From Rhodospirillales bacterium (lineage in GTDB: Bacteria > Pseudomonadota > Alphaproteobacteria > Rhodospirillales > Shumkoniaceae), in assembly GCA_028281785.1 (NCBI GenBank), contig JANQJG010000072.1, positions 1 through 64,000 of the forward strand: a DNA stretch of 64,000 nucleotides, read 5' to 3'. The notes beneath the pieces were generated by a model that saw nothing but the letters and a program-made list of their open reading frames with translations, had not been told where the DNA came from and ran no database searches. This document shows positions 1 through 64,000 of this stretch, piece by piece. The position numbers and the translations under genes are program-made. Position 1 is the first letter of the stretch. Each line of letters begins with the position of its first letter.

Positions 1-2
1 CT

Positions 3-64
3 AGATCAGATCGCGATTAAATGGAATCGCTCTACAATACCATTTAATCGCGTGAATCTGATCT
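3..64. repeat. Long imperfect inverted repeat
   Basis: Arm 3-24 pairs with arm 40-64. The reverse complement of the right arm equals the left arm except for a 3-nt insertion. The 15-nt spacer holds AATCGCTCTA. It lies about 50 bp beyond the stop codon of the leftward chemoreceptor gene, with no T tract. It may be a dispersed intergenic palindrome (REP-like) or an mRNA-stabilising 3' hairpin; the window holds only this one copy as far as I can see. Confidence 0.7.
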
Positions 65-114
65 AACTCATTGAAATAGAGCGGCGCACCGACCGAGCAG
101 CGCCCGTTAACCGA

Positions 115-1545
115 TCATGCCGCTTCCGCGCCTTCTACTTCGGCTTTGCCGTGCTTCTGAATGATCTCATTCAGCTCCGAGGCAACCTGCACCAGTTCCT
201 TGGCCGAGGCGTTGATGTTTTGGATTGTCTCGGCGTTATTTCGGGCGGCGGCGCTGATCTGTTGAATGCCGTTGGCCATTTCCTTGAACGTGTTTGAAGC
301 CTGATTGATGTTTTCGGCCGATTCGTTGCTGCCTTGGCTGGCCTGGGCCAGATTCTTCGTGACCTCGCCGGTCGCCTGTTGCTGCTGGTTGATCGAACTG
401 CTGATTTCGTTCACGGAACCGGCAACCGTGGAGATGAGTCCGTTGACTTCGTTGATGGCGGTGACGGCTTTTTCCGATATCTGCTGCATGCCGTTGATCC
501 GGTCAACGATTTCATCGGCTGACTTCGCGCTTTGGTTGGCGAGGTTCTTCACCTCCCCGGCAACGACGGCAAATCCCTTGCCCATCTCTCCAGCGCGCGC
601 CGCTTCGATCGTCGCATTGAGGGCCAACAGGTTCGTTTGCTCGGCCACACTCTTGATCAATTCCGTCACCTCGCCGGTGTCGGCCGCGGCCTGACCCAAT
701 TCCGTCATGATGGCGTTCGCCTGATCCGCGGACTCGGTTGCTTCGGTCGCCAAACGCGTCCCATCCTGGGTATTGCCTGAAATGTTTTCGATGGAACGGC
801 TGGTCTGCTCCATGGCCGCCGCGACGCCGTTCAGGTTGCTGGATATCTCTTCCGCCGCGCCGGCCACTGTAGCCAGCATCTGCGAAGACTGCTCCATGCC
901 GGACGCCAGGGATTCGGCCTGCGAGGACGACTCTTCGCTGGCCGTCGAGATTTGGTTCGCGGCCTCGGACAAGGAGTCGGAAGCCGACAGGATGGAGGCG
1001 GCGTGCTGCGTTATTTTCTCCATCAGCGCACCCAACGCCTTCTTTTCGGTCATATCCTGCACGACTTCGATATGACCCACCCTTTTCCCATTGAATCCTT
1101 CGATGTAATGCGTTGTCACCGTGAAATCGCGTGACCACTGATGGAACTCGGTTTCCGGTTGCTCGTTCCGCAAACAAGCGATGCCGCAATCATCGGTGTC
1201 GCAGATATTCGCTCCCCAGTTATTGCACTCCATCCCCGCGATCTCATGGCGTTTCTTCTGGAGCAAATCCTCCACGACCTTGTTCACGAAGGTCCAACGC
1301 ATATTCATGTCCGTCACCGAGAGCGGCAGCGGAATGGCATCAATAATGCTCTCGTACCATTGGTATTTTTCACGCACGGCACGGTCCGTGGCCCACCATA
1401 TGATGCCGGCGACAAGGGCCAGTACGACGGAGGCAATCGCGACGCGCTCCTCACTTAAAATCACGCTGAAAGCACTGGAGAGGGCCGTGAGACCCAAAAC
1501 CAAGATCATGGAGTTTCTGAGAATACCGTAGTTGTTGGTCAACAT
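115..1545 (-). CDS. Methyl-accepting chemotaxis protein with Cys-rich PAS domain
   Basis: A 476-residue chemoreceptor that should signal to CheA/CheW. Two hydrophobic segments (about 10-30 and 35-52) are separated by only a few residues, so there is almost no periplasmic domain. A PAS-like cytoplasmic region follows (about 62-165), containing four cysteines at 107, 115, 120 and 124. No HAMP domain is evident. The coiled-coil signalling domain runs from about 180 to the end and carries the conserved hairpin tip ([27 protein letters not shown]). The start at 1545 is chosen because GGAGG lies 6-7 bases upstream; a longer reading frame to 1710 adds 55 unlikely residues. Sensing is probably intracellular (redox, metal or small ligand), which is inferred from the layout. 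Confidence 0.92.
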
Positions 1546-2066
1546 GACGCCTCCAAAATGAAACGCTTTACAATCGAATGACGGGATCTGGGTGAACCTT
1601 ATGAATGCGGGGGCATATCGGCCTCGGCGAGATAAGCTGGCTATCGTCAAAATTCGGACGCCCGGATAGCCAAGGCGAGCCGTCCGATTGGTCAATGTCA
1701 CCGGATGCAAGGTACGTGGAGCGTCCGGATACAGAAGGCAGGCACTCCGGCACGTCTGAATTCTCTACAAGCAGCATGGGCTGAAGCCAGCTTCTTCTTC
1801 ACGCAGTAGGTGCGCCCACTCCTTCCCCCGTTCCTTCAGCGAACCGAAAAATCGGAGAATGCTCGGGCGCCATGATAAAACCAGTAATTGTTTAGCTGAC
1901 CGTTAATAACCGGCATATGACATCGCGCTGGAATCGCACGGAATTTCCGGGACTGTTTGCAACTCGTTGGAATCGCTTGCGACAAGAACGGAGTCTTTGC
2001 GGCAAGACAGCCCAGACCGAGAGGCTAGGCTGCTTTTCTAACCAGCTGATTTTACTTGGAAATTGG
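1546..2066. other. Intergenic region, no gene recognised
   Basis: About 520 bp between the start of the chemoreceptor gene and tRNA-Phe. Short open frames exist on the minus strand (up to 1777) but show no recognisable domain. It should hold the chemoreceptor promoter; I could not single out convincing -35/-10 boxes. Confidence 0.5.
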
Positions 2067-2142
<76 letters not shown>

Positions 2143-2237
2143 ATCCGGGCGCAGGGGCTTGGCCTCCGCCCCGCGCGGTCAGACCTGCGCTTATAGAAGA
2201 ATTGCCGCCCCCTGTCCAGCGCGCCGAGGGCGTCCGA

Positions 2238-2465
2238 TCAGCAGTCCTCCCCCTCCCCGGGTTCGGAATCGAAATCGGCCGGCTCGTCACCAGCGATGCG
2301 GTAGCTCCCATCCAGCCATCGACCGAGATCGAGATAGGCACAGCGCTCGGAACAGAAGGGCCGGTAGCGCCGCACCGTCGGACGGCCGCAACTCGGACAT
2401 TTGCCGCCCTCCGCCTTTTTCGCCCCTTGCTTCACCGTCTTAGCCACTCCCCTCGCCTCCGTCAA
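2238..2465 (-). CDS. yacG: DNA gyrase inhibitor YacG (zinc-binding)
   Basis: A 75-residue protein with the YacG zinc finger: CPSCGRP, then FCSERCAYLDLGRWLDG, giving a CX2C...CX3C set. In E. coli YacG binds zinc and GyrB and inhibits supercoiling. It overlaps the end of rng by 26 bp, so the two are probably translationally coupled. A GTG at 2447 is an alternative start closer to the finger. The C-terminus is acidic. Confidence 0.93.
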   Translation of the reverse strand: MTEARGVAKTVKQGAKKAEGGKCPSCGRPTVRRYRPFCSERCAYLDLGRWLDGSYRIAGDEPADFDSEPGEGEDC

Positions 2466-3927
2466 AGGTCACCGCGAACCGGTCGGGCGCGAGCGTCGGA
2501 TCAGGACGAAGCCTGAGCCGGCGCCCCAGCCGCGACTCGGCCTCGGCCTTCGCCCCCGCCGCCTCCGTTTCCAAAATCTCGACGACCGGGGGCGCGGCCG
2601 CGATCTCGCCGTCCCCCGCGCCTCTCAACCCGCGCCCCTGATGGCGTGCCGCGCGCAGGGCGGCCATGGCCGTCGTGTAGGCCGAGGGCACCCGACCGAC
2701 GCCATCGCAGGTCGCACAAGGCTCCGTCAGCCGTTCCGCGAGGGAGGCGCGAAGCCTCGGCCTGGTCATCTCGACCAGCCCGAGACGCGTGTGGCCGAAG
2801 ACGTTGACCGCGACCCGGTCGGTAGCCACCGCCGCGCGCAGCCGCTCCACCAGCTGGGCCCGGTGGACCGACCGGCGCAGGGGGACAAAATCGATGACGA
2901 TGGCCCCGGCAAGCTCGCGAAGGCGCATTTGACGCGCGATCTCGTCCGCCGCCTCGAGATCGGTGCGCAGCGCCGTCTCCTCGGGCCCGCCCTCGCTGCG
3001 GCCGGCGCTGTTGACGTCGATCACGACCAGCATCGGCGTTTCCTGTATCAGCAGGTTGCCGCCGCCCGACGGCAGATCCACGCGGGGCCTGAGCGCCCCC
3101 TCGATCTGCTCCTCGATCGCGAAGGCCTCGAAGACGGGTGCAGGCTCGCGGTATGCCTGCAGCCGATCCGCGAGCGGCGGCGCGACGGCTTCGCAATAGG
3201 CACGGAGCCGGGAAAGCGTCTCGGCGTCGTCGACGAGAACCCTCCGGAGCGCTGATCCGCCCGCGTCGCGCAGAGCGCCGAGGACCGGATCGATCACGGT
3301 CCGCAGCCGGCCCGGCCGCCGCGCCTCCCGCCGCGCATCCAGGACCTCTTCCCAGGCGCGGCGCAGCTCGGCCAACTCCCGCGCGAGGGTTTCGGCCGAG
3401 GCGCCGACCGCCGCCGTGCGCAGGATGAACCCGCCTCCTTCCTCGCCCGCGACGTCGCCAAGCAGCCGGGTGAGCCGTGCCCGTTCCTCCACGTCCTCGA
3501 TGCGGCGGGAGAGCCGCAGCCCCGTCTCTTCCGGCAGATACACCAGCGAATGCCCGGTGAAGCTGACATGGGTCGTAAGCTTGGGGCCCTTGTCCGCCAC
3601 AGAGGGCCGGTCGATCTGCACGATGACGAAATCGCCTTCGCTCACATAGTCGGTGATGCGCTGGGCGGCCCGCTCGTCGCCCTCGACCCTCGTCCCGGGA
3701 GGTCGGGCCTCCGCCAAGCCGAGAAAGCCGGACCGGTCCAGGCCGACATCGACGAAGGCGGCGGCGATCCCCGGCAGGGTCTTTTCGACGCGGCCCAGAT
3801 GGATGTCACCGACGGCTGTTGCCTGTCCCGGACGCGAGATGTCGAGATCGAGCAGACGCCCGCCGGAGAGGAACGCGATGCGGGTCTCGCCCGGCCCCGC
3901 GTTGATGAGGATCTCGTCGATGGTCAC
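2440..3927 (-). CDS. rng: Ribonuclease E/G family endoribonuclease (RNase G-like)
   Basis: 495 residues, the RNase G size rather than the roughly 900-1000 of full RNase E. An S1-like region lies near 38-110 (includes AAFVDVGLDRSGFLGLAEA). The catalytic metal-binding aspartates fall in MLVVIDVNSAG and AIVIDFVPL. A zinc-link CX2C is present in the segment PCATCDGVG. The enzyme cleaves single-stranded A/U-rich RNA at 5'-monophosphorylated ends (rRNA and mRNA processing). No long C-terminal degradosome scaffold follows, so a separate RNase E is probably encoded elsewhere. It sits 22 bp after maf. Confidence 0.93.
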   Translation of the reverse strand: MTIDEILINAGPGETRIAFLSGGRLLDLDISRPGQATAVGDIHLGRVEKTLPGIAAAFVDVGLDRSGFLGLAEARPPGTRVEGDERAAQRITDYVSEGDFVIVQIDRPSVADKGPKLTTHVSFTGHSLVYLPEETGLRLSRRIEDVEERARLTRLLGDVAGEEGGGFILRTAAVGASAETLARELAELRRAWEEVLDARREARRPGRLRTVIDPVLGALRDAGGSALRRVLVDDAETLSRLRAYCEAVAPPLADRLQAYREPAPVFEAFAIEEQIEGALRPRVDLPSGGGNLLIQETPMLVVIDVNSAGRSEGGPEETALRTDLEAADEIARQMRLRELAGAIVIDFVPLRRSVHRAQLVERLRAAVATDRVAVNVFGHTRLGLVEMTRPRLRASLAERLTEPCATCDGVGRVPSAYTTAMAALRAARHQGRGLRGAGDGEIAAAPPVVEILETEAAGAKAEAESRLGRRLRLRPDPTLAPDRFAVTFDGGEGSG

Positions 3928-3949
3928 GCGCGATTATGGTCCCAGAGCA

Positions 3950-4549
3950 TTATGTCATGAAGCCCAAGCCCTTCGACAGGGCCGCCGTCTCATAGAGCGG
4001 CAGTCCCACGACATTGGAGTATGAGCCGATCAGCTTGCGCACGAAGACGGCGGCCCGGCCCTGGATGGCATAGGCGCCCGCCTTGTCCCGCCATTCGCCG
4101 CCGGCGATGTAACCGTCGATCTCCGCCTCCGAGAGCCGCTTGAAGGTGACCACGGTCGTGACCAACCGGCTCGCCATGCAGCCATCGGGGGCTACCACCG
4201 CGACGCCGCCATAGACCCGGTGGCGGCGTCCCGACAGCATCTGGAGGCAGCCCCGGGCCTCTGCCTCGTCCTGGGCCTTGGGCAGGCTCCGGCGGCCGCA
4301 GGCGACGACCGTGTCGGCGCCGAGCACGAAGGCACCGCGCTCCCGCTCTGCGACCGCTCGGGCTTTGGCCTCGGCAAGGCGAACCGCCATGTCCCGCGGC
4401 AGTTCGCGCGGCCGGGGGCGCTCGTCCACCTCAGCCGGGACGACGGAGTCCGGAGCCATGCCGATCTGTGCGAGAAGACTGAGACGGCGCGGAGATGCCG
4501 AGGCGAGGACGAAACGCGATCCTTTTCCTCCCGTCGGCTCCACGCACAT
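3950..4549 (-). CDS. maf: Maf-family nucleotide pyrophosphatase
   Basis: A 199-residue Maf/YhdE-family protein that hydrolyses dTTP/UTP or modified nucleotides (house-cleaning; historically septum formation). The N-terminal LASASPRR substrate loop, the catalytic segment GADTVV and the later GGEWRDKAGAYAIQG are all present. It lies 31 bp after infA and 22 bp before rng on the same strand. Which subfamily (dTTPase or 7-methyl-GTPase) cannot be decided here. A slightly later start is possible because the first ten residues precede the conserved core. Confidence 0.93.
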   Translation of the reverse strand: MCVEPTGGKGSRFVLASASPRRLSLLAQIGMAPDSVVPAEVDERPRPRELPRDMAVRLAEAKARAVAERERGAFVLGADTVVACGRRSLPKAQDEAEARGCLQMLSGRRHRVYGGVAVVAPDGCMASRLVTTVVTFKRLSEAEIDGYIAGGEWRDKAGAYAIQGRAAVFVRKLIGSYSNVVGLPLYETAALSKGLGFMT

Positions 4550-4580
4550 GCCCGTCGATCCGCGGCCGGGCAGGCCGCCG

Positions 4581-4799
4581 CTATTTGTAACGGAACGTGA
4601 TCCGACCCTTCGTCAGATCATAGGGGGTGATTTCAACATTGACCCGGTCCCCCGCGAGCACGCGAATGCGGTGCTTGCGCATCTTTCCGGCGGTGTGGGC
4701 CAATATCTCGTGGTCGTTCTCAAGCTTCACGCGGAACATCGCGTTCGGTAGAAGCTCGGTGACCACTCCGGTAAACTCGAGAACGTCTTCTTTCGCCAT
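4581..4799 (-). CDS. infA: Translation initiation factor IF-1
   Basis: 72 residues, exactly the family length, covering the whole S1/OB-fold from [13 protein letters not shown] to the RITFRYK end. IF-1 occupies the ribosomal A site during initiation. AGGAAAGGTC just upstream of the ATG supplies the ribosome binding site. The 120-bp gap upstream (4800-4919) probably carries a promoter for infA-maf-rng-yacG. Confidence 0.98.
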
Positions 4800-4919
4800 G
4801 ACCTTTCCTGTTGTGGTTGCCCGGCGAGGGAATAAGTGACTTCGCGGCGGCGCCGGGTCAAGTCTTTTCCATACGCTACAAATGGGGTTTTATGCCTGAA
4901 TCCCGTGTCTTTCCCCGAC

Positions 4920-5363
4920 TCAGATATCGGCCTGGGGCGCGAGGGGAAAACGCTCCTTGATCCGGGACATCAACTGGTCCCGCACCTCGCGAAAGGCCTG
5001 GAGGCACAGGTCCCGCGATCCCTCGACGAGAGAAGGGTCGAAGGTACGCCAGAACTCCACCTCGCAGGCCATGACCCGCGTCATTTCCACCGCCTTGTGC
5101 TGAGCCGTCGGAGACAACGAGATGACAAGGTCGTAGGAGGTATCCTCAAGGTCCTCGAAGGTTTTGGGCCGATGGCCCTTGATGTCGAGGCCGATCTCGT
5201 CCATGACCGCCACGGCGAACCCGTCCACCTCGCGCGTATGCACGCCGACCGAGTCCACGTAGATATGCCGTCCGTGCAGGAACTTTAGCATCGCCTCCGC
5301 CATCGGCGACCGGATGGAGTTGTGGGTACAGGCGAAGAGGACTGAGGTAGGCATCTCGCTCAT
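4920..5363 (-). CDS. Low-molecular-weight protein tyrosine phosphatase-like protein
   Basis: 147 residues. The N-terminal P-loop FACTHNSIRSPMAEA has the CX5R signature (Cys12, Arg18) of low-molecular-weight phosphatases and related arsenate reductases. A likely general-acid Asp lies in the segment RTFDPS. This family member is characteristically placed between UPF0262 and infA in alphaproteobacteria; its physiological substrate is not established. It begins 8 bp after UPF0262. It is unlikely to be a true arsenate reductase, since no ars genes are nearby. Confidence 0.85.
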   Translation of the reverse strand: MSEMPTSVLFACTHNSIRSPMAEAMLKFLHGRHIYVDSVGVHTREVDGFAVAVMDEIGLDIKGHRPKTFEDLEDTSYDLVISLSPTAQHKAVEMTRVMACEVEFWRTFDPSLVEGSRDLCLQAFREVRDQLMSRIKERFPLAPQADI

Positions 5364-5370
5364 CGCCGCC

Positions 5371-5844
5371 TCACGGCCGGATATGGAGAACGCAAAGCAG
5401 GGTGAACAGCCGCCGCGCCGTATCGATATCGACGGACACCCTGTCGGCCAGCCGCTCCTGAAGGAGCTTGGAGCCCTCGTTGTGGAGAGCCCGGCGCCCC
5501 ATGTCGATGGCCTCGATGCGGGAAGGGCTCAGCGTCTTGATGGCGTCGAAATAGGACCCGCAGACGACGAAGTAGTCCTTGATGAGGGATCGGAACTCGG
5601 CAAGCGGTAGCGCGAAGCTGACAAGCGGCTCGTCCGCCTGATCATGGATGTTGAAGATCAGGCGCCCATCCTGCATCGTCAGGTGGACTTGAAAGGGACC
5701 GTCAAACCCGCCGATGGGCGCGAAGACGTTGTCCTCCAACAGGTCGTGAATGGCGACCCGGCGTTCATGCTCGATGTTCGGGCTGAGGCGAACCCGCACA
5801 TGGTCATCGAGCTTGATGCTACAGATGCGCTGGTTCTTGAGCAC
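5371..5844 (-). CDS. UPF0262 family protein
   Basis: 157 residues, matching the alphaproteobacterial UPF0262 family in size and features such as ICSIKLDD near the start and IFNIHDQ in the middle. Function unknown. It starts at a GTG 6 bp after the hisD stop and is followed 8 bp later by the phosphatase gene, so all three are probably one transcript. The conserved linkage to hisD is the main supporting context. Confidence 0.85.
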   Translation of the reverse strand: MLKNQRICSIKLDDHVRVRLSPNIEHERRVAIHDLLEDNVFAPIGGFDGPFQVHLTMQDGRLIFNIHDQADEPLVSFALPLAEFRSLIKDYFVVCGSYFDAIKTLSPSRIEAIDMGRRALHNEGSKLLQERLADRVSVDIDTARRLFTLLCVLHIRP

Positions 5845-5849
5845 GGAAC

Positions 5850-7154
5850 TCAGCCATCGGAACGAACGTTCAGGCGCACCGCGATCGACAAAGCGTGAGC
5901 GTCCAGCCCCTCGGCGCGGGCCAGCGTCATAGCGGCCGGGCCGAGCTGGGCGAGGCTGGACGCGTCGCCCGCGATCAGAGACGACCGGGTGAGGAAATCG
6001 TATACGCCGAGCCCGGAGGAGAAGCGCGCGCTGCCGGCCGTCGGCAGGACATGATTGGGACCAGCCAGATAATCGCCAAGCGCCTCGGGCGTGAACCGGC
6101 CGACGAAGATGGCGCCGGCATTTCGGATTTGGGGCAGCAAGCCCTCGGCATCCTCGACCGCCAGCTCGAGATGCTCGGGCGCGACACGGTTGACGAGGTC
6201 CGGCGCCCGGTCAAGGCCGTCGACGACGATGACCGCGCCAAAGCGGCGCCAGCTTTCGGTGGCGATCTCGGTGCGCGGCAAGTTGGCGAGATGGTCCTCC
6301 ACGGCTTTCTCGACGGCCTCGGCGAAGGCCCCGTCGTCGGTGATCAGGATGGCCTGGGCAACGGTGTCGTGCTCGGCCTGCGACAACAGGTCAGCGGCGA
6401 TCCAAGAGGGATCGTTGAAGCGGTCGGCGACGACAAGGATCTCCGAAGGCCCGGCGATGCTGTCGATCCCGACCGTGCCGTAGACCTGGCGCTTGGCATC
6501 GGCCACATAGGCGTTGCCGGGCCCGACGATCTTGTCGACGGGGTCGATCGTCGCGGTGCCATAGGCCAGGGCGGCGACCGCCTGGGCGCCGCCGATGCGG
6601 TAGATCTCGTCGACGCCGGCGAGTTCCGCCGCAGCGAGTACCAGTGGGTTAAGTGTGCCGTCCGGTGTCGGCACGACCATGACCACCCGATCGACCCCGG
6701 CAACCCTGGCCGGCACCACATTCATCAGCACAGAGGAAGGATAGGCGGCGGTGCCGCCGGGAACGTAAACGCCGACGGCGGCGATAGGCGTCCAACGGTG
6801 GCCCAACCGCAGGCCCGCCGAGTCCCGATAGTCCAGGTCCGCCGGCATCTGACGCTTGTGATAGTCGGCGATGCGTTCGGCCGCGAGGGCCAGGGCTTCC
6901 CGCGTGTCCGGGGCGCAGCTCGCCGCCGCGGCCGCGACCTCATCCTCGGTGATGCGTAGGGTTTCGGGAGTCGGCCGGAAGCGGTCGAACCGTTCGGTGT
7001 ACTCGATGACGGCGGCGTCGCCCCGCTCGCGCACCCCCCGTAGGATGTCGGCGACCACGGGCCCCACATCGGCCTCCGCCTGCCGCTTGTCGGCGACGAG
7101 GGCGTCGAACGCCTCCGCGAAGTCGGAATCCCGGATGTGAAGCCGTCTTGCCAT
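5850..7154 (-). CDS. hisD: Histidinol dehydrogenase
   Basis: 434 residues, full length. It catalyses the last two NAD-dependent oxidations of histidine biosynthesis. Zinc and catalytic segments are present: LLSQAEHDTVA, RVAPEHLELAV, and AGPNHVLPTAG near the C-terminus. The ending AGPNHVLPT distinguishes it from the HisD-like paralogue at 11983-13290, which has SGTNHILPT. It heads the block hisD-UPF0262-phosphatase-infA-maf-rng-yacG. Its usual upstream partner murA lies 8 kb away because another cluster lies between. Confidence 0.96.
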   Translation of the reverse strand: MARRLHIRDSDFAEAFDALVADKRQAEADVGPVVADILRGVRERGDAAVIEYTERFDRFRPTPETLRITEDEVAAAAASCAPDTREALALAAERIADYHKRQMPADLDYRDSAGLRLGHRWTPIAAVGVYVPGGTAAYPSSVLMNVVPARVAGVDRVVMVVPTPDGTLNPLVLAAAELAGVDEIYRIGGAQAVAALAYGTATIDPVDKIVGPGNAYVADAKRQVYGTVGIDSIAGPSEILVVADRFNDPSWIAADLLSQAEHDTVAQAILITDDGAFAEAVEKAVEDHLANLPRTEIATESWRRFGAVIVVDGLDRAPDLVNRVAPEHLELAVEDAEGLLPQIRNAGAIFVGRFTPEALGDYLAGPNHVLPTAGSARFSSGLGVYDFLTRSSLIAGDASSLAQLGPAAMTLARAEGLDAHALSIAVRLNVRSDG

Positions 7155-7294
7155 GGGCCATTCTCCCCGCGCCGAGAACAGTCGAGCCGATCGCAGAATT
7201 GGTGTGCGGCCGGTCGCTTTCGCAAGGCCGCATTATTAGAAGGTTTTGCCAGGCCCGGCCAGCCACGAAGTCGGCTCGCAGGCGGTCGTCGAAA

Positions 7295-8350
7295 TCACCG
7301 GGAACGCGGGGGCGCCGTGGTTTCTCGCAGGATGAGATTGACTTCGAGCTCGGTGGCCCCAGGAGGCTGGCCGCCACCGATGCGATCGAGGAGGTATTCC
7401 GCCGCACGGCGCCCCATCTCGGCCGAGGGGACCTGCATGGTGGTCAGCGGGGGCGCCAGCTGACGCGCGAGGTCGAGATCGTCGAAACCCACGATGGACA
7501 GCTGGCCGGGCACCGCGACTCCCATTGACAAGGCCTCGAACAAGGCGCCGAAGGCGAGGACGTCGTTGCCGCAGACAACGGCCGTGGGGGCATCCGACCG
7601 ATCGAGCAGGAGCCTCAGCGCCTGCCGGCCTTCACCGACGTCGTAGGGGCGCTCGATGAGATATCGATCGGGAAGGCTCGCCCCCCGATCGGCGAGCGCC
7701 TGACGCACCCCCGAAATGCGGTCGGCGGCGCGGTCGTTGTGCCGGCTGATCCCACCGATCATGCCGATGCGGCGGTGGCCGATGTCGAGAAGGTAGGAGG
7801 CAATACGGTAGGCCGCCTGGCGGTTGCGGAAGCCAACGCAGGGATGCCTGCTTTCCGCTTTGAAGACCCAAGCATTGACGTAGGGAAGCTCATTCGCCTC
7901 GAGCAGATCGTAGAGCCTCGGATCATGCGCCTCGCCGATGAGCATCAGGCCGTCGATCCCCCGCTCGATAAGCTTTTGGACATCGATGAGCTCCCGCTCG
8001 TAGTCGTACTGCGAGGTGGCGAGCAGCAGCGTGTAGTCATCCTCGGCCAACCGATGCTGAAGGGCGTCGATCCCCCGCGCGAAAATCGCATTCTCCAAGG
8101 TCGGAATGACCGCGCCAATGGTGTGCGATCGCTGGGACGCCAAAGCCCGGGCCGCGCCGTGCGGCACGTAGCCGAGATCGGCGATCGCTGTGCGCACCCG
8201 CTCGGCGAGCGGCGCACGAACCTTGCCAGGGTCGTTCAGGAAGCGCGAAACGGTGGCCGTCGAGACATCGGCCCGAAGGGCGACATCCACCAGCCGCACC
8301 CGCTCCGCCGAGGTGCGCTGTAAACGCTTTCTTGTTGTCTTTAGACCCAT
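7295..8350 (-). CDS. LacI-family transcriptional regulator
   Basis: 351 residues. An N-terminal helix-turn-helix reads VDVALRADVSTATVSRFLND, followed by the LacI hinge region and a periplasmic-binding-protein-like effector domain (SIVGFDDLDLA near the C-terminus). It is divergent from the TRAP/HpsN-like operon starting at 8572, so it most likely controls that operon and itself. Two similar 14-bp sites (8319-8332 and 8504-8517) are candidate operators. The first lies inside codons 7-11 of the annotated frame; a GTG at 8299 would be an alternative start that still keeps the HTH. Confidence 0.92.
   Translation of the reverse strand: MGLKTTRKRLQRTSAERVRLVDVALRADVSTATVSRFLNDPGKVRAPLAERVRTAIADLGYVPHGAARALASQRSHTIGAVIPTLENAIFARGIDALQHRLAEDDYTLLLATSQYDYERELIDVQKLIERGIDGLMLIGEAHDPRLYDLLEANELPYVNAWVFKAESRHPCVGFRNRQAAYRIASYLLDIGHRRIGMIGGISRHNDRAADRISGVRQALADRGASLPDRYLIERPYDVGEGRQALRLLLDRSDAPTAVVCGNDVLAFGALFEALSMGVAVPGQLSIVGFDDLDLARQLAPPLTTMQVPSAEMGRRAAEYLLDRIGGGQPPGATELEVNLILRETTAPPRSR
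8319..8332. promoter_or_regulatory. Candidate LacI-type operator O1
   Basis: TGTAAACGCTTTCT matches the second site at 8504-8517 (TGTAATCGCTTACT) at 12 of 14 positions and has the central CG and inverted half-sites typical of LacI-family operators. It lies at the very start of the regulator's reading frame, suited to autoregulation. Confidence 0.4.
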
Positions 8351-8460
8351 ACTTAATGTTGCATCCAGCTCTCGAAATCCGCAATGAGAAATTACTGAAA
8401 TAATATCAATTGATTATATCCTTTCCGCATTAGCTCGCAAACTCTGCTCGCATTTTTCTG

Positions 8461-8491
8461 TTGACAGCAGAGGTTGGCGATTCGCTAAAAT
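8461..8491 (+). promoter_or_regulatory. Candidate sigma-70-type promoter of the TRAP/HpsN-like operon
   Basis: TTGACA at 8461-8466 and TAAAAT at 8486-8491 (5 of 6 with TATAAT), spacer 19 bp, slightly long. The candidate operator at 8504-8517 falls just around the predicted start site, where a bound LacI protein would block transcription. Confidence 0.4.
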
Positions 8492-8503
8492 ATCTTGCAA
8501 AAA

Positions 8504-8517
8504 TGTAATCGCTTACT
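8504..8517. promoter_or_regulatory. Candidate LacI-type operator O2
   Basis: TGTAATCGCTTACT, an imperfect palindrome about a central CG, 55 bp before the first gene of the operon and just downstream of the candidate promoter. See the partner site at 8319-8332. Confidence 0.5.
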
Positions 8518-8571
8518 AATCCCTCCCAATCCAGGGAGACAAGGCCGAAGACGTCGAAAGACGGGGAGGAC

Positions 8572-8880
8572 ATGGCAGAGACGCCGCCGCAACCCGCCTC
8601 GCAGCGCTGGGGCAAAGTAACCCTTCTCGCATTTTTTGTTCTTGCGGGGCTGTTTGTCCTCGACATTCTGCTGGGCAAGGCCAGCGTGCTTTTCGGATGG
8701 CAGCTGCCGTTCCTGCTCGGCGATGTGGGCGAGTATCTCGTCCTCCTGTCCACGGCCTTGTTCTTCACCATCGCCACGCTGATTCGCGAGCACCGCGAGA
8801 ACAATGCGGGTGAGCCGCCCGCCGAAGATCTCGCGTCCGGTTCGCAACCCCATCAAAACAGAGGAGGCCGAGCGCCATGA
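8572..8880 (+). CDS. Small two-helix membrane protein of the TRAP operon
   Basis: 102 residues, function unknown. It has two hydrophobic helices (about 15-36, LLAFFVLAGLFVLDILLG, and about 52-70, YLVLLSTALFFTIATL) and a polar C-terminal tail. Its stop overlaps the start of the TRAP binding-protein gene by 4 bp (ATGA), which implies translational coupling. GGGGAGGAC precedes the ATG. As first gene behind the LacI-type operator it belongs to the transport/catabolic operon. It is too short to be a DctQ, and a normal DctQ is present downstream. I do not recognise a family. Confidence 0.75.
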   Translation: MAETPPQPASQRWGKVTLLAFFVLAGLFVLDILLGKASVLFGWQLPFLLGDVGEYLVLLSTALFFTIATLIREHRENNAGEPPAEDLASGSQPHQNRGGRAP

Positions 8881-10034
8881 CAGACAAAACGAAAGACACC
8901 GGCTTGAAATCCGAGGAACGGCGGAACTTCCTGGAAATCTCCAGCAAGTTCGGCTTCACCGCCGCCGTGGTGGCCGCAACCGCCGGAACCCTGTGGAGCC
9001 GCCCCGCCGCCGCCCAGACGGCCAAGGAAGAGAAGGAGCGGCAAGACGCAGCCAAGTTCACCATGACCGTCGCCACCGCCTATCGCATCGGAACAACGCG
9101 CGCCTACCCGATGATGCAGCTCAACGTGAAGGAGAACGTTCAGAACACCACCGACGGACAGGTCTACGTCAAACTGGCCCCGGCCGGTCAGCTTGGCGCC
9201 GGCACCGCGCTCGCCCAGAAAGTGCAGGCGGGCACGATTCAGGCGGCGCAGCACTCGATCTCCAATTTCGCGCCTTTCGCGCCGGCCGTCGACCTGATCA
9301 ACATTCCCTATTGGGTGGGCGAGAACCAGCCCTTCGTGAACCTCGTCACCTCGGACGTGTGGAAGCAGGAGGTCGACTCCAAGGTCGCGGAAAAGGGCTT
9401 CAAGCCGCTTTTCTATTTCTGTATCGACCCGCGCACGGCGGCCATGCGCCAAGGATTGAGGGACGAGCCCTTCCGCACCCCGGAAGACCTGAAGGGAATC
9501 AAGTACCGGGTTCCGGGCTCGAACATCCTCAAGCAATTCTATCGCCTGCTCGGCGCCAACCCGACGCCGGTGGCCTGGGGCGAGACGCCCTCCGCCATCA
9601 AGCAGGGGGTCGCCGACGCCCTCGATCCCGCGGTCGGCGCACTTTACGTCTTCGGCTTCAAGGACATACTGTCCTGGATCACCTTCAACCAGGCGGTACC
9701 GGACAGCCAAGTCTATTCCTGCAATCTCGAATGGTTCAACGGCCTGCCCATGGAGGTTCGTGACGCCATCGATTTCGCCAGCGAGGTGACCTTCGTGCAG
9801 AACCTGGCCCAGGTGCCGGCTTCGCGGGCACATGCCATGTCCGAGATGAAGAAGGCGGGCGTGCAGTTCTACAAGCCCACGGACGCGGAGATGCAGCAAT
9901 GGGTCGAGGCGGCCGGACAGCAGCGGTCCGAATGGGACGCGACGAAGAAGGAGCTGATCGGCTCGGTCGCGGCCTTCGATAAGCTGCTCGAGGCGTCCCG
10001 AACCCAAGGCAAGTATCTCGTCCACGACGTTTAG
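8877..10034 (+). CDS. dctP: TRAP transporter substrate-binding protein (DctP type)
   Basis: 385 residues. The N-terminus has a twin-arginine motif (EERRNFLE) followed by a hydrophobic stretch and AAAQT, so export is probably by Tat to the periplasm. The body matches DctP/TAXI-like solute receptors, with the segment GIKYRVPGSNI corresponding to the conserved Arg-containing ligand loop (K-[IV]-R-x-P). It binds an organic acid or sulfonate. The neighbours (DctQ, DctM and an HpsN-like dehydrogenase) suggest DHPS or a related hydroxyalkyl sulfonate; this is an inference. Confidence 0.9.
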   Translation: MTDKTKDTGLKSEERRNFLEISSKFGFTAAVVAATAGTLWSRPAAAQTAKEEKERQDAAKFTMTVATAYRIGTTRAYPMMQLNVKENVQNTTDGQVYVKLAPAGQLGAGTALAQKVQAGTIQAAQHSISNFAPFAPAVDLINIPYWVGENQPFVNLVTSDVWKQEVDSKVAEKGFKPLFYFCIDPRTAAMRQGLRDEPFRTPEDLKGIKYRVPGSNILKQFYRLLGANPTPVAWGETPSAIKQGVADALDPAVGALYVFGFKDILSWITFNQAVPDSQVYSCNLEWFNGLPMEVRDAIDFASEVTFVQNLAQVPASRAHAMSEMKKAGVQFYKPTDAEMQQWVEAAGQQRSEWDATKKELIGSVAAFDKLLEASRTQGKYLVHDV

Positions 10035-10094
10035 CCTCCAGTGGAGACCTTGGCCGGAGCGGCCGCGCCGCCGCCCCGGCCCACCTGTTCCTTT

Positions 10095-10619
10095 ATGCAA
10101 GCGATGAAAACCTTTTTTCGAAGACTCGATCAGGACGGCGAACGCTGGCTGCTTCTTTGGCTGTACAGCTTCATCGTCATGGTCATCTTCATCGAGGTGG
10201 TGCGCCGCTTCGTGCTCGCCTATTCCTCGGTTTGGGGCGAGGAGACGGCGCGCTACGCCTTTATCTATCTGGTCTGGATCGGCGCCTCGGCGGCGGTGCG
10301 CGACCGCGCCCATATCCGCATCGACACGATCATGCATTTCCTGCCCCGGCGGGCGGTGGGAGGGCTTTACATATTCGGCGACCTGCTGACGCTGGCGCTC
10401 GCCTGTTTCGGCCTCTACTGGTCGCTCGACCCGGTCCTCGTGTCCTGGAAATTCGGCTCGGTCACGGACGGGCTCCGGATCATTCAGGTCTGGTTCCTGA
10501 TCGCCGTGCCTTTCGGCTTCTCGATCATGGTCATCCGCATCCTGCAATCGCTGCTGCGCGATATCCGCGATCTCAAGGCCAGACGCCCCGTGTTCCGCGG
10601 CCATCGGCTGTTCGACTAG
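10095..10619 (+). CDS. dctQ: TRAP transporter small permease (DctQ)
   Basis: About 174 residues with four predicted membrane helices and the DctQ motif VWGEETARYAFIYLVWIG after helix 1. It partners DctM in sodium-coupled uptake. The start is uncertain: an ATG at 10095 is used because residues encoded from a GTG at 10041 (proline-rich) look unlike the family, but neither start has a strong Shine-Dalgarno sequence. It is followed 10 bp later by dctM. Confidence 0.9.
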   Translation: MQAMKTFFRRLDQDGERWLLLWLYSFIVMVIFIEVVRRFVLAYSSVWGEETARYAFIYLVWIGASAAVRDRAHIRIDTIMHFLPRRAVGGLYIFGDLLTLALACFGLYWSLDPVLVSWKFGSVTDGLRIIQVWFLIAVPFGFSIMVIRILQSLLRDIRDLKARRPVFRGHRLFD

Positions 10620-10629
10620 GGGGGACGCC

Positions 10630-11940
10630 GTGCACCAACTTTATCAAGCCCCGGGCGTCACCCTGGAAGTGGGTTGGGAAATCCTCCTGCCCGTTCTGGC
10701 GATGGTCGTACTCTTCGCCCTCGCGGTCCCGATCTGGGTTTCCCTGGGCGTGGCCGCCGTCGGCCTGCTGGTGTTCACCGAGGTCCTGCCGCTGTCGCTG
10801 TTTGGCGAGGCACTGTTCCACGGCATCGACGCCTTCGCGCTGATCGCGATTCCGCTGTTCATCCTGACCGGCGACGTGCTCGTCCGCTCCGGCCTGTCGG
10901 CCAAGCTGCTCGACGTGGCCGAGGCGACCATGGGCAGCCTGCGCTCCGGCCTCGGCACATCGACCGTGCTCGGCTGCGGGTTCTTCGCCTGCATATCGGG
11001 TTCGGACGCGGCCGGCGCCGCGGCCGTCGGCCGCATCACCTACAGCCGTCTGGTCGAGCGCGGCTATCCCCGGCCCTACGCCGCCGCGCTGGTCGCCGCC
11101 GGCGCGTGCACGGGCATCCTGATCCCCCCCTCCATCGCCTATATCATCATCGGCCTGATTCTCGGCATCTCGGCCTCGACGCTGTTTCTCGCGGCGGCCG
11201 TGCCCGGGGTCATGATCATGATCTCGATCATGATCACGAACATGGTCATGAACCGGATTCACGGTTTCGAGCACTCGCGCGCCAGCTTCCAGTTCGGCCG
11301 TTGGCTGCGGACGGTATGGGACGCGAAATTCGCGCTGATGATCCCGTTCATCATCCTGGGCGGTATCTATTCGGGCGTCTTCACACCGACCGAGGCGGCG
11401 GCCGTCGCCGTGGTCACCACCATGATCATCGGGTTCGCGCGGCGCACACTCACGCTCAGCGATTTCCCCAAGATGCTCGCCGCCTCGGCCAAGGTGAACG
11501 GCGTGATCGTGCCCATCATCGCCTTCGCGCTGCCGCTGGCGCAGACGCTGGCGGCGCTCGAAGTGCCCCAGGCCTTCGTGCAGGCGGTGACCTCGGTGAC
11601 CGAGAACCCGATCGCCATCAAGATCCTGATGATCTTCATCTTCATCCTGGCCGGATGCGTGATGGAGACCACGCCCAACATCGTGATCCTGTCGCCGATC
11701 ATGCTGCCGCTGGCCCAGGAGATCGGGATGGAGGACATTCATTTCTGCATCCTGATGGTAACCTCGCTGGGGGTCGGCTTCATCACCCCGCCGCTGGGCC
11801 TCAATCTGTTCGTCCTATCCGGTTTGACGGGTGAGTCGGTAATCGGAATCGCGGGCCGCGCCATACCCTTCGTCATCGCGATGCTGGGCGTGGTGCTGAT
11901 GCTCGCCTTTATCCCCGAGCTGTCGCTGTGGGCGTTCTAG
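10630..11940 (+). CDS. dctM: TRAP transporter large permease (DctM)
   Basis: 436 residues, GTG start with GGGGGGAC upstream. Multi-helix DctM protein with the family's central segment (ISGSDAAGAAAVGRITY) and GILIPPSIAYIIIG, plus GVFTPTEAAAVAVV. It forms the transport channel with DctQ. It ends 42 bp before the HpsN-like gene. Confidence 0.93.
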   Translation: MHQLYQAPGVTLEVGWEILLPVLAMVVLFALAVPIWVSLGVAAVGLLVFTEVLPLSLFGEALFHGIDAFALIAIPLFILTGDVLVRSGLSAKLLDVAEATMGSLRSGLGTSTVLGCGFFACISGSDAAGAAAVGRITYSRLVERGYPRPYAAALVAAGACTGILIPPSIAYIIIGLILGISASTLFLAAAVPGVMIMISIMITNMVMNRIHGFEHSRASFQFGRWLRTVWDAKFALMIPFIILGGIYSGVFTPTEAAAVAVVTTMIIGFARRTLTLSDFPKMLAASAKVNGVIVPIIAFALPLAQTLAALEVPQAFVQAVTSVTENPIAIKILMIFIFILAGCVMETTPNIVILSPIMLPLAQEIGMEDIHFCILMVTSLGVGFITPPLGLNLFVLSGLTGESVIGIAGRAIPFVIAMLGVVLMLAFIPELSLWAF

Positions 11941-13290
<1,350 letters not shown>

Positions 13291-13364
13291 GCCCCAACGA
13301 CGCCAGGGCCCTGCCCACGCGGCGGGGCCCGCGTCGGCGACAAAACCAGGATGGGGACGCGCGT

Positions 13365-14138
13365 ATGAGCGACTATCTGACGAACCTCTTCGACCTTTCC
13401 GGACGGATCGCGCTCTGCACGGGGGCGGCCTCTGGCATCGGGCGGCGCATGGCCTGGGCCCTGGCCAAGGCGGGCGCCGATACCTTCCTGGCCGATCGTG
13501 ATGGGGAGGGGCTCGCCGAGGCCGAGGCCGAGATCGCGGCCACGGGCCGGCGAACCGGAACCATGGCCCTCGACCTCACAAAGCGCGCGCAACTGCCGGC
13601 GCTGGTCGAGGCCGCGAACGGGGCCCTCGGTGCGCCAACGATCCTGGTCAACGCGGCGGGCGTCAACCTGCGCCAGCCGGTCGACGAGATCACCGACGAG
13701 ACCTGGGACTTCACCGTGGAGATCAATCTGTCGACGCCTTTCTTCCTGGCCCGGCATTGCGTGCCCGGGATGAAGGCTCAAGGCGGCGGACACATCATCA
13801 ACGTGGCCTCGCTGCAGTCCTTCCGCGCCTTCGCCAACAGCATGCCCTACGGCGCCTCGAAAGGCGGGATCGCCCAGGTCACGCGGGCCATGGCAGAGGC
13901 CTGGTCGAGCCAGGGCATCATGGCCAACGCGATCGCCCCCGGCTTCTTTCCGACCAAGCTCACCGAGCCGGTTTACGGAAATCCGGAGATCCTGGCGCAC
14001 AACGCCCGCATGACCGCCATCGGGCGCAATGGCGAGCTGGAGGACCTGGACGGCGTCACCGTCTTTCTCGCCGCCCCGGCCTCCGACTACATCACCGGAC
14101 AGGTGATCCCCGTGGACGGCGGCTTCTCCGCCAAGTGA
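13365..14138 (+). CDS. Short-chain dehydrogenase/reductase, HpsO-like
   Basis: 257 residues, classical SDR. The cofactor motif is TGAASGIG, then NAAG, catalytic Ser in NVASLQS and YGASKGG (YxxxK), ending ITGQVIPVDGGFSAK. It should oxidise or epimerise a secondary alcohol. In DHPS loci an SDR (HpsO) converts one DHPS enantiomer to the 2-oxo compound, so this is the natural role here. The start at 13365 lies after GGGGACGCGCGT. It is followed 10 bp later by the zinc dehydrogenase. Confidence 0.85.
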   Translation: MSDYLTNLFDLSGRIALCTGAASGIGRRMAWALAKAGADTFLADRDGEGLAEAEAEIAATGRRTGTMALDLTKRAQLPALVEAANGALGAPTILVNAAGVNLRQPVDEITDETWDFTVEINLSTPFFLARHCVPGMKAQGGGHIINVASLQSFRAFANSMPYGASKGGIAQVTRAMAEAWSSQGIMANAIAPGFFPTKLTEPVYGNPEILAHNARMTAIGRNGELEDLDGVTVFLAAPASDYITGQVIPVDGGFSAK

Positions 14139-14148
14139 GGGACATGCG

Positions 14149-15130
14149 ATGAAGGCGCTCGTTTACACCCAGCCCGAGGAAATGACCTTCCGTGACGAAC
14201 CGGATCCCGAGCCGGCGGCGGACGAGGTGCTGATCAAAGTCGAGGCGGCTGGGATCTGCGGTTCCGACATGCATGCCTATCACGGGCATGACGAACGCCG
14301 GATACCCCCGCTGATCCTGGGCCATGAGGCGGCGGGGACGATCGTGTCCGGCCCCGGCACGGGCCGGCGCGTCGTGGTCAACCCGCTGATGACATGCGGC
14401 CAGTGCGACTATTGCCTCGGCGGCCGCTCCAACCTGTGCCGCAGTCGCCAGATCATCGGCATGACGCCGCGCGAGGGCGCCTTCGCCGAATATCTCCGCA
14501 TGCCGGAGCGCAACCTGGTGACGCTGCCCGAGGGCATGGACCCGGTCCACGCCTCGGTGACGGAACCGGTGGCCACGTCGCTGCACACGATTCATCTCGC
14601 GGCCAGGGCCGTGTATCGCCCGCTCGCCGAGCTCCGGTCCCTGGTGATCGGCGCCGGGGCGGTCGGCCTCGCCGCGGCGCTGATCCTCCGTCATCAGGGC
14701 TGCACCGACCTGAGCATCGGCGACACCAATGACCTCAGACGTAAAACGGCGGAGAGGGCCGGGGTGGGCGCGGTCTACGATCCGCGTAGGGAAACCCTCG
14801 AGGACGCGTCGTTCGACCTGGTGATCGACGCCGTCGGCGGCGAGGTGACGCGCAAGGTCGCGGTCGAGGCCGTGAAGCCGGGCGGCGTGGTCATGCATAT
14901 CGGGCTGATGGACAGTGCCGGCGGGCTCGACATCCGTAAGATCACCCTCCAGGAAGTGACCTTCATCGGCACCTATACCTATACGATGGTCGATTTCCGG
15001 GCGACCGTGGCGATGCTCAACTCGGGCGCGCTGGGATCGCTCGACTGGATCGAACAGCGACCCTTGGCGGAGGGCGGCGCGGCCTTCCAAGACATCGACC
15101 GGGGCAGCACACCTGCAGCGAAAATCGTGC

Positions 15131-15141
<11 letters not shown>
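14149..15141 (+). CDS. Zinc-dependent medium-chain dehydrogenase, HpsP-like
   Basis: 330 residues, MDR family. The catalytic-zinc region includes GICGSDMH and GHEAAG. The structural zinc cysteines are [15 protein letters not shown] (four Cys). The Rossmann motif is [13 protein letters not shown]. Together with the SDR it could interconvert DHPS enantiomers (HpsO/HpsP pair). It is the last gene of the operon and its stop overlaps the convergent murA stop by 11 bp. Confidence 0.87.
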
Positions 15142-16417
<1,276 letters not shown>

Positions 16418-16558
16418 GGGGAAGTCCTTAGCGGGATACGGCGTGAGAAGAGAACGCGGACGGCGCGCCCTGCCTTCGGCTGACGAGCGACCGAGCGGCC
16501 GCTGAAAGGGTTTTACTGCGGGACTATGGCCACGGCAAGGCGCGGCTCGTCGCCCGCG

Positions 16559-16753
16559 TCAGACAACCGGAGCCGACGGACCCGCGTCCCCGCCTTCGGA
16601 CTCGGGCTCGGACGCCGATCTGGCCCGCGCCTGCTCCTTCCGTTTCTTCAGATTGTCTCGCAAGGCGGCGGCCAGCCTTCGACGCCGCTCCTCGGTTCGC
16701 TTGCGCCCCTTGTCCGTCTGCCGCGGCCGGCAAGGGATCGGTGATTTGGCCAT
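16559..16753 (-). CDS. Small basic hypothetical protein upstream of murA
   Basis: 64 residues, very rich in Arg, Lys and Ala (RKRTEERRRRLAAALRDNLKKRKEQARAR) with an acidic C-terminus. Short proteins with this RRLAAALRxNLxxRKxQARAR pattern are common next to murA in alphaproteobacteria; function unknown. The start at 16753 is preceded by GGGGGAGGAGACC, a strong ribosome binding site, and is preferred over the ATG at 16774. Confidence 0.7.
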   Translation of the reverse strand: MAKSPIPCRPRQTDKGRKRTEERRRRLAAALRDNLKKRKEQARARSASEPESEGGDAGPSAPVV

Positions 16754-16874
16754 GGTCTCCTCCCCCATCGCCAAGATCCAGACAGCGGCATCCTGCGCAA
16801 GCGGGGGATGGCCGTCAAGGCCGCTTGCTTCCGGCCGGCCGGATGTGGCATGTTGCGGCGGCTTGTGGCTCGGG

Positions 16875-16949
16875 GCCGCCGTAGCTCAGGGGTAGAGCAC
16901 GCCCTTGGTAAGGGCGGGGTCGTGTGTTCAATTCACACCGGCGGCACCA
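16875..16949 (+). tRNA. tRNA-Thr (GGT)
   Basis: 75 nt including an encoded CCA. Acceptor GCCGCCG pairs with CGGCGGC, the D-arm is GCTCAGGGGTAGAGC, the anticodon loop TTGGTAA carries GGT, and the T-loop is TTCAATT. Confidence 0.96.
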
Positions 16950-17269
16950 TCCTAACTTCCTGAAAATCTGGAACTTTCTCCCTCTGTGGTCCTCCATGAG
17001 AATGGAACGGGTCTACGTGAACATACATCGAACCTATGCCGAAAGTGCGGGGGAAAGAATGGTCATCATTGAGGTGATTGTTGCTGATCTTTTGAAGTTC
17101 AAGAAGGCTCGGCGGGTGAAACATCCAGCAGACAAGTCGCGAAAGCTACGCCGCGGGCGCCCGCCAGGGCACAACCCGAAGGGCCGGGCATGAGACCGTG
17201 GATCGAGATTACGATCGGAGATCCGGACGGAACTGACTGGCCGGCCGGCACGTGCTCGAAACCTTCTCG
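16950..17269. other. Region between tRNA-Thr and the ThDP enzyme, no firm gene
   Basis: 320 bp. An open frame (16996-17193, plus) could encode 65 residues with a basic C-terminus, but it has no recognisable domain and its upstream extension runs into the tRNA. No direct repeat of the tRNA 3' end was noticed here. Confidence 0.4.
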
Positions 17270-18958
17270 TCAGTCGTGAAGCCGCGTCTTGTGCACAGCC
17301 TGGAAGTGGGGTGGATAGTCGTGCCGGGCGATGGTGACGTCGAGCAGCATGGGGATGCCCTGTCCGTTTGCCTCTAGCGCTTCTTCGAGCGCGTCCTCCA
17401 CCTTGTCCGGGTCGTCCACGCGGATGGCCTCGCAGCCCTGGGCACGCGCGACCGCGACGAGGTCGGTGGCGACGTCGAAGCCGGTGGCGACGAACTCCTG
17501 CTGCTTGAGGACCTGTGTGTATTGCGGCCAGCCGAAAGCCTGATTGTTGAAGACGACCCAGGTCACGCCGCACCGCCACTCGGCGGCCGTCGCCAGCTCC
17601 ATCATCGCCATCTGAAGCGCCCCGTCTCCGGTCACGCAGACGACCTTCTTGTCGGGACAGGCAAGCTTGGCACCGATTGTGCCCGTGACGCCGAAGCCCA
17701 TGGCCGTCTGTTCGGCCATCGGTACGCAATCGCCGACATCAAGGACCTTGTAGTAGGGCCAGTAGTAGCACCAGAGGTCGGCACCGCCGTTCTCCTTCAC
17801 GAGGATCGTGTCCCGGCCGAAGACGCGATTGATCGCCGCTAGCACCTGCGGCGGGCGGATCGGCTTCTCATGGCGCGATGCCTCTTCTTCCGTTGCGGCG
17901 AGGAAAGGCGTTCGAACGGCTGCGATCTCTTCAAGCCTCGCGGCCCGGGATTGGCGATCGATCCGCGGTTTCAGCGTTGCCGCAAGATCCTCAAGCGCGA
18001 GCGCCGCGTCGCCGACGACGGCGACCTCCGGGCGCCAGTTCATCGCGATGGTGTCGGCATCGATATCGATCTGTATGAATTTCGCGCCCTCTGGGAACGC
18101 CGACCACGACAGGGTCGAGAAGGCCTCGAGGCGCGAACCCACCGAAATCACAAGGTCGGCGCTGTCGTAGTAGTGCTTGCCCGCCTCGGTGAAGTAGAGG
18201 CCGACGAGCCCGAAAAAGAGCGGATTGTCCTCGGCCATGATGCCACGGCCACCAGGTGTCGCGTAGACTGGAATACCCGTGTCCTCGGCAAGGGTCCGTA
18301 CGGCATCCGCCGCGCCGGCCGAGACCGCGCCGCTGCCGCAGAGGAGCAGCGGTCGTCGCGCCGACGCGATGATCTCGGCGGCAGCTTCGACGGCCCGCGC
18401 CTCCGGCCGGGTCCTGTGCCGTCCAGGATGCGGCCGGTAGTCGCGTTCCATCTCCACGGCTTCGGAGCCCAGATCCGAGGGAATCTCGATGTACACCGCG
18501 CCGGGACGTCCATTGCGCGCGAGGGAGAAGGCGCGTTGCATGACCCAGTTCGTCTTGCGCGTGTCGTTCACACGCACCGCCCATTTGGTGACGGGCTTCA
18601 TCAGGGTCATCGTGTCCAATTCCTGGAACGCCCCCATGCCGTCATGGCACTCGACCACGCCATTGGCGATGGCGATAACGGGGACGCAGCCGCTGGTCGC
18701 CTCCAGCAAGCCGGTCACGATGTTGGTCGTGCCGGGACCGGGGTTGGTTAAAACGATGCCCGGCCGCCCGCTCATCCGCGCATAAGCATAGGCGCAGGAG
18801 ACTGCCCAGGGCTCATTGCGGACCAGTACGAACTTGATGTCGGTGTGAGCGACCAGGTCCTCTATGAGGTTTTGCGGGTTGCCGGGGAGGCCGAAGACGT
18901 ACTCGACGCCCTCGGCCTTCAGAGCCATCGCGATCGCGTGCCAAGCGGTACTTTTCAT
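17270..18958 (-). CDS. Thiamine diphosphate-dependent enzyme (acetolactate synthase/2-oxoacid decarboxylase family)
   Basis: 562 residues with the three domains of the POX/ALS family. The ThDP-activating Glu lies in VLVRNEPWAVSCAYAYARM near residue 50, a central domain includes GIPVYATPGGRG, and the C-terminal ThDP-binding motif starts GDGALQM and ends VVFNNQAFG. The exact reaction cannot be assigned: acetolactate-synthase-like carboligase, benzoylformate-type decarboxylase or related. No small regulatory subunit follows, which argues against biosynthetic ALS. It is the last gene of the amidase-ALDH-ThDP operon. The start at 18958 has GGAGAG upstream. Confidence 0.88.
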   Translation of the reverse strand: MKSTAWHAIAMALKAEGVEYVFGLPGNPQNLIEDLVAHTDIKFVLVRNEPWAVSCAYAYARMSGRPGIVLTNPGPGTTNIVTGLLEATSGCVPVIAIANGVVECHDGMGAFQELDTMTLMKPVTKWAVRVNDTRKTNWVMQRAFSLARNGRPGAVYIEIPSDLGSEAVEMERDYRPHPGRHRTRPEARAVEAAAEIIASARRPLLLCGSGAVSAGAADAVRTLAEDTGIPVYATPGGRGIMAEDNPLFFGLVGLYFTEAGKHYYDSADLVISVGSRLEAFSTLSWSAFPEGAKFIQIDIDADTIAMNWRPEVAVVGDAALALEDLAATLKPRIDRQSRAARLEEIAAVRTPFLAATEEEASRHEKPIRPPQVLAAINRVFGRDTILVKENGGADLWCYYWPYYKVLDVGDCVPMAEQTAMGFGVTGTIGAKLACPDKKVVCVTGDGALQMAMMELATAAEWRCGVTWVVFNNQAFGWPQYTQVLKQQEFVATGFDVATDLVAVARAQGCEAIRVDDPDKVEDALEEALEANGQGIPMLLDVTIARHDYPPHFQAVHKTRLHD

Positions 18959-19053
18959 AGACGCTCTCCGGGGTTCCATCGTTTGGTGAATACGGGCAGC
19001 TCCTCAGCCGGCGAAAAGCGGTTCGGGGAGGCCGCGCACTCGATCTCGACCAT
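18955..19053 (-). CDS. Possible 32-residue micro-ORF between ALDH and the ThDP enzyme
   Basis: The frame that continues after the ALDH stop stays open to a TGA that overlaps the ThDP-enzyme ATG (ATGA). It could be translated from an ATG at 19053 preceded by GGGGACGAT. The product would end ELPVFTKRWNPGERL. It may be a genuine coupled micro-ORF, the residue of a longer ALDH C-terminus, or chance. Confidence 0.25.
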   Translation of the reverse strand: MVEIECAASPNRFSPAEELPVFTKRWNPGERL

Positions 19054-19098
19054 ATCGTCCCCATTCAATTCCAGCCGCTCGAACCCGTGGTTCGGCGA

Positions 19099-20598
19099 TC
19101 AGGACACCGCGATCCAGATGGTCTTGGTCTGGGTGTATTGATCCATCGCCTCCGTGCCGTTGTCGCGCGCCAAAGAGCCCGATTGCCGGTAACCGCCGAA
19201 AGGGGTCTTGATGTCGCCCTCGGTGAACGCGTTGATCGAGACGGTGCCGCAGGGCAATCGGCGCGCCATCCGGATGGCCCGGTCGATGTCGCGGGTGAAC
19301 ACCGTTGCGTGCAGCCCATAGACGGTGTCGCGGGCGAGAGTGAGCGCCTCGTCCTCATCCTTGACCGTGATGACGCCGAGGACCGGCCCAAAGATCTCCT
19401 CGCGCGCGATGGTCATGTCGGGCCTGACGTCGCCGAACACCGTCGGTTCGACGAAATAGCCGGGCAGTTCGGCCGGCCGGCCACCGCCCGCGCACAGGGC
19501 CGCCCCTTCACGTCGCCCCATCTCGATGTAGCCCAGAACGCGTTCCTGGTGCTCCTTGGTGATCATCGAGCCAATGCGGGTTTCGGGATCGAGAGGATCG
19601 CCAACCTTCCATGTCTTGACCTTGTCCAGCACCTTGGAGAGAAACTCGTCCTTTACCTTCGCGCCCACCATTTGGCGCATGTTCGCCGAGCAGTTCTGCC
19701 CAGCGTTCCAAAGCGCGGAACTGACGGCTTCGTCGACCAGCCGATCGTCGATGGGCGCGTCATCGAGCACGATGAAAGGGCTTTTGCCGCCCATTTCCAG
19801 GCCGACGGGTTTGAGGTTGCTTTCGCCGGCATATTTCAGGAAATGGGCCCCCACCTCTGTAGAGCCGGTGAACGAAACGACATCGATGTCGGGATGCCGG
19901 CCGACTGCCTGTCCGGCGGTCTCGCCGAAACCTGGCAAGACGTTGATGACACCGGCCGGCACACCCGCCTCAACAGCCAGCTCGGCCAGCCGGAGGGCTG
20001 TCAGCGGCGACTGCTCCGCCGGCTTGACAACGGCGGAGCATCCCGCGGCCAGCGCCGGAGCCAGCTTCCACGCCACCATGAGGAGGGGGAAATTCCAGGG
20101 CAGGACCATTCCGACAACGCCAATAGGTTCCTTGACGATCAGGGCCAGCGCGTCCTCGCCTGTCGGCGCCACCTTGCCGAAGACCTTGTCGATCAGCTCG
20201 GCGTACCACTGGAAAAAGGTGGCAACCTCGTTGCCGATCTCATGGAGGCAGTCGGCAATAGCCTTGCCCGTGTCGAGGCTTTCCATCACGGCCAGAGCCT
20301 CGGCCTCGCGGCGCACGAGTTCGGCGAGCCGAAGCAAGACTTCTTTTCGTTCCTCGGGAGCAGTGCGTGACCAGGCACCCGACTCGAAGGCCCGGCGCGC
20401 GGCGGCGACCGCGATATCGACGTCGGCGGTTTCGCAATGGGCTACCGTGCCCAGAATCTCGCCGGTCGCCGGGTTGATATTCTCGAAGACTCGGCCGGAT
20501 GACGCCGGGCAAAACTCGCCATCGATGAAGGCGAGGCCCGGAAGCGCGAGGTCGGAAGCGATCGTCCGATAGTGCGCGAGGGTCTTGGTTTCCAACAT
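19099..20598 (-). CDS. Aldehyde dehydrogenase
   Basis: 499 residues, standard ALDH superfamily length. The catalytic Cys is in NAGQNCSANMR, the general-base Glu in LEMGGKSPF, and the cofactor segment is VLPWNFPLLM followed later by SFTGSTEVG. It oxidises an aldehyde to the acid with NAD(P). Between an amidase and a ThDP enzyme, it probably handles the aldehyde released by the ThDP enzyme, by analogy with mandelamide/benzoylformate pathways; the substrate itself is unknown. It begins 11 bp after the amidase stop. Confidence 0.93.
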   Translation of the reverse strand: MLETKTLAHYRTIASDLALPGLAFIDGEFCPASSGRVFENINPATGEILGTVAHCETADVDIAVAAARRAFESGAWSRTAPEERKEVLLRLAELVRREAEALAVMESLDTGKAIADCLHEIGNEVATFFQWYAELIDKVFGKVAPTGEDALALIVKEPIGVVGMVLPWNFPLLMVAWKLAPALAAGCSAVVKPAEQSPLTALRLAELAVEAGVPAGVINVLPGFGETAGQAVGRHPDIDVVSFTGSTEVGAHFLKYAGESNLKPVGLEMGGKSPFIVLDDAPIDDRLVDEAVSSALWNAGQNCSANMRQMVGAKVKDEFLSKVLDKVKTWKVGDPLDPETRIGSMITKEHQERVLGYIEMGRREGAALCAGGGRPAELPGYFVEPTVFGDVRPDMTIAREEIFGPVLGVITVKDEDEALTLARDTVYGLHATVFTRDIDRAIRMARRLPCGTVSINAFTEGDIKTPFGGYRQSGSLARDNGTEAMDQYTQTKTIWIAVS

Positions 20599-20609
20599 CG
20601 GTCAAAATC

Positions 20610-22055
20610 CTATCGTTGCGTATCGAGTTCCTGAGGCCGGGTAGCGTCCCCAGAGGGATGGGGCAGCGTTGGCATGACAAAGGGGTGCACGGCCTCGAAC
20701 GCTCGGCTGGCCGTGAGAACCAAGGGATCGGCGTATTTGGGCCCCACGATTTGAAGCGCGGCGGGCAGGCCCTCGTCCGTCAGGCCGCAGGGCACCGTCG
20801 CGGCGGGCTGCTGGGTCAGGTTGAAGGGATATGTGAAGGGTGTCCAGTCGAGCCACTCTTCCATATCGCGATCGGGTGGGGTCAGCCGCCCGGCCTCGAA
20901 GGCGACGAGCGGCAGTTGCGGGGTGAGGAGAAGATCGTAATCGCGGTGGAACGCGGCCATGGCCCGGCCCATCGCCTCTCGGCCCATTTCGGCGCGCATC
21001 CGATCGAGGGCAGATTGCGCCCGGCCACGCTCGGCATACTCCAACATCGGTTGATCGAACAGGTGCCACTTTTCCCTCGGTACGCCGTCGACCACATAGG
21101 CCAGGCCCATGTTCCAAAGGTCCTCGATCAGACTTCGAGGATTGCCGATATCGGGATCGGCCTCCTCGACCACCGCCCCGAGATCGACAAAGGTCTCGAC
21201 GGCCCGATCCACGAGGCGCAGAACCTCCTCGTCGCACCAGGCGAAACCGAGTGTCCGGCTATAGGCGATACGCAGGCCTCGTACGCCGTCCTCCAGGCCG
21301 ATTCGATAGTCGCGGCCATCGTAGGGCAGCGCGAACCAGTCGCGATCGTCGGGCCGGGCAATGACGTTGAGCATGAGCGCGGCGTCGCCGACGGTGCGGG
21401 TCATCGGGCCGTGATGGGCGAGGGTGGCGCGCGCCTCCCATGGATAGGCGGGAACGGTGCCGAAAGTGGGCTTGAGCGTGAAGATGCCGCAGAACCCCGC
21501 GGGGATTCGTACCGAACCCGCCGCGTCGTTGCCGATATGCAGGGCGCCCATCCCGAGGGCCGCAGCGACCGCCGCGCCACCGCTGGAGCCGCCGGATGTT
21601 CGTTCAGGGTTCCAGGGATTGCGGGTTATGCCGGCAAGCGGGCTGTCGGTCACGCCCTTCCACCCGAATTCCGGAGAGTTGGTCTTGCCCAGAAAGACCG
21701 CCCCCTGCTCGCGCATTCTTGCCACGGTCGGGGCGTCGACGGTCCATTCCTGGTCCGGGTCCGTGCTGAGTGACCCCCGCAAGGCCGGCCAACCTTTGGA
21801 CAGCACGACCTCCTTTATGGTCGAGGGCACGCCATCGATCAGGCCACATGGCTCTCCAGCCATCCACCGCGCCTCGGACTCACGGGCCGCAGCCAGGGCA
21901 CGCTCGGGATCGACGAGCCGGAACGCGTTGAAGACGCTATCCAAGGTTTCGATACGCATGAGGGCAGAGCGCGTCGCTTCCAGGGGCGACAGCCGGCGGT
22001 CGCGGAAATGCCGGAGCATTTCGACGGCCGACATCAAGCAGGGATCGTCGGACAC
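20610..22055 (-). CDS. Amidase-signature family amidase
   Basis: 481 residues. The Ser-cisSer-Lys triad is visible: Lys in PSTIKEV, Ser in the glycine-rich TSGGSSGGAAVA and Ser in DAAGSVRIPA. It hydrolyses a carboxamide to acid and ammonia. The GTG at 22055 is favoured because GGAGGG lies about 9 bases upstream; a frame to 22130 is also open. First gene of the leftward amidase-ALDH-ThDP operon; the substrate is unknown. Confidence 0.9.
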   Translation of the reverse strand: MSDDPCLMSAVEMLRHFRDRRLSPLEATRSALMRIETLDSVFNAFRLVDPERALAAARESEARWMAGEPCGLIDGVPSTIKEVVLSKGWPALRGSLSTDPDQEWTVDAPTVARMREQGAVFLGKTNSPEFGWKGVTDSPLAGITRNPWNPERTSGGSSGGAAVAAALGMGALHIGNDAAGSVRIPAGFCGIFTLKPTFGTVPAYPWEARATLAHHGPMTRTVGDAALMLNVIARPDDRDWFALPYDGRDYRIGLEDGVRGLRIAYSRTLGFAWCDEEVLRLVDRAVETFVDLGAVVEEADPDIGNPRSLIEDLWNMGLAYVVDGVPREKWHLFDQPMLEYAERGRAQSALDRMRAEMGREAMGRAMAAFHRDYDLLLTPQLPLVAFEAGRLTPPDRDMEEWLDWTPFTYPFNLTQQPAATVPCGLTDEGLPAALQIVGPKYADPLVLTASRAFEAVHPFVMPTLPHPSGDATRPQELDTQR

Positions 22056-22324
22056 TTTCTCATTCCCTCCCTCGTTCCCTTGGGGCCGATCCGCCTTGCA
22101 GAGGTTGACAGGCCATCTAGCGTAATCCAAGCGTAAGTTCTTTCCAACGAAAGATGTGTTCTGCTGAATGAAACTCGTGACGAGTGCGTTCCGTGGTGAA
22201 GGAAACGACCGTGGACTAGCGGCGGCTTTCCCCGGAAGAACTCGAGTACGAATTCAACCCGCAGTACTCGGTACCCGACTTCTCGACCTGTCAAGTCGAG
22301 CGTACGCGGATCAGCCAACAGACC

Positions 22325-23104
22325 CTAGGGCCGGTGACCGAGGCGGCGCGATATGTTTTCAGCCGCCCGTATGACGAGAGGCGCCCAGCCCAGCAGTTTC
22401 TCCCGGCTGACATTGAAGACATGTCCCCAGACATTGATCGCGCCGACGACCTTGCCTTCAAAATCGAGGATCGGTGCGGCGATGCCGCGAACCTCCGGCT
22501 GCTCCTCCCGGTCGGCGACGGCATAGCCCTGCCGGCGAACCGTGTCCAACTCCCGTATGAGAGCGGCGGGATCCGCGATCGTCCGCTCCGTCAGCTTGGG
22601 AAGATGCATCCCGGCGATCAGCGCGGCGCGCCCCGGCTCGGGAAGGAAGGCCAGGATGGCCTTGCCGAGTGCGGTGCAGTGCGCGGGCGCGCGATCGCCG
22701 ATCTGATGGCGCATCGTCAACGGCGCCCGGGATTCGATCTTCTTGATGAACACGACCTCGGCTTCGTCGAGGACGGCGAGGACCACATGCTCGTCGGTTT
22801 CGCGATTCAGCTTGCGCATCTCTTCGTCGGCGGAGAGCGGCAGGTCGAAGGCGTTCCAGGTTTTTAGCGCCCAGCTCATCGGCTTGAAGCCGAGGCGGAA
22901 GGTGCGCGACCTCTCATCGAAGGCAACGAGGTTTTCGTCCACGAGCATGGCGAGGATGCGGTGAGCCGAGCTTTTGGAAAGGCCCGCCATGTTCACGAGA
23001 TCCGTAAACCGGAGCGGTTCGGCGACGGTTCCAAGGGCGTCGAGGAGAGCGATGGACTTCTTGAGAATCGTCGGCTTTGGGGCGTCATCGGGCAATCGCG
23101 GCAT
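22325..23104 (-). CDS. IclR-family transcriptional regulator
   Basis: About 259 residues. The N-terminal winged HTH contains FTDLVNMAGLSKSSAHRILA. The C-terminal effector domain contains PAHCTALGKAILAFLP and RRQGYAVADREEQPEVRGIAAPI, both typical of IclR. It lies between the leftward amidase operon and the divergent TRAP operon, so it probably controls both. A GTG- or ATG-started extension to 23149 is possible. Confidence 0.92.
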   Translation of the reverse strand: MPRLPDDAPKPTILKKSIALLDALGTVAEPLRFTDLVNMAGLSKSSAHRILAMLVDENLVAFDERSRTFRLGFKPMSWALKTWNAFDLPLSADEEMRKLNRETDEHVVLAVLDEAEVVFIKKIESRAPLTMRHQIGDRAPAHCTALGKAILAFLPEPGRAALIAGMHLPKLTERTIADPAALIRELDTVRRQGYAVADREEQPEVRGIAAPILDFEGKVVGAINVWGHVFNVSREKLLGWAPLVIRAAENISRRLGHRP

Positions 23105-23163
23105 CCCTTCTGCTTGACACGCGGTGTCGGTTAAGCAACAGTAGTTCATTAATCAGAACAATA

Positions 23164-23180
23164 GTTCTGTTGAACAGAAC
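23164..23180. promoter_or_regulatory. Perfect 17-bp palindrome, candidate IclR operator
   Basis: GTTCTGTT-G-AACAGAAC: two 8-bp perfect arms around one base, in the 118-bp gap between divergent iclR and dctP, 43 bp before the dctP start. A related half-site (AGAAC) lies just upstream at 23153-23157. Confidence 0.6.
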
Positions 23181-23222
23181 TTCATGTCAATACCCTTCTT
23201 TGTCTGTGGAGGACGTAACGCT

Positions 23223-24266
23223 ATGCGCCACCTTATGCTCCGAACCGCGACGCTCGCGGTGGCGTTTGCAGCCGTGAGCGCCTTTTCCGTATCAGCGGCG
23301 GAATTCACCATGAAGCTGGGACACAGCAACCAGCCCGATCCCAAGGATTCGGTCTTTCATGCCTGTGCCCTGAAGTTCGAGGAGCTGCTCGAGAAATATT
23401 CCGAAGGTCGCATCGATGTCGTCATCTTTCCGGCGTTCCAATTGGGAAGCGAGCAGGAGCAGGTGCGCGCGACCCAGCTCGGTACGCAGGAATCGACGAT
23501 CATCTCGACCAACAACCTCAACGTCTTTACCCGCTCGCTGGGCTTTTTAACGCTGCCCTACATTTTCGAGACGGTCGAGGAAGGTCGGAACGTCATCGAC
23601 CAGAGTTGGGACCGGCTTAACGAATGGTCCGTCAAAGAGGCGGGTGTGCGCCTCATCACCGTGATCGACGCGGGTTTCCGTGACCTCACCAATTCCAAGA
23701 AGCCGGTTCGCAATCTCGCCGACCTACAGGACCTCAAGATCCGCGTCCCGCCGAACCCCATCATGATCGCGGCCTTCAAGAGCTGGGACAACGAACCCAT
23801 CCCCATGGCGTGGTCCGAGACCTTCAATGCCCTTCAACAAAAAGTCGTGGATGCCCAGGAGAACCCGATCAACGTGCTTCTGGCCGTGAAGTTCTACGAA
23901 GTGCAGAAGTGGGTCACCGAAATCTCATACGTCTATCAAAGCAACTTCATTGTCGCCTCGGAAGCTTGGCTTCAAAGCCTCCCCAAGGAGCTTCAGGACG
24001 CGGTCGTCCGCGCCGGCAAGGAGACCACCGATTGGGAGCGCGACTACATCGTCAAGACGACCCAGAGCGATATCAAGCGCCTGAAGGAGGACCATGGCAT
24101 CGTTTTCCTCGGCCCGCCCGAGGACAAACCGGAGTGGATCCGTCGCGCCCGTTCCATCTGGCCGGATTTCTATGACTTCATCGGAAACGGCGACGTGGAC
24201 AAGGGCAAGGCGACGGTCGATTACATCGTCTCCCTGACCGAGGAGTTCCGGGCCAAGAACAAGTAG
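23223..24266 (+). CDS. dctP: TRAP transporter substrate-binding protein (DctP)
   Basis: 347 residues. It has a Sec signal peptide (about 1-23, ending FSVSAAEF) and a DctP body with LKLGHSN-like start and DLKIRVPPNPI, which holds the ligand-binding Arg. Periplasmic receptor for an organic acid. The start at 23223 has GGAGG about 11 bases upstream; an upstream ATG at 23184 lies against the palindrome and is unlikely. Its ligand should match the amidase pathway. Confidence 0.93.
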   Translation: MRHLMLRTATLAVAFAAVSAFSVSAAEFTMKLGHSNQPDPKDSVFHACALKFEELLEKYSEGRIDVVIFPAFQLGSEQEQVRATQLGTQESTIISTNNLNVFTRSLGFLTLPYIFETVEEGRNVIDQSWDRLNEWSVKEAGVRLITVIDAGFRDLTNSKKPVRNLADLQDLKIRVPPNPIMIAAFKSWDNEPIPMAWSETFNALQQKVVDAQENPINVLLAVKFYEVQKWVTEISYVYQSNFIVASEAWLQSLPKELQDAVVRAGKETTDWERDYIVKTTQSDIKRLKEDHGIVFLGPPEDKPEWIRRARSIWPDFYDFIGNGDVDKGKATVDYIVSLTEEFRAKNK

Positions 24267-24341
24267 GCCCTTGTATCGGGTGGCGGGCGGATTGAGAATC
24301 TGCCCGCCGTCTACTCCCGTGGGAGATTGCCTATCCGTCCC

Positions 24342-24887
24342 ATGACAAAAGCCCTCCGTCTCCTTGACCGGCATTTCGAAGAAGCGGTCTGCGCCGTTCT
24401 GCTCGTCTTCCTGATGCTTCTGCTGATGATCCAGGTCGTGCTGCGGTACGGCTTCGACATGGCCTGGGCCTGGAACGAGGAGCTGACGCGCTTTTTCTTC
24501 GTGTGGTTCGTCTACCTGGGGGCCAGCCTGGGCGTCCAACGTCAGGGGCACATTCGGGTTCTGACTTTCGTGCTGATACTGCCATCGCCGACCCTGCGCA
24601 GGGTGGCGATGCTCCTCTCCGATGGCTTCTGGCTGATCTTCATGGGACTGATCGTCTATTACAGCTTCGATTTCATGGAGACGATCCTGCGCTTTCCGCA
24701 AGGCTCCGCCGTTCTCGACATTCCCCTCTTCTACGTCTACCTGATCGTGCCCGGCGGCTTCTTCCTCATGATGTTTCGGCTCTCCCAGCTCTATTTGAGG
24801 AGTTGGGGACTCATGGGCGGGGAAACGCCACCGAGCGAAGCGGAAGAGGACAAGTTCGCGACGCCTGAAGGGAGGCGCGCGCCATGA
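24342..24887 (+). CDS. dctQ: TRAP transporter small permease (DctQ)
   Basis: 181 residues with four membrane helices and the DctQ motif WAWNEELTRFFFVWFVYLG. Its stop overlaps the dctM start by 4 bp (ATGA). The start is uncertain: GGGAGA lies at 24321, close to a TTG at 24327 and 16 bases from the ATG at 24342. Confidence 0.9.
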   Translation: MTKALRLLDRHFEEAVCAVLLVFLMLLLMIQVVLRYGFDMAWAWNEELTRFFFVWFVYLGASLGVQRQGHIRVLTFVLILPSPTLRRVAMLLSDGFWLIFMGLIVYYSFDFMETILRFPQGSAVLDIPLFYVYLIVPGGFFLMMFRLSQLYLRSWGLMGGETPPSEAEEDKFATPEGRRAP

Positions 24888-26161
24888 TGCTGACCGCCGT
24901 CTTCGTCTTCTGCCTGGTCCTCGGCATTCCCATCCTGGCAACCATCGGCCTGGCCACGGTCGTGCCTATCCTGGTCGACGGCGGCATTCCAATGACGATG
25001 GTGATCCAGACCCTTTACACCGGGGTGGATCAGTTTCCGCTGATCGCGGTCACCGGCTTCATCCTCGCCGGCGCCCTGATGGGAGCCTGCGGAATCACCG
25101 ACCGAATCGTCGAAGTGGCGTCGAGCATCGTCGGCAACGTGACGGGCGGCCTCGCCGTCGTTACCATCCTCGCCTGCATGTTCTTCGCCGCGATCAGCGG
25201 TTCGGGCCCGGCCACCGTTGCGGCGATCGGCGGCATCATGCTGCCGGGCATGTTCCGGCGAGGCTATGGGCGGGATTTCGGCGGCGCGGTCGCGGCATCG
25301 GGCGGGACCCTAGGCATCCTGATACCGCCCAGTAACCCGATGATCATCTACGGAGTCGTGGCCAGCACCTCGATCACGCAGCTTTTCATGGCCGGGCTCA
25401 TTCCCGGGCTCCTTATCGGGTTCTTGATGATCCTGGCCGCCTATGCCGTATCGCGCAAGCGCGGATATGTGGGCTCGGGCGAAAAGTTCTCGGCGCGCCG
25501 CGCGCTGCACGCCATCAATCGCGGCAAGTGGGCCTTGATGGCGCCCATCATCATTCTCGGGGGGATCTATGCCGGCGTTTTCACGCCCGTGGAGGCCTCC
25601 GCCGTGGCGGTATTTTACGCGCTGTTCGTGGGGACGGTGATCTACCGGGCGCTCACATGGCGGTCGTTTTTCGCATGCCTGCGCACAACCGCGCTGACCT
25701 CGGGCACCGTCCTCGTCATTGTCGGCGTGGCGCTGTCGTTCGGACGCCTTTTGACGATCTATCGCATCCCGGTCATCGTCGCCGAAGGCCTCGGCAGCAT
25801 TTCCTCGGACCCCATCGTTCTGCTGTTCCTGATCGCCGGCTTCCTGATCGTCATCGGCACGTTCATGGAGACCCTGGCCCAGATCATTATCCTGACGCCG
25901 GTTTTCCTGCCCCTCGTGACGAGCCTCGGCATCGATCCCATACATTTCGGGGTGATCTTCGTCATCTGCTGCGAGATCGGTTTCCTGACCCCGCCGCTCG
26001 GGGCCAATCTTTACGTTGCGATGAAGCAGGCGGATATAAGCCTCGAGGCGATCTCGAAGGCTGTTCTTCCTTTCCTTGCCGTACTCGTCGGCGGGCTGGT
26101 GCCGATTATCCTGTTCCCGCAGATCTCCTTGTTCCTCCCCAACCTTCTGATGGGCCGATAG
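24884..26161 (+). CDS. dctM: TRAP transporter large permease (DctM)
   Basis: 425 residues, multi-helix DctM. ISGSGPATVAAIGGIMLPG and GILIPPSNPMIIYG correspond to the conserved transport core; GVFTPVEASAVAVF and GFLTPPLGANLYV are further family segments. GGGAGGCGCGCGCC precedes the ATG. Last gene of the second TRAP operon. Confidence 0.93.
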   Translation: MMLTAVFVFCLVLGIPILATIGLATVVPILVDGGIPMTMVIQTLYTGVDQFPLIAVTGFILAGALMGACGITDRIVEVASSIVGNVTGGLAVVTILACMFFAAISGSGPATVAAIGGIMLPGMFRRGYGRDFGGAVAASGGTLGILIPPSNPMIIYGVVASTSITQLFMAGLIPGLLIGFLMILAAYAVSRKRGYVGSGEKFSARRALHAINRGKWALMAPIIILGGIYAGVFTPVEASAVAVFYALFVGTVIYRALTWRSFFACLRTTALTSGTVLVIVGVALSFGRLLTIYRIPVIVAEGLGSISSDPIVLLFLIAGFLIVIGTFMETLAQIIILTPVFLPLVTSLGIDPIHFGVIFVICCEIGFLTPPLGANLYVAMKQADISLEAISKAVLPFLAVLVGGLVPIILFPQISLFLPNLLMGR

Positions 26162-26228
26162 CCAGGGCCGGACCCATAGTGCATCCTTCTCGCTCAATGA
26201 TGGCAGTCTACCACCACACCATGGGATC

Positions 26229-26243
26229 AAAGGGGGGCCCTTT
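26229..26243 (+). terminator. Weak hairpin after the TRAP operon
   Basis: AAAGGG (26229-26234), loop GGG, CCCTTT (26238-26243), about 70 bp after the dctM stop and before the convergent SorC regulator. No clear T run follows, so termination is only possible, not shown. Confidence 0.3.
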
Positions 26244-26312
26244 AAGACTCAATCGCTTCCACGCTTGAGCGGCCTGTTTTGTATCTGTTCCCCGATGGAC
26301 ATCGCCCCGTCG

Positions 26313-27263
26313 TCACAGGACGTTTCGGGAGAGGAGAGCGTGGGCCGTCGCCTCGTCAGTACCCAGGGAGTTAACGATCCGCCCACGCAAACCGGCGCGT
26401 AGGGCTGGAACCTTGGCCTCGCCATTGGCCACGGCGATACGAAAAGGGATAGATTTCAACTGTGGTAACGTGATGGCCAAGGTGCGAGCGTCGAGCTCGG
26501 AGGGTACGGCGTTGCCCTCTCCGTCATAGAAACGCGCGCAGATGGAGCCAACCGCGCCGAGGGCGCCGACGCCCGCGATCTCGTCGACCGTCACCACGCC
26601 ATGTCTGACGATTGCCGCTTCGGGGGAGATGGCGCCGACCCCGACCAGTGCCACAGAGCATCGACGAATCACCTCAAACGCAGCCCGAACAATCGGCGCG
26701 TCGACGAGCGTCGCGGCCGTTTCATGACAATCGACCATCGCCGGCGCGGGTAATTGCCAAGTGCGCGCGCCAATCCGCATGGCCAACTCACGCGCCACTT
26801 CGTGTGGATGCGTCGGGGCATCCACCATGCCGACGCCGCCGATAAGAGGAACAACCTCAAGCCCGGGCAGGCTCGTCCGGCTCATATGCTGGACAACCGT
26901 GGCAGTGGTCCGACCGTCGGACACTCCGATAACCGTATCGGCGCGCAGGACTGGGGCCAGGAACTCGGCAACCGCGCGACCGAGCCGATGACGGGTTTGA
27001 GCGCCGTCCTCGGCCGTGTGAACGACCACGGCCGACGGAACACCAAACTTTTCCTCGAGGGCGTGTTCGAGGTCGGGCAACCGATCCGACGGCGGAACCA
27101 CTCGGATTTCAACGAAGCCGAGGTCCCGTGCCTGCTTGAGCGCCCGGCTCACGGTAGAGGATGAAATGCCGAGCATGGCCGCGATGTCCTGCTGCGAGCG
27201 CTTTTCCTCGTACCGCATGCGGGCGATGCGGAGAATGACGGAAGGGTCGCGCAGGTTCGCCAT
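26313..27263 (-). CDS. SorC-family sugar-responsive transcriptional regulator
   Basis: 316 residues. An N-terminal HTH (SQQDIAAMLGISSSTVSRAL) is followed by the SorC sugar-binding domain, including GVSDGRTTATVV, a phosphosugar-binding-like segment, and VALVGVGAI. It probably responds to a sugar phosphate of the adjacent sugar module (27.3-32.4 kb). It lies directly after the HPS/epimerase-like remnant on the same strand, so the two may once have been co-transcribed. Confidence 0.9.
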   Translation of the reverse strand: MANLRDPSVILRIARMRYEEKRSQQDIAAMLGISSSTVSRALKQARDLGFVEIRVVPPSDRLPDLEHALEEKFGVPSAVVVHTAEDGAQTRHRLGRAVAEFLAPVLRADTVIGVSDGRTTATVVQHMSRTSLPGLEVVPLIGGVGMVDAPTHPHEVARELAMRIGARTWQLPAPAMVDCHETAATLVDAPIVRAAFEVIRRCSVALVGVGAISPEAAIVRHGVVTVDEIAGVGALGAVGSICARFYDGEGNAVPSELDARTLAITLPQLKSIPFRIAVANGEAKVPALRAGLRGRIVNSLGTDEATAHALLSRNVL

Positions 27264-27273
27264 ATGCGATGTC

Positions 27274-27480
27274 TCAGGAGGTCGACGCGCTGCCCGGATC
27301 GGACATCCGAACTGCCGGGAGAAGGCATCTCAACCTGGGCAGTGTCTTGCCGGGGGGGTTGGCGAAGACAGAGCGTCCGCAAACCACAATGTCGGCGCCT
27401 GAGGCGAATGCGGTCGGAATCGTGTCCTCGTCAAGGCATCCGTCTGCAACGACCACGGCGTCCGAGTACAGGGCTCGATC
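27274..27480 (-). pseudogene. 3' remnant of a ribulose-phosphate-binding barrel gene (HPS/epimerase-like)
   Basis: Reading leftward, the frame gives VVVADGCLDEDTIPTAFA followed by SGADIVVCGRSVFANPP. This is the C-terminal phosphate-binding end of the 3-hexulose-6-phosphate synthase / ribulose-phosphate 3-epimerase barrel family (pattern V-x-G-G-x-x-x-x-T-I-P ... GADI-x-V-x-G). Upstream the frame loses similarity at about 27460-27480, where the opposite-strand FGGY-kinase sequence begins. Roughly the first two thirds of the gene are missing. HPS is the better fit because a PHI-like gene is present at 28905. Confidence 0.5.
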
Positions 27481-27986
27481 TGACCGGAGAACGGTCGCCC
27501 CACGCCGATCCAGAGGCGCGAGGCTGTTGGTTCGGTCTCACGACCCGGCACAATCGCCACCACCTCGCTCGGGCGGTGGTCGAGGGCGTATGCTTTGCCT
27601 TGCGCGATTTGGTTGAAGTCGCTCTTGATCTCGATGTTGAGGTGGGGGAAATCCGCGTCGCCGGCGGCGGGGCGCGAGACGTGGTCTGGCTGCAAACACT
27701 GGCGGATGTCCTGGGCCGGCCCGTTCGCGCGGCGTTGACCCCGGATGCCTCGCCTTACGGGGCCGCGGCTTTGGCCATGGCCGCGGTGACAGAGAGGAAT
27801 GTGGCCCCCCTCGCCGCGGCTTGGTCCCGTCAGGGGCCGGAGGTGGAACCAAATCCCCAGGTCGTCGACGCTTACTCCGACCAATACGAGGCATTCCGGG
27901 CCCTTTATCCGGCGACTCGAACACTCATGCATGATCTCGCCGCGCTCGAACGACGGGCCGACGACCGGGAGGCGGAGGTGTCATGA
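27471..27986 (+). pseudogene. 3' remnant of an FGGY-family sugar kinase (xylulokinase-like)
   Basis: From about 27471 the frame reads LTGERSPHADPEARGCWFGL, then HLARAVVEGVCFALRD, a glycine-rich GGGARDVVWLQTLADVLG and AALTPDASPYGAAALA. These are the C-terminal FGGY domain of a xylulokinase-like protein. The N-terminal domain and about 300 residues are absent; the open frame to 27264 encodes unrelated arginine-rich sequence. Its stop overlaps the next gene by 4 bp (27983-27986), the relic of tight operon coupling. Confidence 0.75.
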
Positions 27987-28912
27987 CCGAAATCGCCCTT
28001 AAAACAGCGGCGGTTACCTCGCTGCTCAAGTATTACCCTCTGCCGGAGGCGCTCTCCGTCATCGCGGAAGCCGGATATGACGGCGTCGAGCTGTGGGGAG
28101 GTCTTCCGCACGGCTACGTGGATGATTTCTACGAGGATGGGTGCCTCGACGCGGGCGTGGTCGCCGCCTGCCGACGCCTCGTCGAGAAGTCGGGACTGAC
28201 GCCGGTTGCCTTCCTTCCGGAGCAGTGCTTCTACCCGGTGAACTACCTCATCGACACGGCGCCGCCCTTTGATGGAGAGCGGCTCAGGACGCGGAGCGTC
28301 GCTTACTTCGAACGCGGCATCGAAGTGGCTGCGGCGCTCGAATTCCCTTTGATGGTTCTCACCACGCCATTCTGGGGGTGGCGACAGACTCGCGAGAGGT
28401 TCGTTTTCGACGCGGATAAAGTTCTCGATCGAGTGATCGACACCGTCGGCCGTTTGACGCGCTGCGCGGAGCGTCACGGTTTGGTGCTGGTCCTGGAGCC
28501 CTTGACCGACCTTGAGACCACCTCCGTGGAAACGCTCGATGACCTGGTTGCCGTCCTCGACGGGGTTGGCTCGCCCGCACTGGCTGCCATGCTTGATGTC
28601 GGCCATGTGAATGTCACGGCGCGGCGCTTGGGTATCGATGCCGCCGGGTACTTTCTCGACCATGTGGAAAAGCTCGGTGATCGCCTGCGCCATGTGCATG
28701 TGAACGACAATGCCGGCGACAGCGACGCGCATCTTCTGCCGGGAGAGGGAACGTTCGATTTTGCGACCGCCTGTCGTGCCCTGAAGGCGGCCGGATACAG
28801 CGGATATCTCTCGGCCGAGATCATGATGTTCGGGCCTAACCCCGTTCCTCCGAATCCGGCCGGGGTACTCGCCCGAACTCTCGAACACGTGCGGAGGACT
28901 TGGCATGGCTGA
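27983..28912 (+). CDS. Sugar-phosphate isomerase/epimerase (xylose-isomerase-like TIM barrel)
   Basis: 309 residues. TIM barrel of the AP-endonuclease-2/tagatose-epimerase superfamily, with metal-ligand segments VLVLEPLTD, MLDVGHVN, LRHVHVNDN and LSAEIMM. Probably interconverts a ketose or ketose phosphate (D-tagatose/psicose 3-epimerase or hydroxypyruvate-isomerase-like). It overlaps the FGGY remnant by 4 bp and the SIS gene by 8 bp. Confidence 0.85.
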   Translation: MTEIALKTAAVTSLLKYYPLPEALSVIAEAGYDGVELWGGLPHGYVDDFYEDGCLDAGVVAACRRLVEKSGLTPVAFLPEQCFYPVNYLIDTAPPFDGERLRTRSVAYFERGIEVAAALEFPLMVLTTPFWGWRQTRERFVFDADKVLDRVIDTVGRLTRCAERHGLVLVLEPLTDLETTSVETLDDLVAVLDGVGSPALAAMLDVGHVNVTARRLGIDAAGYFLDHVEKLGDRLRHVHVNDNAGDSDAHLLPGEGTFDFATACRALKAAGYSGYLSAEIMMFGPNPVPPNPAGVLARTLEHVRRTWHG

Positions 28913-29459
28913 TAACGCGCATTCGGAAGTGGCTTCCGAGATCGCGCGTCATGCGCCGCTCCTGCCGGTCGGCCGTCTGGACGAACTTCTCCGTGCCGTT
29001 ACAAGCGCGGATCGTGTGTTTGTCTGCGCGGTTGGGCGCTGTGGTCTGGTGCTCAAGATGTTCGCAACGCGGCTCGCCCAACTCGGCATTCGCTGCTACG
29101 TCGCCGGTGATCTGACGACACCGTCGATCGGCGATGGCGATGTCCTGATTGCCGCTTCGGGCTCGGGGGTGACGCCGACGGTCGTGCTTCTGGCGTCCCG
29201 GGCCCGCATGTTCGGCGCCAAGGTGATCGGCTTGTCCGCTCATGAGGACGCGGAGTTTGCTCGTAACGTGGACTCGGTCATCACGCTACCCGTTCCCGCT
29301 AAAACGGATCCGATAGACCGAAAGCAATCCGTACAGCCGCCCGGATCGCTCTTCGAGCAACTCCTTCTGTGCTTTCTAGAGGAGGCAATACTTCGACTCG
29401 CGCGCGAGCAAGACGAGGGGTTTCAGACGATACGAAGCCGGCACGCGAACCTCGAATGA
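28905..29459 (+). CDS. SIS-domain sugar isomerase, 6-phospho-3-hexuloisomerase-like
   Basis: 184 residues, the size of HxlB/PHI. A single SIS domain includes VGRCGLVLKMFATRLAQLG (GRSG in most homologues), ASGSGVTPTVV and the C-terminal PPGSLFEQLLLCFLEEA, which is characteristic of PHI. PHI converts 3-hexulose-6-phosphate to fructose-6-phosphate. Its normal partner synthase is represented only by the truncated remnant at 27274-27480. It overlaps the preceding epimerase gene. Confidence 0.82.
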   Translation: MADNAHSEVASEIARHAPLLPVGRLDELLRAVTSADRVFVCAVGRCGLVLKMFATRLAQLGIRCYVAGDLTTPSIGDGDVLIAASGSGVTPTVVLLASRARMFGAKVIGLSAHEDAEFARNVDSVITLPVPAKTDPIDRKQSVQPPGSLFEQLLLCFLEEAILRLAREQDEGFQTIRSRHANLE

Positions 29460-29522
29460 CCGCCGTGTCCTTTGTCGCGGGCGCGGCGGTTTGGTCCACG
29501 ATCAACAGGGAGAACAGGATCG

Positions 29523-30581
29523 ATGAAACGTCGAGATATTCTGAGAAGCGCAGTGACGGCGGCAGCCGTCGCCGCTTTCCTGGCTTCGGTCGCATCGCCG
29601 GCCGCGGCCCAGACTCAGTTGCCGGATCGCGAGATCCGGATCGGGTTCGCCGCCCACAGCATCGACTTGCAGGCGCTGTTCGGGCAATTGCGAGAAGGGT
29701 TCAAGAGCCACCTGAGTGAGGCCGGTCTCAAATACAAGCTCTTCGAAGCCGCGCCCGACACGAGTTCGAATCATGCCCAGATGGTCCAGAATCTTGAGAA
29801 CTTCGCGACCATGCAGCTCGACTATGTTCTTGTCGGGCCAACCTCGCTGGAGCTCAATGAGCCCGGCCTCATGGCCGTCCGGGACTCCGGGGCCAAGATC
29901 CTCATGACGGACTATGAGCGCCCGAAGGAAGGGGTGCCCTATGACGATGCGGTACTCAACTGGGTCGTCTATAGCCATGACGAAATGGGCTACAAAGCTG
30001 GCGAGTGGCTTGCCCATCATTTCCGCGCGAAGGGAGTCTTTCAGCCGAGAATCGTCATGCTGTGGGGACCTGCGGCGTCCGAGATCTCCGAGGCACGCGG
30101 CGGCGGCGTACTTCGCGCCCTGAAGGAAGCAAAGGATCTCGAATTAAAAGTAGTCTATGAGGCTTATGCCAACTTCAACCGAGAACTTGCTTACAACGAA
30201 ACGGAACGCGCTCTCGCCGCCCACAGCTTTGATGCCGTCGTCGGCCTGAACAGCTACATGGCGGTCTCGGCCAAGGACGCGTTGCTGGCCAACGGCAAGA
30301 AGCCGGGCGAAATCACCGTTGTCGGCATGGGAGGGACGATCGACGAGCTGCAGGCAGTGGCGCTCGGCGAAATCGGTGTTGCGCCCTTCCGTGATCCGCG
30401 TTCCATGGGCCGCGCCTCTGCCGAGGCCCTGCTCATGCATCTGACAGGTAATGAGGGTACCATCGAAAAGACGGTGTACGCGGACATCCCGGTCTGTGAC
30501 GCCGCCTACCGCATCGCCAAGTACGTGCCCGCAGAGATGTTCGACGTCAACGCCTTCCTTTTGAAACACTACGGTCGTTGA
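29523..30581 (+). CDS. Sugar ABC transporter substrate-binding protein (ribose/fructose type)
   Basis: 352 residues. A signal peptide with twin Arg (KRRDILRSAV) runs to about residue 30 (PAAAQ). The periplasmic-binding-protein fold belongs to the RbsB/LacI-like class (KIRIGFAAH-like start, LVGPTSLEL, VVGLNSYMAVSA). Binds a monosaccharide for the following single-domain ATPase and permease. AGGGAGAACAGG precedes the ATG. Confidence 0.9.
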   Translation: MKRRDILRSAVTAAAVAAFLASVASPAAAQTQLPDREIRIGFAAHSIDLQALFGQLREGFKSHLSEAGLKYKLFEAAPDTSSNHAQMVQNLENFATMQLDYVLVGPTSLELNEPGLMAVRDSGAKILMTDYERPKEGVPYDDAVLNWVVYSHDEMGYKAGEWLAHHFRAKGVFQPRIVMLWGPAASEISEARGGGVLRALKEAKDLELKVVYEAYANFNRELAYNETERALAAHSFDAVVGLNSYMAVSAKDALLANGKKPGEITVVGMGGTIDELQAVALGEIGVAPFRDPRSMGRASAEALLMHLTGNEGTIEKTVYADIPVCDAAYRIAKYVPAEMFDVNAFLLKHYGR

Positions 30582-30661
30582 CATCGCCACTAGTCCGAGG
30601 GCGGGCCGGTCGCGCGCCCTCGGAACCCTTCGACGGGTAGGGCTTCGACAGGATATCCGTG

Positions 30662-31420
30662 ATGCTTGAGAAGAATTCACAGCTCCTGCAGGTCATTCAC
30701 CTGCGCAAGAACTTTGGCGCCATCCAGGCCGTCAAGGATGTGAGCTTCGACATCGCACCCGCCGAGATCGTGGCGATCGTCGGCGACAACGGGGCCGGCA
30801 AGTCGACGGTCGCCAAGGTGATCTCCGGAGCGTATCGGCGGGATGGTGGCGAGATGCTGTGGAACGGCGGTCCTTACGAACCGCATGAGCCGGACGACGC
30901 GCGCGACATCGGTATCGAGACCATGTACCAAGATCTCGCCCTGGTGAACGACCTGGATGCCGCCGGCAACATCTTCCTCAACCGGGAACCGACGCGGCGC
31001 CTGTTCCGGTTTCTACCTCTCCTGGATCACAAACAGATGCGAGAACGCTCGGCGGAACTGCTCCGCCGGGTCAAGATCGAGTTACCGTCCTACGATCGTC
31101 CCGTGCGGCAGCTTTCCGGCGGCCAGCGACAAGCCACGGCTATCGGCCGCATACTTCTGTCGGAGCGTGCCCGTTTGATCATTATGGATGAGCCGACGGC
31201 TGCCCTTGGCGTCCAGGAGCAGCGCAAGGTTCTGGAACTGATTCGCAATCTGAGCGACCACGGCATGGCCGTGATGATCATCAGCCACAATCTGGAGCAT
31301 GTCTTCACCGTCTCTCAGCGCGTCATTGTGCTGCGTGGTGGCGAGGTGGCCGGAATCGTGTCCACCGCTGAGGTGCAGAAGCAGGACGTGGTGAGCTTAA
31401 TCATGGGAGGGGGCGCCTGA
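30662..31420 (+). CDS. Sugar ABC transporter ATP-binding protein (FrcA-like, single domain)
   Basis: 252 residues. Walker A GDNGAGKST, Q-loop MYQDLAL, signature LSGGQRQ, Walker B LIIMDEP and H-loop ISHNL are all present. One nucleotide-binding domain only, unlike the duplicated RbsA/XylG type, so it resembles rhizobial FrcA. A GTG directly before the ATG (30659) is an alternative start. It is followed 1 bp later by the permease. Confidence 0.93.
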   Translation: MLEKNSQLLQVIHLRKNFGAIQAVKDVSFDIAPAEIVAIVGDNGAGKSTVAKVISGAYRRDGGEMLWNGGPYEPHEPDDARDIGIETMYQDLALVNDLDAAGNIFLNREPTRRLFRFLPLLDHKQMRERSAELLRRVKIELPSYDRPVRQLSGGQRQATAIGRILLSERARLIIMDEPTAALGVQEQRKVLELIRNLSDHGMAVMIISHNLEHVFTVSQRVIVLRGGEVAGIVSTAEVQKQDVVSLIMGGGA

Positions 31421-31421
31421 C

Positions 31422-32417
31422 ATGACCGGCCTCAATACCGATCTGAGCCCCATGCGCGGCGTTGGTTCCGGAGCCATGAGGGCAATCGGCGGCATCAATC
31501 CGCTCGTCATCGCTCTCGTGATCCTATATGTCGCGATCATCTTTTGGAGCGACCGATTCCTCGCGATTTCCAATCAGATGAACATCACCCGGCAGGTGGC
31601 GGTCTATCTCATCATCGCCATGGGCCAGACATTCGTCATCTCCAGCCGGGGGATCGACCTTTCGGTGGGGTCGGTGCTCGGTTTCGTCGGCTGCGTTGTG
31701 GCCCGGATGATCGACGCGGGCACGCCGGTGCCGATCGGGATCGCTACCGGGATCGTGCTTGGCACGGCCTTCGGAACGATCAACGGACTTGTCATTACCA
31801 AGCTCAAGGTGAATCCCCTGATCGCCACCCTCGGCATGCTCGTCGCGCTCCGCGGCCTCACCCACATCCTGATGGGGAGTACCGCCGTCACCCGCCTTCC
31901 TTCCAGCCTTGTCTTCCTCGGCCAAGGCTTCGTGGGTCCGGTACCCATGCCGGCGATTATCTCTCTTTGCGTGGTCGTCATCTGTTGGTGGCTCTACTAC
32001 CACACGCGCTTCGGGCGCTACACGGTGTCCATCGGGTCCAACGAAGATGCGTGCGGCTTGGCCGGTATCCATGTTGACCGGCAGAAAATCCTTATCTACG
32101 CCTTCCAGGGCGCGTGCGTGGGACTCGCGGCCACTCTTCTCGTCGGACGCCTGAATGCGGCCTCGCCTGATCTCGGTCTGAACTATGAGCTGCATATCAT
32201 TGCGGCGGTCGTATTGGGCGGCACCGCTCTCTATGGAGGGCTTGGAACGATTTTCGGCACGGTCCTGGGAATCTTCACCATAGGAGTCATCGAGAACGGC
32301 ATGGTTCTGGTAGGCGCCAACTTCCACGTTCAGCGGGTGCTGATCGGAACCCTGCTGGTGGCGGCGGTTGCATATCAGGAGTATCGGCGCCGACAGTTGG
32401 AGAGACGTGTCGTCTAA
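31422..32417 (+). CDS. Sugar ABC transporter permease (RbsC/FrcC family)
   Basis: 331 residues, about ten hydrophobic segments, with the family motif ISSRGIDLSVGSVLGFVG and AAVVLGGTALYGGLGTIFG. Inner-membrane channel for the monosaccharide importer. Last gene of the operon. Confidence 0.93.
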   Translation: MTGLNTDLSPMRGVGSGAMRAIGGINPLVIALVILYVAIIFWSDRFLAISNQMNITRQVAVYLIIAMGQTFVISSRGIDLSVGSVLGFVGCVVARMIDAGTPVPIGIATGIVLGTAFGTINGLVITKLKVNPLIATLGMLVALRGLTHILMGSTAVTRLPSSLVFLGQGFVGPVPMPAIISLCVVVICWWLYYHTRFGRYTVSIGSNEDACGLAGIHVDRQKILIYAFQGACVGLAATLLVGRLNAASPDLGLNYELHIIAAVVLGGTALYGGLGTIFGTVLGIFTIGVIENGMVLVGANFHVQRVLIGTLLVAAVAYQEYRRRQLERRVV

Positions 32418-32748
32418 GACAATGGGCGTAGGCGAGGACATCGCCGTGAGCCCGCCCATCTTGTGTCTGCGTTTTGGTGTACAGCGCGGGTCCGGGGGAT
32501 CGCCGATCCCCAGGCGCGGCCGGGAGCCCGTCCCAGAGCACTATGTCTTTAGGTATGCTCACCCAAGGAACGGAATCGAACCAATCGAGGACAAACTCTG
32601 CGGTTTTGACCTGAAGCCGAAGTGTCCATCGACGCAGTGATTGACATAATCACCAGGTTAATACTTACGTTAAGGCGCAATTGCCTGTACCCTGGGCAAA
32701 TGCTTGCCAAACCATCGGCACGCAACTCAAACCGACCAGAAGTCAGCA
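32418..32748. other. Intergenic region before the polyol regulator, no gene recognised
   Basis: About 330 bp. Short open frames only. The stretch 32565-32595 resembles a tRNA T-arm at first sight but does not fold into a tRNA. Confidence 0.5.
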
Positions 32749-33702
32749 ATGCCAAGGCACAACGAAACCGGTTCAAGCCGTATCGACGACGCGGCCAGAG
32801 CCGCGTGGCTCTATTACATCGCGGACAACACGCAGGACGAGATTGCCGAGAAGATGGGAATATCCCGGCAATCGGCGCAACGCCTTGTCGCGCTCGCCAC
32901 ACGTAAACGCCTTGTCAAATTCCGGCTGGACCATCCCATCGCGCGGTGCATGGACCTGGCACAGCGCCTAAAAGATCGTTATGGGTTGGACTTCTGCGAG
33001 GTGACGCTGGCCGACCCGACGTCGGACGATCCGGCCTTGGGAATCGCACAGGTCGCGGCGACCGAAATGGAAAGATTCCTCAAGGCCGAAGAGCCCATCG
33101 TCATGGCCTTAGGGACCGGAAAGGAAATTCGTGGGGCGGTGGACCAGGTGTCGCCGATCTGCTGCCCGCACCACAAGTTCGTCTCCCTGGTCGGCAGCCT
33201 GGCGCCCGACGGCTCGGCCAACTTCAACGATCCCATCACCCGCATCGGCGATCTTACCCAGGCACCGCGTCATCCCTTGGCGGTGCCCGTGGTTGCGACC
33301 ACAAAGGACGAGCGCGACACGCTTTGTGCCCAGAAACCTATCCGCATCAATATCACCATGGCACAGTCCGCCGACGTTGCATTTGTCGGGATCGGTGAAC
33401 TCAACGAGGCGCCGCCCCTGTTGACCGACGGGTTCATCACTCGGCAGGAACTCGATGACCTGACAGCCGCGGGAGGTGCCGGAGAAATCATCGGATGGGC
33501 TTATGACGACCAAGGTGTCCTGATCTCCGGCCAAACCAATGACCGCGTGGCAAGCGTCCCACTGCGCCAACCGCCCGAACATCCCACTATTGGCGTGGCA
33601 CGTGGGCCGAACAAGCTTCGCGCCATTCGTGGCGCCCTCGCCGGCCGCTGGATCACGGGCCTCATCACGGACGAGACGACGGCGGACGTCTTGCTTAGTT
33701 GA
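32749..33702 (+). CDS. SorC/DeoR-type regulator of the polyol operon
   Basis: 317 residues. An HTH (TQDEIAEKMGISRQSAQRLV) precedes a SorC sugar-binding domain (VMALGTGKEIRGAVDQV, DVAFVGIGELNEAPPL). It precedes the smoEFGK-type operon in the same direction, as the smoC regulator does in Rhodobacter sphaeroides. The start at 32749 gives the family length; a TTG at 32704 is also in frame. Confidence 0.88.
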   Translation: MPRHNETGSSRIDDAARAAWLYYIADNTQDEIAEKMGISRQSAQRLVALATRKRLVKFRLDHPIARCMDLAQRLKDRYGLDFCEVTLADPTSDDPALGIAQVAATEMERFLKAEEPIVMALGTGKEIRGAVDQVSPICCPHHKFVSLVGSLAPDGSANFNDPITRIGDLTQAPRHPLAVPVVATTKDERDTLCAQKPIRINITMAQSADVAFVGIGELNEAPPLLTDGFITRQELDDLTAAGGAGEIIGWAYDDQGVLISGQTNDRVASVPLRQPPEHPTIGVARGPNKLRAIRGALAGRWITGLITDETTADVLLS

Positions 33703-33762
33703 TCTCTCCTCCAAACCGATCCAACTTCTAAATGGTTGTTCTCTCGTTTTATTATTAACGTA

Positions 33763-33782
33763 TTGCGCGATTTATAGCGCAA
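33763..33782. promoter_or_regulatory. Inverted repeat upstream of the polyol operon
   Basis: TTGCGC (33763-33768) and GCGCAA (33777-33782) around an 8-nt AT-rich spacer, 130 bp before the binding-protein gene. A candidate activator/repressor site. Confidence 0.35.
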
Positions 33783-33809
33783 GCGAATCATCTTTGGCGG
33801 AGAACCCCA

Positions 33810-33841
33810 TTGACAATTGGTCTCAATTATGCGAATAATTG
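33810..33841 (+). promoter_or_regulatory. Candidate promoter overlapped by a palindrome, polyol operon
   Basis: TTGACA at 33810-33815 and AATAAT at 33834-33839 (spacer 18 bp). The -10 is embedded in a perfect inverted repeat CAATTAT-GCGA-ATAATTG (33824-33841), so a regulator bound there would cover the -10 box. Confidence 0.5.
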
Positions 33842-33896
33842 CTCAATAATATAGCTAAAGCTCACCTCATCGACAGGGCAACATGGGAGACTGAAC

Positions 33897-35213
33897 ATGA
33901 TCAAGACCCCCATCAAACTCTTAGCAGTGACTGCGTTCGCCGCATTGCTTTCCGGCAATCCGGCCGCCGCCGAAACGTTGACCATCGCCACGGTTAACAA
34001 CGGCGACATGATTCGGATGCAGAAGCTGACCGATGATTTCACGGCGAAGAACCCGGATATCGAACTCGAGTGGGTGACCCTGGAAGAGAACATACTGCGC
34101 CAGCGCGTCACCACGGACATTGCCACAAAGGGCGGCCAATACGACGTCATGACCATTGGCACCTACGAAGTGCCGATCTGGGGCCAGAAAGGCTGGCTGG
34201 TCTCTCTCAACGATCTGCCGGCATCCTATGATGTCGATGATATCCTGCCCGCCATTCGCAATGGCCTGACCGTCGATGGACAGCTCTATGCCGCGCCGTT
34301 CTATGGCGAGAGCTCCATGGTCATGTACCGCAAGGATCTGATGGCCAAGGCCGGGCTCGAAATGCCCGAGGCGCCGACCTGGGACTTCATCGGCGAAGCG
34401 GCCCGCGCCATGACCGACAAGCAGAACGAAGTCTACGGTGTATGCCTTCGCGGCAAGGCCGGTTGGGGCGAAAACATGGCGTTCCTGACCGCCACCGCCA
34501 ACTCCTTCGGCGCCAAATGGTTCGATATGGACTGGAAACCCCAGTTCGATAGCGCTGCCTGGAAGAACACCCTGACTTTCTACCTCGACCTGATGAAGGA
34601 CGCCGGTCCTCCAGGTGCCTCGTCCAACGGCTTCAACGAGAATTTGGCCCTGTTCCAGACGGGCAAGTGCGGCATGTGGATCGACGCCACCGTCGCCGCC
34701 TCCTTCGTGACCGATTCCAAGAACAGCAAGGTCGCCGACCAGGTTGGCTTCGCCCTAGCGCCCGATACCGGCCTCGGCAAGCGCGGCAACTGGCTGTGGG
34801 CCTGGAGCCTTGCCATCCCCGCCGGCTCTCAAAAGGTGGAAAGCGCCAAGAAGTTCATCGCCTGGGCGACGTCCAAGGACTATCTGGCCCTCGTGGCTTC
34901 CAAGGAAGGCTGGGCCAACGTGCCGCCAGGCACCCGGGCGTCGCTCTATGCCAACCCGGAATACGCCAAAGTGTCGTTCGCCAAGATGACGCTCGAGAGC
35001 ATCAACGCGGCCGATCCCACCAAGCCCACCGTTGACCAAGTCCCCTATGTGGGAATCCAGTTCGTCGCCATCCCCGAATTCCAGGGCATCGCCACGGCGG
35101 TTGGTCAGCAATTCTCCGCCGCCCTCGCCGGTAACGTGTCGGTGGATCAGGCCCTGAAGAATGCCCAAGCCCTTACCGAGAGGGCGATGAGGAAGGCCGG
35201 CTACCCGAAGTAG
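33897..35213 (+). CDS. smoE: Polyol ABC transporter substrate-binding protein (SmoE-like)
   Basis: 438 residues. Signal peptide about 1-26 (ending NPAAAET), then a family-1 solute-binding fold with a sorbitol/mannitol-binding signature (YDVMTIGTYEVPIWGQ, YAAPFYGESSMVMYRKDLM, GKCGMWIDATVAASF). Periplasmic capture of sorbitol/mannitol. GGGAGA precedes the ATG. A stem-loop follows the stop before the permease genes. Confidence 0.92.
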   Translation: MIKTPIKLLAVTAFAALLSGNPAAAETLTIATVNNGDMIRMQKLTDDFTAKNPDIELEWVTLEENILRQRVTTDIATKGGQYDVMTIGTYEVPIWGQKGWLVSLNDLPASYDVDDILPAIRNGLTVDGQLYAAPFYGESSMVMYRKDLMAKAGLEMPEAPTWDFIGEAARAMTDKQNEVYGVCLRGKAGWGENMAFLTATANSFGAKWFDMDWKPQFDSAAWKNTLTFYLDLMKDAGPPGASSNGFNENLALFQTGKCGMWIDATVAASFVTDSKNSKVADQVGFALAPDTGLGKRGNWLWAWSLAIPAGSQKVESAKKFIAWATSKDYLALVASKEGWANVPPGTRASLYANPEYAKVSFAKMTLESINAADPTKPTVDQVPYVGIQFVAIPEFQGIATAVGQQFSAALAGNVSVDQALKNAQALTERAMRKAGYPK

Positions 35214-35231
35214 CGCGTCTTCTTTGCCTGT

Positions 35232-35256
35232 AGGGCTGGTCGCATGGGCCAGCCCT
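35232..35256 (+). repeat. Stem-loop between binding protein and permease genes
   Basis: AGGGCTGG (35232-35239) and CCAGCCCT (35249-35256), 9-nt loop, 18 bp after the smoE stop. No T run follows. The usual role of such a hairpin is to stabilise or attenuate mRNA so that binding protein exceeds permease. Confidence 0.55.
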
Positions 35257-35302
35257 GCATTCCTCCAATCAAGAAAAAAAGCTGCATTCTGGGAGACATC
35301 CG

Positions 35303-36175
35303 ATGGCTACGGACCATTCCCGAACGGCTGCACGATTCATGATCTCGCCCTCGGTTTTGTTGCTGCTGGGCTGGATGATCGTGCCGCTGTCGATGACGAT
35401 CTGGTTCTCCTTCCAGAGCTACAACCTGCTCTCGCCTGGAACGGAGGAATGGATCGGCTTGCTGAACTACGAGTTCTTTCTTACCGATCCCGCATTCTTT
35501 GAGGCGCTCGCCAATACCCTCCTTCTGGTCGGTGGCGTTCTCCTTATTACGATCATCGGCGGCACTGGTCTCGCGATACTTCTCGATCAGCCGGTTTGGG
35601 GACAGGGGATTGTGCGGATCCTTGTGATCGCGCCGTTCTTCGTCATGCCCACCGTTTCCGCCCTGGTGTGGAAGAACATGTTCATGAATCCGGTGAACGG
35701 CCTGTTCGCCCATCTGGCCAAGACCGTGGGGCTCCAGCCATTCGACTTTCTGGCCCATGCGCCCCTGTTCTCCATCATTTTGATCGTTGCCTGGCAGTGG
35801 CTGCCGTTCGCGACGTTGATTCTCCTCACCGCGCTCCAATCCCTGGACCAGGAACAGTTGGAAGCGGCCGAAATGGACGGCGCGAGCGCCTTGAATCGCT
35901 TCGTTTATATGGTGGTGCCCCATCTCGCGCGGGCGATCACGGTGGTGATTCTGATCCAGACCATTTTCCTGCTGTCGATTTTTGCCGAAATCCTCGTCAC
36001 CACTAATGGCGGCCCCGGCTATGCGTCGACCAACATCACCTTCCTGGTCTACGCCCAGTCGCTCCTGCAGTTCGACGTGGGCGGCGGCTCCGCTGGCGGC
36101 ATCATCGCAGTCATTCTCGCCAACATCGTTGCCATCTTCCTGATGCGGATGATCGGCAAGAACCTGGAGGCCTGA
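35303..36175 (+). CDS. smoF: Polyol ABC transporter permease (SmoF-like)
   Basis: 290 residues, six hydrophobic segments, with the EAA loop [17 protein letters not shown] near 180-200. Inner-membrane half-channel with the next gene. GGGAGAC precedes the ATG. The stop lies 3 bp before smoG. Confidence 0.93.
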
Positions 36176-36178
36176 ACG

Positions 36179-37009
36179 ATGGCACGCGCAGTCACCAATC
36201 GCCGCAAAGCGGTTACCACCTTAGCGGCCTGGGGTGTGGGACTCCTGATCTTCTTCCCGATCCTGTGGACGATCCTGACCAGCTTCAAGACCGAGGCCGA
36301 CGCCATTGCTTCGCCGCCCCTGTTTCTCGGGTTCGACTGGACCCTGGAGAACTATGGCGAGGTACAGGAACGTTCCAACTATTTCCGCCACTTCTGGAAC
36401 TCGGTGGTGATCTCTTTCGGCTCAACCTTCCTTGGCTTGCTCATTGCCATTCCGTCGGCCTGGTCCATGGCCTTCGTACCCGGAAAACAAACGAAGAATG
36501 TCCTGATGTGGATGCTGTCCACCAAGATGCTGCCGCCCGTGGGCGTTCTGATTCCCATCTACCTGATCTTTCGGGATACGGGGCTGCTCGACACGCGGGC
36601 CGGACTGGTCATCGTCCTGACGCTGATCAATCTTCCGATCATCATCTGGATGCTGTTCACGTACTTCAAGGAGATCCCGGGGGAGATCCTCGAAGCCGCG
36701 CGCATGGACGGCGCGACCCTTTGGGCCGAGATCCTGCACGTCTTGACACCGATGGCGGTCCCGGGGATCGCCTCGACGTTGCTGTTGAACGTCATCCTGG
36801 CCTGGAACGAGGCATTCTGGACGCTCAATCTCACCGCCGCCGAGGCCGCTCCGCTGACGGCCTTCATCGCAAGCTATTCCAGCCCCGAGGGGCTGTTCTA
36901 CGCCAAGCTTTCCGCCGCCTCGACCATGGCGATCGCGCCGATTTTGATCATGGGTTGGTTCAGCCAGAAGCAACTGGTGCGCGGACTGACGTTCGGCGCC
37001 GTGAAGTAG
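36179..37009 (+). CDS. smoG: Polyol ABC transporter permease (SmoG-like)
   Basis: 276 residues, MalG-type permease with six hydrophobic segments and the EAA loop [17 protein letters not shown]. Pairs with SmoF. The ATP-binding gene starts 27 bp later. Confidence 0.93.
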
Positions 37010-37035
37010 GCGCGGAGACAAGGAAGGTTTTCGTT

Positions 37036-38037
37036 ATGGGAAGCATCAGACTCAAACAGGTCTCAAAGAGCTTCGGCAGCGTGGAAGTCATTCCGCCGCT
37101 GGACCTGGAGATTAATGAAGGTGAGTTCGTGGTTTTCGTCGGCCCGTCGGGCTGCGGCAAATCCACGTTGCTCAGGCTCATCGCCGGCCTCGAGGACGTC
37201 ACGACGGGGACGGTTGAAATCGATGGCCAGGACGCCACCACCATCCGACCCGCCAAACGCGGCCTCGCCATGGTCTTCCAGACCTATGCCCTCTATCCGC
37301 ACATGTCGGTCCGCAAGAACATTGCTTTTCCCCTGAAAATGGCGGGACTGGACAAGGCGCAAATCGATCGCAAGGTTGATGAGGCCGCCGAGACCCTGAA
37401 CCTGACGGAATATATCGACCGCCGGCCCGGGCAGTTATCCGGCGGCCAGCGCCAGCGCGTCGCCATCGGTCGCGCCATCGTGCGCGAACCCAAGGCATTT
37501 CTGTTCGACGAGCCCTTGTCGAACCTCGACGCGGCGCTTCGGGTCAACATGCGCCTGGAGATTTCCGAACTCCACCAGAGCTTGGAGACCACCATGATCT
37601 ATGTGACCCACGACCAGGTCGAGGCGATGACCATGGCCGACAAGATCGTCGTTCTAAGGACCGGAATCATCGAACAGGTCGGCTCCCCGTTGGATCTCTA
37701 TCGGAATCCCGCCAACCTGTTCGTCGCCGGATTCATCGGCTCGCCGAAGATGAATTTCGTCGAGGGTCCCGAGGCGCGCAGATATGGCGCCCATACCATT
37801 GGCGTGCGACCCGAGCATTTGGAAGTGTCCCGGGATGGCGGGCTGTGGCAGGGCACTGTGGGTGTCGCCGAACATCTCGGCTCTGACACCTTTCTCCATG
37901 TGACGGTGGCAGGCATCGGCAATTTGACGGTGCGTGCCCCGGGCGAGGTCGGCGTGCGCTACGGCGATGAAATCAGCGTCACCGCGCCCAAGGAGAGGAT
38001 CTACCGTTTCGACAAGGATGGAAGGGCAATCCAGTGA
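37036..38037 (+). CDS. smoK: Polyol ABC transporter ATP-binding protein (SmoK-like)
   Basis: 333 residues, MalK/UgpC-type: Walker [10 protein letters not shown], signature LSGGQRQR, Walker [15 protein letters not shown]-loop VTHDQ and a C-terminal TOBE-like regulatory region ([12 protein letters not shown]). A long open frame extends upstream inside smoG in another phase, but the ATG at 37036 follows AAGGAAGG. The stop overlaps smoS by 4 bp (ATGA). Confidence 0.93.
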
Positions 38038-38807
38038 AACGGCTCGACGGCAAGTCCGCCCTGATCACCGGTGCGGCGCGGGGCATCGGGCGGGCCTTTG
38101 CGGAAGCTTATGTTCGCGAGGGCGCCGCGGTCGCCATTGGCGACATTAACATCGAACGGGCAAGGGAAACCGCCGCCGCAATCGGGCCGTCGGCCTATGC
38201 GGTCGACCTGGATGTGACCGACCAAGCCTCCATCGACAAGGCTGTCGCGGAGATCGAGTCACGGACGGGCGGCATCGACATCCTGGTCAACAACGCCGCC
38301 CTGTTCGATCTGGCGCCCGTCGCGGAAATTACCCGCGAAAGCTATGACAAGCTGTTCGCCGTCAACGTGGCGGGCACGCTATTCACGCTTCAAGCGGTCG
38401 CCAAGTCGATGATCGCGCGGAGGAGGGGCGGCAAGATCATCAACATGGCGAGCCAGGCGGGCCGACGGGGCGAACCCCTGGTGGCTGTCTATTGCGCCAC
38501 CAAGGCCGCCGTTATCAGCCTCACTCAATCCGCCGCGCTGAACCTGATCCCCCACGGCATCTACGTCAACGCCATCGCCCCCGGCGTGGTGGACGGCGAA
38601 CATTGGGACGGCGTCGACGCCCTCTTCGCGAAATACGAGAACCGCCCCCTCGGCGAGAAGAAACGGCTGGTTGGCGAGGAGGTGCCCCTGGGACGCATGG
38701 CGACCGCCGAAGACCTCACGGGCATGGCGGTGTTCCTCGCCAGCTCCGAAAGCGACTACGTGGTTGCCCAGACCTACAACGTCGACGGCGGAAACTGGAT
38801 GAGCTGA
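38034..38807 (+). CDS. smoS: Sorbitol (L-iditol 2-) dehydrogenase, SDR type
   Basis: 257 residues, almost superimposable on the Rhodobacter sphaeroides sorbitol dehydrogenase. [60 protein letters not shown] and [12 protein letters not shown] are family-specific. Oxidises sorbitol to fructose (also galactitol, iditol) with NAD. Coupled to smoK and 1 bp from mtlK. Confidence 0.95.
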
Positions 38808-38808
38808 C

Positions 38809-40287
38809 ATGGCGATGAGACTGAACCAGGCCGCCCTGAACTGCCTTCCCGCCGCTGTTTCCGTGCCACAATACAATCGAACCGATGTCACTGCCGGTAT
38901 CCTGCACATCGGCGTGGGCAACTTCCATCGGGCCCATCAGGCGGTGTATCTGGATCGACTTTTCAACAGGGGGCGTGACCACGACTGGGGCATCATCGGT
39001 GCCGGCATCAAGTCCTTCGACGCTACCATGCGGAAAAGGCTTGCGGCACAGGACTGGTTGAGCACCGTCATTGAACTGGACCCCCAGGGCTACACGGCGC
39101 GTGTTATAGGCCCGATGATCGATTTCGCGGAGGTCGATCCGCAGCGTCTGGTTGAGATCCTTTCCCGACCGGAGATCCGCATTGTCTCCCTGACCATTAC
39201 GGAAGGCGGGTACTACATAGACGCAACTGATGGCGGCTTCAACGCCGATCACCCGGAAATCATCCGTGACTTGGAGAACCCCGAGGAGCAGCAAACCGTT
39301 TTCGGTCTTCTGATCTCGGCGCTGGGCAATCGGCATGACCAAGGAATGCCCCCTTTCACGATCATGTCCTGTGACAACCTCCCTGAAAACGGCGCGGTTA
39401 CCAAACGCGCGATGGTCGGGTTGGCGAAACTCATGGCGCCCGGTATCGCGGGCTGGATCGAGGATATGGTCGCCTTTCCCAATGGCATGGTGGACTGCAT
39501 CACGCCAGCGACTGGCGATCGCGAGCGCGCCATGGCGGAAGAGAAGTTTGGCATCGCGGATCCCGGTGTCGTCGTGTGCGAACCCTTTCGTCAGTGGGTG
39601 CTCGAGGATTCCTTCCCCCAGGGTCGCCCGGCGCTCGAGGAAGTCGGCGTGGAGTTCGTCGGGGATGTTGCGCCCTACGAATTGATGAAGCTGCGCATCC
39701 TCAACGGAGGGCATGCAATCATCGCCTATCCCGCCGCGCTGATGGGCCTTGAGTACGCCCGTGACGCCATGGCGACACCGGTCATCCGGGCGTTCCTGGA
39801 GAAGCTGGAAACCGAGGAGGTCCTGCCCACGATCCCACCCATCCCCGGAGTGGATTTCCAGGCCTACCTTGAACAAACCATGTCGCGTTTCGCCAATCCC
39901 GAGATCGGCGATACCATCGCCCGGCTGTGCCTCGACGGATCGAACCGACAGCCGAAGTTCATCCTCCCTGCCATTGCCGACCGCCTAGCAGCGGATCTTC
40001 CGATCGATGGGCTCGCGATGGAAGTCGCACTCTGGTGCCGCTACTGCGCGGGCACACGGGACGATGGGCATTCGATCAAGCTGGAGGATGAAAAAGCCGA
40101 ACGTCTTCGGCAGGCAGCCCTTCAGGCAAAATCCGAGCCAACCGCATTCCTGGCCATGGATGAGGTATTCGGTCCAACGGTAAGCAATCCTGCTTTTAGA
40201 AAGGCATTTTCCACTGCCCTTACCGCCTTGTGGGAACACGGCACAAAGGGTGCCATGGAGGCGTTTGTGGGTAGAGCCAATCGATGA
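38809..40287 (+). CDS. mtlK: Mannitol 2-dehydrogenase
   Basis: 492 residues, polyol-specific long-chain dehydrogenase. N-terminal Rossmann-like ILHIGVGNFHRAHQ and the family catalytic motif K-x5-N-x2-H seen as KLRILNGGH. Oxidises D-mannitol to D-fructose with NAD. The stop overlaps the mtlZ remnant by 4 bp. Confidence 0.95.
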   Translation: MAMRLNQAALNCLPAAVSVPQYNRTDVTAGILHIGVGNFHRAHQAVYLDRLFNRGRDHDWGIIGAGIKSFDATMRKRLAAQDWLSTVIELDPQGYTARVIGPMIDFAEVDPQRLVEILSRPEIRIVSLTITEGGYYIDATDGGFNADHPEIIRDLENPEEQQTVFGLLISALGNRHDQGMPPFTIMSCDNLPENGAVTKRAMVGLAKLMAPGIAGWIEDMVAFPNGMVDCITPATGDRERAMAEEKFGIADPGVVVCEPFRQWVLEDSFPQGRPALEEVGVEFVGDVAPYELMKLRILNGGHAIIAYPAALMGLEYARDAMATPVIRAFLEKLETEEVLPTIPPIPGVDFQAYLEQTMSRFANPEIGDTIARLCLDGSNRQPKFILPAIADRLAADLPIDGLAMEVALWCRYCAGTRDDGHSIKLEDEKAERLRQAALQAKSEPTAFLAMDEVFGPTVSNPAFRKAFSTALTALWEHGTKGAMEAFVGRANR

Positions 40288-40574
40288 TCCTGTGCTGCGG
40301 TGAAGCCCTTATAGATTTCCTGCCCGCAAACGGTACAGAGGGGAAAACGGCCTTTCAGCCTTTCAACGGCGGTGCCGTCTTCAACGTTGCCATCGCACTC
40401 GGGCGCATGGGCCGACCGGTCGGCTTCCTCGGTGGGCTTTCCACGGATTTTTTCGGTCAGCAGCTTACCCAAGGACTGCGCGACAGCGGCGTCGATATCA
40501 GCGGGGGCTTTTCCAAGCAGCGGCATGAAGATCCAATACAGTCCAGGAACGTTTTCCATTCGTCATGTAAGTGA
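40284..40574 (+). pseudogene. mtlZ: Truncated fructokinase (mtlZ 5' fragment)
   Basis: The first 73 codons read as a PfkB-family fructokinase (MILCCGEALIDFLP, GGAVFNVAIALGRMGRP, GFLGGLSTDFFGQQL). Full-length homologues are about 320 residues. After about 40503 similarity ends and the frame runs into 23 unrelated residues and a stop. The ATP-binding GAGD region is missing, so the product cannot be a kinase. Fructose made by SmoS and MtlK must be phosphorylated by another enzyme. Confidence 0.85.
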
Positions 40575-41027
40575 CAACCTTCGACCTTTTTCGACCGGGT
40601 TACGGGCGTCGCTGGTATGCTTACTCGAAACCTGGATACCCATACATTGCGTGGTGGCCGCGTTACTATGATGAGTAATCCAAGTCTGCCCAATCGAGCT
40701 ACGCGACCTGACAAATCGTTCTTGGCCCTGCAGCCAGACCAAGTTGCGATCGTCGAGTATGTAAGGACACCACGCCTGGACTACGATGTTCAGTTTTGGA
40801 CCGGGTCACTCTTCGATCAGAAACTTTACGAAAACCCGATGGCAATCCCGATACAGGCCCAAGCCCGTGCCGGAAGCAGGATCCACCATTAAGCGACTGC
40901 GTATTCGCACCCCATCTTTTTCTTAGCCTTCCAGCCCTCCCTGCACGGCAGAAATATGGAGCTATATGCACGAGATCCCGATGTATTTGGAAACACCGCG
41001 CCAATAGGGTGACGCCAGTTTGCAGAG
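40575..41027. other. Degenerate region after the truncated mtlZ
   Basis: About 450 bp without a gene I can identify. It separates the broken end of the rightward polyol operon from the leftward hydrolase. A minus-strand frame near 40500-40560 (starting ENVPGLYWIFMPLLGK) hints at another fragment but overlaps mtlZ and is too short to name. Confidence 0.5.
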
Positions 41028-41891
41028 CTATTGCACGCCGCAAGCCCGCCTGACAGCGGTCGCGATCGGGCTGGCCGGATCGAGATACTGATCCATGATG
41101 TTGAAGTGGTGATAGCCAGGGAGAACATGAACTTCCGGATCATGGCCGTGAACACGCAAATGCCGCGAGTAATCGAAGCTCTGTTCCACCCACGCCCAGG
41201 GTTCCCGACCGCCGGCAAAGACCCAGACCGGGCATGAGGATAGCGGCGGCAATGAAAGCACGTTGTTGCGTGCGACAATGTCGTCGTCGAGGTTGAGGTC
41301 GTCGGCGACACTGATATGCCGGGCCGGCTCCGGGTCGTAGATGCCGCTGATGACCACCGCGCCCTTGACCGGATGCGCCCGCAGCCCGCGTGCGGTCCAG
41401 TCGGTCGCCAGCGCCATCGCGCAAAGATGCGCTCCGGCCGAATTCCCCGAGAGGCTGATCGCTTCCGGATTGCCCCCGTATTCCCCGATGCTACGGTGGC
41501 ACCATGTGATCGCGTCGAGCGCGGAGGCCGTGACGCCGTCCAGCGTGGCCTGGGGGCACAGGTCATAGTTGGCGACCACCACCGTGACACCGCGCTGAAC
41601 GAGGTCGCGCGCGATGAAGGCAAAGTTCTCCTTGTCCTGAGCCCGCCAATAGCCACCGTGAAAGAAGATATGCACCGGTGAGCCTTGCGTTGAGGGAAAG
41701 ATATCGACGCTATGCAGTGCCCCTTCGCCGTACCGGACATCGAGATGCGCGGTCATGACGTTCCGGCAAACGCGGCTGACCGCGTTCCGAAACGTTTGAA
41801 ACGATGAGAAGTCCGTGACCGAGTTCTGCGGGTTATAGTGATACTCGCGCTCTTCGGCGCTCATGGATTGCCACGTCTTCATTGTTTTCAT
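41028..41891 (-). CDS. Alpha/beta hydrolase (esterase/formamidase-like)
   Basis: 287 residues. Oxyanion-hole motif HGGYW, nucleophile elbow SGNSAGAHL (G-x-S-x-G), and a C-terminal His in GYHHFNIMD. Resembles the bacterial kynurenine-formamidase-like/HSL-type esterases. Last gene of the long leftward operon, 2 bp after the SMP-30 gene. It may release an esterified or amidated sugar-like substrate; the natural substrate is unknown. Confidence 0.85.
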   Translation of the reverse strand: MKTMKTWQSMSAEEREYHYNPQNSVTDFSSFQTFRNAVSRVCRNVMTAHLDVRYGEGALHSVDIFPSTQGSPVHIFFHGGYWRAQDKENFAFIARDLVQRGVTVVVANYDLCPQATLDGVTASALDAITWCHRSIGEYGGNPEAISLSGNSAGAHLCAMALATDWTARGLRAHPVKGAVVISGIYDPEPARHISVADDLNLDDDIVARNNVLSLPPLSSCPVWVFAGGREPWAWVEQSFDYSRHLRVHGHDPEVHVLPGYHHFNIMDQYLDPASPIATAVRRACGVQ

Positions 41892-41893
41892 TG

Positions 41894-42766
41894 TTAATTT
41901 CCCGCAAAGAAAGGTTCGGCAACGCCCTTGGCGCCAGTTCCGGTTACGGCGAACAGACCGCCAGCCAGCGGTTGCTCGCACTCGGCGGCCTCGTCGAGAA
42001 AGCGCCGGCTTGTCACGACATATAGAACATCAAGATCCGGGCCCCCAAACGTGCACATGGTCGGGTGCTTGACCGGCAGCTCAATGCGCCTGTCCAAGCG
42101 CCCCCTGGGGTCGAAGCAGCAGATCGAACCGTCATGGATCATCGCGCACCAATAGTTGCCGTCGCGGTCCGCGGTCGCGCCGTCGACCCTGCCCACCATG
42201 TCGTCGGTCCGGAAGAAGACGCGCTTGTTGGCGACATTGCCGGTCTCGATGTCATAGTCATAGGCATAGACGACCAAGGCCCTCGTGTCGGCGAAATACA
42301 TGGTTTCGTTGTCAGGACTCCAGGCCAGGCCGTTCGAAACCGTGATGCCATCGTCTAGGCGGTACGTCGACCAGTCCGGATCAAGGCGCCACAGAACCCC
42401 GGCGCCGGGTGCGAAATTCCGGTCCATGGTGCCCACGAGATAGCGGCCACGCCGATCGCATTTACCATCGTTGAAGATGACATCGGGGCCGGGTTGAGGA
42501 TTGACGACCTGTTCCACAGCGACAGGATCAAGCGACACCCGGCAAAAACCCGATTGCAGCCCGGCAACGATCCCCCCTGTCCGGTTAAAAACCAGCGAAC
42601 CAATGATCTCCGGCATCTTCCACGACTGCACGTCGCCGGTCTTGGGATCATACCGGCGGATCATCGGACCGAACGCATCAACCCAGTACAAGCGGCCCTC
42701 GGCCGGATTCCAGATGACGCCCTCGCCCAGAATATCTTTGGTCTCCGCCACGCATGTGATGTCCAT
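41894..42766 (-). CDS. SMP-30/gluconolactonase family lactonase
   Basis: 290 residues, six-bladed beta-propeller. Metal/catalytic segments: GEGVIWNPAEGRLYWVD, FNDGKCDRRGRYLVGTM (Asn-Asp), ITVSNGLAWSPDNETMYFADT and DGATADRDGNYWCAM. Hydrolyses sugar lactones to aldonates or aldarates. The start at 42766 is chosen; the extension to 42835 overlaps the upstream permease. Fits a lactone made by the NAD-dependent enzyme at 46140. Confidence 0.9.
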   Translation of the reverse strand: MDITCVAETKDILGEGVIWNPAEGRLYWVDAFGPMIRRYDPKTGDVQSWKMPEIIGSLVFNRTGGIVAGLQSGFCRVSLDPVAVEQVVNPQPGPDVIFNDGKCDRRGRYLVGTMDRNFAPGAGVLWRLDPDWSTYRLDDGITVSNGLAWSPDNETMYFADTRALVVYAYDYDIETGNVANKRVFFRTDDMVGRVDGATADRDGNYWCAMIHDGSICCFDPRGRLDRRIELPVKHPTMCTFGGPDLDVLYVVTSRRFLDEAAECEQPLAGGLFAVTGTGAKGVAEPFFAGN

Positions 42767-42776
42767 TTCCTGATCC

Positions 42777-43598
42777 CTATTGATCGTCGGTATCTTGGAG
42801 GCCCCGGCCGACGAGGATAACGGCCAGCGAGGCAACGATGAGCGCCAGGCCGGGGAACAGCGCCATCCACGGCGCGATTAGCAGATAGTCCTTGCTTTCC
42901 TGCAGGCTGGCCCCCCAATCGGCGGTCGGCGGTTGGACACCAAGCCCCAGGAAGCCGAGGGCCGCCTGCACTTGAAGCGCCAGAGGAAATAGGATGATGT
43001 ATTGGGTGGCGATGCTGGGGACGACATTGGGCAGCAAGTGGCGCAACAGCACGCGATCATGACCGGCGCCGAGCGCCTGCGCGGCCTCGACATAGGGCTT
43101 GGCGCCTTCGACCATCGTCGTCGACCTCGCGGCTCGAAAGAATAGCGGCAGGTAGACGACCGACAGCGCCAGGACCAGATAACCCATGTTCGAGCCCAAG
43201 ATGCCGGTGATCATGACACCGAGAAAGATCGGCGGAAAACTGAGGATCACCTCGATCATCTGGCCCGAGGAGATGTCCGTCCAGCCCCTGGCATAACCGG
43301 CCAAGGAACCAGCCAGGCCCCCGAATATCGCGGAAAGAAGCAAGGAGCCCGAAACGATGCCCAAGGTGGTCCTTGCGCCGTGCACCACCCGCGCAAAGAC
43401 GTCGCGCCCGACGTGGTCCGTACCGAACCAATGGTCGCCGGAAGGCGCCAGCAGCGCGTTTGCGACATCGATGGCCTCGGGCGGATGGACCGCAAATACC
43501 TTCGGCACGGCGACCACGATCAACAGCACCGCGATCATCGCGAGACCGGTCGCAAGCCCCGGTCGGGACCTGAGATAAGCAAATACGGTCGGGTTCAC
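42777..43598 (-). CDS. Oligopeptide-type ABC transporter permease (DppC/OppC)
   Basis: 273 residues, about six membrane helices, with the DppC features HWFGTDHVGRDVFARVVHG and the EAA-like loop YVEAAQALGAGHDRVLLRHLLP. Overlaps the DppB stop by 4 bp. Confidence 0.93.
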   Translation of the reverse strand: MNPTVFAYLRSRPGLATGLAMIAVLLIVVAVPKVFAVHPPEAIDVANALLAPSGDHWFGTDHVGRDVFARVVHGARTTLGIVSGSLLLSAIFGGLAGSLAGYARGWTDISSGQMIEVILSFPPIFLGVMITGILGSNMGYLVLALSVVYLPLFFRAARSTTMVEGAKPYVEAAQALGAGHDRVLLRHLLPNVVPSIATQYIILFPLALQVQAALGFLGLGVQPPTADWGASLQESKDYLLIAPWMALFPGLALIVASLAVILVGRGLQDTDDQ

Positions 43599-44536
43599 GT
43601 TCTCAGCCTCGGATCGATTGCCCGATAAAGCAGATCAACAATGAGATTGACGACGATTGCCGAGATGAGAACCGTCAGCAGCGCGCCTTGGACAACGGGA
43701 AAGTCCCTTGCGTTCAAGGCGTTGACCAGGAGACGGCCCAGCCCGGGCAGCCCGAAGATGGATTCGATGACCACGACGCCGCCCAGAATCTGGATGAAGA
43801 TCAACCCCATGAAGGTCGACAACGGCACCAGGATGTTGCGCAGGACATGGCGCAGCAGGACCCGGCGCATCGGCATGCCGCGGGCGCGCGCGGCGCGTAC
43901 ATAATCCTGTCCCATCGCCGCTATGACATGTTGGCGGACAAACTGCGCATAGGCCGCGATCTGCAGGAAGGCCAAACTCAACATGGGCAGCATCAAGATG
44001 GTCAGGTTTTCCGTGATCGAACGGACGGGAGACACGTAGATTGTCGGGGGAGACCATCCCAAGAGCTCGGACACGCCGAACAGCAGCATCAGCCCGATCC
44101 AAAAGACCGGCGTCGCAAGTGCCACGACGTTGAACGACTGAATCGCGGTGTCAAACGCGCCGCCTGACCAGCGGCCGACCATGAGGCCCAGTGGTACGCC
44201 GATAAATGCGGAAAACACCAGAACCAGCAAGGCCAGCTGAAGGGAAACCAGGAACGCCGACGCGACAAGAGCGGTTACCGGCGCGCCCAACCTCCAGGAC
44301 ACGCCCAGGTCGCCGCGCAGAACACGTCCCAGCCAATCGAGATACTGGATATGGATCGGTTCATCCAATCCGAAGAATCGCCTGAGAACCGCCTCGCCCT
44401 CGCTGCCGCCCAACTGCCCCATCATCTGCTCGACGATATCGCCGGGCACGGCGCGGACCATGGCGAACACGACAATGCTCGCCAGGAACAACGTGATAAG
44501 CGATGCCGCCAATCGGCGAAGGACGAATGCCCCCAT
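43595..44536 (-). CDS. Oligopeptide-type ABC transporter permease (DppB/OppB)
   Basis: 313 residues, six helices, N-terminal LRRLAASLITLFLASIVVF and the loop YVRAARARGMPMRRVLLRHVLRN, all typical of DppB/OppB. Nine base pairs after the binding-protein gene. Confidence 0.93.
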   Translation of the reverse strand: MGAFVLRRLAASLITLFLASIVVFAMVRAVPGDIVEQMMGQLGGSEGEAVLRRFFGLDEPIHIQYLDWLGRVLRGDLGVSWRLGAPVTALVASAFLVSLQLALLVLVFSAFIGVPLGLMVGRWSGGAFDTAIQSFNVVALATPVFWIGLMLLFGVSELLGWSPPTIYVSPVRSITENLTILMLPMLSLAFLQIAAYAQFVRQHVIAAMGQDYVRAARARGMPMRRVLLRHVLRNILVPLSTFMGLIFIQILGGVVVIESIFGLPGLGRLLVNALNARDFPVVQGALLTVLISAIVVNLIVDLLYRAIDPRLRT

Positions 44537-44545
44537 AACGATGCG

Positions 44546-46147
44546 TCAGATGTCCAGCCAGGTCTTTACGAGACCGAAATGCCAACCGATCGGATGCATG
44601 CGGTGGTTCTTGACCTTGTCGGAGACCACGACCAAATGGTCGGCGCCGAACAGCATGATTGTCGGCACGCTCTCCGCAAGCCGCATCTGAAACCGACCAT
44701 AGATGGATTTGCGGTCTTCATAGGTCAGCGCCGCGCGGCCCTGATCGAGCAGTGCGCTGGCCTTGTCGTCGTTCCAGTTCCGGAAGTCAGCGCCCTCCGG
44801 CTGCTTGCGGAAATGACGGTAGTAAAGGATGTTGGGGTCGGGTGGCGTCCCCCAATCATTGAGCGTAAAGCCCATCTGGCGCGATCGGAAGTTGGTCAGC
44901 CACGTGCCAAGATCGACACGATTGATGTTTGCCCTGATGCCGCCGGCCGCCAATTGCTGTACCAACGTCAACGCCGCCGGCTCCATCCATTCATATCCAA
45001 TGATCGTCGTCAGATCGATGTCGAACCCATCAGGATGGCCGGCTTCCGTAAGGAGTGCTTTTGCGCGTTCCACATCCACAACTTGGTTCGGTAGCTGCTC
45101 GATGGGGACGCCCCAGCGTTCTTGCATGCCCGGAACCATGGTTCCGAGCCTCTGTCCGTAGCCGGAAATCCCAGCCTGCATGACAGCATCGCGGTCGATC
45201 AGAAGGGCGATGGCCCGGCGGACACGCTCGTCCGTCAACGGGCCGTAGGCACAATCGAGATCGAGCACCTTCTGGTTGAGGGAGATCGAACGCTGAATGC
45301 TCAGCCCCTCGGCCCCCTCCAGTTGTTTTGCGTCCTGAGGCCGGACCAGGACGGCCATGTCGACGCGACCGTTCTTCACCGCGACCAGCATACCGGCGCT
45401 GTTCGGGATGAAATTCACGACGATCTCGTCAAGGTAAGGCAGGCCAGGCTGCCAGTAATCAGGGTTGCGCTCCATTCGGATGAAGCTGTTCTGCTGAAAC
45501 TCCGCCATGCGGAAGGGGCCCGTGCCAACGCTGGAGCTGTTCAGCAAAGCCCGTGCGTTCGGCCGGTCGTACCAGCCGCGCGGAATTGGCGATGCGTTGC
45601 GGTGGGTCAACGTAATGAGAAATGCCGAATTCGGCCCCTTCAGCGTCACCCTGACCGCATGTGTGTCCAAGACTTCGACCTGTTGCACATCCGCGAAATC
45701 CCGCGCGCCAATGGTGCCGTTTTCCGGATTGCGCATATAATCCAGGCTGTACTTAACATCCTCGGCCTCGAACGGCTCGCCGGTGTGAAAGGTCACCCCC
45801 TTGCGCAGATTGAACGTGTATGTCGTCGCGTCCGGGGAGACCTCCCAGCTTTCGGCGAGAAGCGGGTGCGGATTGCCCAACGGGTCGGCATAAACAAGTG
45901 TCTGGTACATAAGAACGGCAACAAAATTCACCGCCTCACCCGCTTGGTGATAGATGTCCATGGAGGGTGGCTCGATCAACGAACCGACCGTCAGCCGGCC
46001 GCCGCTTTTCGCCTTCGCGTCGGCCGCACCATAGAGGACTGCGTCGTCGGCGAACGCCGGCTGGGAAGACAATGATACACCCAGCAAACCTGCGAGCGGC
46101 GCGAGCGCGACACCCTTGAGCAGTGTTCTCCTATAGATTTCAAACAT
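44546..46147 (-). CDS. Oligopeptide-type ABC transporter substrate-binding protein
   Basis: 533 residues, family-5 solute-binding protein. The leader has twin arginine (YRRTLLKGVALAP) and ends near PAFADDA. Conserved NLRKGVTFHTGEPFEAEDVKYS segment is present in parts (LRKGVTFHTGEPFEAEDV). Ligands of this class include peptides, oligosaccharides, opines and plant-derived conjugates. GGAGGAGCC precedes the ATG. Overlaps the epimerase stop by 8 bp. Confidence 0.92.
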   Translation of the reverse strand: MFEIYRRTLLKGVALAPLAGLLGVSLSSQPAFADDAVLYGAADAKAKSGGRLTVGSLIEPPSMDIYHQAGEAVNFVAVLMYQTLVYADPLGNPHPLLAESWEVSPDATTYTFNLRKGVTFHTGEPFEAEDVKYSLDYMRNPENGTIGARDFADVQQVEVLDTHAVRVTLKGPNSAFLITLTHRNASPIPRGWYDRPNARALLNSSSVGTGPFRMAEFQQNSFIRMERNPDYWQPGLPYLDEIVVNFIPNSAGMLVAVKNGRVDMAVLVRPQDAKQLEGAEGLSIQRSISLNQKVLDLDCAYGPLTDERVRRAIALLIDRDAVMQAGISGYGQRLGTMVPGMQERWGVPIEQLPNQVVDVERAKALLTEAGHPDGFDIDLTTIIGYEWMEPAALTLVQQLAAGGIRANINRVDLGTWLTNFRSRQMGFTLNDWGTPPDPNILYYRHFRKQPEGADFRNWNDDKASALLDQGRAALTYEDRKSIYGRFQMRLAESVPTIMLFGADHLVVVSDKVKNHRMHPIGWHFGLVKTWLDI

Positions 46148-47093
46148 TGGCTCCTCCGTTCGGCCCATCGGCTTGTCGAACACAGTCGACGACAATGTCG
46201 CGTGGCGAGAAACGCGGCACAAAACCCGTCTCGGCCACCATGCGGTCGGCCGAGACCAAGGGGTAGACCATGTGCGCCTCCACCCTTGAAAGCCGCACAT
46301 CAAGATCCGGGCGCACATGCCTTACCGCATCAATGATTTCCCCGATATTCGTCGCGCCACCGTTGACGTGGTAGAGCGCCGACAAGGGTTCCGGCTTGAG
46401 GCACAGGCCGAGAAACGCGGCGGCAACGTCCTCCACATGGACGATATCGAAGGCCTGCGAGCCCCAGCTCAGTTCGACCGGTCCGTCCTCCGGCCGATGC
46501 GCGAATAACCGCTTCAGCGGATCAAGAATACCCGAATAGGGATGCCGAGGCCCCAACACCAGGGTCGGACGCACCGCGGCTATATCCACTCCCATCACAT
46601 CATGGGCATAGATGGAAATCTGCTCGGCCAATGCCTTGGTCAGTCCATATATGTTGCACGGCCGCGCGATCGCGTCCTCGTCGAAGGTCACGTTCATGTT
46701 TCCGGTCGTCCGGCCCAGCGCAACCGTCGAACTCGACCAAACAATCCTCGGCACGCCGTGTTCCAGGCCGGTTTCGACGACATTTCTCAGACCCTCGACA
46801 TTGATCGCAAATGCAGCGTCCCGGTCCGTCTCGGCCGATATCGCCAGACCGGTGGAAGGCTGGCTGAATGCGGCAAGAGAAACGATCGCGCACGGCTCAA
46901 CACGCCTGACCGCCTCCGACAGTGCAACCCGATCGGCGATGGACCCGGCTATGAGCTCAATGCCGTCACCCAACGCACCATGATCGCCCGCGAGGTCAAA
47001 ACCGGTAACGGAGATCCCTTCACGCCGAAAGGCGGCGATGGCGGCCTGTCCGATGAAACCGCACGCTCCAATGACAAGAACCCGTCGAACCAT
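46140..47093 (-). CDS. NAD-dependent epimerase/dehydratase family protein
   Basis: 317 residues, extended SDR. Cofactor motif GACGFIGQAAIAAF, active-site IVWSSSTVALG and YGLTKALAEQ (YxxxK). Could be a sugar epimerase or an oxidising enzyme such as a uronate dehydrogenase. The latter would give a lactone for the SMP-30 protein; this is an inference from the operon. Wedged between the ATPase genes and the binding-protein gene. Confidence 0.87.
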   Translation of the reverse strand: MVRRVLVIGACGFIGQAAIAAFRREGISVTGFDLAGDHGALGDGIELIAGSIADRVALSEAVRRVEPCAIVSLAAFSQPSTGLAISAETDRDAAFAINVEGLRNVVETGLEHGVPRIVWSSSTVALGRTTGNMNVTFDEDAIARPCNIYGLTKALAEQISIYAHDVMGVDIAAVRPTLVLGPRHPYSGILDPLKRLFAHRPEDGPVELSWGSQAFDIVHVEDVAAAFLGLCLKPEPLSALYHVNGGATNIGEIIDAVRHVRPDLDVRLSRVEAHMVYPLVSADRMVAETGFVPRFSPRDIVVDCVRQADGPNGGANV

Positions 47094-47102
47094 TGGCCAC
47101 TC

Positions 47103-48095
47103 CTATCCTGCCGACCGAAGCACAAGGTCGTCGCGGATACAGGCCGTCGCCCGTCCATTGCCCTTCGGTCTCAGTTTCATCGGAGCGTGCCGACAATCGG
47201 TGATGGCATAGGGGCAACGCGGATGGAAAACACATCCGGATGGAGGCGCGATCGGGTTGGGGGGCTCCCCATGAAGAACGATTCTGCGCCGTTTCTTGGT
47301 CCCAGGATGGCTGGGCATCGCGTCCAGAAGAGCTTCGGTGTACGGGTGGGCAGGCGCGCCAAACACCTCATCGCTCGCGCCTGTCTCAACCAGATGGCCC
47401 AGATAAAGGACGGCGATCCGTCCCGCCAGCTGATGAACCACGCGCAGATCGTGGCTGATAAACAGCATCGCCAGATCAGTCTTTTCCTGAAGCGTCTTGA
47501 GTAGATCGATGATCTCGGCTTGGATGGACACGTCCAGTGCCGAAACCGGTTCGTCGGCAACGATGATTCGCGGCTCAACGGAAAGGGCGCGCGCAATGGC
47601 AACGCGCTGTCTTTGCCCTCCTGAAAGTGCTTTGGGGTAACGGCGGCCGAATGATGGATCGAGCCCCACGCGTTTGAGCGACGCGGCAACGCGGTCCGGC
47701 AGCTCAGGCCGCGTTGCCAGGCCGTGCAAACGCATTCCCTCCGCGATCATCGATCCAACACGCATCTTCGGATTCAGGCTGGCGTAAGGGTCCTGGAAGA
47801 CCGGCTGCATTTGCCGCCTCAGAGGACGAAGCTGCCCTGCGGTGAGCGCCGTGATTGGGCGCCCATCGAACGAAACCTCACCGGATGACGGCTGCAAGAG
47901 CCGGATCGCCAACCGGCCGAGCGTCGATTTGCCCGACCCCGATTCCCCGACAAGACCCAAAACCTCGCCTTCACGCAGATCAAAGCTGGCATCCGAAACC
48001 GCGTGCACAACGCCGCCGGAGCGACCAAGCCAAGTGCCGCTGCGGGCGAATGATTTGCTGACGGCGTCGACCTTAAGGAGCGGCTGCGCCGTCAT
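47103..48095 (-). CDS. Oligopeptide-type ABC transporter ATP-binding protein (OppF)
   Basis: 330 residues. Walker A GESGSGKST, signature LSGGQRQR, Walker B IIVADEPVSALDVSIQ, H-loop FISHDL. The C-terminus has the Opp/Dpp four-Cys iron-sulfur-like region (GCVFHPRCPYAITDC). Start at 48095 overlaps the OppD stop (ATGA). Confidence 0.93.
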   Translation of the reverse strand: MTAQPLLKVDAVSKSFARSGTWLGRSGGVVHAVSDASFDLREGEVLGLVGESGSGKSTLGRLAIRLLQPSSGEVSFDGRPITALTAGQLRPLRRQMQPVFQDPYASLNPKMRVGSMIAEGMRLHGLATRPELPDRVAASLKRVGLDPSFGRRYPKALSGGQRQRVAIARALSVEPRIIVADEPVSALDVSIQAEIIDLLKTLQEKTDLAMLFISHDLRVVHQLAGRIAVLYLGHLVETGASDEVFGAPAHPYTEALLDAMPSHPGTKKRRRIVLHGEPPNPIAPPSGCVFHPRCPYAITDCRHAPMKLRPKGNGRATACIRDDLVLRSAG

Positions 48096-49132
48096 GACGA
48101 CACCTCCCGCCAGAACAAACACCGCGACTGCCAGTTGGAGCCAGTCTCCGCAAGCGGCACATGGTTTTCGCAACGCGGTTCCGCCAACGGACAGCGTGCG
48201 CGAAAACGACATCCCTCGAACTCATCACTGATCGCCGGCACGATTCCCGGCTTGGCGCGTCGATACGCCACCGGCGCTTCGCCCGCCGGATCGGGGAGGC
48301 AAGCTAGCAGGGAGGCCGTATAGGGATGCCGCGGCGCGGATAGCACAGCGTTCGCTTCGCCCTGCTCGACGAGCTGGCCCGCGTACATGACCAGCACACG
48401 GTCGGCGAAATCGGCGACCACTCCCAAATCGTGCGTCACAAGTATGATGGCGAGCCCACGCTCCCGTTGAAGTTCCTTAAGAAGATCAAGGATCTGTGCC
48501 TGAATGGTCACGTCGAGCGCGGTCGTCGGCTCATCGGCAATGAGCAGCAGTGGCTCGCCGGCAAGGGCGATGGCGATCATCGCGCGCTGACGCATTCCGC
48601 CGGACAATTGATGCGGGTAGTCGTGCGCCCTTTGTTCGGGCGCCGCGATGCCGACCTGGCGCAGCAATTCGACCGCCTCCGCCCAGGCTGCCTTACGATC
48701 ATTGCCGCGATGCAATTGAACGGTTTCGGCGATCTGATCCCCAACGCTGAACAAGGGGTTCAGACTGGCGCTCGCATCCTGGAAGATCATCGCCAGATCG
48801 CCGCCGCGAATCCGGCTGAGCGTGCGCTCGTCGGCTGTCATCAGATCGCACGCGGCACCTGTCCGGTCAAAAAACGACACCGATCCGGACATCTTGACAT
48901 TTCGCCCGTCAAGCAGCCGCATGACGGACAACATCGACACCGATTTGCCCGACCCGGACTCGCCAACGATTGCAAGCGTCTCTCCAGGGGTGACCTGGAA
49001 GGAGAGATCATCAACCGCATGAACGGTGTGAGCGACCATTCGGAAACGGGTCGTCAGACCATACACCCCCAACGTACCGGGCGCCGCAGCCGGAATGTTT
49101 TCCCGCACTGTCGGTGCCGGGGTGCTAGCCAT
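48092..49132 (-). CDS. Oligopeptide-type ABC transporter ATP-binding protein (OppD)
   Basis: 346 residues. Walker A GESGSGKSV, signature LSGGMRQRAMIAIAL, Walker B LLIADEPTTALDVTIQ, H-loop VTHDL; the C-terminal Cys region (GCRFRARCPLAEPRC) is present. The start at 49132 overlaps the aldolase stop by 8 bp; the open frame to 49327 lies inside the aldolase gene. Confidence 0.93.
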   Translation of the reverse strand: MASTPAPTVRENIPAAAPGTLGVYGLTTRFRMVAHTVHAVDDLSFQVTPGETLAIVGESGSGKSVSMLSVMRLLDGRNVKMSGSVSFFDRTGAACDLMTADERTLSRIRGGDLAMIFQDASASLNPLFSVGDQIAETVQLHRGNDRKAAWAEAVELLRQVGIAAPEQRAHDYPHQLSGGMRQRAMIAIALAGEPLLLIADEPTTALDVTIQAQILDLLKELQRERGLAIILVTHDLGVVADFADRVLVMYAGQLVEQGEANAVLSAPRHPYTASLLACLPDPAGEAPVAYRRAKPGIVPAISDEFEGCRFRARCPLAEPRCENHVPLAETGSNWQSRCLFWREVSS

Positions 49133-50012
49133 GACCGCGCCCGGCCCATGGCGCCGTGCCAGCGGCTTGTTCCGCCACCGCCCTAAAGCGTGCGGCCGTG
49201 GCGTCCGCGCCATTGAAGAGCAGCGCGCAGTCGCTGGTAACGGACACGAAGTCAAACCCGGCGCGAAGATGCTGCTCCGCGATATCTCCATTGGGCGCAA
49301 GCACACCGGCACACTTGCCCGTGGCACGCACGCGCTCCCGCGCGTCTCGAATAGCCTCCATCACCCGAGGATGATCCGGTCGGCCAATGTGACCAAGGCT
49401 CGCGGCCAAGTCGCTAGGTCCGAAAAACAAGGCATCCACGCCATCGGTCGCAGCAATTTCCTCGATCCGATCCAGGGCGCTGCCCGTCTCTATCTGCACG
49501 ATCAAAAAGAGATCCTGATGCGCATGCTGCAGATAGTCTTTCATCCGGCCATACCGACTGGCCCGATGCATCAACGCGACCCCACGATGGCCATGCGGCG
49601 GATAACGCATCGCGGCCACGGCTTGCGCGGCCTCTTCACCGCTTTGGACGAACGGCAGCATCACGGTGCGTACACCGGCATCCAGATACTGCTTGAGAAG
49701 AACAGAGTCGTTCCATACGAGGCGAACGATCGGCACAACAGACTTACCCTCCAACGTCCTCAAATGCGTCATGGCGTCAGCGAGCGTTAACGGCGCGTGC
49801 TCTCCGTCGATCAGAATCCAGTCAAATCCGGAATAGGCCAAGCCCTCAATCGCGTGTACCGAGTTAAGCATCGACCAGATCCCCACAAGCGGGCGCCTGC
49901 AGGCCAAGGCATTCCGAAACGGATTGCCGTGCAAGGTCTCTGTGTCCATTGCGTGATTGTGCAAGATTTGAACCCCACTACCCGATCCTGCGAACGCTAG
50001 CAGAGGGTTCAT
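49125..50012 (-). CDS. HpcH/HpaI-family aldolase/citrate lyase-like protein
   Basis: 295 residues, PEP/pyruvate TIM-barrel. Segments FDWILIDGEHAPLT, VPIVRLVWND, LPFVQSGEEA, LIVQIETGSALD (metal-binding Glu) and FFGPSDLAASLG (metal-binding Asp) match class II pyruvate aldolases. Would cleave a 2-oxo-3-deoxy (sugar) acid to pyruvate plus an aldehyde. An ATG at 49949 is an alternative start nearer the conserved region. First structural gene after the palindrome at 50049. Confidence 0.9.
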   Translation of the reverse strand: MNPLLAFAGSGSGVQILHNHAMDTETLHGNPFRNALACRRPLVGIWSMLNSVHAIEGLAYSGFDWILIDGEHAPLTLADAMTHLRTLEGKSVVPIVRLVWNDSVLLKQYLDAGVRTVMLPFVQSGEEAAQAVAAMRYPPHGHRGVALMHRASRYGRMKDYLQHAHQDLFLIVQIETGSALDRIEEIAATDGVDALFFGPSDLAASLGHIGRPDHPRVMEAIRDARERVRATGKCAGVLAPNGDIAEQHLRAGFDFVSVTSDCALLFNGADATAARFRAVAEQAAGTAPWAGRGHG

Positions 50013-50048
50013 GTCACCGCAACAATAATCTCGTCACATGAGATGAGA

Positions 50049-50063
50049 TATCATCAGATGATA
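50049..50063. promoter_or_regulatory. Perfect 15-bp palindrome, candidate operator
   Basis: TATCATC-A-GATGATA in the 66-bp gap between the RidA-like gene and the aldolase gene, 36 bp upstream of the aldolase start. A candidate binding site for the adjacent IclR regulator. Confidence 0.45.
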
Positions 50064-50078
50064 CTACAGCATTTCTGT

Positions 50079-50573
50079 TCAATCCGTCGGGGTAGCTTCG
50101 ACAGTCATCTCGATCTCAACGGTCATGTTTCCGGGCAAGCTGGAAACTCCCACCGCGGATCGAGCGTGCCGGCCCCGATCACCGAACACCGCGATCATCA
50201 ACTCGGAGCAGCCATCAATGACCTCGGCATGCTGTTCAAAGTCTGAAGCAGCGTTCACCAGCCCCAGAATCCTAACCACCCGCTCGACACGGTCGAGCGA
50301 GCCAAGCTCATGCTTGACGACGGCAAGTAGGTTCAGGCCCGCCATGAGGGCATGCTCGCGGGCTTCGGCGGCGGAAAAATCAATCCCGACCTTCCCGGCC
50401 GGGCGCGTTCCGTCGTGACGACGTGGACCTTTTCCCGACAAATGCAGTTGCGCTGCGCTGCGAACCGCGTGCTCATACAGACCCGCAGGCAAAGGTGGGC
50501 TTGGAAGCGTCAAACCGAGTTGGGCGAGCCTCCGTTCGGCACCCATAGCCTCGGCTTTATCACTTGTCGCCAT
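50079..50573 (-). CDS. RidA-like (YjgF/YER057c) protein
   Basis: 164 residues, the longer RidA-like subgroup: LPSPPLPAGLYEHAV near the start, HLSGKGPRR, GKVGIDFSAAEAREHAL, LDRVERVVRILGLVNA and FGDRGRHARSAVG. RidA-family proteins deaminate reactive enamines/imines; this subgroup is less well characterised. The start at 50573 overlaps the IclR stop by 14 bp. Confidence 0.85.
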   Translation of the reverse strand: MATSDKAEAMGAERRLAQLGLTLPSPPLPAGLYEHAVRSAAQLHLSGKGPRRHDGTRPAGKVGIDFSAAEAREHALMAGLNLLAVVKHELGSLDRVERVVRILGLVNAASDFEQHAEVIDGCSELMIAVFGDRGRHARSAVGVSSLPGNMTVEIEMTVEATPTD

Positions 50574-51405
50574 GCGCGTCCCTGTTCCATCCAAGTGCGA
50601 GAGAAATCCGGTCCGCCGCCTCTTTCGCGACATCGATCAACTCTCTGAAACGGGCACTCTCGACTGAAACGCCGATTGTGGAGATGCTCAGGCCGGCAAT
50701 CGTCCGGCTAGTGGAATCTCGGACCGGTGCGGCTGCGCAAGTGACCAGTTCGTTGTACTCGCGGTCATCGATCGCGTATCCTTGGCGCCTGACGCGGGCC
50801 AACTCCTCCTGGAAGGCCGACACGGACGTAATGGTCTGCGGCGTCGCTCGCTGCATGCCGGCAGCATGGAGAATCCGCTCGATTTCCGCGGGGTATCGGT
50901 GGAATGCGGCCAGCACTTTCCCCAAACCATTGCAATGGATTGGACGCCGCGAACCGATCTGGGTGTTGATTCGCAGCGGTTGCTCCGGCGGCTCGACCTT
51001 CTCTATGTAAGCGATGCTCTCATCGGCCAGGATGGCCATCTGCACCGTTTCGTTCGTTGTCCTGCACGCCTCCTCCATGATCGGCCGCGCCACGTCACGC
51101 ACATCAAGCTGCCGCTGCGCCCGAGTGGCGATGTCCAAAAGAGCAGGGCCGATACTCCACTTCTTATCGGTGGCAACGGTGACAAACCCGCCGCGTTCCA
51201 ACGCCTTGAGGAAGCGCGCCGCCGTCGCCTTGTGTAAATCAGCCTTCCCGCTCAACTCGGTAAGCGTCAAGCCAGCGGAATGATTGGACAGGCAGCGGAG
51301 GACGTGCATCGCCCGATCGATGACACGAAACGCGTTCGGCGCGTTGCGCTCCGAATCCTGGCTGTGCTCGGCAACCACGTTTGGGCCGTTCGCATCGGAC
51401 ACCAT
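50560..51405 (-). CDS. IclR-family transcriptional regulator
   Basis: 281 residues from the ATG at 51405 (open frame to a GTG at 51495). HTH segment LTLTELSGKADLHKATAARFL; effector domain with PIHCNGLGKVLAAFHR and GYAIDDREYNELVTCAAAPV. Heads the long leftward operon with which it overlaps, so it is probably its regulator. The later start is favoured since the HTH of IclR proteins lies near the N-terminus; no strong ribosome binding site is visible for either. Confidence 0.9.
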   Translation of the reverse strand: MVSDANGPNVVAEHSQDSERNAPNAFRVIDRAMHVLRCLSNHSAGLTLTELSGKADLHKATAARFLKALERGGFVTVATDKKWSIGPALLDIATRAQRQLDVRDVARPIMEEACRTTNETVQMAILADESIAYIEKVEPPEQPLRINTQIGSRRPIHCNGLGKVLAAFHRYPAEIERILHAAGMQRATPQTITSVSAFQEELARVRRQGYAIDDREYNELVTCAAAPVRDSTSRTIAGLSISTIGVSVESARFRELIDVAKEAADRISLALGWNRDAHGDK

Positions 51406-51436
51406 AGCAGAGTAACTCGAATCCGTTTCATATTTT

Positions 51437-51461
51437 GTGATCTGATAATACTCGGTATCAC
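51437..51461. promoter_or_regulatory. Possible operator upstream of iclR
   Basis: GTGAT (51437-51441) and ATCAC (51457-51461) symmetric about a 15-nt spacer, just upstream of the preferred iclR start. Inner TGATA/TATCA half-sites recall the palindrome at 50049-50063. Weak evidence. Confidence 0.2.
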
Positions 51462-51495
51462 CAGTTGAGACGACAGGCAAGCCAGAATGCGGCAC

Positions 51496-51951
51496 TGTTC
51501 AAAGGTGACCATCCGCTGACTATCCGCTGTTCCGCAGGGGGACGAGGGGAAGAGATGCAACCAAGCAAGCATGTTCCTGCGGCTGAACATGGATCGGCGG
51601 GCGTGCTTCGCGCCGGAGATTGCCCGCGCGGCATGCGAGAGCAGCAATGGCCACGCAGTTTATTCGAGCTTATCGCGGCGGGGGCGGGAAAGTGTTATCG
51701 AAGATAGAATCGTGGTGGCGATGTTTTCTTAAAATTTCAAACAAATTTTTTCTAATATTATATATAAAAATATAAATAATTTATTTGAATTATAAATAAT
51801 AGCGGATTCATTATTATTCTATTTACATAGGTTCCAAAATATGAGATCGTGATACTCGTGTTTTTAGTAAATTATGACATCGATATATATTTTTAGGCAT
51901 AGCCAGACGTCTAAATTCGCGGTTCAGGTATGTAGTTCGGGGTGGAGCGCC
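51496..51951. other. Long intergenic region with an AT-rich block
   Basis: The left part has ordinary composition. From about 51720 to 51890 the sequence becomes strongly AT-rich, containing direct repeats TATAAATAAT at 51771-51780 and 51791-51800. No gene is visible. It probably holds the promoter of the FecR-CHASE2 pair; the AT block could be an UP-element, a curved or easily melted site, or a target of an AT-binding nucleoid protein. Confidence 0.6.
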
Positions 51952-52959
51952 ATGAGGACTGCGAAACATTTTGTGGAACACTCATCGTTCAGCCGAATCA
52001 TGGCCGTGACCGTCGCCCTTCTTGCGATGGGCTTGATCGCGGTCTCGTCGAGCCGGGCCCAAGATCGCCCCGGGATCGAAACCCAAGGCCATTCCGCCAC
52101 AGCGGCGATACGGGCACGCTTCCAGCAAAAAACCGATGACGGGTGGACGGTGGTGGATGTCCGCGGCGATGTGTTGTCGCGCCAGGATGAATCACGGGCA
52201 TGGCGACCGGTCTTCCGCAGCAACGTCATCGGGCCCGGAGTCACGCTGAAGACGCGATATGACGGTCGGGTGACATTGATGCGTGGTGAGGACGTGGCCA
52301 TGGTCGGCGCCGACACGCATATGTCGCTGCCCGAACGGCCGACTAAGGGAATCACGCGAGTCCTGCAAAAGCTCGGCAGCATCCTGTTCAAGGTGGACAA
52401 GAAACCCGGCCGCCAGTTCAAGGTCGAGACGCCGCATCTGATCGCCGGCGTCAAGGGCACTACCTTCAGTGTCCACGTGACCAACGACAACGCAATGGTC
52501 AGCGTTACCGAGGGCACGGTCGGCGTATCGACTCAGGATGGCGAAGACGACAAGGACGTGACTGCCGGGCAGACCGCCAAAGTCAGTGCCGGCGATACGC
52601 GTGTGGACGTGATGGACAGCGCGAGGAGAGCCGGCGCGGCCCGAGGAGCGACCGGTTCCAGGCGTGGTGTCGCAACTCGGAATGAAACCGCGGAGGATTT
52701 TGGCGCCAATTCCCAAGACAACGACGACTCTGACGAAAGCAGCTCAGACGATGGTGGTGACGATGGCGGCGATGGCTCGGACGATGGTTCCGGCGATGGC
52801 GGCGGTTCGGGTGACGATGGTTCGAGTGACGATGGTTCGAGTGACGATGGTTCGAGTGACGATGGTTCGGGTGACGATGGTTCGGGTGGGGGCTCGGACG
52901 ATAGCGAGGACCGTAGATCAGGTGACGACGATGATGACGACGATGATGATGATGACTGA
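51952..52959 (+). CDS. FecR-domain protein with acidic Asp/Ser/Gly repeat tail
   Basis: 335 residues. Signal peptide about 1-37 (VALLAMGLIAVSSSRAQ). FecR-type domain about 63-220, with KVETPHLIAGVKGTTFSV matching the family core (T-P-x-x-x-x-G-V-x-G-T-x-F) and VTEGTVGVSTQDG. From about 254 to the end the protein is low complexity: DDGSS-type repeats and 11 consecutive Asp residues at the C-terminus. Predicted periplasmic. No TonB receptor or ECF sigma gene is near, so classic Fe-citrate signalling is unlikely. It is followed 15 bp later by a CHASE2 sensor, the likely partner. A frame to 51874 is open but GGTGGAG supports the ATG at 51952. Confidence 0.87.
   Translation: MRTAKHFVEHSSFSRIMAVTVALLAMGLIAVSSSRAQDRPGIETQGHSATAAIRARFQQKTDDGWTVVDVRGDVLSRQDESRAWRPVFRSNVIGPGVTLKTRYDGRVTLMRGEDVAMVGADTHMSLPERPTKGITRVLQKLGSILFKVDKKPGRQFKVETPHLIAGVKGTTFSVHVTNDNAMVSVTEGTVGVSTQDGEDDKDVTAGQTAKVSAGDTRVDVMDSARRAGAARGATGSRRGVATRNETAEDFGANSQDNDDSDESSSDDGGDDGGDGSDDGSGDGGGSGDDGSSDDGSSDDGSSDDGSGDDGSGGGSDDSEDRRSGDDDDDDDDDDD
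52804..52889 (+). repeat. 15-bp tandem repeat in the FecR protein gene
   Basis: Five full copies of GGTTCG[AG]GTGACGAT (52804-52878) plus a partial sixth. The unit is in frame (Gly-Ser-Ser/Gly-Asp-Asp), so copy-number change would alter tail length without a frameshift. Confidence 0.9.
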
Positions 52960-52974
52960 TGTGAGATTCCCGAG

Positions 52975-55884
52975 ATGTCCGCAATGCCGCGCTTCATTAA
53001 ACGTAGGACTTCTCCTCTCTTAGTCTTCGCCCTGGTTTCGGCCATATACCTTGCGGACGGCCTGGAATTCCTCGAATTCAAATTGATGGACGCACGCTTT
53101 TCCCTCCTGCAGCAATTGCTGCCCGGTGAAGCGACGGACAACATCGTTCTCGTCGAGATTGATACCAAGAGCCTTAAGGAGTGGAACCGCTGGCCGTGGC
53201 CCCGCAGTCTTCACGCTTTTTTGATCGAACGTCTGTCGGAAGCGGGTGTCCGTGATATCGTGTTCGATCTCATCTTCAGCTCACCTTTGACCGAGGAGGG
53301 AGACCTTCGACTCGAGCAGGCCTTGGCCGCGTCGGAGGGAAAGGTCGCACTTGCCGCCCTTCGCGAAATCGAACGCGGCAGAGGGTCGGGGCCAAGGGCT
53401 GTTGCCACCGTGCCGCTTGAACGATTTCGCCGACACGCGGAGCTGGTCTCCATCAATGTCCATCCCGAAGCCGATGGTTTAGTTCGCCGGATGGCGACGG
53501 CCTACCCGACGGAAGAGGGCGACATGGCCACCATGTCCGCCCACCTCACCGGCCAGGGGCATTTCGGATTCACGGAATTCTGGATCGACTATGGCATTCC
53601 AGCCGAGACCATCCCGCGCATTTCCTACGCGGATGTTCTCGCTGGACGTTTTGATCCGGCCCACCTGGCCGGCAAGCGGGTCCTGGTTGGCGCCACGGCG
53701 CTGGAACTCAACGACCGTTTACAGGTGCCGATCATGCGCGTGGTGGAAAGTCCCGTGCTGCAGATCCTGGCTTCCCAGACACTCGGCCGAGGAGCGCTTC
53801 AACGCCTGGCCGAATTCCCGGTCTTAGCCGCCACATTGATCGTGATCCTGGCGCTGGGCCACCGTTTTGACGGCTGGTCATGGAAACGCGGCCTCGTCGT
53901 CGTCGCCGGCGTCTCGGGCTGCGCCTTCCTGACCACCCTGCTCATTCAGGATCAGGCCCGCATCCTGGTCGACACGCTTCCGTTGATGTTCGGCCTCGCA
54001 TTCTCCTATGCCGCCGCCATGATCGGTTGCCTCGACCAACAGTCCTTGCGTCTGATGCTGCAAAGCATGGATATCCGACGCCGCGACGCCATGATGCGCA
54101 ATGTCGTCGAGAACAGCTTCGACGGCATTATCACAATGAACGCACGCGGCCATATTCAGCTGATCAATCCGGCCGTCGAACGGTTGTTCGGCTATGGCGC
54201 GGACGAGATGGTCGGACGGTCCGTCAACATGCTGCTTGCTGGCGATAGTTCGCCAGAGGCAGAGCAAGACAACTTCCGTCTGCTGAAAACCATCAAGGAC
54301 CCTCGGGAAATGGAGGGACAACATAAAAGCGGGCGCAAATTTCCCATGGAAATCGCTGTCAGCGTCATGGAGACGGACGGTTACCGTCACTTTACCGCTA
54401 TCGTTCGTAACATCAGCGAGCGCAAGAAGCAGGAAGCTCTCCGCCATCAGGCGCTTCACGACGCCCTGACCGACCTGCCCAATCGCACCCTGCTGTATGA
54501 CCGGGTCGCACACGGCATCCGAACGGCCAAGCGGGAAAGCCGGTCGCTTGCCCTACTTCTGCTCGACCTCGACCGCTTCAAGGAGATCAATGACACGCTG
54601 GGCCACCACGTTGGTGACCTCATGCTGCAGGAGGTCGCGGCCCGCCTGCGTCAGCAAGTTCGCGAATCAGATACGGTCGCGCGCCTGGGCGGCGATGAGT
54701 TCGCGATCCTTCTCTCTCAGGTCAAGGATCTGGACACGGTCAGGCAGCTTAGCGAGAAAATCCTGAAGGCCCTGGCGGAGCCCTTCGATCGGCAAGGCCT
54801 GACCTTGGAGGTGAGCGCCAGCATTGGCATCGCGATGTTCCCCGACCACGCCAGGCAGGCGGCCGAGCTCATTCAGCGTGCCGACGTCGCGATGTATGCC
54901 GCCAAGCACGCGATGTCGGGACACGCGGTCTACGACGCGGAAAAGGACCACAACAGCGTCCGCCACCTCACGCTATCCGGCGAACTGCGCCGCGCCATCG
55001 AGACGGGGCAATTGGCGGTTCATTACCAGCCCAAGATCGATCTGGCGCGAAACCGCATCTGCGGCGTCGAAGCGCTGGTGCGATGGCACCACCCCGAACA
55101 CGGCTTCATGCCGCCCGACGAGTTCATCCCCGTCGCCGAGAATACAGGGATGATCGGGCCGCTGACTCTGTGGGTGCTGCACGACGCCCTGGCCCATTGC
55201 AGGCAGTGGCACGGCCAGGGACTCGAGATCGGCGTTGCCGTCAACTTGTCGGCCCGTCAGCTGCAAGACCATAACCTGCCGAGGATCATCTGCCGGATGA
55301 TCGCCCAGGCGGGTGTGGCCGCCCGTTATTTGACCCTCGAGGTCACCGAGAGCGCGATCATGGCGGATCCGGCGCACGCCATGCAGGTCATCATGGGCGT
55401 GCATACGCAAGGCGTGAAACTGGCCATCGACGATTTCGGCACCGGCTATTCGTCTCTGGCTTACCTGAGGGATCTGCCCGCCGACGAGTTGAAGATCGAC
55501 AAGAGTTTCGTTGGCGACATGACCGAGAACGACAACAATCGCAAGATCGTGCAATCCACCATCAACCTCGCCCACAATCTGGGCCTCAAGGTCGTGGCCG
55601 AGGGCGTGGAAAGCGAGGCCGCCTCGCAGACCTTAGCGGCCATGGGCTGTGACGTCGGCCAGGGATATCACTTCAGCCATCCGCTTGCCCCAAAGGAGTT
55701 CGAGCTTTGGCTGGCCAAATCGCCTTGGAGCGCGAACATAAGGTGCGACAGAGACAAAAGGGTGGACGATCAGGCTGCCAAATCGACTTGGCAGACGTCG
55801 CCGCCCTCACCGAAGGACGGCACCGCTGACGTCCTCCCCTTTCCCGGGCGCCGCGTACGAAAGCTCTCTCACAACCTCCCGTAG
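52975..55884 (+). CDS. CHASE2-PAS-GGDEF-EAL cyclic-di-GMP protein
   Basis: 969 residues. One N-terminal helix (about 13-30), extracytoplasmic CHASE2 domain (about 30-275), three helices (about 283-350), PAS (about 368-480), GGDEF (about 495-655) and EAL (about 670-915). The diguanylate cyclase motif is intact (RLGGDEFAILL) with an inhibitory I-site RESD five residues before it. The phosphodiesterase side keeps EAL (GVEALVRW), NLSARQL, TESAIM, DDFGTGYSS, LKID and VAEGVES, so both activities are possible. CHASE2 probably senses via the neighbouring FecR protein. The stop overlaps the convergent manC-type gene by 16 bp. Confidence 0.95.
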   Translation: MSAMPRFIKRRTSPLLVFALVSAIYLADGLEFLEFKLMDARFSLLQQLLPGEATDNIVLVEIDTKSLKEWNRWPWPRSLHAFLIERLSEAGVRDIVFDLIFSSPLTEEGDLRLEQALAASEGKVALAALREIERGRGSGPRAVATVPLERFRRHAELVSINVHPEADGLVRRMATAYPTEEGDMATMSAHLTGQGHFGFTEFWIDYGIPAETIPRISYADVLAGRFDPAHLAGKRVLVGATALELNDRLQVPIMRVVESPVLQILASQTLGRGALQRLAEFPVLAATLIVILALGHRFDGWSWKRGLVVVAGVSGCAFLTTLLIQDQARILVDTLPLMFGLAFSYAAAMIGCLDQQSLRLMLQSMDIRRRDAMMRNVVENSFDGIITMNARGHIQLINPAVERLFGYGADEMVGRSVNMLLAGDSSPEAEQDNFRLLKTIKDPREMEGQHKSGRKFPMEIAVSVMETDGYRHFTAIVRNISERKKQEALRHQALHDALTDLPNRTLLYDRVAHGIRTAKRESRSLALLLLDLDRFKEINDTLGHHVGDLMLQEVAARLRQQVRESDTVARLGGDEFAILLSQVKDLDTVRQLSEKILKALAEPFDRQGLTLEVSASIGIAMFPDHARQAAELIQRADVAMYAAKHAMSGHAVYDAEKDHNSVRHLTLSGELRRAIETGQLAVHYQPKIDLARNRICGVEALVRWHHPEHGFMPPDEFIPVAENTGMIGPLTLWVLHDALAHCRQWHGQGLEIGVAVNLSARQLQDHNLPRIICRMIAQAGVAARYLTLEVTESAIMADPAHAMQVIMGVHTQGVKLAIDDFGTGYSSLAYLRDLPADELKIDKSFVGDMTENDNNRKIVQSTINLAHNLGLKVVAEGVESEAASQTLAAMGCDVGQGYHFSHPLAPKEFELWLAKSPWSANIRCDRDKRVDDQAAKSTWQTSPPSPKDGTADVLPFPGRRVRKLSHNLP

Positions 55885-57308
55885 ACGTCCTCGAGGCGGA
55901 CGATGTCGTCCTCGCCGAGATAGGGCCCGGACTGCACCTCGATCAGGCGCAGCGGGACCTTGCCCGGGTTCTCGAGGGAATGCCGCACCCCAAGCGGAAT
56001 GTAGGTCGACTGGTTTTCGCTGAGCAGAAAGGTCTCGTTCTCCCGCGTTACGCGGGCCGTGCCGGCGACGACGACCCAATGCTCGGCGCGGTGGTGGTGC
56101 ATCTGCATGCTGAGCTTGGCCCCCGGCTTGACCATGATCTGCTTGACCTGAAAGCGCTCGCCGACCTGCACCGACTGGAAGCTGCCCCAGGGCCGGTGGA
56201 TGGTTGAGTGGGCGCGATGCTCCGACCGGCCGTCCTGCTCCAGGCGTTGGACGACGGTCTTGACGTCCTGTGCCCGGTCGCGGGTCGAGACCAGCACCGC
56301 GTCGTCGGTGGCCACGACAACCAAGTCCTTGACGCCGATCGCGGAGACGAGGGGCTTCTCCGTACGGATGAAAGTATTCTCGACATCGACCGCGACGACA
56401 TCCCCGGCAAACAGGTTGCCGGCCTCGTCGCGAGTCCCGGTGTCCCAGAGCGCCGACCAGGAACCGACATCGTTCCACCCCATATCGACCGGCACCATGG
56501 CCGCGTCGGTGGTGTGCTCCATCACGGCATAGTCGATGGAATCCGATTCGCAGTCGGCATAGGCGGCGGCATCGAGCCGGAGGAAATCGAGATCCTCCAC
56601 GGCCTTTTCGACCGCCCGGCGGCAGGCCGCCAGCATCTTCGGCCGCAGCCGCGCCAGCTCTTCGATATAGCGTTGGGGCCGGAACAGGAAGATGCCGCTG
56701 TTCCAGGCGTAGACGCCAGACCGGACATAGTCTTCCGCGGTCGCGCGATCCGGCTTTTCCTTGAACGCGCCAACGGAGAAGCATCCCTCCGCGCCGTCGT
56801 ACTTCGCCCCCCGTTCGATGTAGCCATAGCCCGTTTCCGGCCCTGTCGGGGTGATCCCGAAGGTCACCAGGGCGCCCCGCTCGGCCGCCGCCGCGCCCGA
56901 GGCGACGGCCCGCCGGAAGTTCGCGGGTCGATCAACGATATGATCGGATGGCAGGACCAGCATGAGTCCCTCCTCCGATCGATCGGCCAGCCACAGCGCG
57001 GCAACGGCGACAGCCGGCGCGGTGTTCCGCCCCGACGGCTCGAGGATGATGGCCCTTGGCGGAATGCCGATCTCGCGCGCCTGCTCGGCGACGAGAAAGC
57101 GATGCTCGTGATTGCAGACGACGATCGCTCCGGCGAATCCATCTCCATGGACACGCGAGGCTGTTTCTTGAAAGAGCGTCCCGCCCGCGTGCAGGCTGAG
57201 AAACTGTTTGGGATAGAGATGCCGCGAGAGAGGCCAAAGCCGCATACCCGAACCGCCCGAAAGGATAACGGGATGGAGTATCTGTCGCCTGCCGTCTTGC
57301 GTTGCCAT
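55869..57308 (-). CDS. Mannose-1-phosphate guanylyltransferase/mannose-6-phosphate isomerase
   Basis: 479 residues, bifunctional AlgA/ManC/XanB type. N-terminal nucleotidyltransferase with ILSGGSGMRLWPLSR (the usual Thr of GGSGTRLWP is Met here) and PKQFLSL. C-terminal cupin isomerase domain with RPWGSFQSVQVG, MQMHHHRAEHWVVV and YIPLGVRHSLENPG. Makes GDP-mannose. The start at 57308 gives the normal length; the frame to 57533 is an artefact. It would feed the AlgD-like dehydrogenase at 60593. Confidence 0.94.
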   Translation of the reverse strand: MATQDGRRQILHPVILSGGSGMRLWPLSRHLYPKQFLSLHAGGTLFQETASRVHGDGFAGAIVVCNHEHRFLVAEQAREIGIPPRAIILEPSGRNTAPAVAVAALWLADRSEEGLMLVLPSDHIVDRPANFRRAVASGAAAAERGALVTFGITPTGPETGYGYIERGAKYDGAEGCFSVGAFKEKPDRATAEDYVRSGVYAWNSGIFLFRPQRYIEELARLRPKMLAACRRAVEKAVEDLDFLRLDAAAYADCESDSIDYAVMEHTTDAAMVPVDMGWNDVGSWSALWDTGTRDEAGNLFAGDVVAVDVENTFIRTEKPLVSAIGVKDLVVVATDDAVLVSTRDRAQDVKTVVQRLEQDGRSEHRAHSTIHRPWGSFQSVQVGERFQVKQIMVKPGAKLSMQMHHHRAEHWVVVAGTARVTRENETFLLSENQSTYIPLGVRHSLENPGKVPLRLIEVQSGPYLGEDDIVRLEDVYGRL

Positions 57309-57829
57309 GCTTCGACTGCCCCTACATGATGGTGCCCTTGGGACGCAAGAGGCCGAAAAGGCCAAGCCGGCTGCCACCACGCTTATAGTGGCGGACCGAC
57401 CCGTTCGGCGCCCCCCGCCTTCGCCCCGTATTAATTGCCGCCCTGGGCGCTTCTGTAAACGCCCTTGGTCCCGGCCGGCGTTGCCTCCCGTTTCGCTTGC
57501 CGCGGGTGCCGCCCAGCCGGCACGCGGTCGCAAAGTTTATGAGACAAACTATACCTCTTTCGGCGTCAAACTACCCCTTACGTTGATATCCCTTATGCGC
57601 AGAAGAAAAATCTGCCTGATTGGACCATAATACTGATACGAATTTGCATCGGCGCACGGAGGGGCCGTTCTTGCAAATCTCGCCTGAACCGACCGGTGGG
57701 GTCCGGACGGGTGGGATCTTTTCTCCGCGCGAACAAGATAAGCAAATCTGTGCTGACAGTCCGACGTCCTGGTGGTCGAGGGCATGGTTGCAACGAAAGA
57801 TGAAGACATGCCGGTGAGGAGGTGCATCC
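57309..57829. other. Divergent promoter region, exopolysaccharide genes
   Basis: About 520 bp between the leftward mannose-1-phosphate guanylyltransferase gene and the rightward sugar transferase gene. No gene recognised. It should contain both promoters; I could not identify a convincing regulatory repeat. Confidence 0.5.
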
Positions 57830-59284
57830 GTGGCTTTCGGCAGCGCAGCAGCTACCCCGTCAGCGGGGGCGCGACGTAGAACAAACGCGCTCTCGTTTTC
57901 ATCCAGCATCATGTCAGGACTTCTCGCGGCGACAGACGCGCTCGCCGTCCTGACCTCGGGGCTGGCTCTCTACCTCGTCTATGTGGGCTGGAGCGACAAA
58001 AACAGCCTGATCTACCTCTCGGCCATGACCATTCAGGCCGCGTTGGTGATCGCCTGTTTCAAATATGCGCGTCTTTACGAGTTCGAATCGGTGACGCATC
58101 CGGCCGATCAGATCCGCAAGATCCTGCTGATGTGCGGGATCGTGTTTCTCGCCATCGTGGCTTTCGGTTATGCCCTCAAGGTATCCCAGCAATTCTCGCG
58201 GGTCTGGGCCTTCTCGACCTTTGCCGCAAGTACCTTCTTCATTTGCGCGAATCGGACCTGGTATTACTTCCTGATTCGCAGATGGGCCCAGGTGGGTCGG
58301 CTGACGCGCAACATCGTTCTGGTGGCCGCGGGCGAGCAAAGCCGTCGCATGCTGGAGAATCTGGACCGGCGCAACGAGCCCTGGAACAACGTGATCGGGA
58401 TCTTCGACGATCGCATCAAACGGGTCGGACCGTCCTTCATGGATCATCCGGTGCTGGGCACGGTGGACGACTTGCTCGATTATGCCCGGAGCAACCGGGT
58501 GGACGACATCATCGTCGCGCTTCCGTGGAACGCCGAAAAGCGCATCGTGCATATCCTTAACCGCTTGACACAGCTTCCGGTCGATGTGCGGCTCGGCGCC
58601 GATCTGGCCGGGTTCGCCTATTCGCCGGGAGGGTATAGCCGCCTCGGTGGCGTACCGATGCTCGATGTCGCGAACCGGCCGCTCGCGGGATGGAGATATG
58701 TCGCCAAGCTGATCGAGGACAAGATTCTTTCGGCGGCGCTGATTCTGTTGTTGTCGCCCCTGCTGGCGCTGATCGCCCTCGCCATCAAGCTGGACAGCCC
58801 TGGCCCGGTTTTCTTCCGCCAGCCGCGCTATGGCTTCAACAATGGCGTCTTCAAGGTGTGGAAGTTCCGCACCATGTACCACAACCGCCCGTCTGAAGCG
58901 GGCGTGCCCCAAGCCCAGAAGCGCGATCCGCGCGTGACCCGCGTCGGGTGGTTCCTGCGCCGCACGAGCCTGGACGAGCTGCCGCAGTTGTTCAACGTGC
59001 TGGAAGGGAACATGTCGCTGGTGGGCCCGAGGCCCCACGCGGTCGCCCATAACGAAGAGTTCGCGCGGATCATCGACGGCTATTTCGCGCGCCATCGGGT
59101 CAAGCCCGGGATCACGGGATGGGCGCAGGTGAACGGGCTTCGCGGCGAAACCGACACGCCCGACAAGATGGCGGCGCGCGTCGAGCACGACGTCTATTAT
59201 ATCGAGAACTGGTCGCTGTGGTTCGACTTCATGATCCTCGTGAAGACGGCCTGGGTCGGGTTCGTGCACAAGAACGCCTATTGA
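57830..59284 (+). CDS. Undecaprenyl-phosphate sugar-1-phosphate transferase (WcaJ/ExoY-like)
   Basis: 484 residues. Four to five N-terminal helices (from about 28), a Rossmann-like CoA-binding-3 domain ([17 protein letters not shown] onward), then the catalytic bacterial sugar transferase domain from about 290, with [44 protein letters not shown] and [12 protein letters not shown]. Starts repeat-unit assembly on the lipid carrier. GTG start with GAGGAGGTG upstream. A strong terminator follows. Confidence 0.94.
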
Positions 59285-59336
59285 CCGGCCGGCGACGGGT
59301 GCTGCGCCCGTCGCGCCAACGGCACCTCGCATCGTC

Positions 59337-59362
59337 AACCGCCGCCCTTCGGGGCGGCGGTT
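59337..59362. terminator. Rho-independent terminator
   Basis: AACCGCCGCCC-TTCG-GGGCGGCGGTT, an 11-bp stem with a TTCG tetraloop, followed by T-rich TGCTTTT. It lies between the convergent sugar transferase and glycosyltransferase genes. A weaker hairpin (GCGACGGG/CCCGTCGC) lies at about 59292-59314. Confidence 0.85.
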
Positions 59363-59403
59363 TGCTTTTACGTGCCTTTGGGAATGTAGAGAGCGGCTGG
59401 CGG

Positions 59404-60612
59404 TCAACGCCACAGAGCGTCAAATGCGGCCAGAAGCTTCGGCTCCTCGTGCGGCCAAGCGAGCTCATCGACGACCCGCTTGCGGCCAAACTCGCCCATC
59501 TGCCGGCGACGATCAGGATCCTCAAGAAGCTCGACGATCTTCTCCGCCATGTCGATGGCGTCGTTGGGCTTGGCATAGACCGACGCCTCCTGGGCGGAGA
59601 ACTTCCCCTCGGTCATATCGAACTGAACGATCGGCTTCGCCAACGACATGTACTCCATGATCTTGTTCATGGTTGACTTGTCGTTCATCTCGTTGACTTC
59701 ATCGGGGTTCACGCAGACATCGGCGGTATTCAGCATGGCCAGCAGCTCGTCGTCGGGCACGCGTCCGGTGAAGGTGACGTACTCGCCCATGCCGAGCTCG
59801 TCGGCGAGTTTCCGAAGCTCCTCCAGCATGGGACCGCCGCCGACAATCCCGAAATGGATGTCCGTCCGCTTGAGGTCGACGACGATGTGCCGAGCCGCCT
59901 CCAGGAGGTATTGAATTCCTTCCTGCTGCCCTATGACCCCGACATAGCCGACGAGATAACGGCGCCCGCGTTTCAGCGACTCATCCGGAGGCAGGATCTT
60001 GAGGCGCTCCAGGCTGGGGCCCGACCGAACCACAAAGACCTTTTCGGGGTCCATGCGCCCTCGCTCGATGGCGATCTTCCGATAGGAGTTGTTGGTGGCG
60101 ATCGAGACATCCGCAGCTCGGAACGTCCAGCGCTCGAAGGCCACGAGGAGGCGGTAGAAGAAGTCCCGGCGGGCGAATTTCGCCTCATAAAGCTCGGGGT
60201 TCAGATCATGATGGTCGAACAGGAATTTCTTGCGCAGCAGAAGCTTGAATACGAGGGCCACGAGAAAAATCGTGTCCGGCGGATTGCAGGCGTGGATGAC
60301 GTCGAATCCCCTCGAGAAGGACACGCGACAGGTAAGGACGAATTGCCAGAAGAGCGCAGCCGAGTACTCCAGGAGGTAGCCGAGTGCCCCCCGAGCCTCC
60401 AGAGGAAGAGGATGCCGATAGATGTGAATGCCGTTGAGGATCTCGTGCCTCTTCTCGTATCCCTTTCCCGTCGGACAGATGATCGACACCTCGTAGCCAT
60501 TGGCAACGAGCGTGTTCGCCTCCTGCCATACCCGACGGTCGAAGGGAAGCGGAAGGTTCTCGACGATGATAAGAACCCGCCGCCCCGCCGCGTCACCAGT
60601 TGATGCCGTCAT
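59404..60612 (-). CDS. Glycosyltransferase family 4 protein
   Basis: 402 residues, GT-B fold. N-terminal ENLPLPFDRRVWQEANTL, acceptor-side HACNPPD and DHHDLNPELYE. The donor side contains GYVGVIGQQEGIQYLL, IVGGGPMLEELRKLA, VTFTGRVPDDEL and NEMNDKSTMNKIMEYMSLAKP (E-x7-E-like). Adds a sugar to the lipid-linked repeat unit. The start at 60612 overlaps the dehydrogenase stop by 20 bp, with AAGGAACG upstream. Confidence 0.92.
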   Translation of the reverse strand: MTASTGDAAGRRVLIIVENLPLPFDRRVWQEANTLVANGYEVSIICPTGKGYEKRHEILNGIHIYRHPLPLEARGALGYLLEYSAALFWQFVLTCRVSFSRGFDVIHACNPPDTIFLVALVFKLLLRKKFLFDHHDLNPELYEAKFARRDFFYRLLVAFERWTFRAADVSIATNNSYRKIAIERGRMDPEKVFVVRSGPSLERLKILPPDESLKRGRRYLVGYVGVIGQQEGIQYLLEAARHIVVDLKRTDIHFGIVGGGPMLEELRKLADELGMGEYVTFTGRVPDDELLAMLNTADVCVNPDEVNEMNDKSTMNKIMEYMSLAKPIVQFDMTEGKFSAQEASVYAKPNDAIDMAEKIVELLEDPDRRRQMGEFGRKRVVDELAWPHEEPKLLAAFDALWR

Positions 60613-61912
60613 AGCGTTCCTTGATCGCCTCCCCTTCCGGCACCCGAACCAGGTCGAGAACCGTCTGGTCGGGGCGCAGCCTTTGCGTGACGGAATGGAA
60701 ATCGGGATCGCCATTGCCGATGATGATGAGCTCGCCGTGATCGAGGACCTCTTGCATGCCGTCGGCCATCAGACGTGAGATGTGGGGAATGACCTTGAGG
60801 ATGTACTCACGGTTGGCGCCCATCAGCCGGGCCAGATTGACGTTGCGGTCGAACAGGCGGAGTTCGTATCCCTTGCCGATCAGCCGCTCAATCAACTCCA
60901 CGATTGGGCTTTCGCGAAGATCGTCGGTCCCGGCCTTGAAGCTGAATCCAAGGACTCCGATGCGCTTGAAGCCCTTGGCCGTAACCATGTTCAGCGCCCG
61001 TTCCACCTGCCGGTCGTTGCTTGGCATGATGCTGTCGAGGACAGGCACCGAAAGATCCAGCGAGCGTGCCTTGTAGGTCAGGGCACGCACGTCCTTGGGC
61101 AGGCAGGACCCGCCAAAGGCGAAACCAGGCTTCAGATAGTAGGGCGAGAGGTTGAGCTTCGTGTCCTGGCAGAAGATGTCCATCACCTTGTGGCTGTCGA
61201 TGTCGAGAGACTTGCAGACGTTGCCGATTTCATTCGCGAACGCAATCTTCAAGGCGTGCCAGGCGTTGTCCGTGTACTTAACGGCTTCCGCGACATCGAT
61301 GCCGGTTATGATGAGAGGCGCGTCGATCCCCGCGTAGAGATCCGCGACGACCTTGCCCGAACGCTCGTCGATCGCCCCGACGACCGTCTTCGGCGGGTTG
61401 TAGAAGTCCTTGACGGCGGTGCTCTCGCGGAGGAATTCCGGGTTCATCGACAGGCCGATCTCAGCGCCGATGGTCTTTCCGCTGGCCTCCTCCAGGGTAG
61501 GGATAACGAGTTCACGTAGGGTTCCGGGAAGCACGGTCGACCGAATGACCACGACGTGATAGCCGCTCTTTTTGCGGAGCGCGGCGCCGATTTCGGTGCA
61601 AACCTGCGCTACGTGGCTCAGATCCAAGCTGCCGTTGGGCTGACTCGGCGTGCCCACGCAAACCACCGTGACGTCGGTGTCCGCGATGGCCTCTTCCGCC
61701 TCCATGGTTGCCCTCAGCCTCCCCTCGGAAACGGCGTCGCGTATCAAATCAGGAAGATCTGCTTCGATCACCGGAGCCTTGCCCGAGTTGATCATTTCAA
61801 CCTTAACTTCCTGAGGATCGACGCCGACGACATGGTTCCCCTCGGCCGCGAAACATGCTGCCGAGACGGTTCCGACATAGCCCAAACCAAAGATGCTGAT
61901 GCGACTGGACAA
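60593..61912 (-). CDS. GDP-mannose 6-dehydrogenase (AlgD-like)
   Basis: 439 residues, UDP-Glc/GDP-Man dehydrogenase family. Cofactor site IFGLGYVGTVSAACF, catalytic Cys270 in FGGSCLPKDVRALTY. Features close to AlgD rather than Ugd are VICQD-like IFCQDTKLNLSPYYLKPGF, SFKAGTDDLRESPIVEL, YELRLFDRNV and the C-terminal IIGNGD. Oxidises GDP-mannose to GDP-mannuronate. UDP-glucose dehydrogenase activity cannot be excluded. Confidence 0.88.
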   Translation of the reverse strand: MSSRISIFGLGYVGTVSAACFAAEGNHVVGVDPQEVKVEMINSGKAPVIEADLPDLIRDAVSEGRLRATMEAEEAIADTDVTVVCVGTPSQPNGSLDLSHVAQVCTEIGAALRKKSGYHVVVIRSTVLPGTLRELVIPTLEEASGKTIGAEIGLSMNPEFLRESTAVKDFYNPPKTVVGAIDERSGKVVADLYAGIDAPLIITGIDVAEAVKYTDNAWHALKIAFANEIGNVCKSLDIDSHKVMDIFCQDTKLNLSPYYLKPGFAFGGSCLPKDVRALTYKARSLDLSVPVLDSIMPSNDRQVERALNMVTAKGFKRIGVLGFSFKAGTDDLRESPIVELIERLIGKGYELRLFDRNVNLARLMGANREYILKVIPHISRLMADGMQEVLDHGELIIIGNGDPDFHSVTQRLRPDQTVLDLVRVPEGEAIKERYDGINW

Positions 61913-62777
61913 CGCGTTAATCTCCTCGAAAGCACATTGTGGGGAACGTCTCGCGGATTGCGAGCCTCGCGCCCCTTAATGGCATGGATAAACGTGATAA
62001 CTCCAGAACAAAGGGGTGAATCGAAGAGTCGGCCTTACGGATACTTGAGGAAAAGCACGCCCCCTTACTAAGAGCATTCCAAGGCCCATTCGGGCCTTGC
62101 CATGAATCGACAGTCTAGCGAAAGGGCAACGTCATGCCACCTCGCGAATAACCCTTATAGACTCTGCAATCTACCTCATAGTAGTTAATTCAGGATAAAA
62201 AGAGTAGTGGCCTTGAAAACCCTCGCACCTGGCATGAAGTGGGCGTAGTGTCCCGGCAACCTCGGTCGGTTGGTGTCCCGCTGGCTCGGGTGTTCCTTTG
62301 TGCATATGCGGCAAGCGTTTCCAGCCAGAAGGCTATTCGCGTGACAAGCCCGGCCATCATTCGCCAAAGATCAACGTGGCTCACTTGGATACGCTGGAAA
62401 GGCAAAGGACCCAAGTTCTGCGAGAGGCGGACAACGCTTTCGAGAGCTTTCGCGACATTGATTACATGTGATCAAGCGCACAGCCTAATCCGTCCCAATC
62501 CTTATCATAGGGAGGCAGGGACCTTAGAGCCGAGAAATGCCTGAAATCTCATCTGTCAATAAGGACAAGCTTTCGGGTCATGTCTTTTGTCATGACCCGG
62601 CAACCCTACCCGCATATCGTCGAGGTCGAAGCTATAGAACGTTTCATAAGCGTCGCGGACCTAAATAGCGGTTCCGCAGATCACGTCGGGCGCGACCGGG
62701 CCGCCGAGGACGTAACCCGGTCCAGCAGCCTGACGGCTTTTGATGAATTCGCACTGAATCCATGAGCCGGAAGGTTC
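61913..62777. other. Long intergenic region before cysC
   Basis: 865 bp between divergent AlgD-like and APS-kinase genes. Several short open frames (for example 62239-62544 and 62580-62765, plus) show no recognisable domain. It contains a perfect hairpin at 62080-62099. It may hold promoters or a small RNA; nothing more is supported. Confidence 0.5.
62080..62099. repeat. Perfect hairpin in the algD-like/cysC gap
   Basis: CAAGGCCC-ATTC-GGGCCTTG, 8-bp stem with a 4-nt loop, no T tract on either side. Possibly an RNA structure or protein-binding site. Confidence 0.6.
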
Positions 62778-63524
62778 GTGTCGGTTGAGAACTATGACAT
62801 TGTCGGAGGCGGTCTCGTGGACCTTAAAAGCTACGCCGATCAGCGACCCAACGTTACCATCAAGTCAACCAATATTACCCGTGTCGCACACCGAGTGCCC
62901 ATGGAGAAACGTTGGGAGACAAACGGACACAAAAGCGGCATTCTCTGGCTAACAGGCCTATCCGGCTCGGGCAAGTCAACGCTCGCTTTTGCTTTGGAAC
63001 AGAACCTCCATCGCCTGGGATATCAGGTCTACGTGCTCGATGGCGACAATATGCGGCATGGATTGTGCGCGGACCTTGGATTCTCGCCTGAAGATCGGGC
63101 CGAGAACATTCGCCGGGTGGGCGAAGTCGCGGGGGTTTTCGCGCGCGCCGGGATGCTGGTTATCACGGCCTTCATCTCGCCCTATCGGGATGACCGACGC
63201 AACGTGCGAAAGATGGAGCCCGAGATGTTCCATGAGGTCTACGTCAAGGCAAGCGTGGATGTATGCGAGCAAAGAGACCCAAAGGGGCTTTACAAGAAGG
63301 CCAGAGAAGGTCAAATCAAAGAGTTCACCGGCATATCGGCCCCCTATGAGGAGCCGCTGTCGGCAGAGCTTGTCGTCGACACGGCCTCGAACAGCTTCGA
63401 GGACTGCTTGGTATGTCTGATGGACTATGTCGAGCAGAAATTTGGAATGGCGCCCGTTCGCGAAGGCTCGACGAAAGTCCGATCGGTCGCTGTCGCAGCT
63501 ACGGCAACAACTCCCGCCGATTAA
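62778..63524 (+). CDS. cysC: Adenylylsulfate (APS) kinase
   Basis: 248 residues. P-loop GLSGSGKST at 60-68, then LDGDNMRHGL and GFSPEDRAENIRRVGEVA, and the PAPS-lid segment GLYKKAREGQIKEFTGI. Phosphorylates APS to PAPS. It has a roughly 50-residue N-terminal extension and a 25-residue C-terminal extension but no sulfurylase (CysN) fused. No cysD, cysN or cysH is nearby. Its place among exopolysaccharide genes suggests PAPS supply for polymer sulfation. GTG start with AAGG upstream. Confidence 0.93.
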   Translation: MSVENYDIVGGGLVDLKSYADQRPNVTIKSTNITRVAHRVPMEKRWETNGHKSGILWLTGLSGSGKSTLAFALEQNLHRLGYQVYVLDGDNMRHGLCADLGFSPEDRAENIRRVGEVAGVFARAGMLVITAFISPYRDDRRNVRKMEPEMFHEVYVKASVDVCEQRDPKGLYKKAREGQIKEFTGISAPYEEPLSAELVVDTASNSFEDCLVCLMDYVEQKFGMAPVREGSTKVRSVAVAATATTPAD

Positions 63525-63542
63525 CGGGCGGTAACGGGTGGG

Positions 63543-64000
63543 GTGCCAGTTTTGACCAGGCCAGTATTTAGAATTCGTCAGCCGGTTGTGCCTTTCGACC
63601 GGACGGACTCGAGCCAATCGGGCACAGCTTCCGAAGCCCCGCAGATGGCTTCTTTCCTGCGTCAACTCTGGCGGCGACGATGGCTGTTGGCGGGCACGAT
63701 CCTCACTTTGACGTTCATCGCCGCGGCGGTGCTGGTTCAAGTCACGCCACGCTACACGGCAACCGCCGTGCTTATGATCGAGGTGCGGGAGAACAACGTG
63801 CTCGACCTCGAGGCGGTGGTTGCCGGCCTCCCCAATGACGCGGCCACGGTCGAGAGCGAGATCCAGGTGTTGAGGTCTCGCGGGCTGGCGAGGAAGGTGG
63901 TCGATCAATTGCAGCTGGACTTCAATCCGGAGTTCAACTCGGCTTTGCAGCCTGCCGCGTGGTACGTGCCATGGTTCGAACGGGGCCGGACGCTGATCGG
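63543..64000 (+). CDS. Wzz/GumC-like polysaccharide chain-length/export protein (partial)
   Basis: The N-terminal 152 residues are present; the gene runs off the window. After a proline-rich leader, one membrane helix (about 46-66, LLAGTILTLTFIAAAVLV) precedes the Wzz domain beginning VTPRYTATAVLMIEV, with ESEIQVLRSRGLARKVVDQL. Probably controls chain length of the polymer made by the neighbouring genes. The start is uncertain: GTG 63543, TTG 63552 or ATG 63645. Confidence 0.85.
   Translation, partial: MPVLTRPVFRIRQPVVPFDRTDSSQSGTASEAPQMASFLRQLWRRRWLLAGTILTLTFIAAAVLVQVTPRYTATAVLMIEVRENNVLDLEAVVAGLPNDAATVESEIQVLRSRGLARKVVDQLQLDFNPEFNSALQPAAWYVPWFERGRTLI

Follow-up and report, generated by a model that had tools for sequence, protein, structure and literature searches.

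A probable single deletion joins the 3' remnants of a divergent rpe-like and FGGY kinase gene pair in a Rhodospirillales sugar locus

In the window (the whole stretch of DNA analysed here, 64,000 nucleotides), the 3' ends of two oppositely oriented genes lie back to back, upstream of a conserved set of sugar utilization genes (Table 1). A single deletion of about 1.66 kb within the ancestral locus very probably made both pseudogene remnants. The two remnants abut, no inserted DNA was found at their junction and comparison with relatives gives a single gap, so that one deletion accounts for the whole structure.

Table 1. Features at and around the deletion junction (positions in the window).
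Feature	Position	Strand	Basis
SorC/DeoR-family sugar-binding transcriptional regulator, intact	26313..27263	-	PF04198 E 1.1e-67; 69% identity to L028 4709-5644 minus
Rpe/AlsE-like gene (ribulose-phosphate 3-epimerase family), 3' remnant of ~65 codons	27274..27474	-	54% identity to L028 protein; aligned start residue 178
Deletion junction	27473..27476		0 to ~5 bp belong clearly to neither side; DNA alignment to L028
FGGY sugar kinase gene (XylB-like), 3' remnant of 169 codons + stop	27477..27986	+	PF02782 positions 94-197; 69% identity to L028
Xylose-isomerase-like TIM-barrel sugar epimerase, intact	27983..28912	+	PF01261 E 1.4e-37; 75% identity to L028 8001-8924
SIS-domain 6-phospho-3-hexuloisomerase (HxlB) family protein, intact	28905..29459	+	TIGR03127 E 5.8e-49, above cut-off
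Sugar ABC transporter substrate-binding protein, intact	29472..30581	+	PF13407 E 3.6e-30; 80% identity to L028
Single-domain sugar ABC transporter ATPase, intact	30659..31420	+	PF00005 E 5.4e-27; 82% identity to L028
Sugar ABC transporter permease, intact	31422..32417	+	PF02653 E 1.3e-41; 86% identity to L028

Results

Two 3' remnants point away from a common junction

Both strands of 27264-27990 were read. The last codons of the leftward frame read ALYSDAVVVADGCLDEDTIPTAFASGADIVVCGRSVFANPPGKT, with a stop at 27274-27276. The minus-strand frame 27489-27319 was 54% identical (E 4.2e-13) to residues 173-229 of a 235-aa rpe-like protein encoded at the intact locus L028 (see below); taken alone, the remnant gave weak family matches only (Rpe model, E 0.002). 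The intact L028 protein belongs to the ribulose-phosphate 3-epimerase / D-allulose-6-phosphate 3-epimerase family (PF00834, E 9e-40) and also matches Rpe structures; it falls under the NCBIfam equivalog cut-offs for both Rpe and AlsE. A reading made from the sequence only had called this end HPS/epimerase-like. The epimerase C-terminal remnant is real, but the HPS (hexulose-6-phosphate synthase) identity was rejected, the intact relatives being PF00834 Rpe-family proteins. Rpe enzymes require N-terminal metal-site motifs. The window retains the end of the protein only, from residue ~178 of 235; the complete barrel with these motifs is absent, and the L028 motifs FHLDVMDG (residue 48) and VHLMV (82) both lie inside the lost part. 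Because its N-terminal motifs are lost, the rpe-like remnant is most likely inactive.

The rightward frame from 27477 reads DLTGERSPHADPEARGCWFGLTTRH and ends with a stop at 27984-27986. Here the proposed FGGY-kinase C-terminus was borne out: the plus-strand frame 27471-27986 matched FGGY_C (PF02782, E 4.3e-26), over profile positions 94-197 of 198 only. Against the L028 kinase (513 aa), it aligned over 166 aa with residues 346-511 at 69% identity (E 1.4e-64). The intact L028 kinase is of the XylB-type xylulokinases (FGGY family; PDB 2itm, 5vm1), clearing the TIGR01312 cut-off with 493.8 vs 380.25 bits, whereas the window has the last 169 residues only. FGGY kinase function requires both domains. 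The window has neither FGGY_N nor the first half of FGGY_C, and the L028 motifs DVGTSSLKG (residue 8) and GGADQ (232) are inside the lost part. As judged from this loss of the whole N-terminal domain, the kinase remnant is most likely inactive.

The open frame of the kinase remnant nevertheless reaches upstream to 27264 (240 aa) and shows no clear decay, and its TGA overlaps the epimerase ATG (ATGA at 27983). These features would suit a C-terminal fragment that is retained, either because it still functions as a short protein or because it acts as a leader coupling translation to that of the epimerase. We regard such a role as very improbable: the fragment lacks both the N-terminal kinase domain and the active-site region with GGADQ, the open frame's upstream stretch runs antisense to the rpe-like remnant, and recency of the deletion explains the absent decay equally well.

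Four relatives keep the intact divergent pair

We scanned public genomes, which included no second member of the window's genus, with the neighbouring epimerase (27983-28912) and found four loci with 60-75% identity: L028 (Rhodospirillales MAG51), L029 (Alphaproteobacteria PL25a_bin.146), and L030 and L031 (both Pelagibacterium). In all four, the rpe-like gene and the kinase gene are full-length and divergent between the same neighbours, with sorC and the rpe-like gene leftward (the regulator sitting just behind the rpe-like gene) and the FGGY kinase, epimerase, hxlB-like, substrate-binding protein, ATPase and permease genes rightward. In L028, 98 bp separate the starts of the rpe-like and kinase genes. 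Further searches of relatives yielded no additional independent intact locus: a genome of the same family as the window genome (G004) carries the L028 locus with a 100% identical kinase, and a second hit (G344, 65%) looks like L029. No plasmid-borne relatives were found.

Order and orientation of the shared genes are the same in the window, which, unlike these loci, is without a 1.66-1.72 kb block that covers the promoter region and the 5' parts of the divergent genes on either side of it. As mapped by protein alignment, one continuous block of 1661, 1716, 1674 and 1670 bp is missing relative to L028, L029, L030 and L031, respectively; against all four it takes in three parts, namely 75% of the rpe-like gene, about two thirds of the kinase gene and, between them, the promoter/operator region. 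Relative to L028, 177 of 235 rpe-like residues and 344 of 513 kinase residues are lost, more than half of each gene, which corrects the earlier proposal of two missing 5' halves; the shared promoter region has gone, as was proposed. Across the four relatives the cut fell near rpe residue 178-180 and kinase residue 332-345, except for the rpe figure of 213 in L031, whose gene start was probably over-called.

At the DNA level, homology to L028 stops at window position 27472 (L028 5831) and restarts at 27478 (L028 7496), while protein-level alignment places the junction between 27474 and 27477. The sequence-only reading had the two ends meeting at 27460-27475; the near-direct abutment stands, and the junction itself lies at the right edge of that range. 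The two sides have at most a few bases in common at the join. A repeat-mediated deletion was rejected, as we found no direct repeat shared by the two L028 breakpoints, none around the scar and no long one at the junction. Two or more separate events, either independent truncations or an insertion later excised, could have left the same end-state, with which the up to ~5 unassigned bp at the junction are compatible; this is, however, highly unlikely, since the cut points of both genes abut directly, no insertion-sequence remnant, target duplication or extra DNA was found at the scar, and one event is simpler. The relatives' intact locus, the single gap, the collinear flanks and an assembly in which the lost parts occur nowhere else all support the one internal deletion in a divergent pair that had been proposed from the sequence.

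The lost parts are absent from the rest of the assembly

The window genome is a draft of 254 contigs, 97.5% complete. Orthologues of the lost rpe-like and kinase parts were not found elsewhere in these 254 contigs; the best matches were paralogues, a kinase (41%) on contig C170 and an Rpe (36%) on contig C161, and near-complete members of the family also hold a kinase that scores about as the C170 paralogue against the query. That the missing block had been relocated or inverted was rejected on the same ground, the block not being found in the genome. The junction sequence occurs only once in the genome, and the longest exact chance match elsewhere is 17 bp. As the flanks of the scar are collinear with L028, the contig was not joined from unrelated pieces.

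These data also bear on an assembly artefact, in which the strain would retain both genes and the assembler, a chimeric read or a strain mixture would have joined points 1.7 kb apart. The draft state of the genome leaves room for this, and a kinase remnant without clear decay is what would be expected were the gene intact in the real cell. We nonetheless consider an artefact unlikely: the junction is unique, its sides have too few bases in common to offer a repeat to collapse, the missing block is on no other contig, and the flanks are collinear with relatives.

The deletion is likely recent

All 169 codons of the kinase remnant could be aligned with L028, and no gap, stop or frameshift interrupts them. 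Differences from L028 at the three codon positions were 0.21/0.22/0.62 for the remnant, compared with 0.18-0.28/0.07-0.19/0.50-0.60 for the neighbouring genes; the slightly high second-position value could hint at relaxed constraint, and proves nothing. In relative-rate tests of the kinase remnant with three outgroups (chi-square 3.56, 0.73 and 0.05), the window branch did not carry significantly more changes. Since the remnant is without stop or frameshift, the deletion is likely recent when measured against the divergence from the nearest relative. The dating is weak and loosely bounded, because in simulation the remnant stayed stop-free in ~5% of runs at ~0.3 neutral substitutions per site.

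The presumed control region between the divergent genes is gone

In the relatives, the intergenic region lost from the window is AT-rich, with 58-65% in the richest 60-bp segment, compared with 28-48% around the scar. TGCAA/TTGCA elements cluster in it (L029:6319-6360, L030:6451-6483 and L031:6448-6480), exemplified by TGCAATAAATTCCATAATGCAAAAAATTGCAG in L031, which could be a candidate SorC-type operator. No TGCAA-type operator-like element was found at the window scar. The sequence-only reading had suggested that the downstream sugar operon may have lost its original promoter, which is reasonable. The leftward sorC regulator, on which that reading was silent, also lost its upstream region; given that the divergent intergenic region is deleted, both operons, sorC's own included, have probably lost their promoter. 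Positions 26200-30700 were scanned with the sigma-70 consensus for a substitute promoter; there were 0 matches vs 0.8 expected by shuffles, and with an expectation of only 0.8 the scan tells nothing on this point.

The genes downstream of the scar are all still open and conserved. The hxlB-like product is 62% identical to that of L028, and the true start of the substrate-binding protein is probably the ATG near 29523. The ATPase (253 aa) is a single-domain form of the usually two-domain RbsA/XylG type, with a full-length match in each of L028-L031; presumably it resembles rhizobial FrcA. A second SorC/DeoR-family regulator gene (32704-33702) follows the operon and has no orthologous match adjoining the L028 permease. 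On the other side, a rightward TRAP transporter set (23184-26161; binding protein, small and large permease) converges on sorC and is unmatched in the L028 locus.

Discussion

The ancestral locus would have had the arrangement sorC <- rpe-like | FGGY kinase -> epimerase -> hxlB-like -> ABC transporter. A deletion of ~1.66 kb would then have taken the 5' parts of both divergent genes together with the control region between them, and the two 3' remnants would have fused without inserted DNA. As to the origin, our guess is illegitimate recombination that used little or no microhomology. A literature search on such scars found nothing.

The event is well supported as ordinary gene loss and decay by deletion. 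It is very doubtful that the deletion was selected, with removal of the SorC-controlled divergent promoter rewiring the epimerase, hxlB-like and transporter genes to other regulation, so that these intact genes would now serve a pathway with a different kinase. As for the sugar pathway, it has probably been switched off, is transcribed weakly through read-through or relies on another kinase.

Altogether, the locus offers a cleanly resolved loss, in which two pathway genes were knocked out and, as we infer, two divergent operons were deprived of their control region at the same time. For annotation, the window genome should not be credited with the kinase, the rpe-like epimerase or a working version of the sugar pathway. 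The regulator and transporter genes that remain may be heading for decay.
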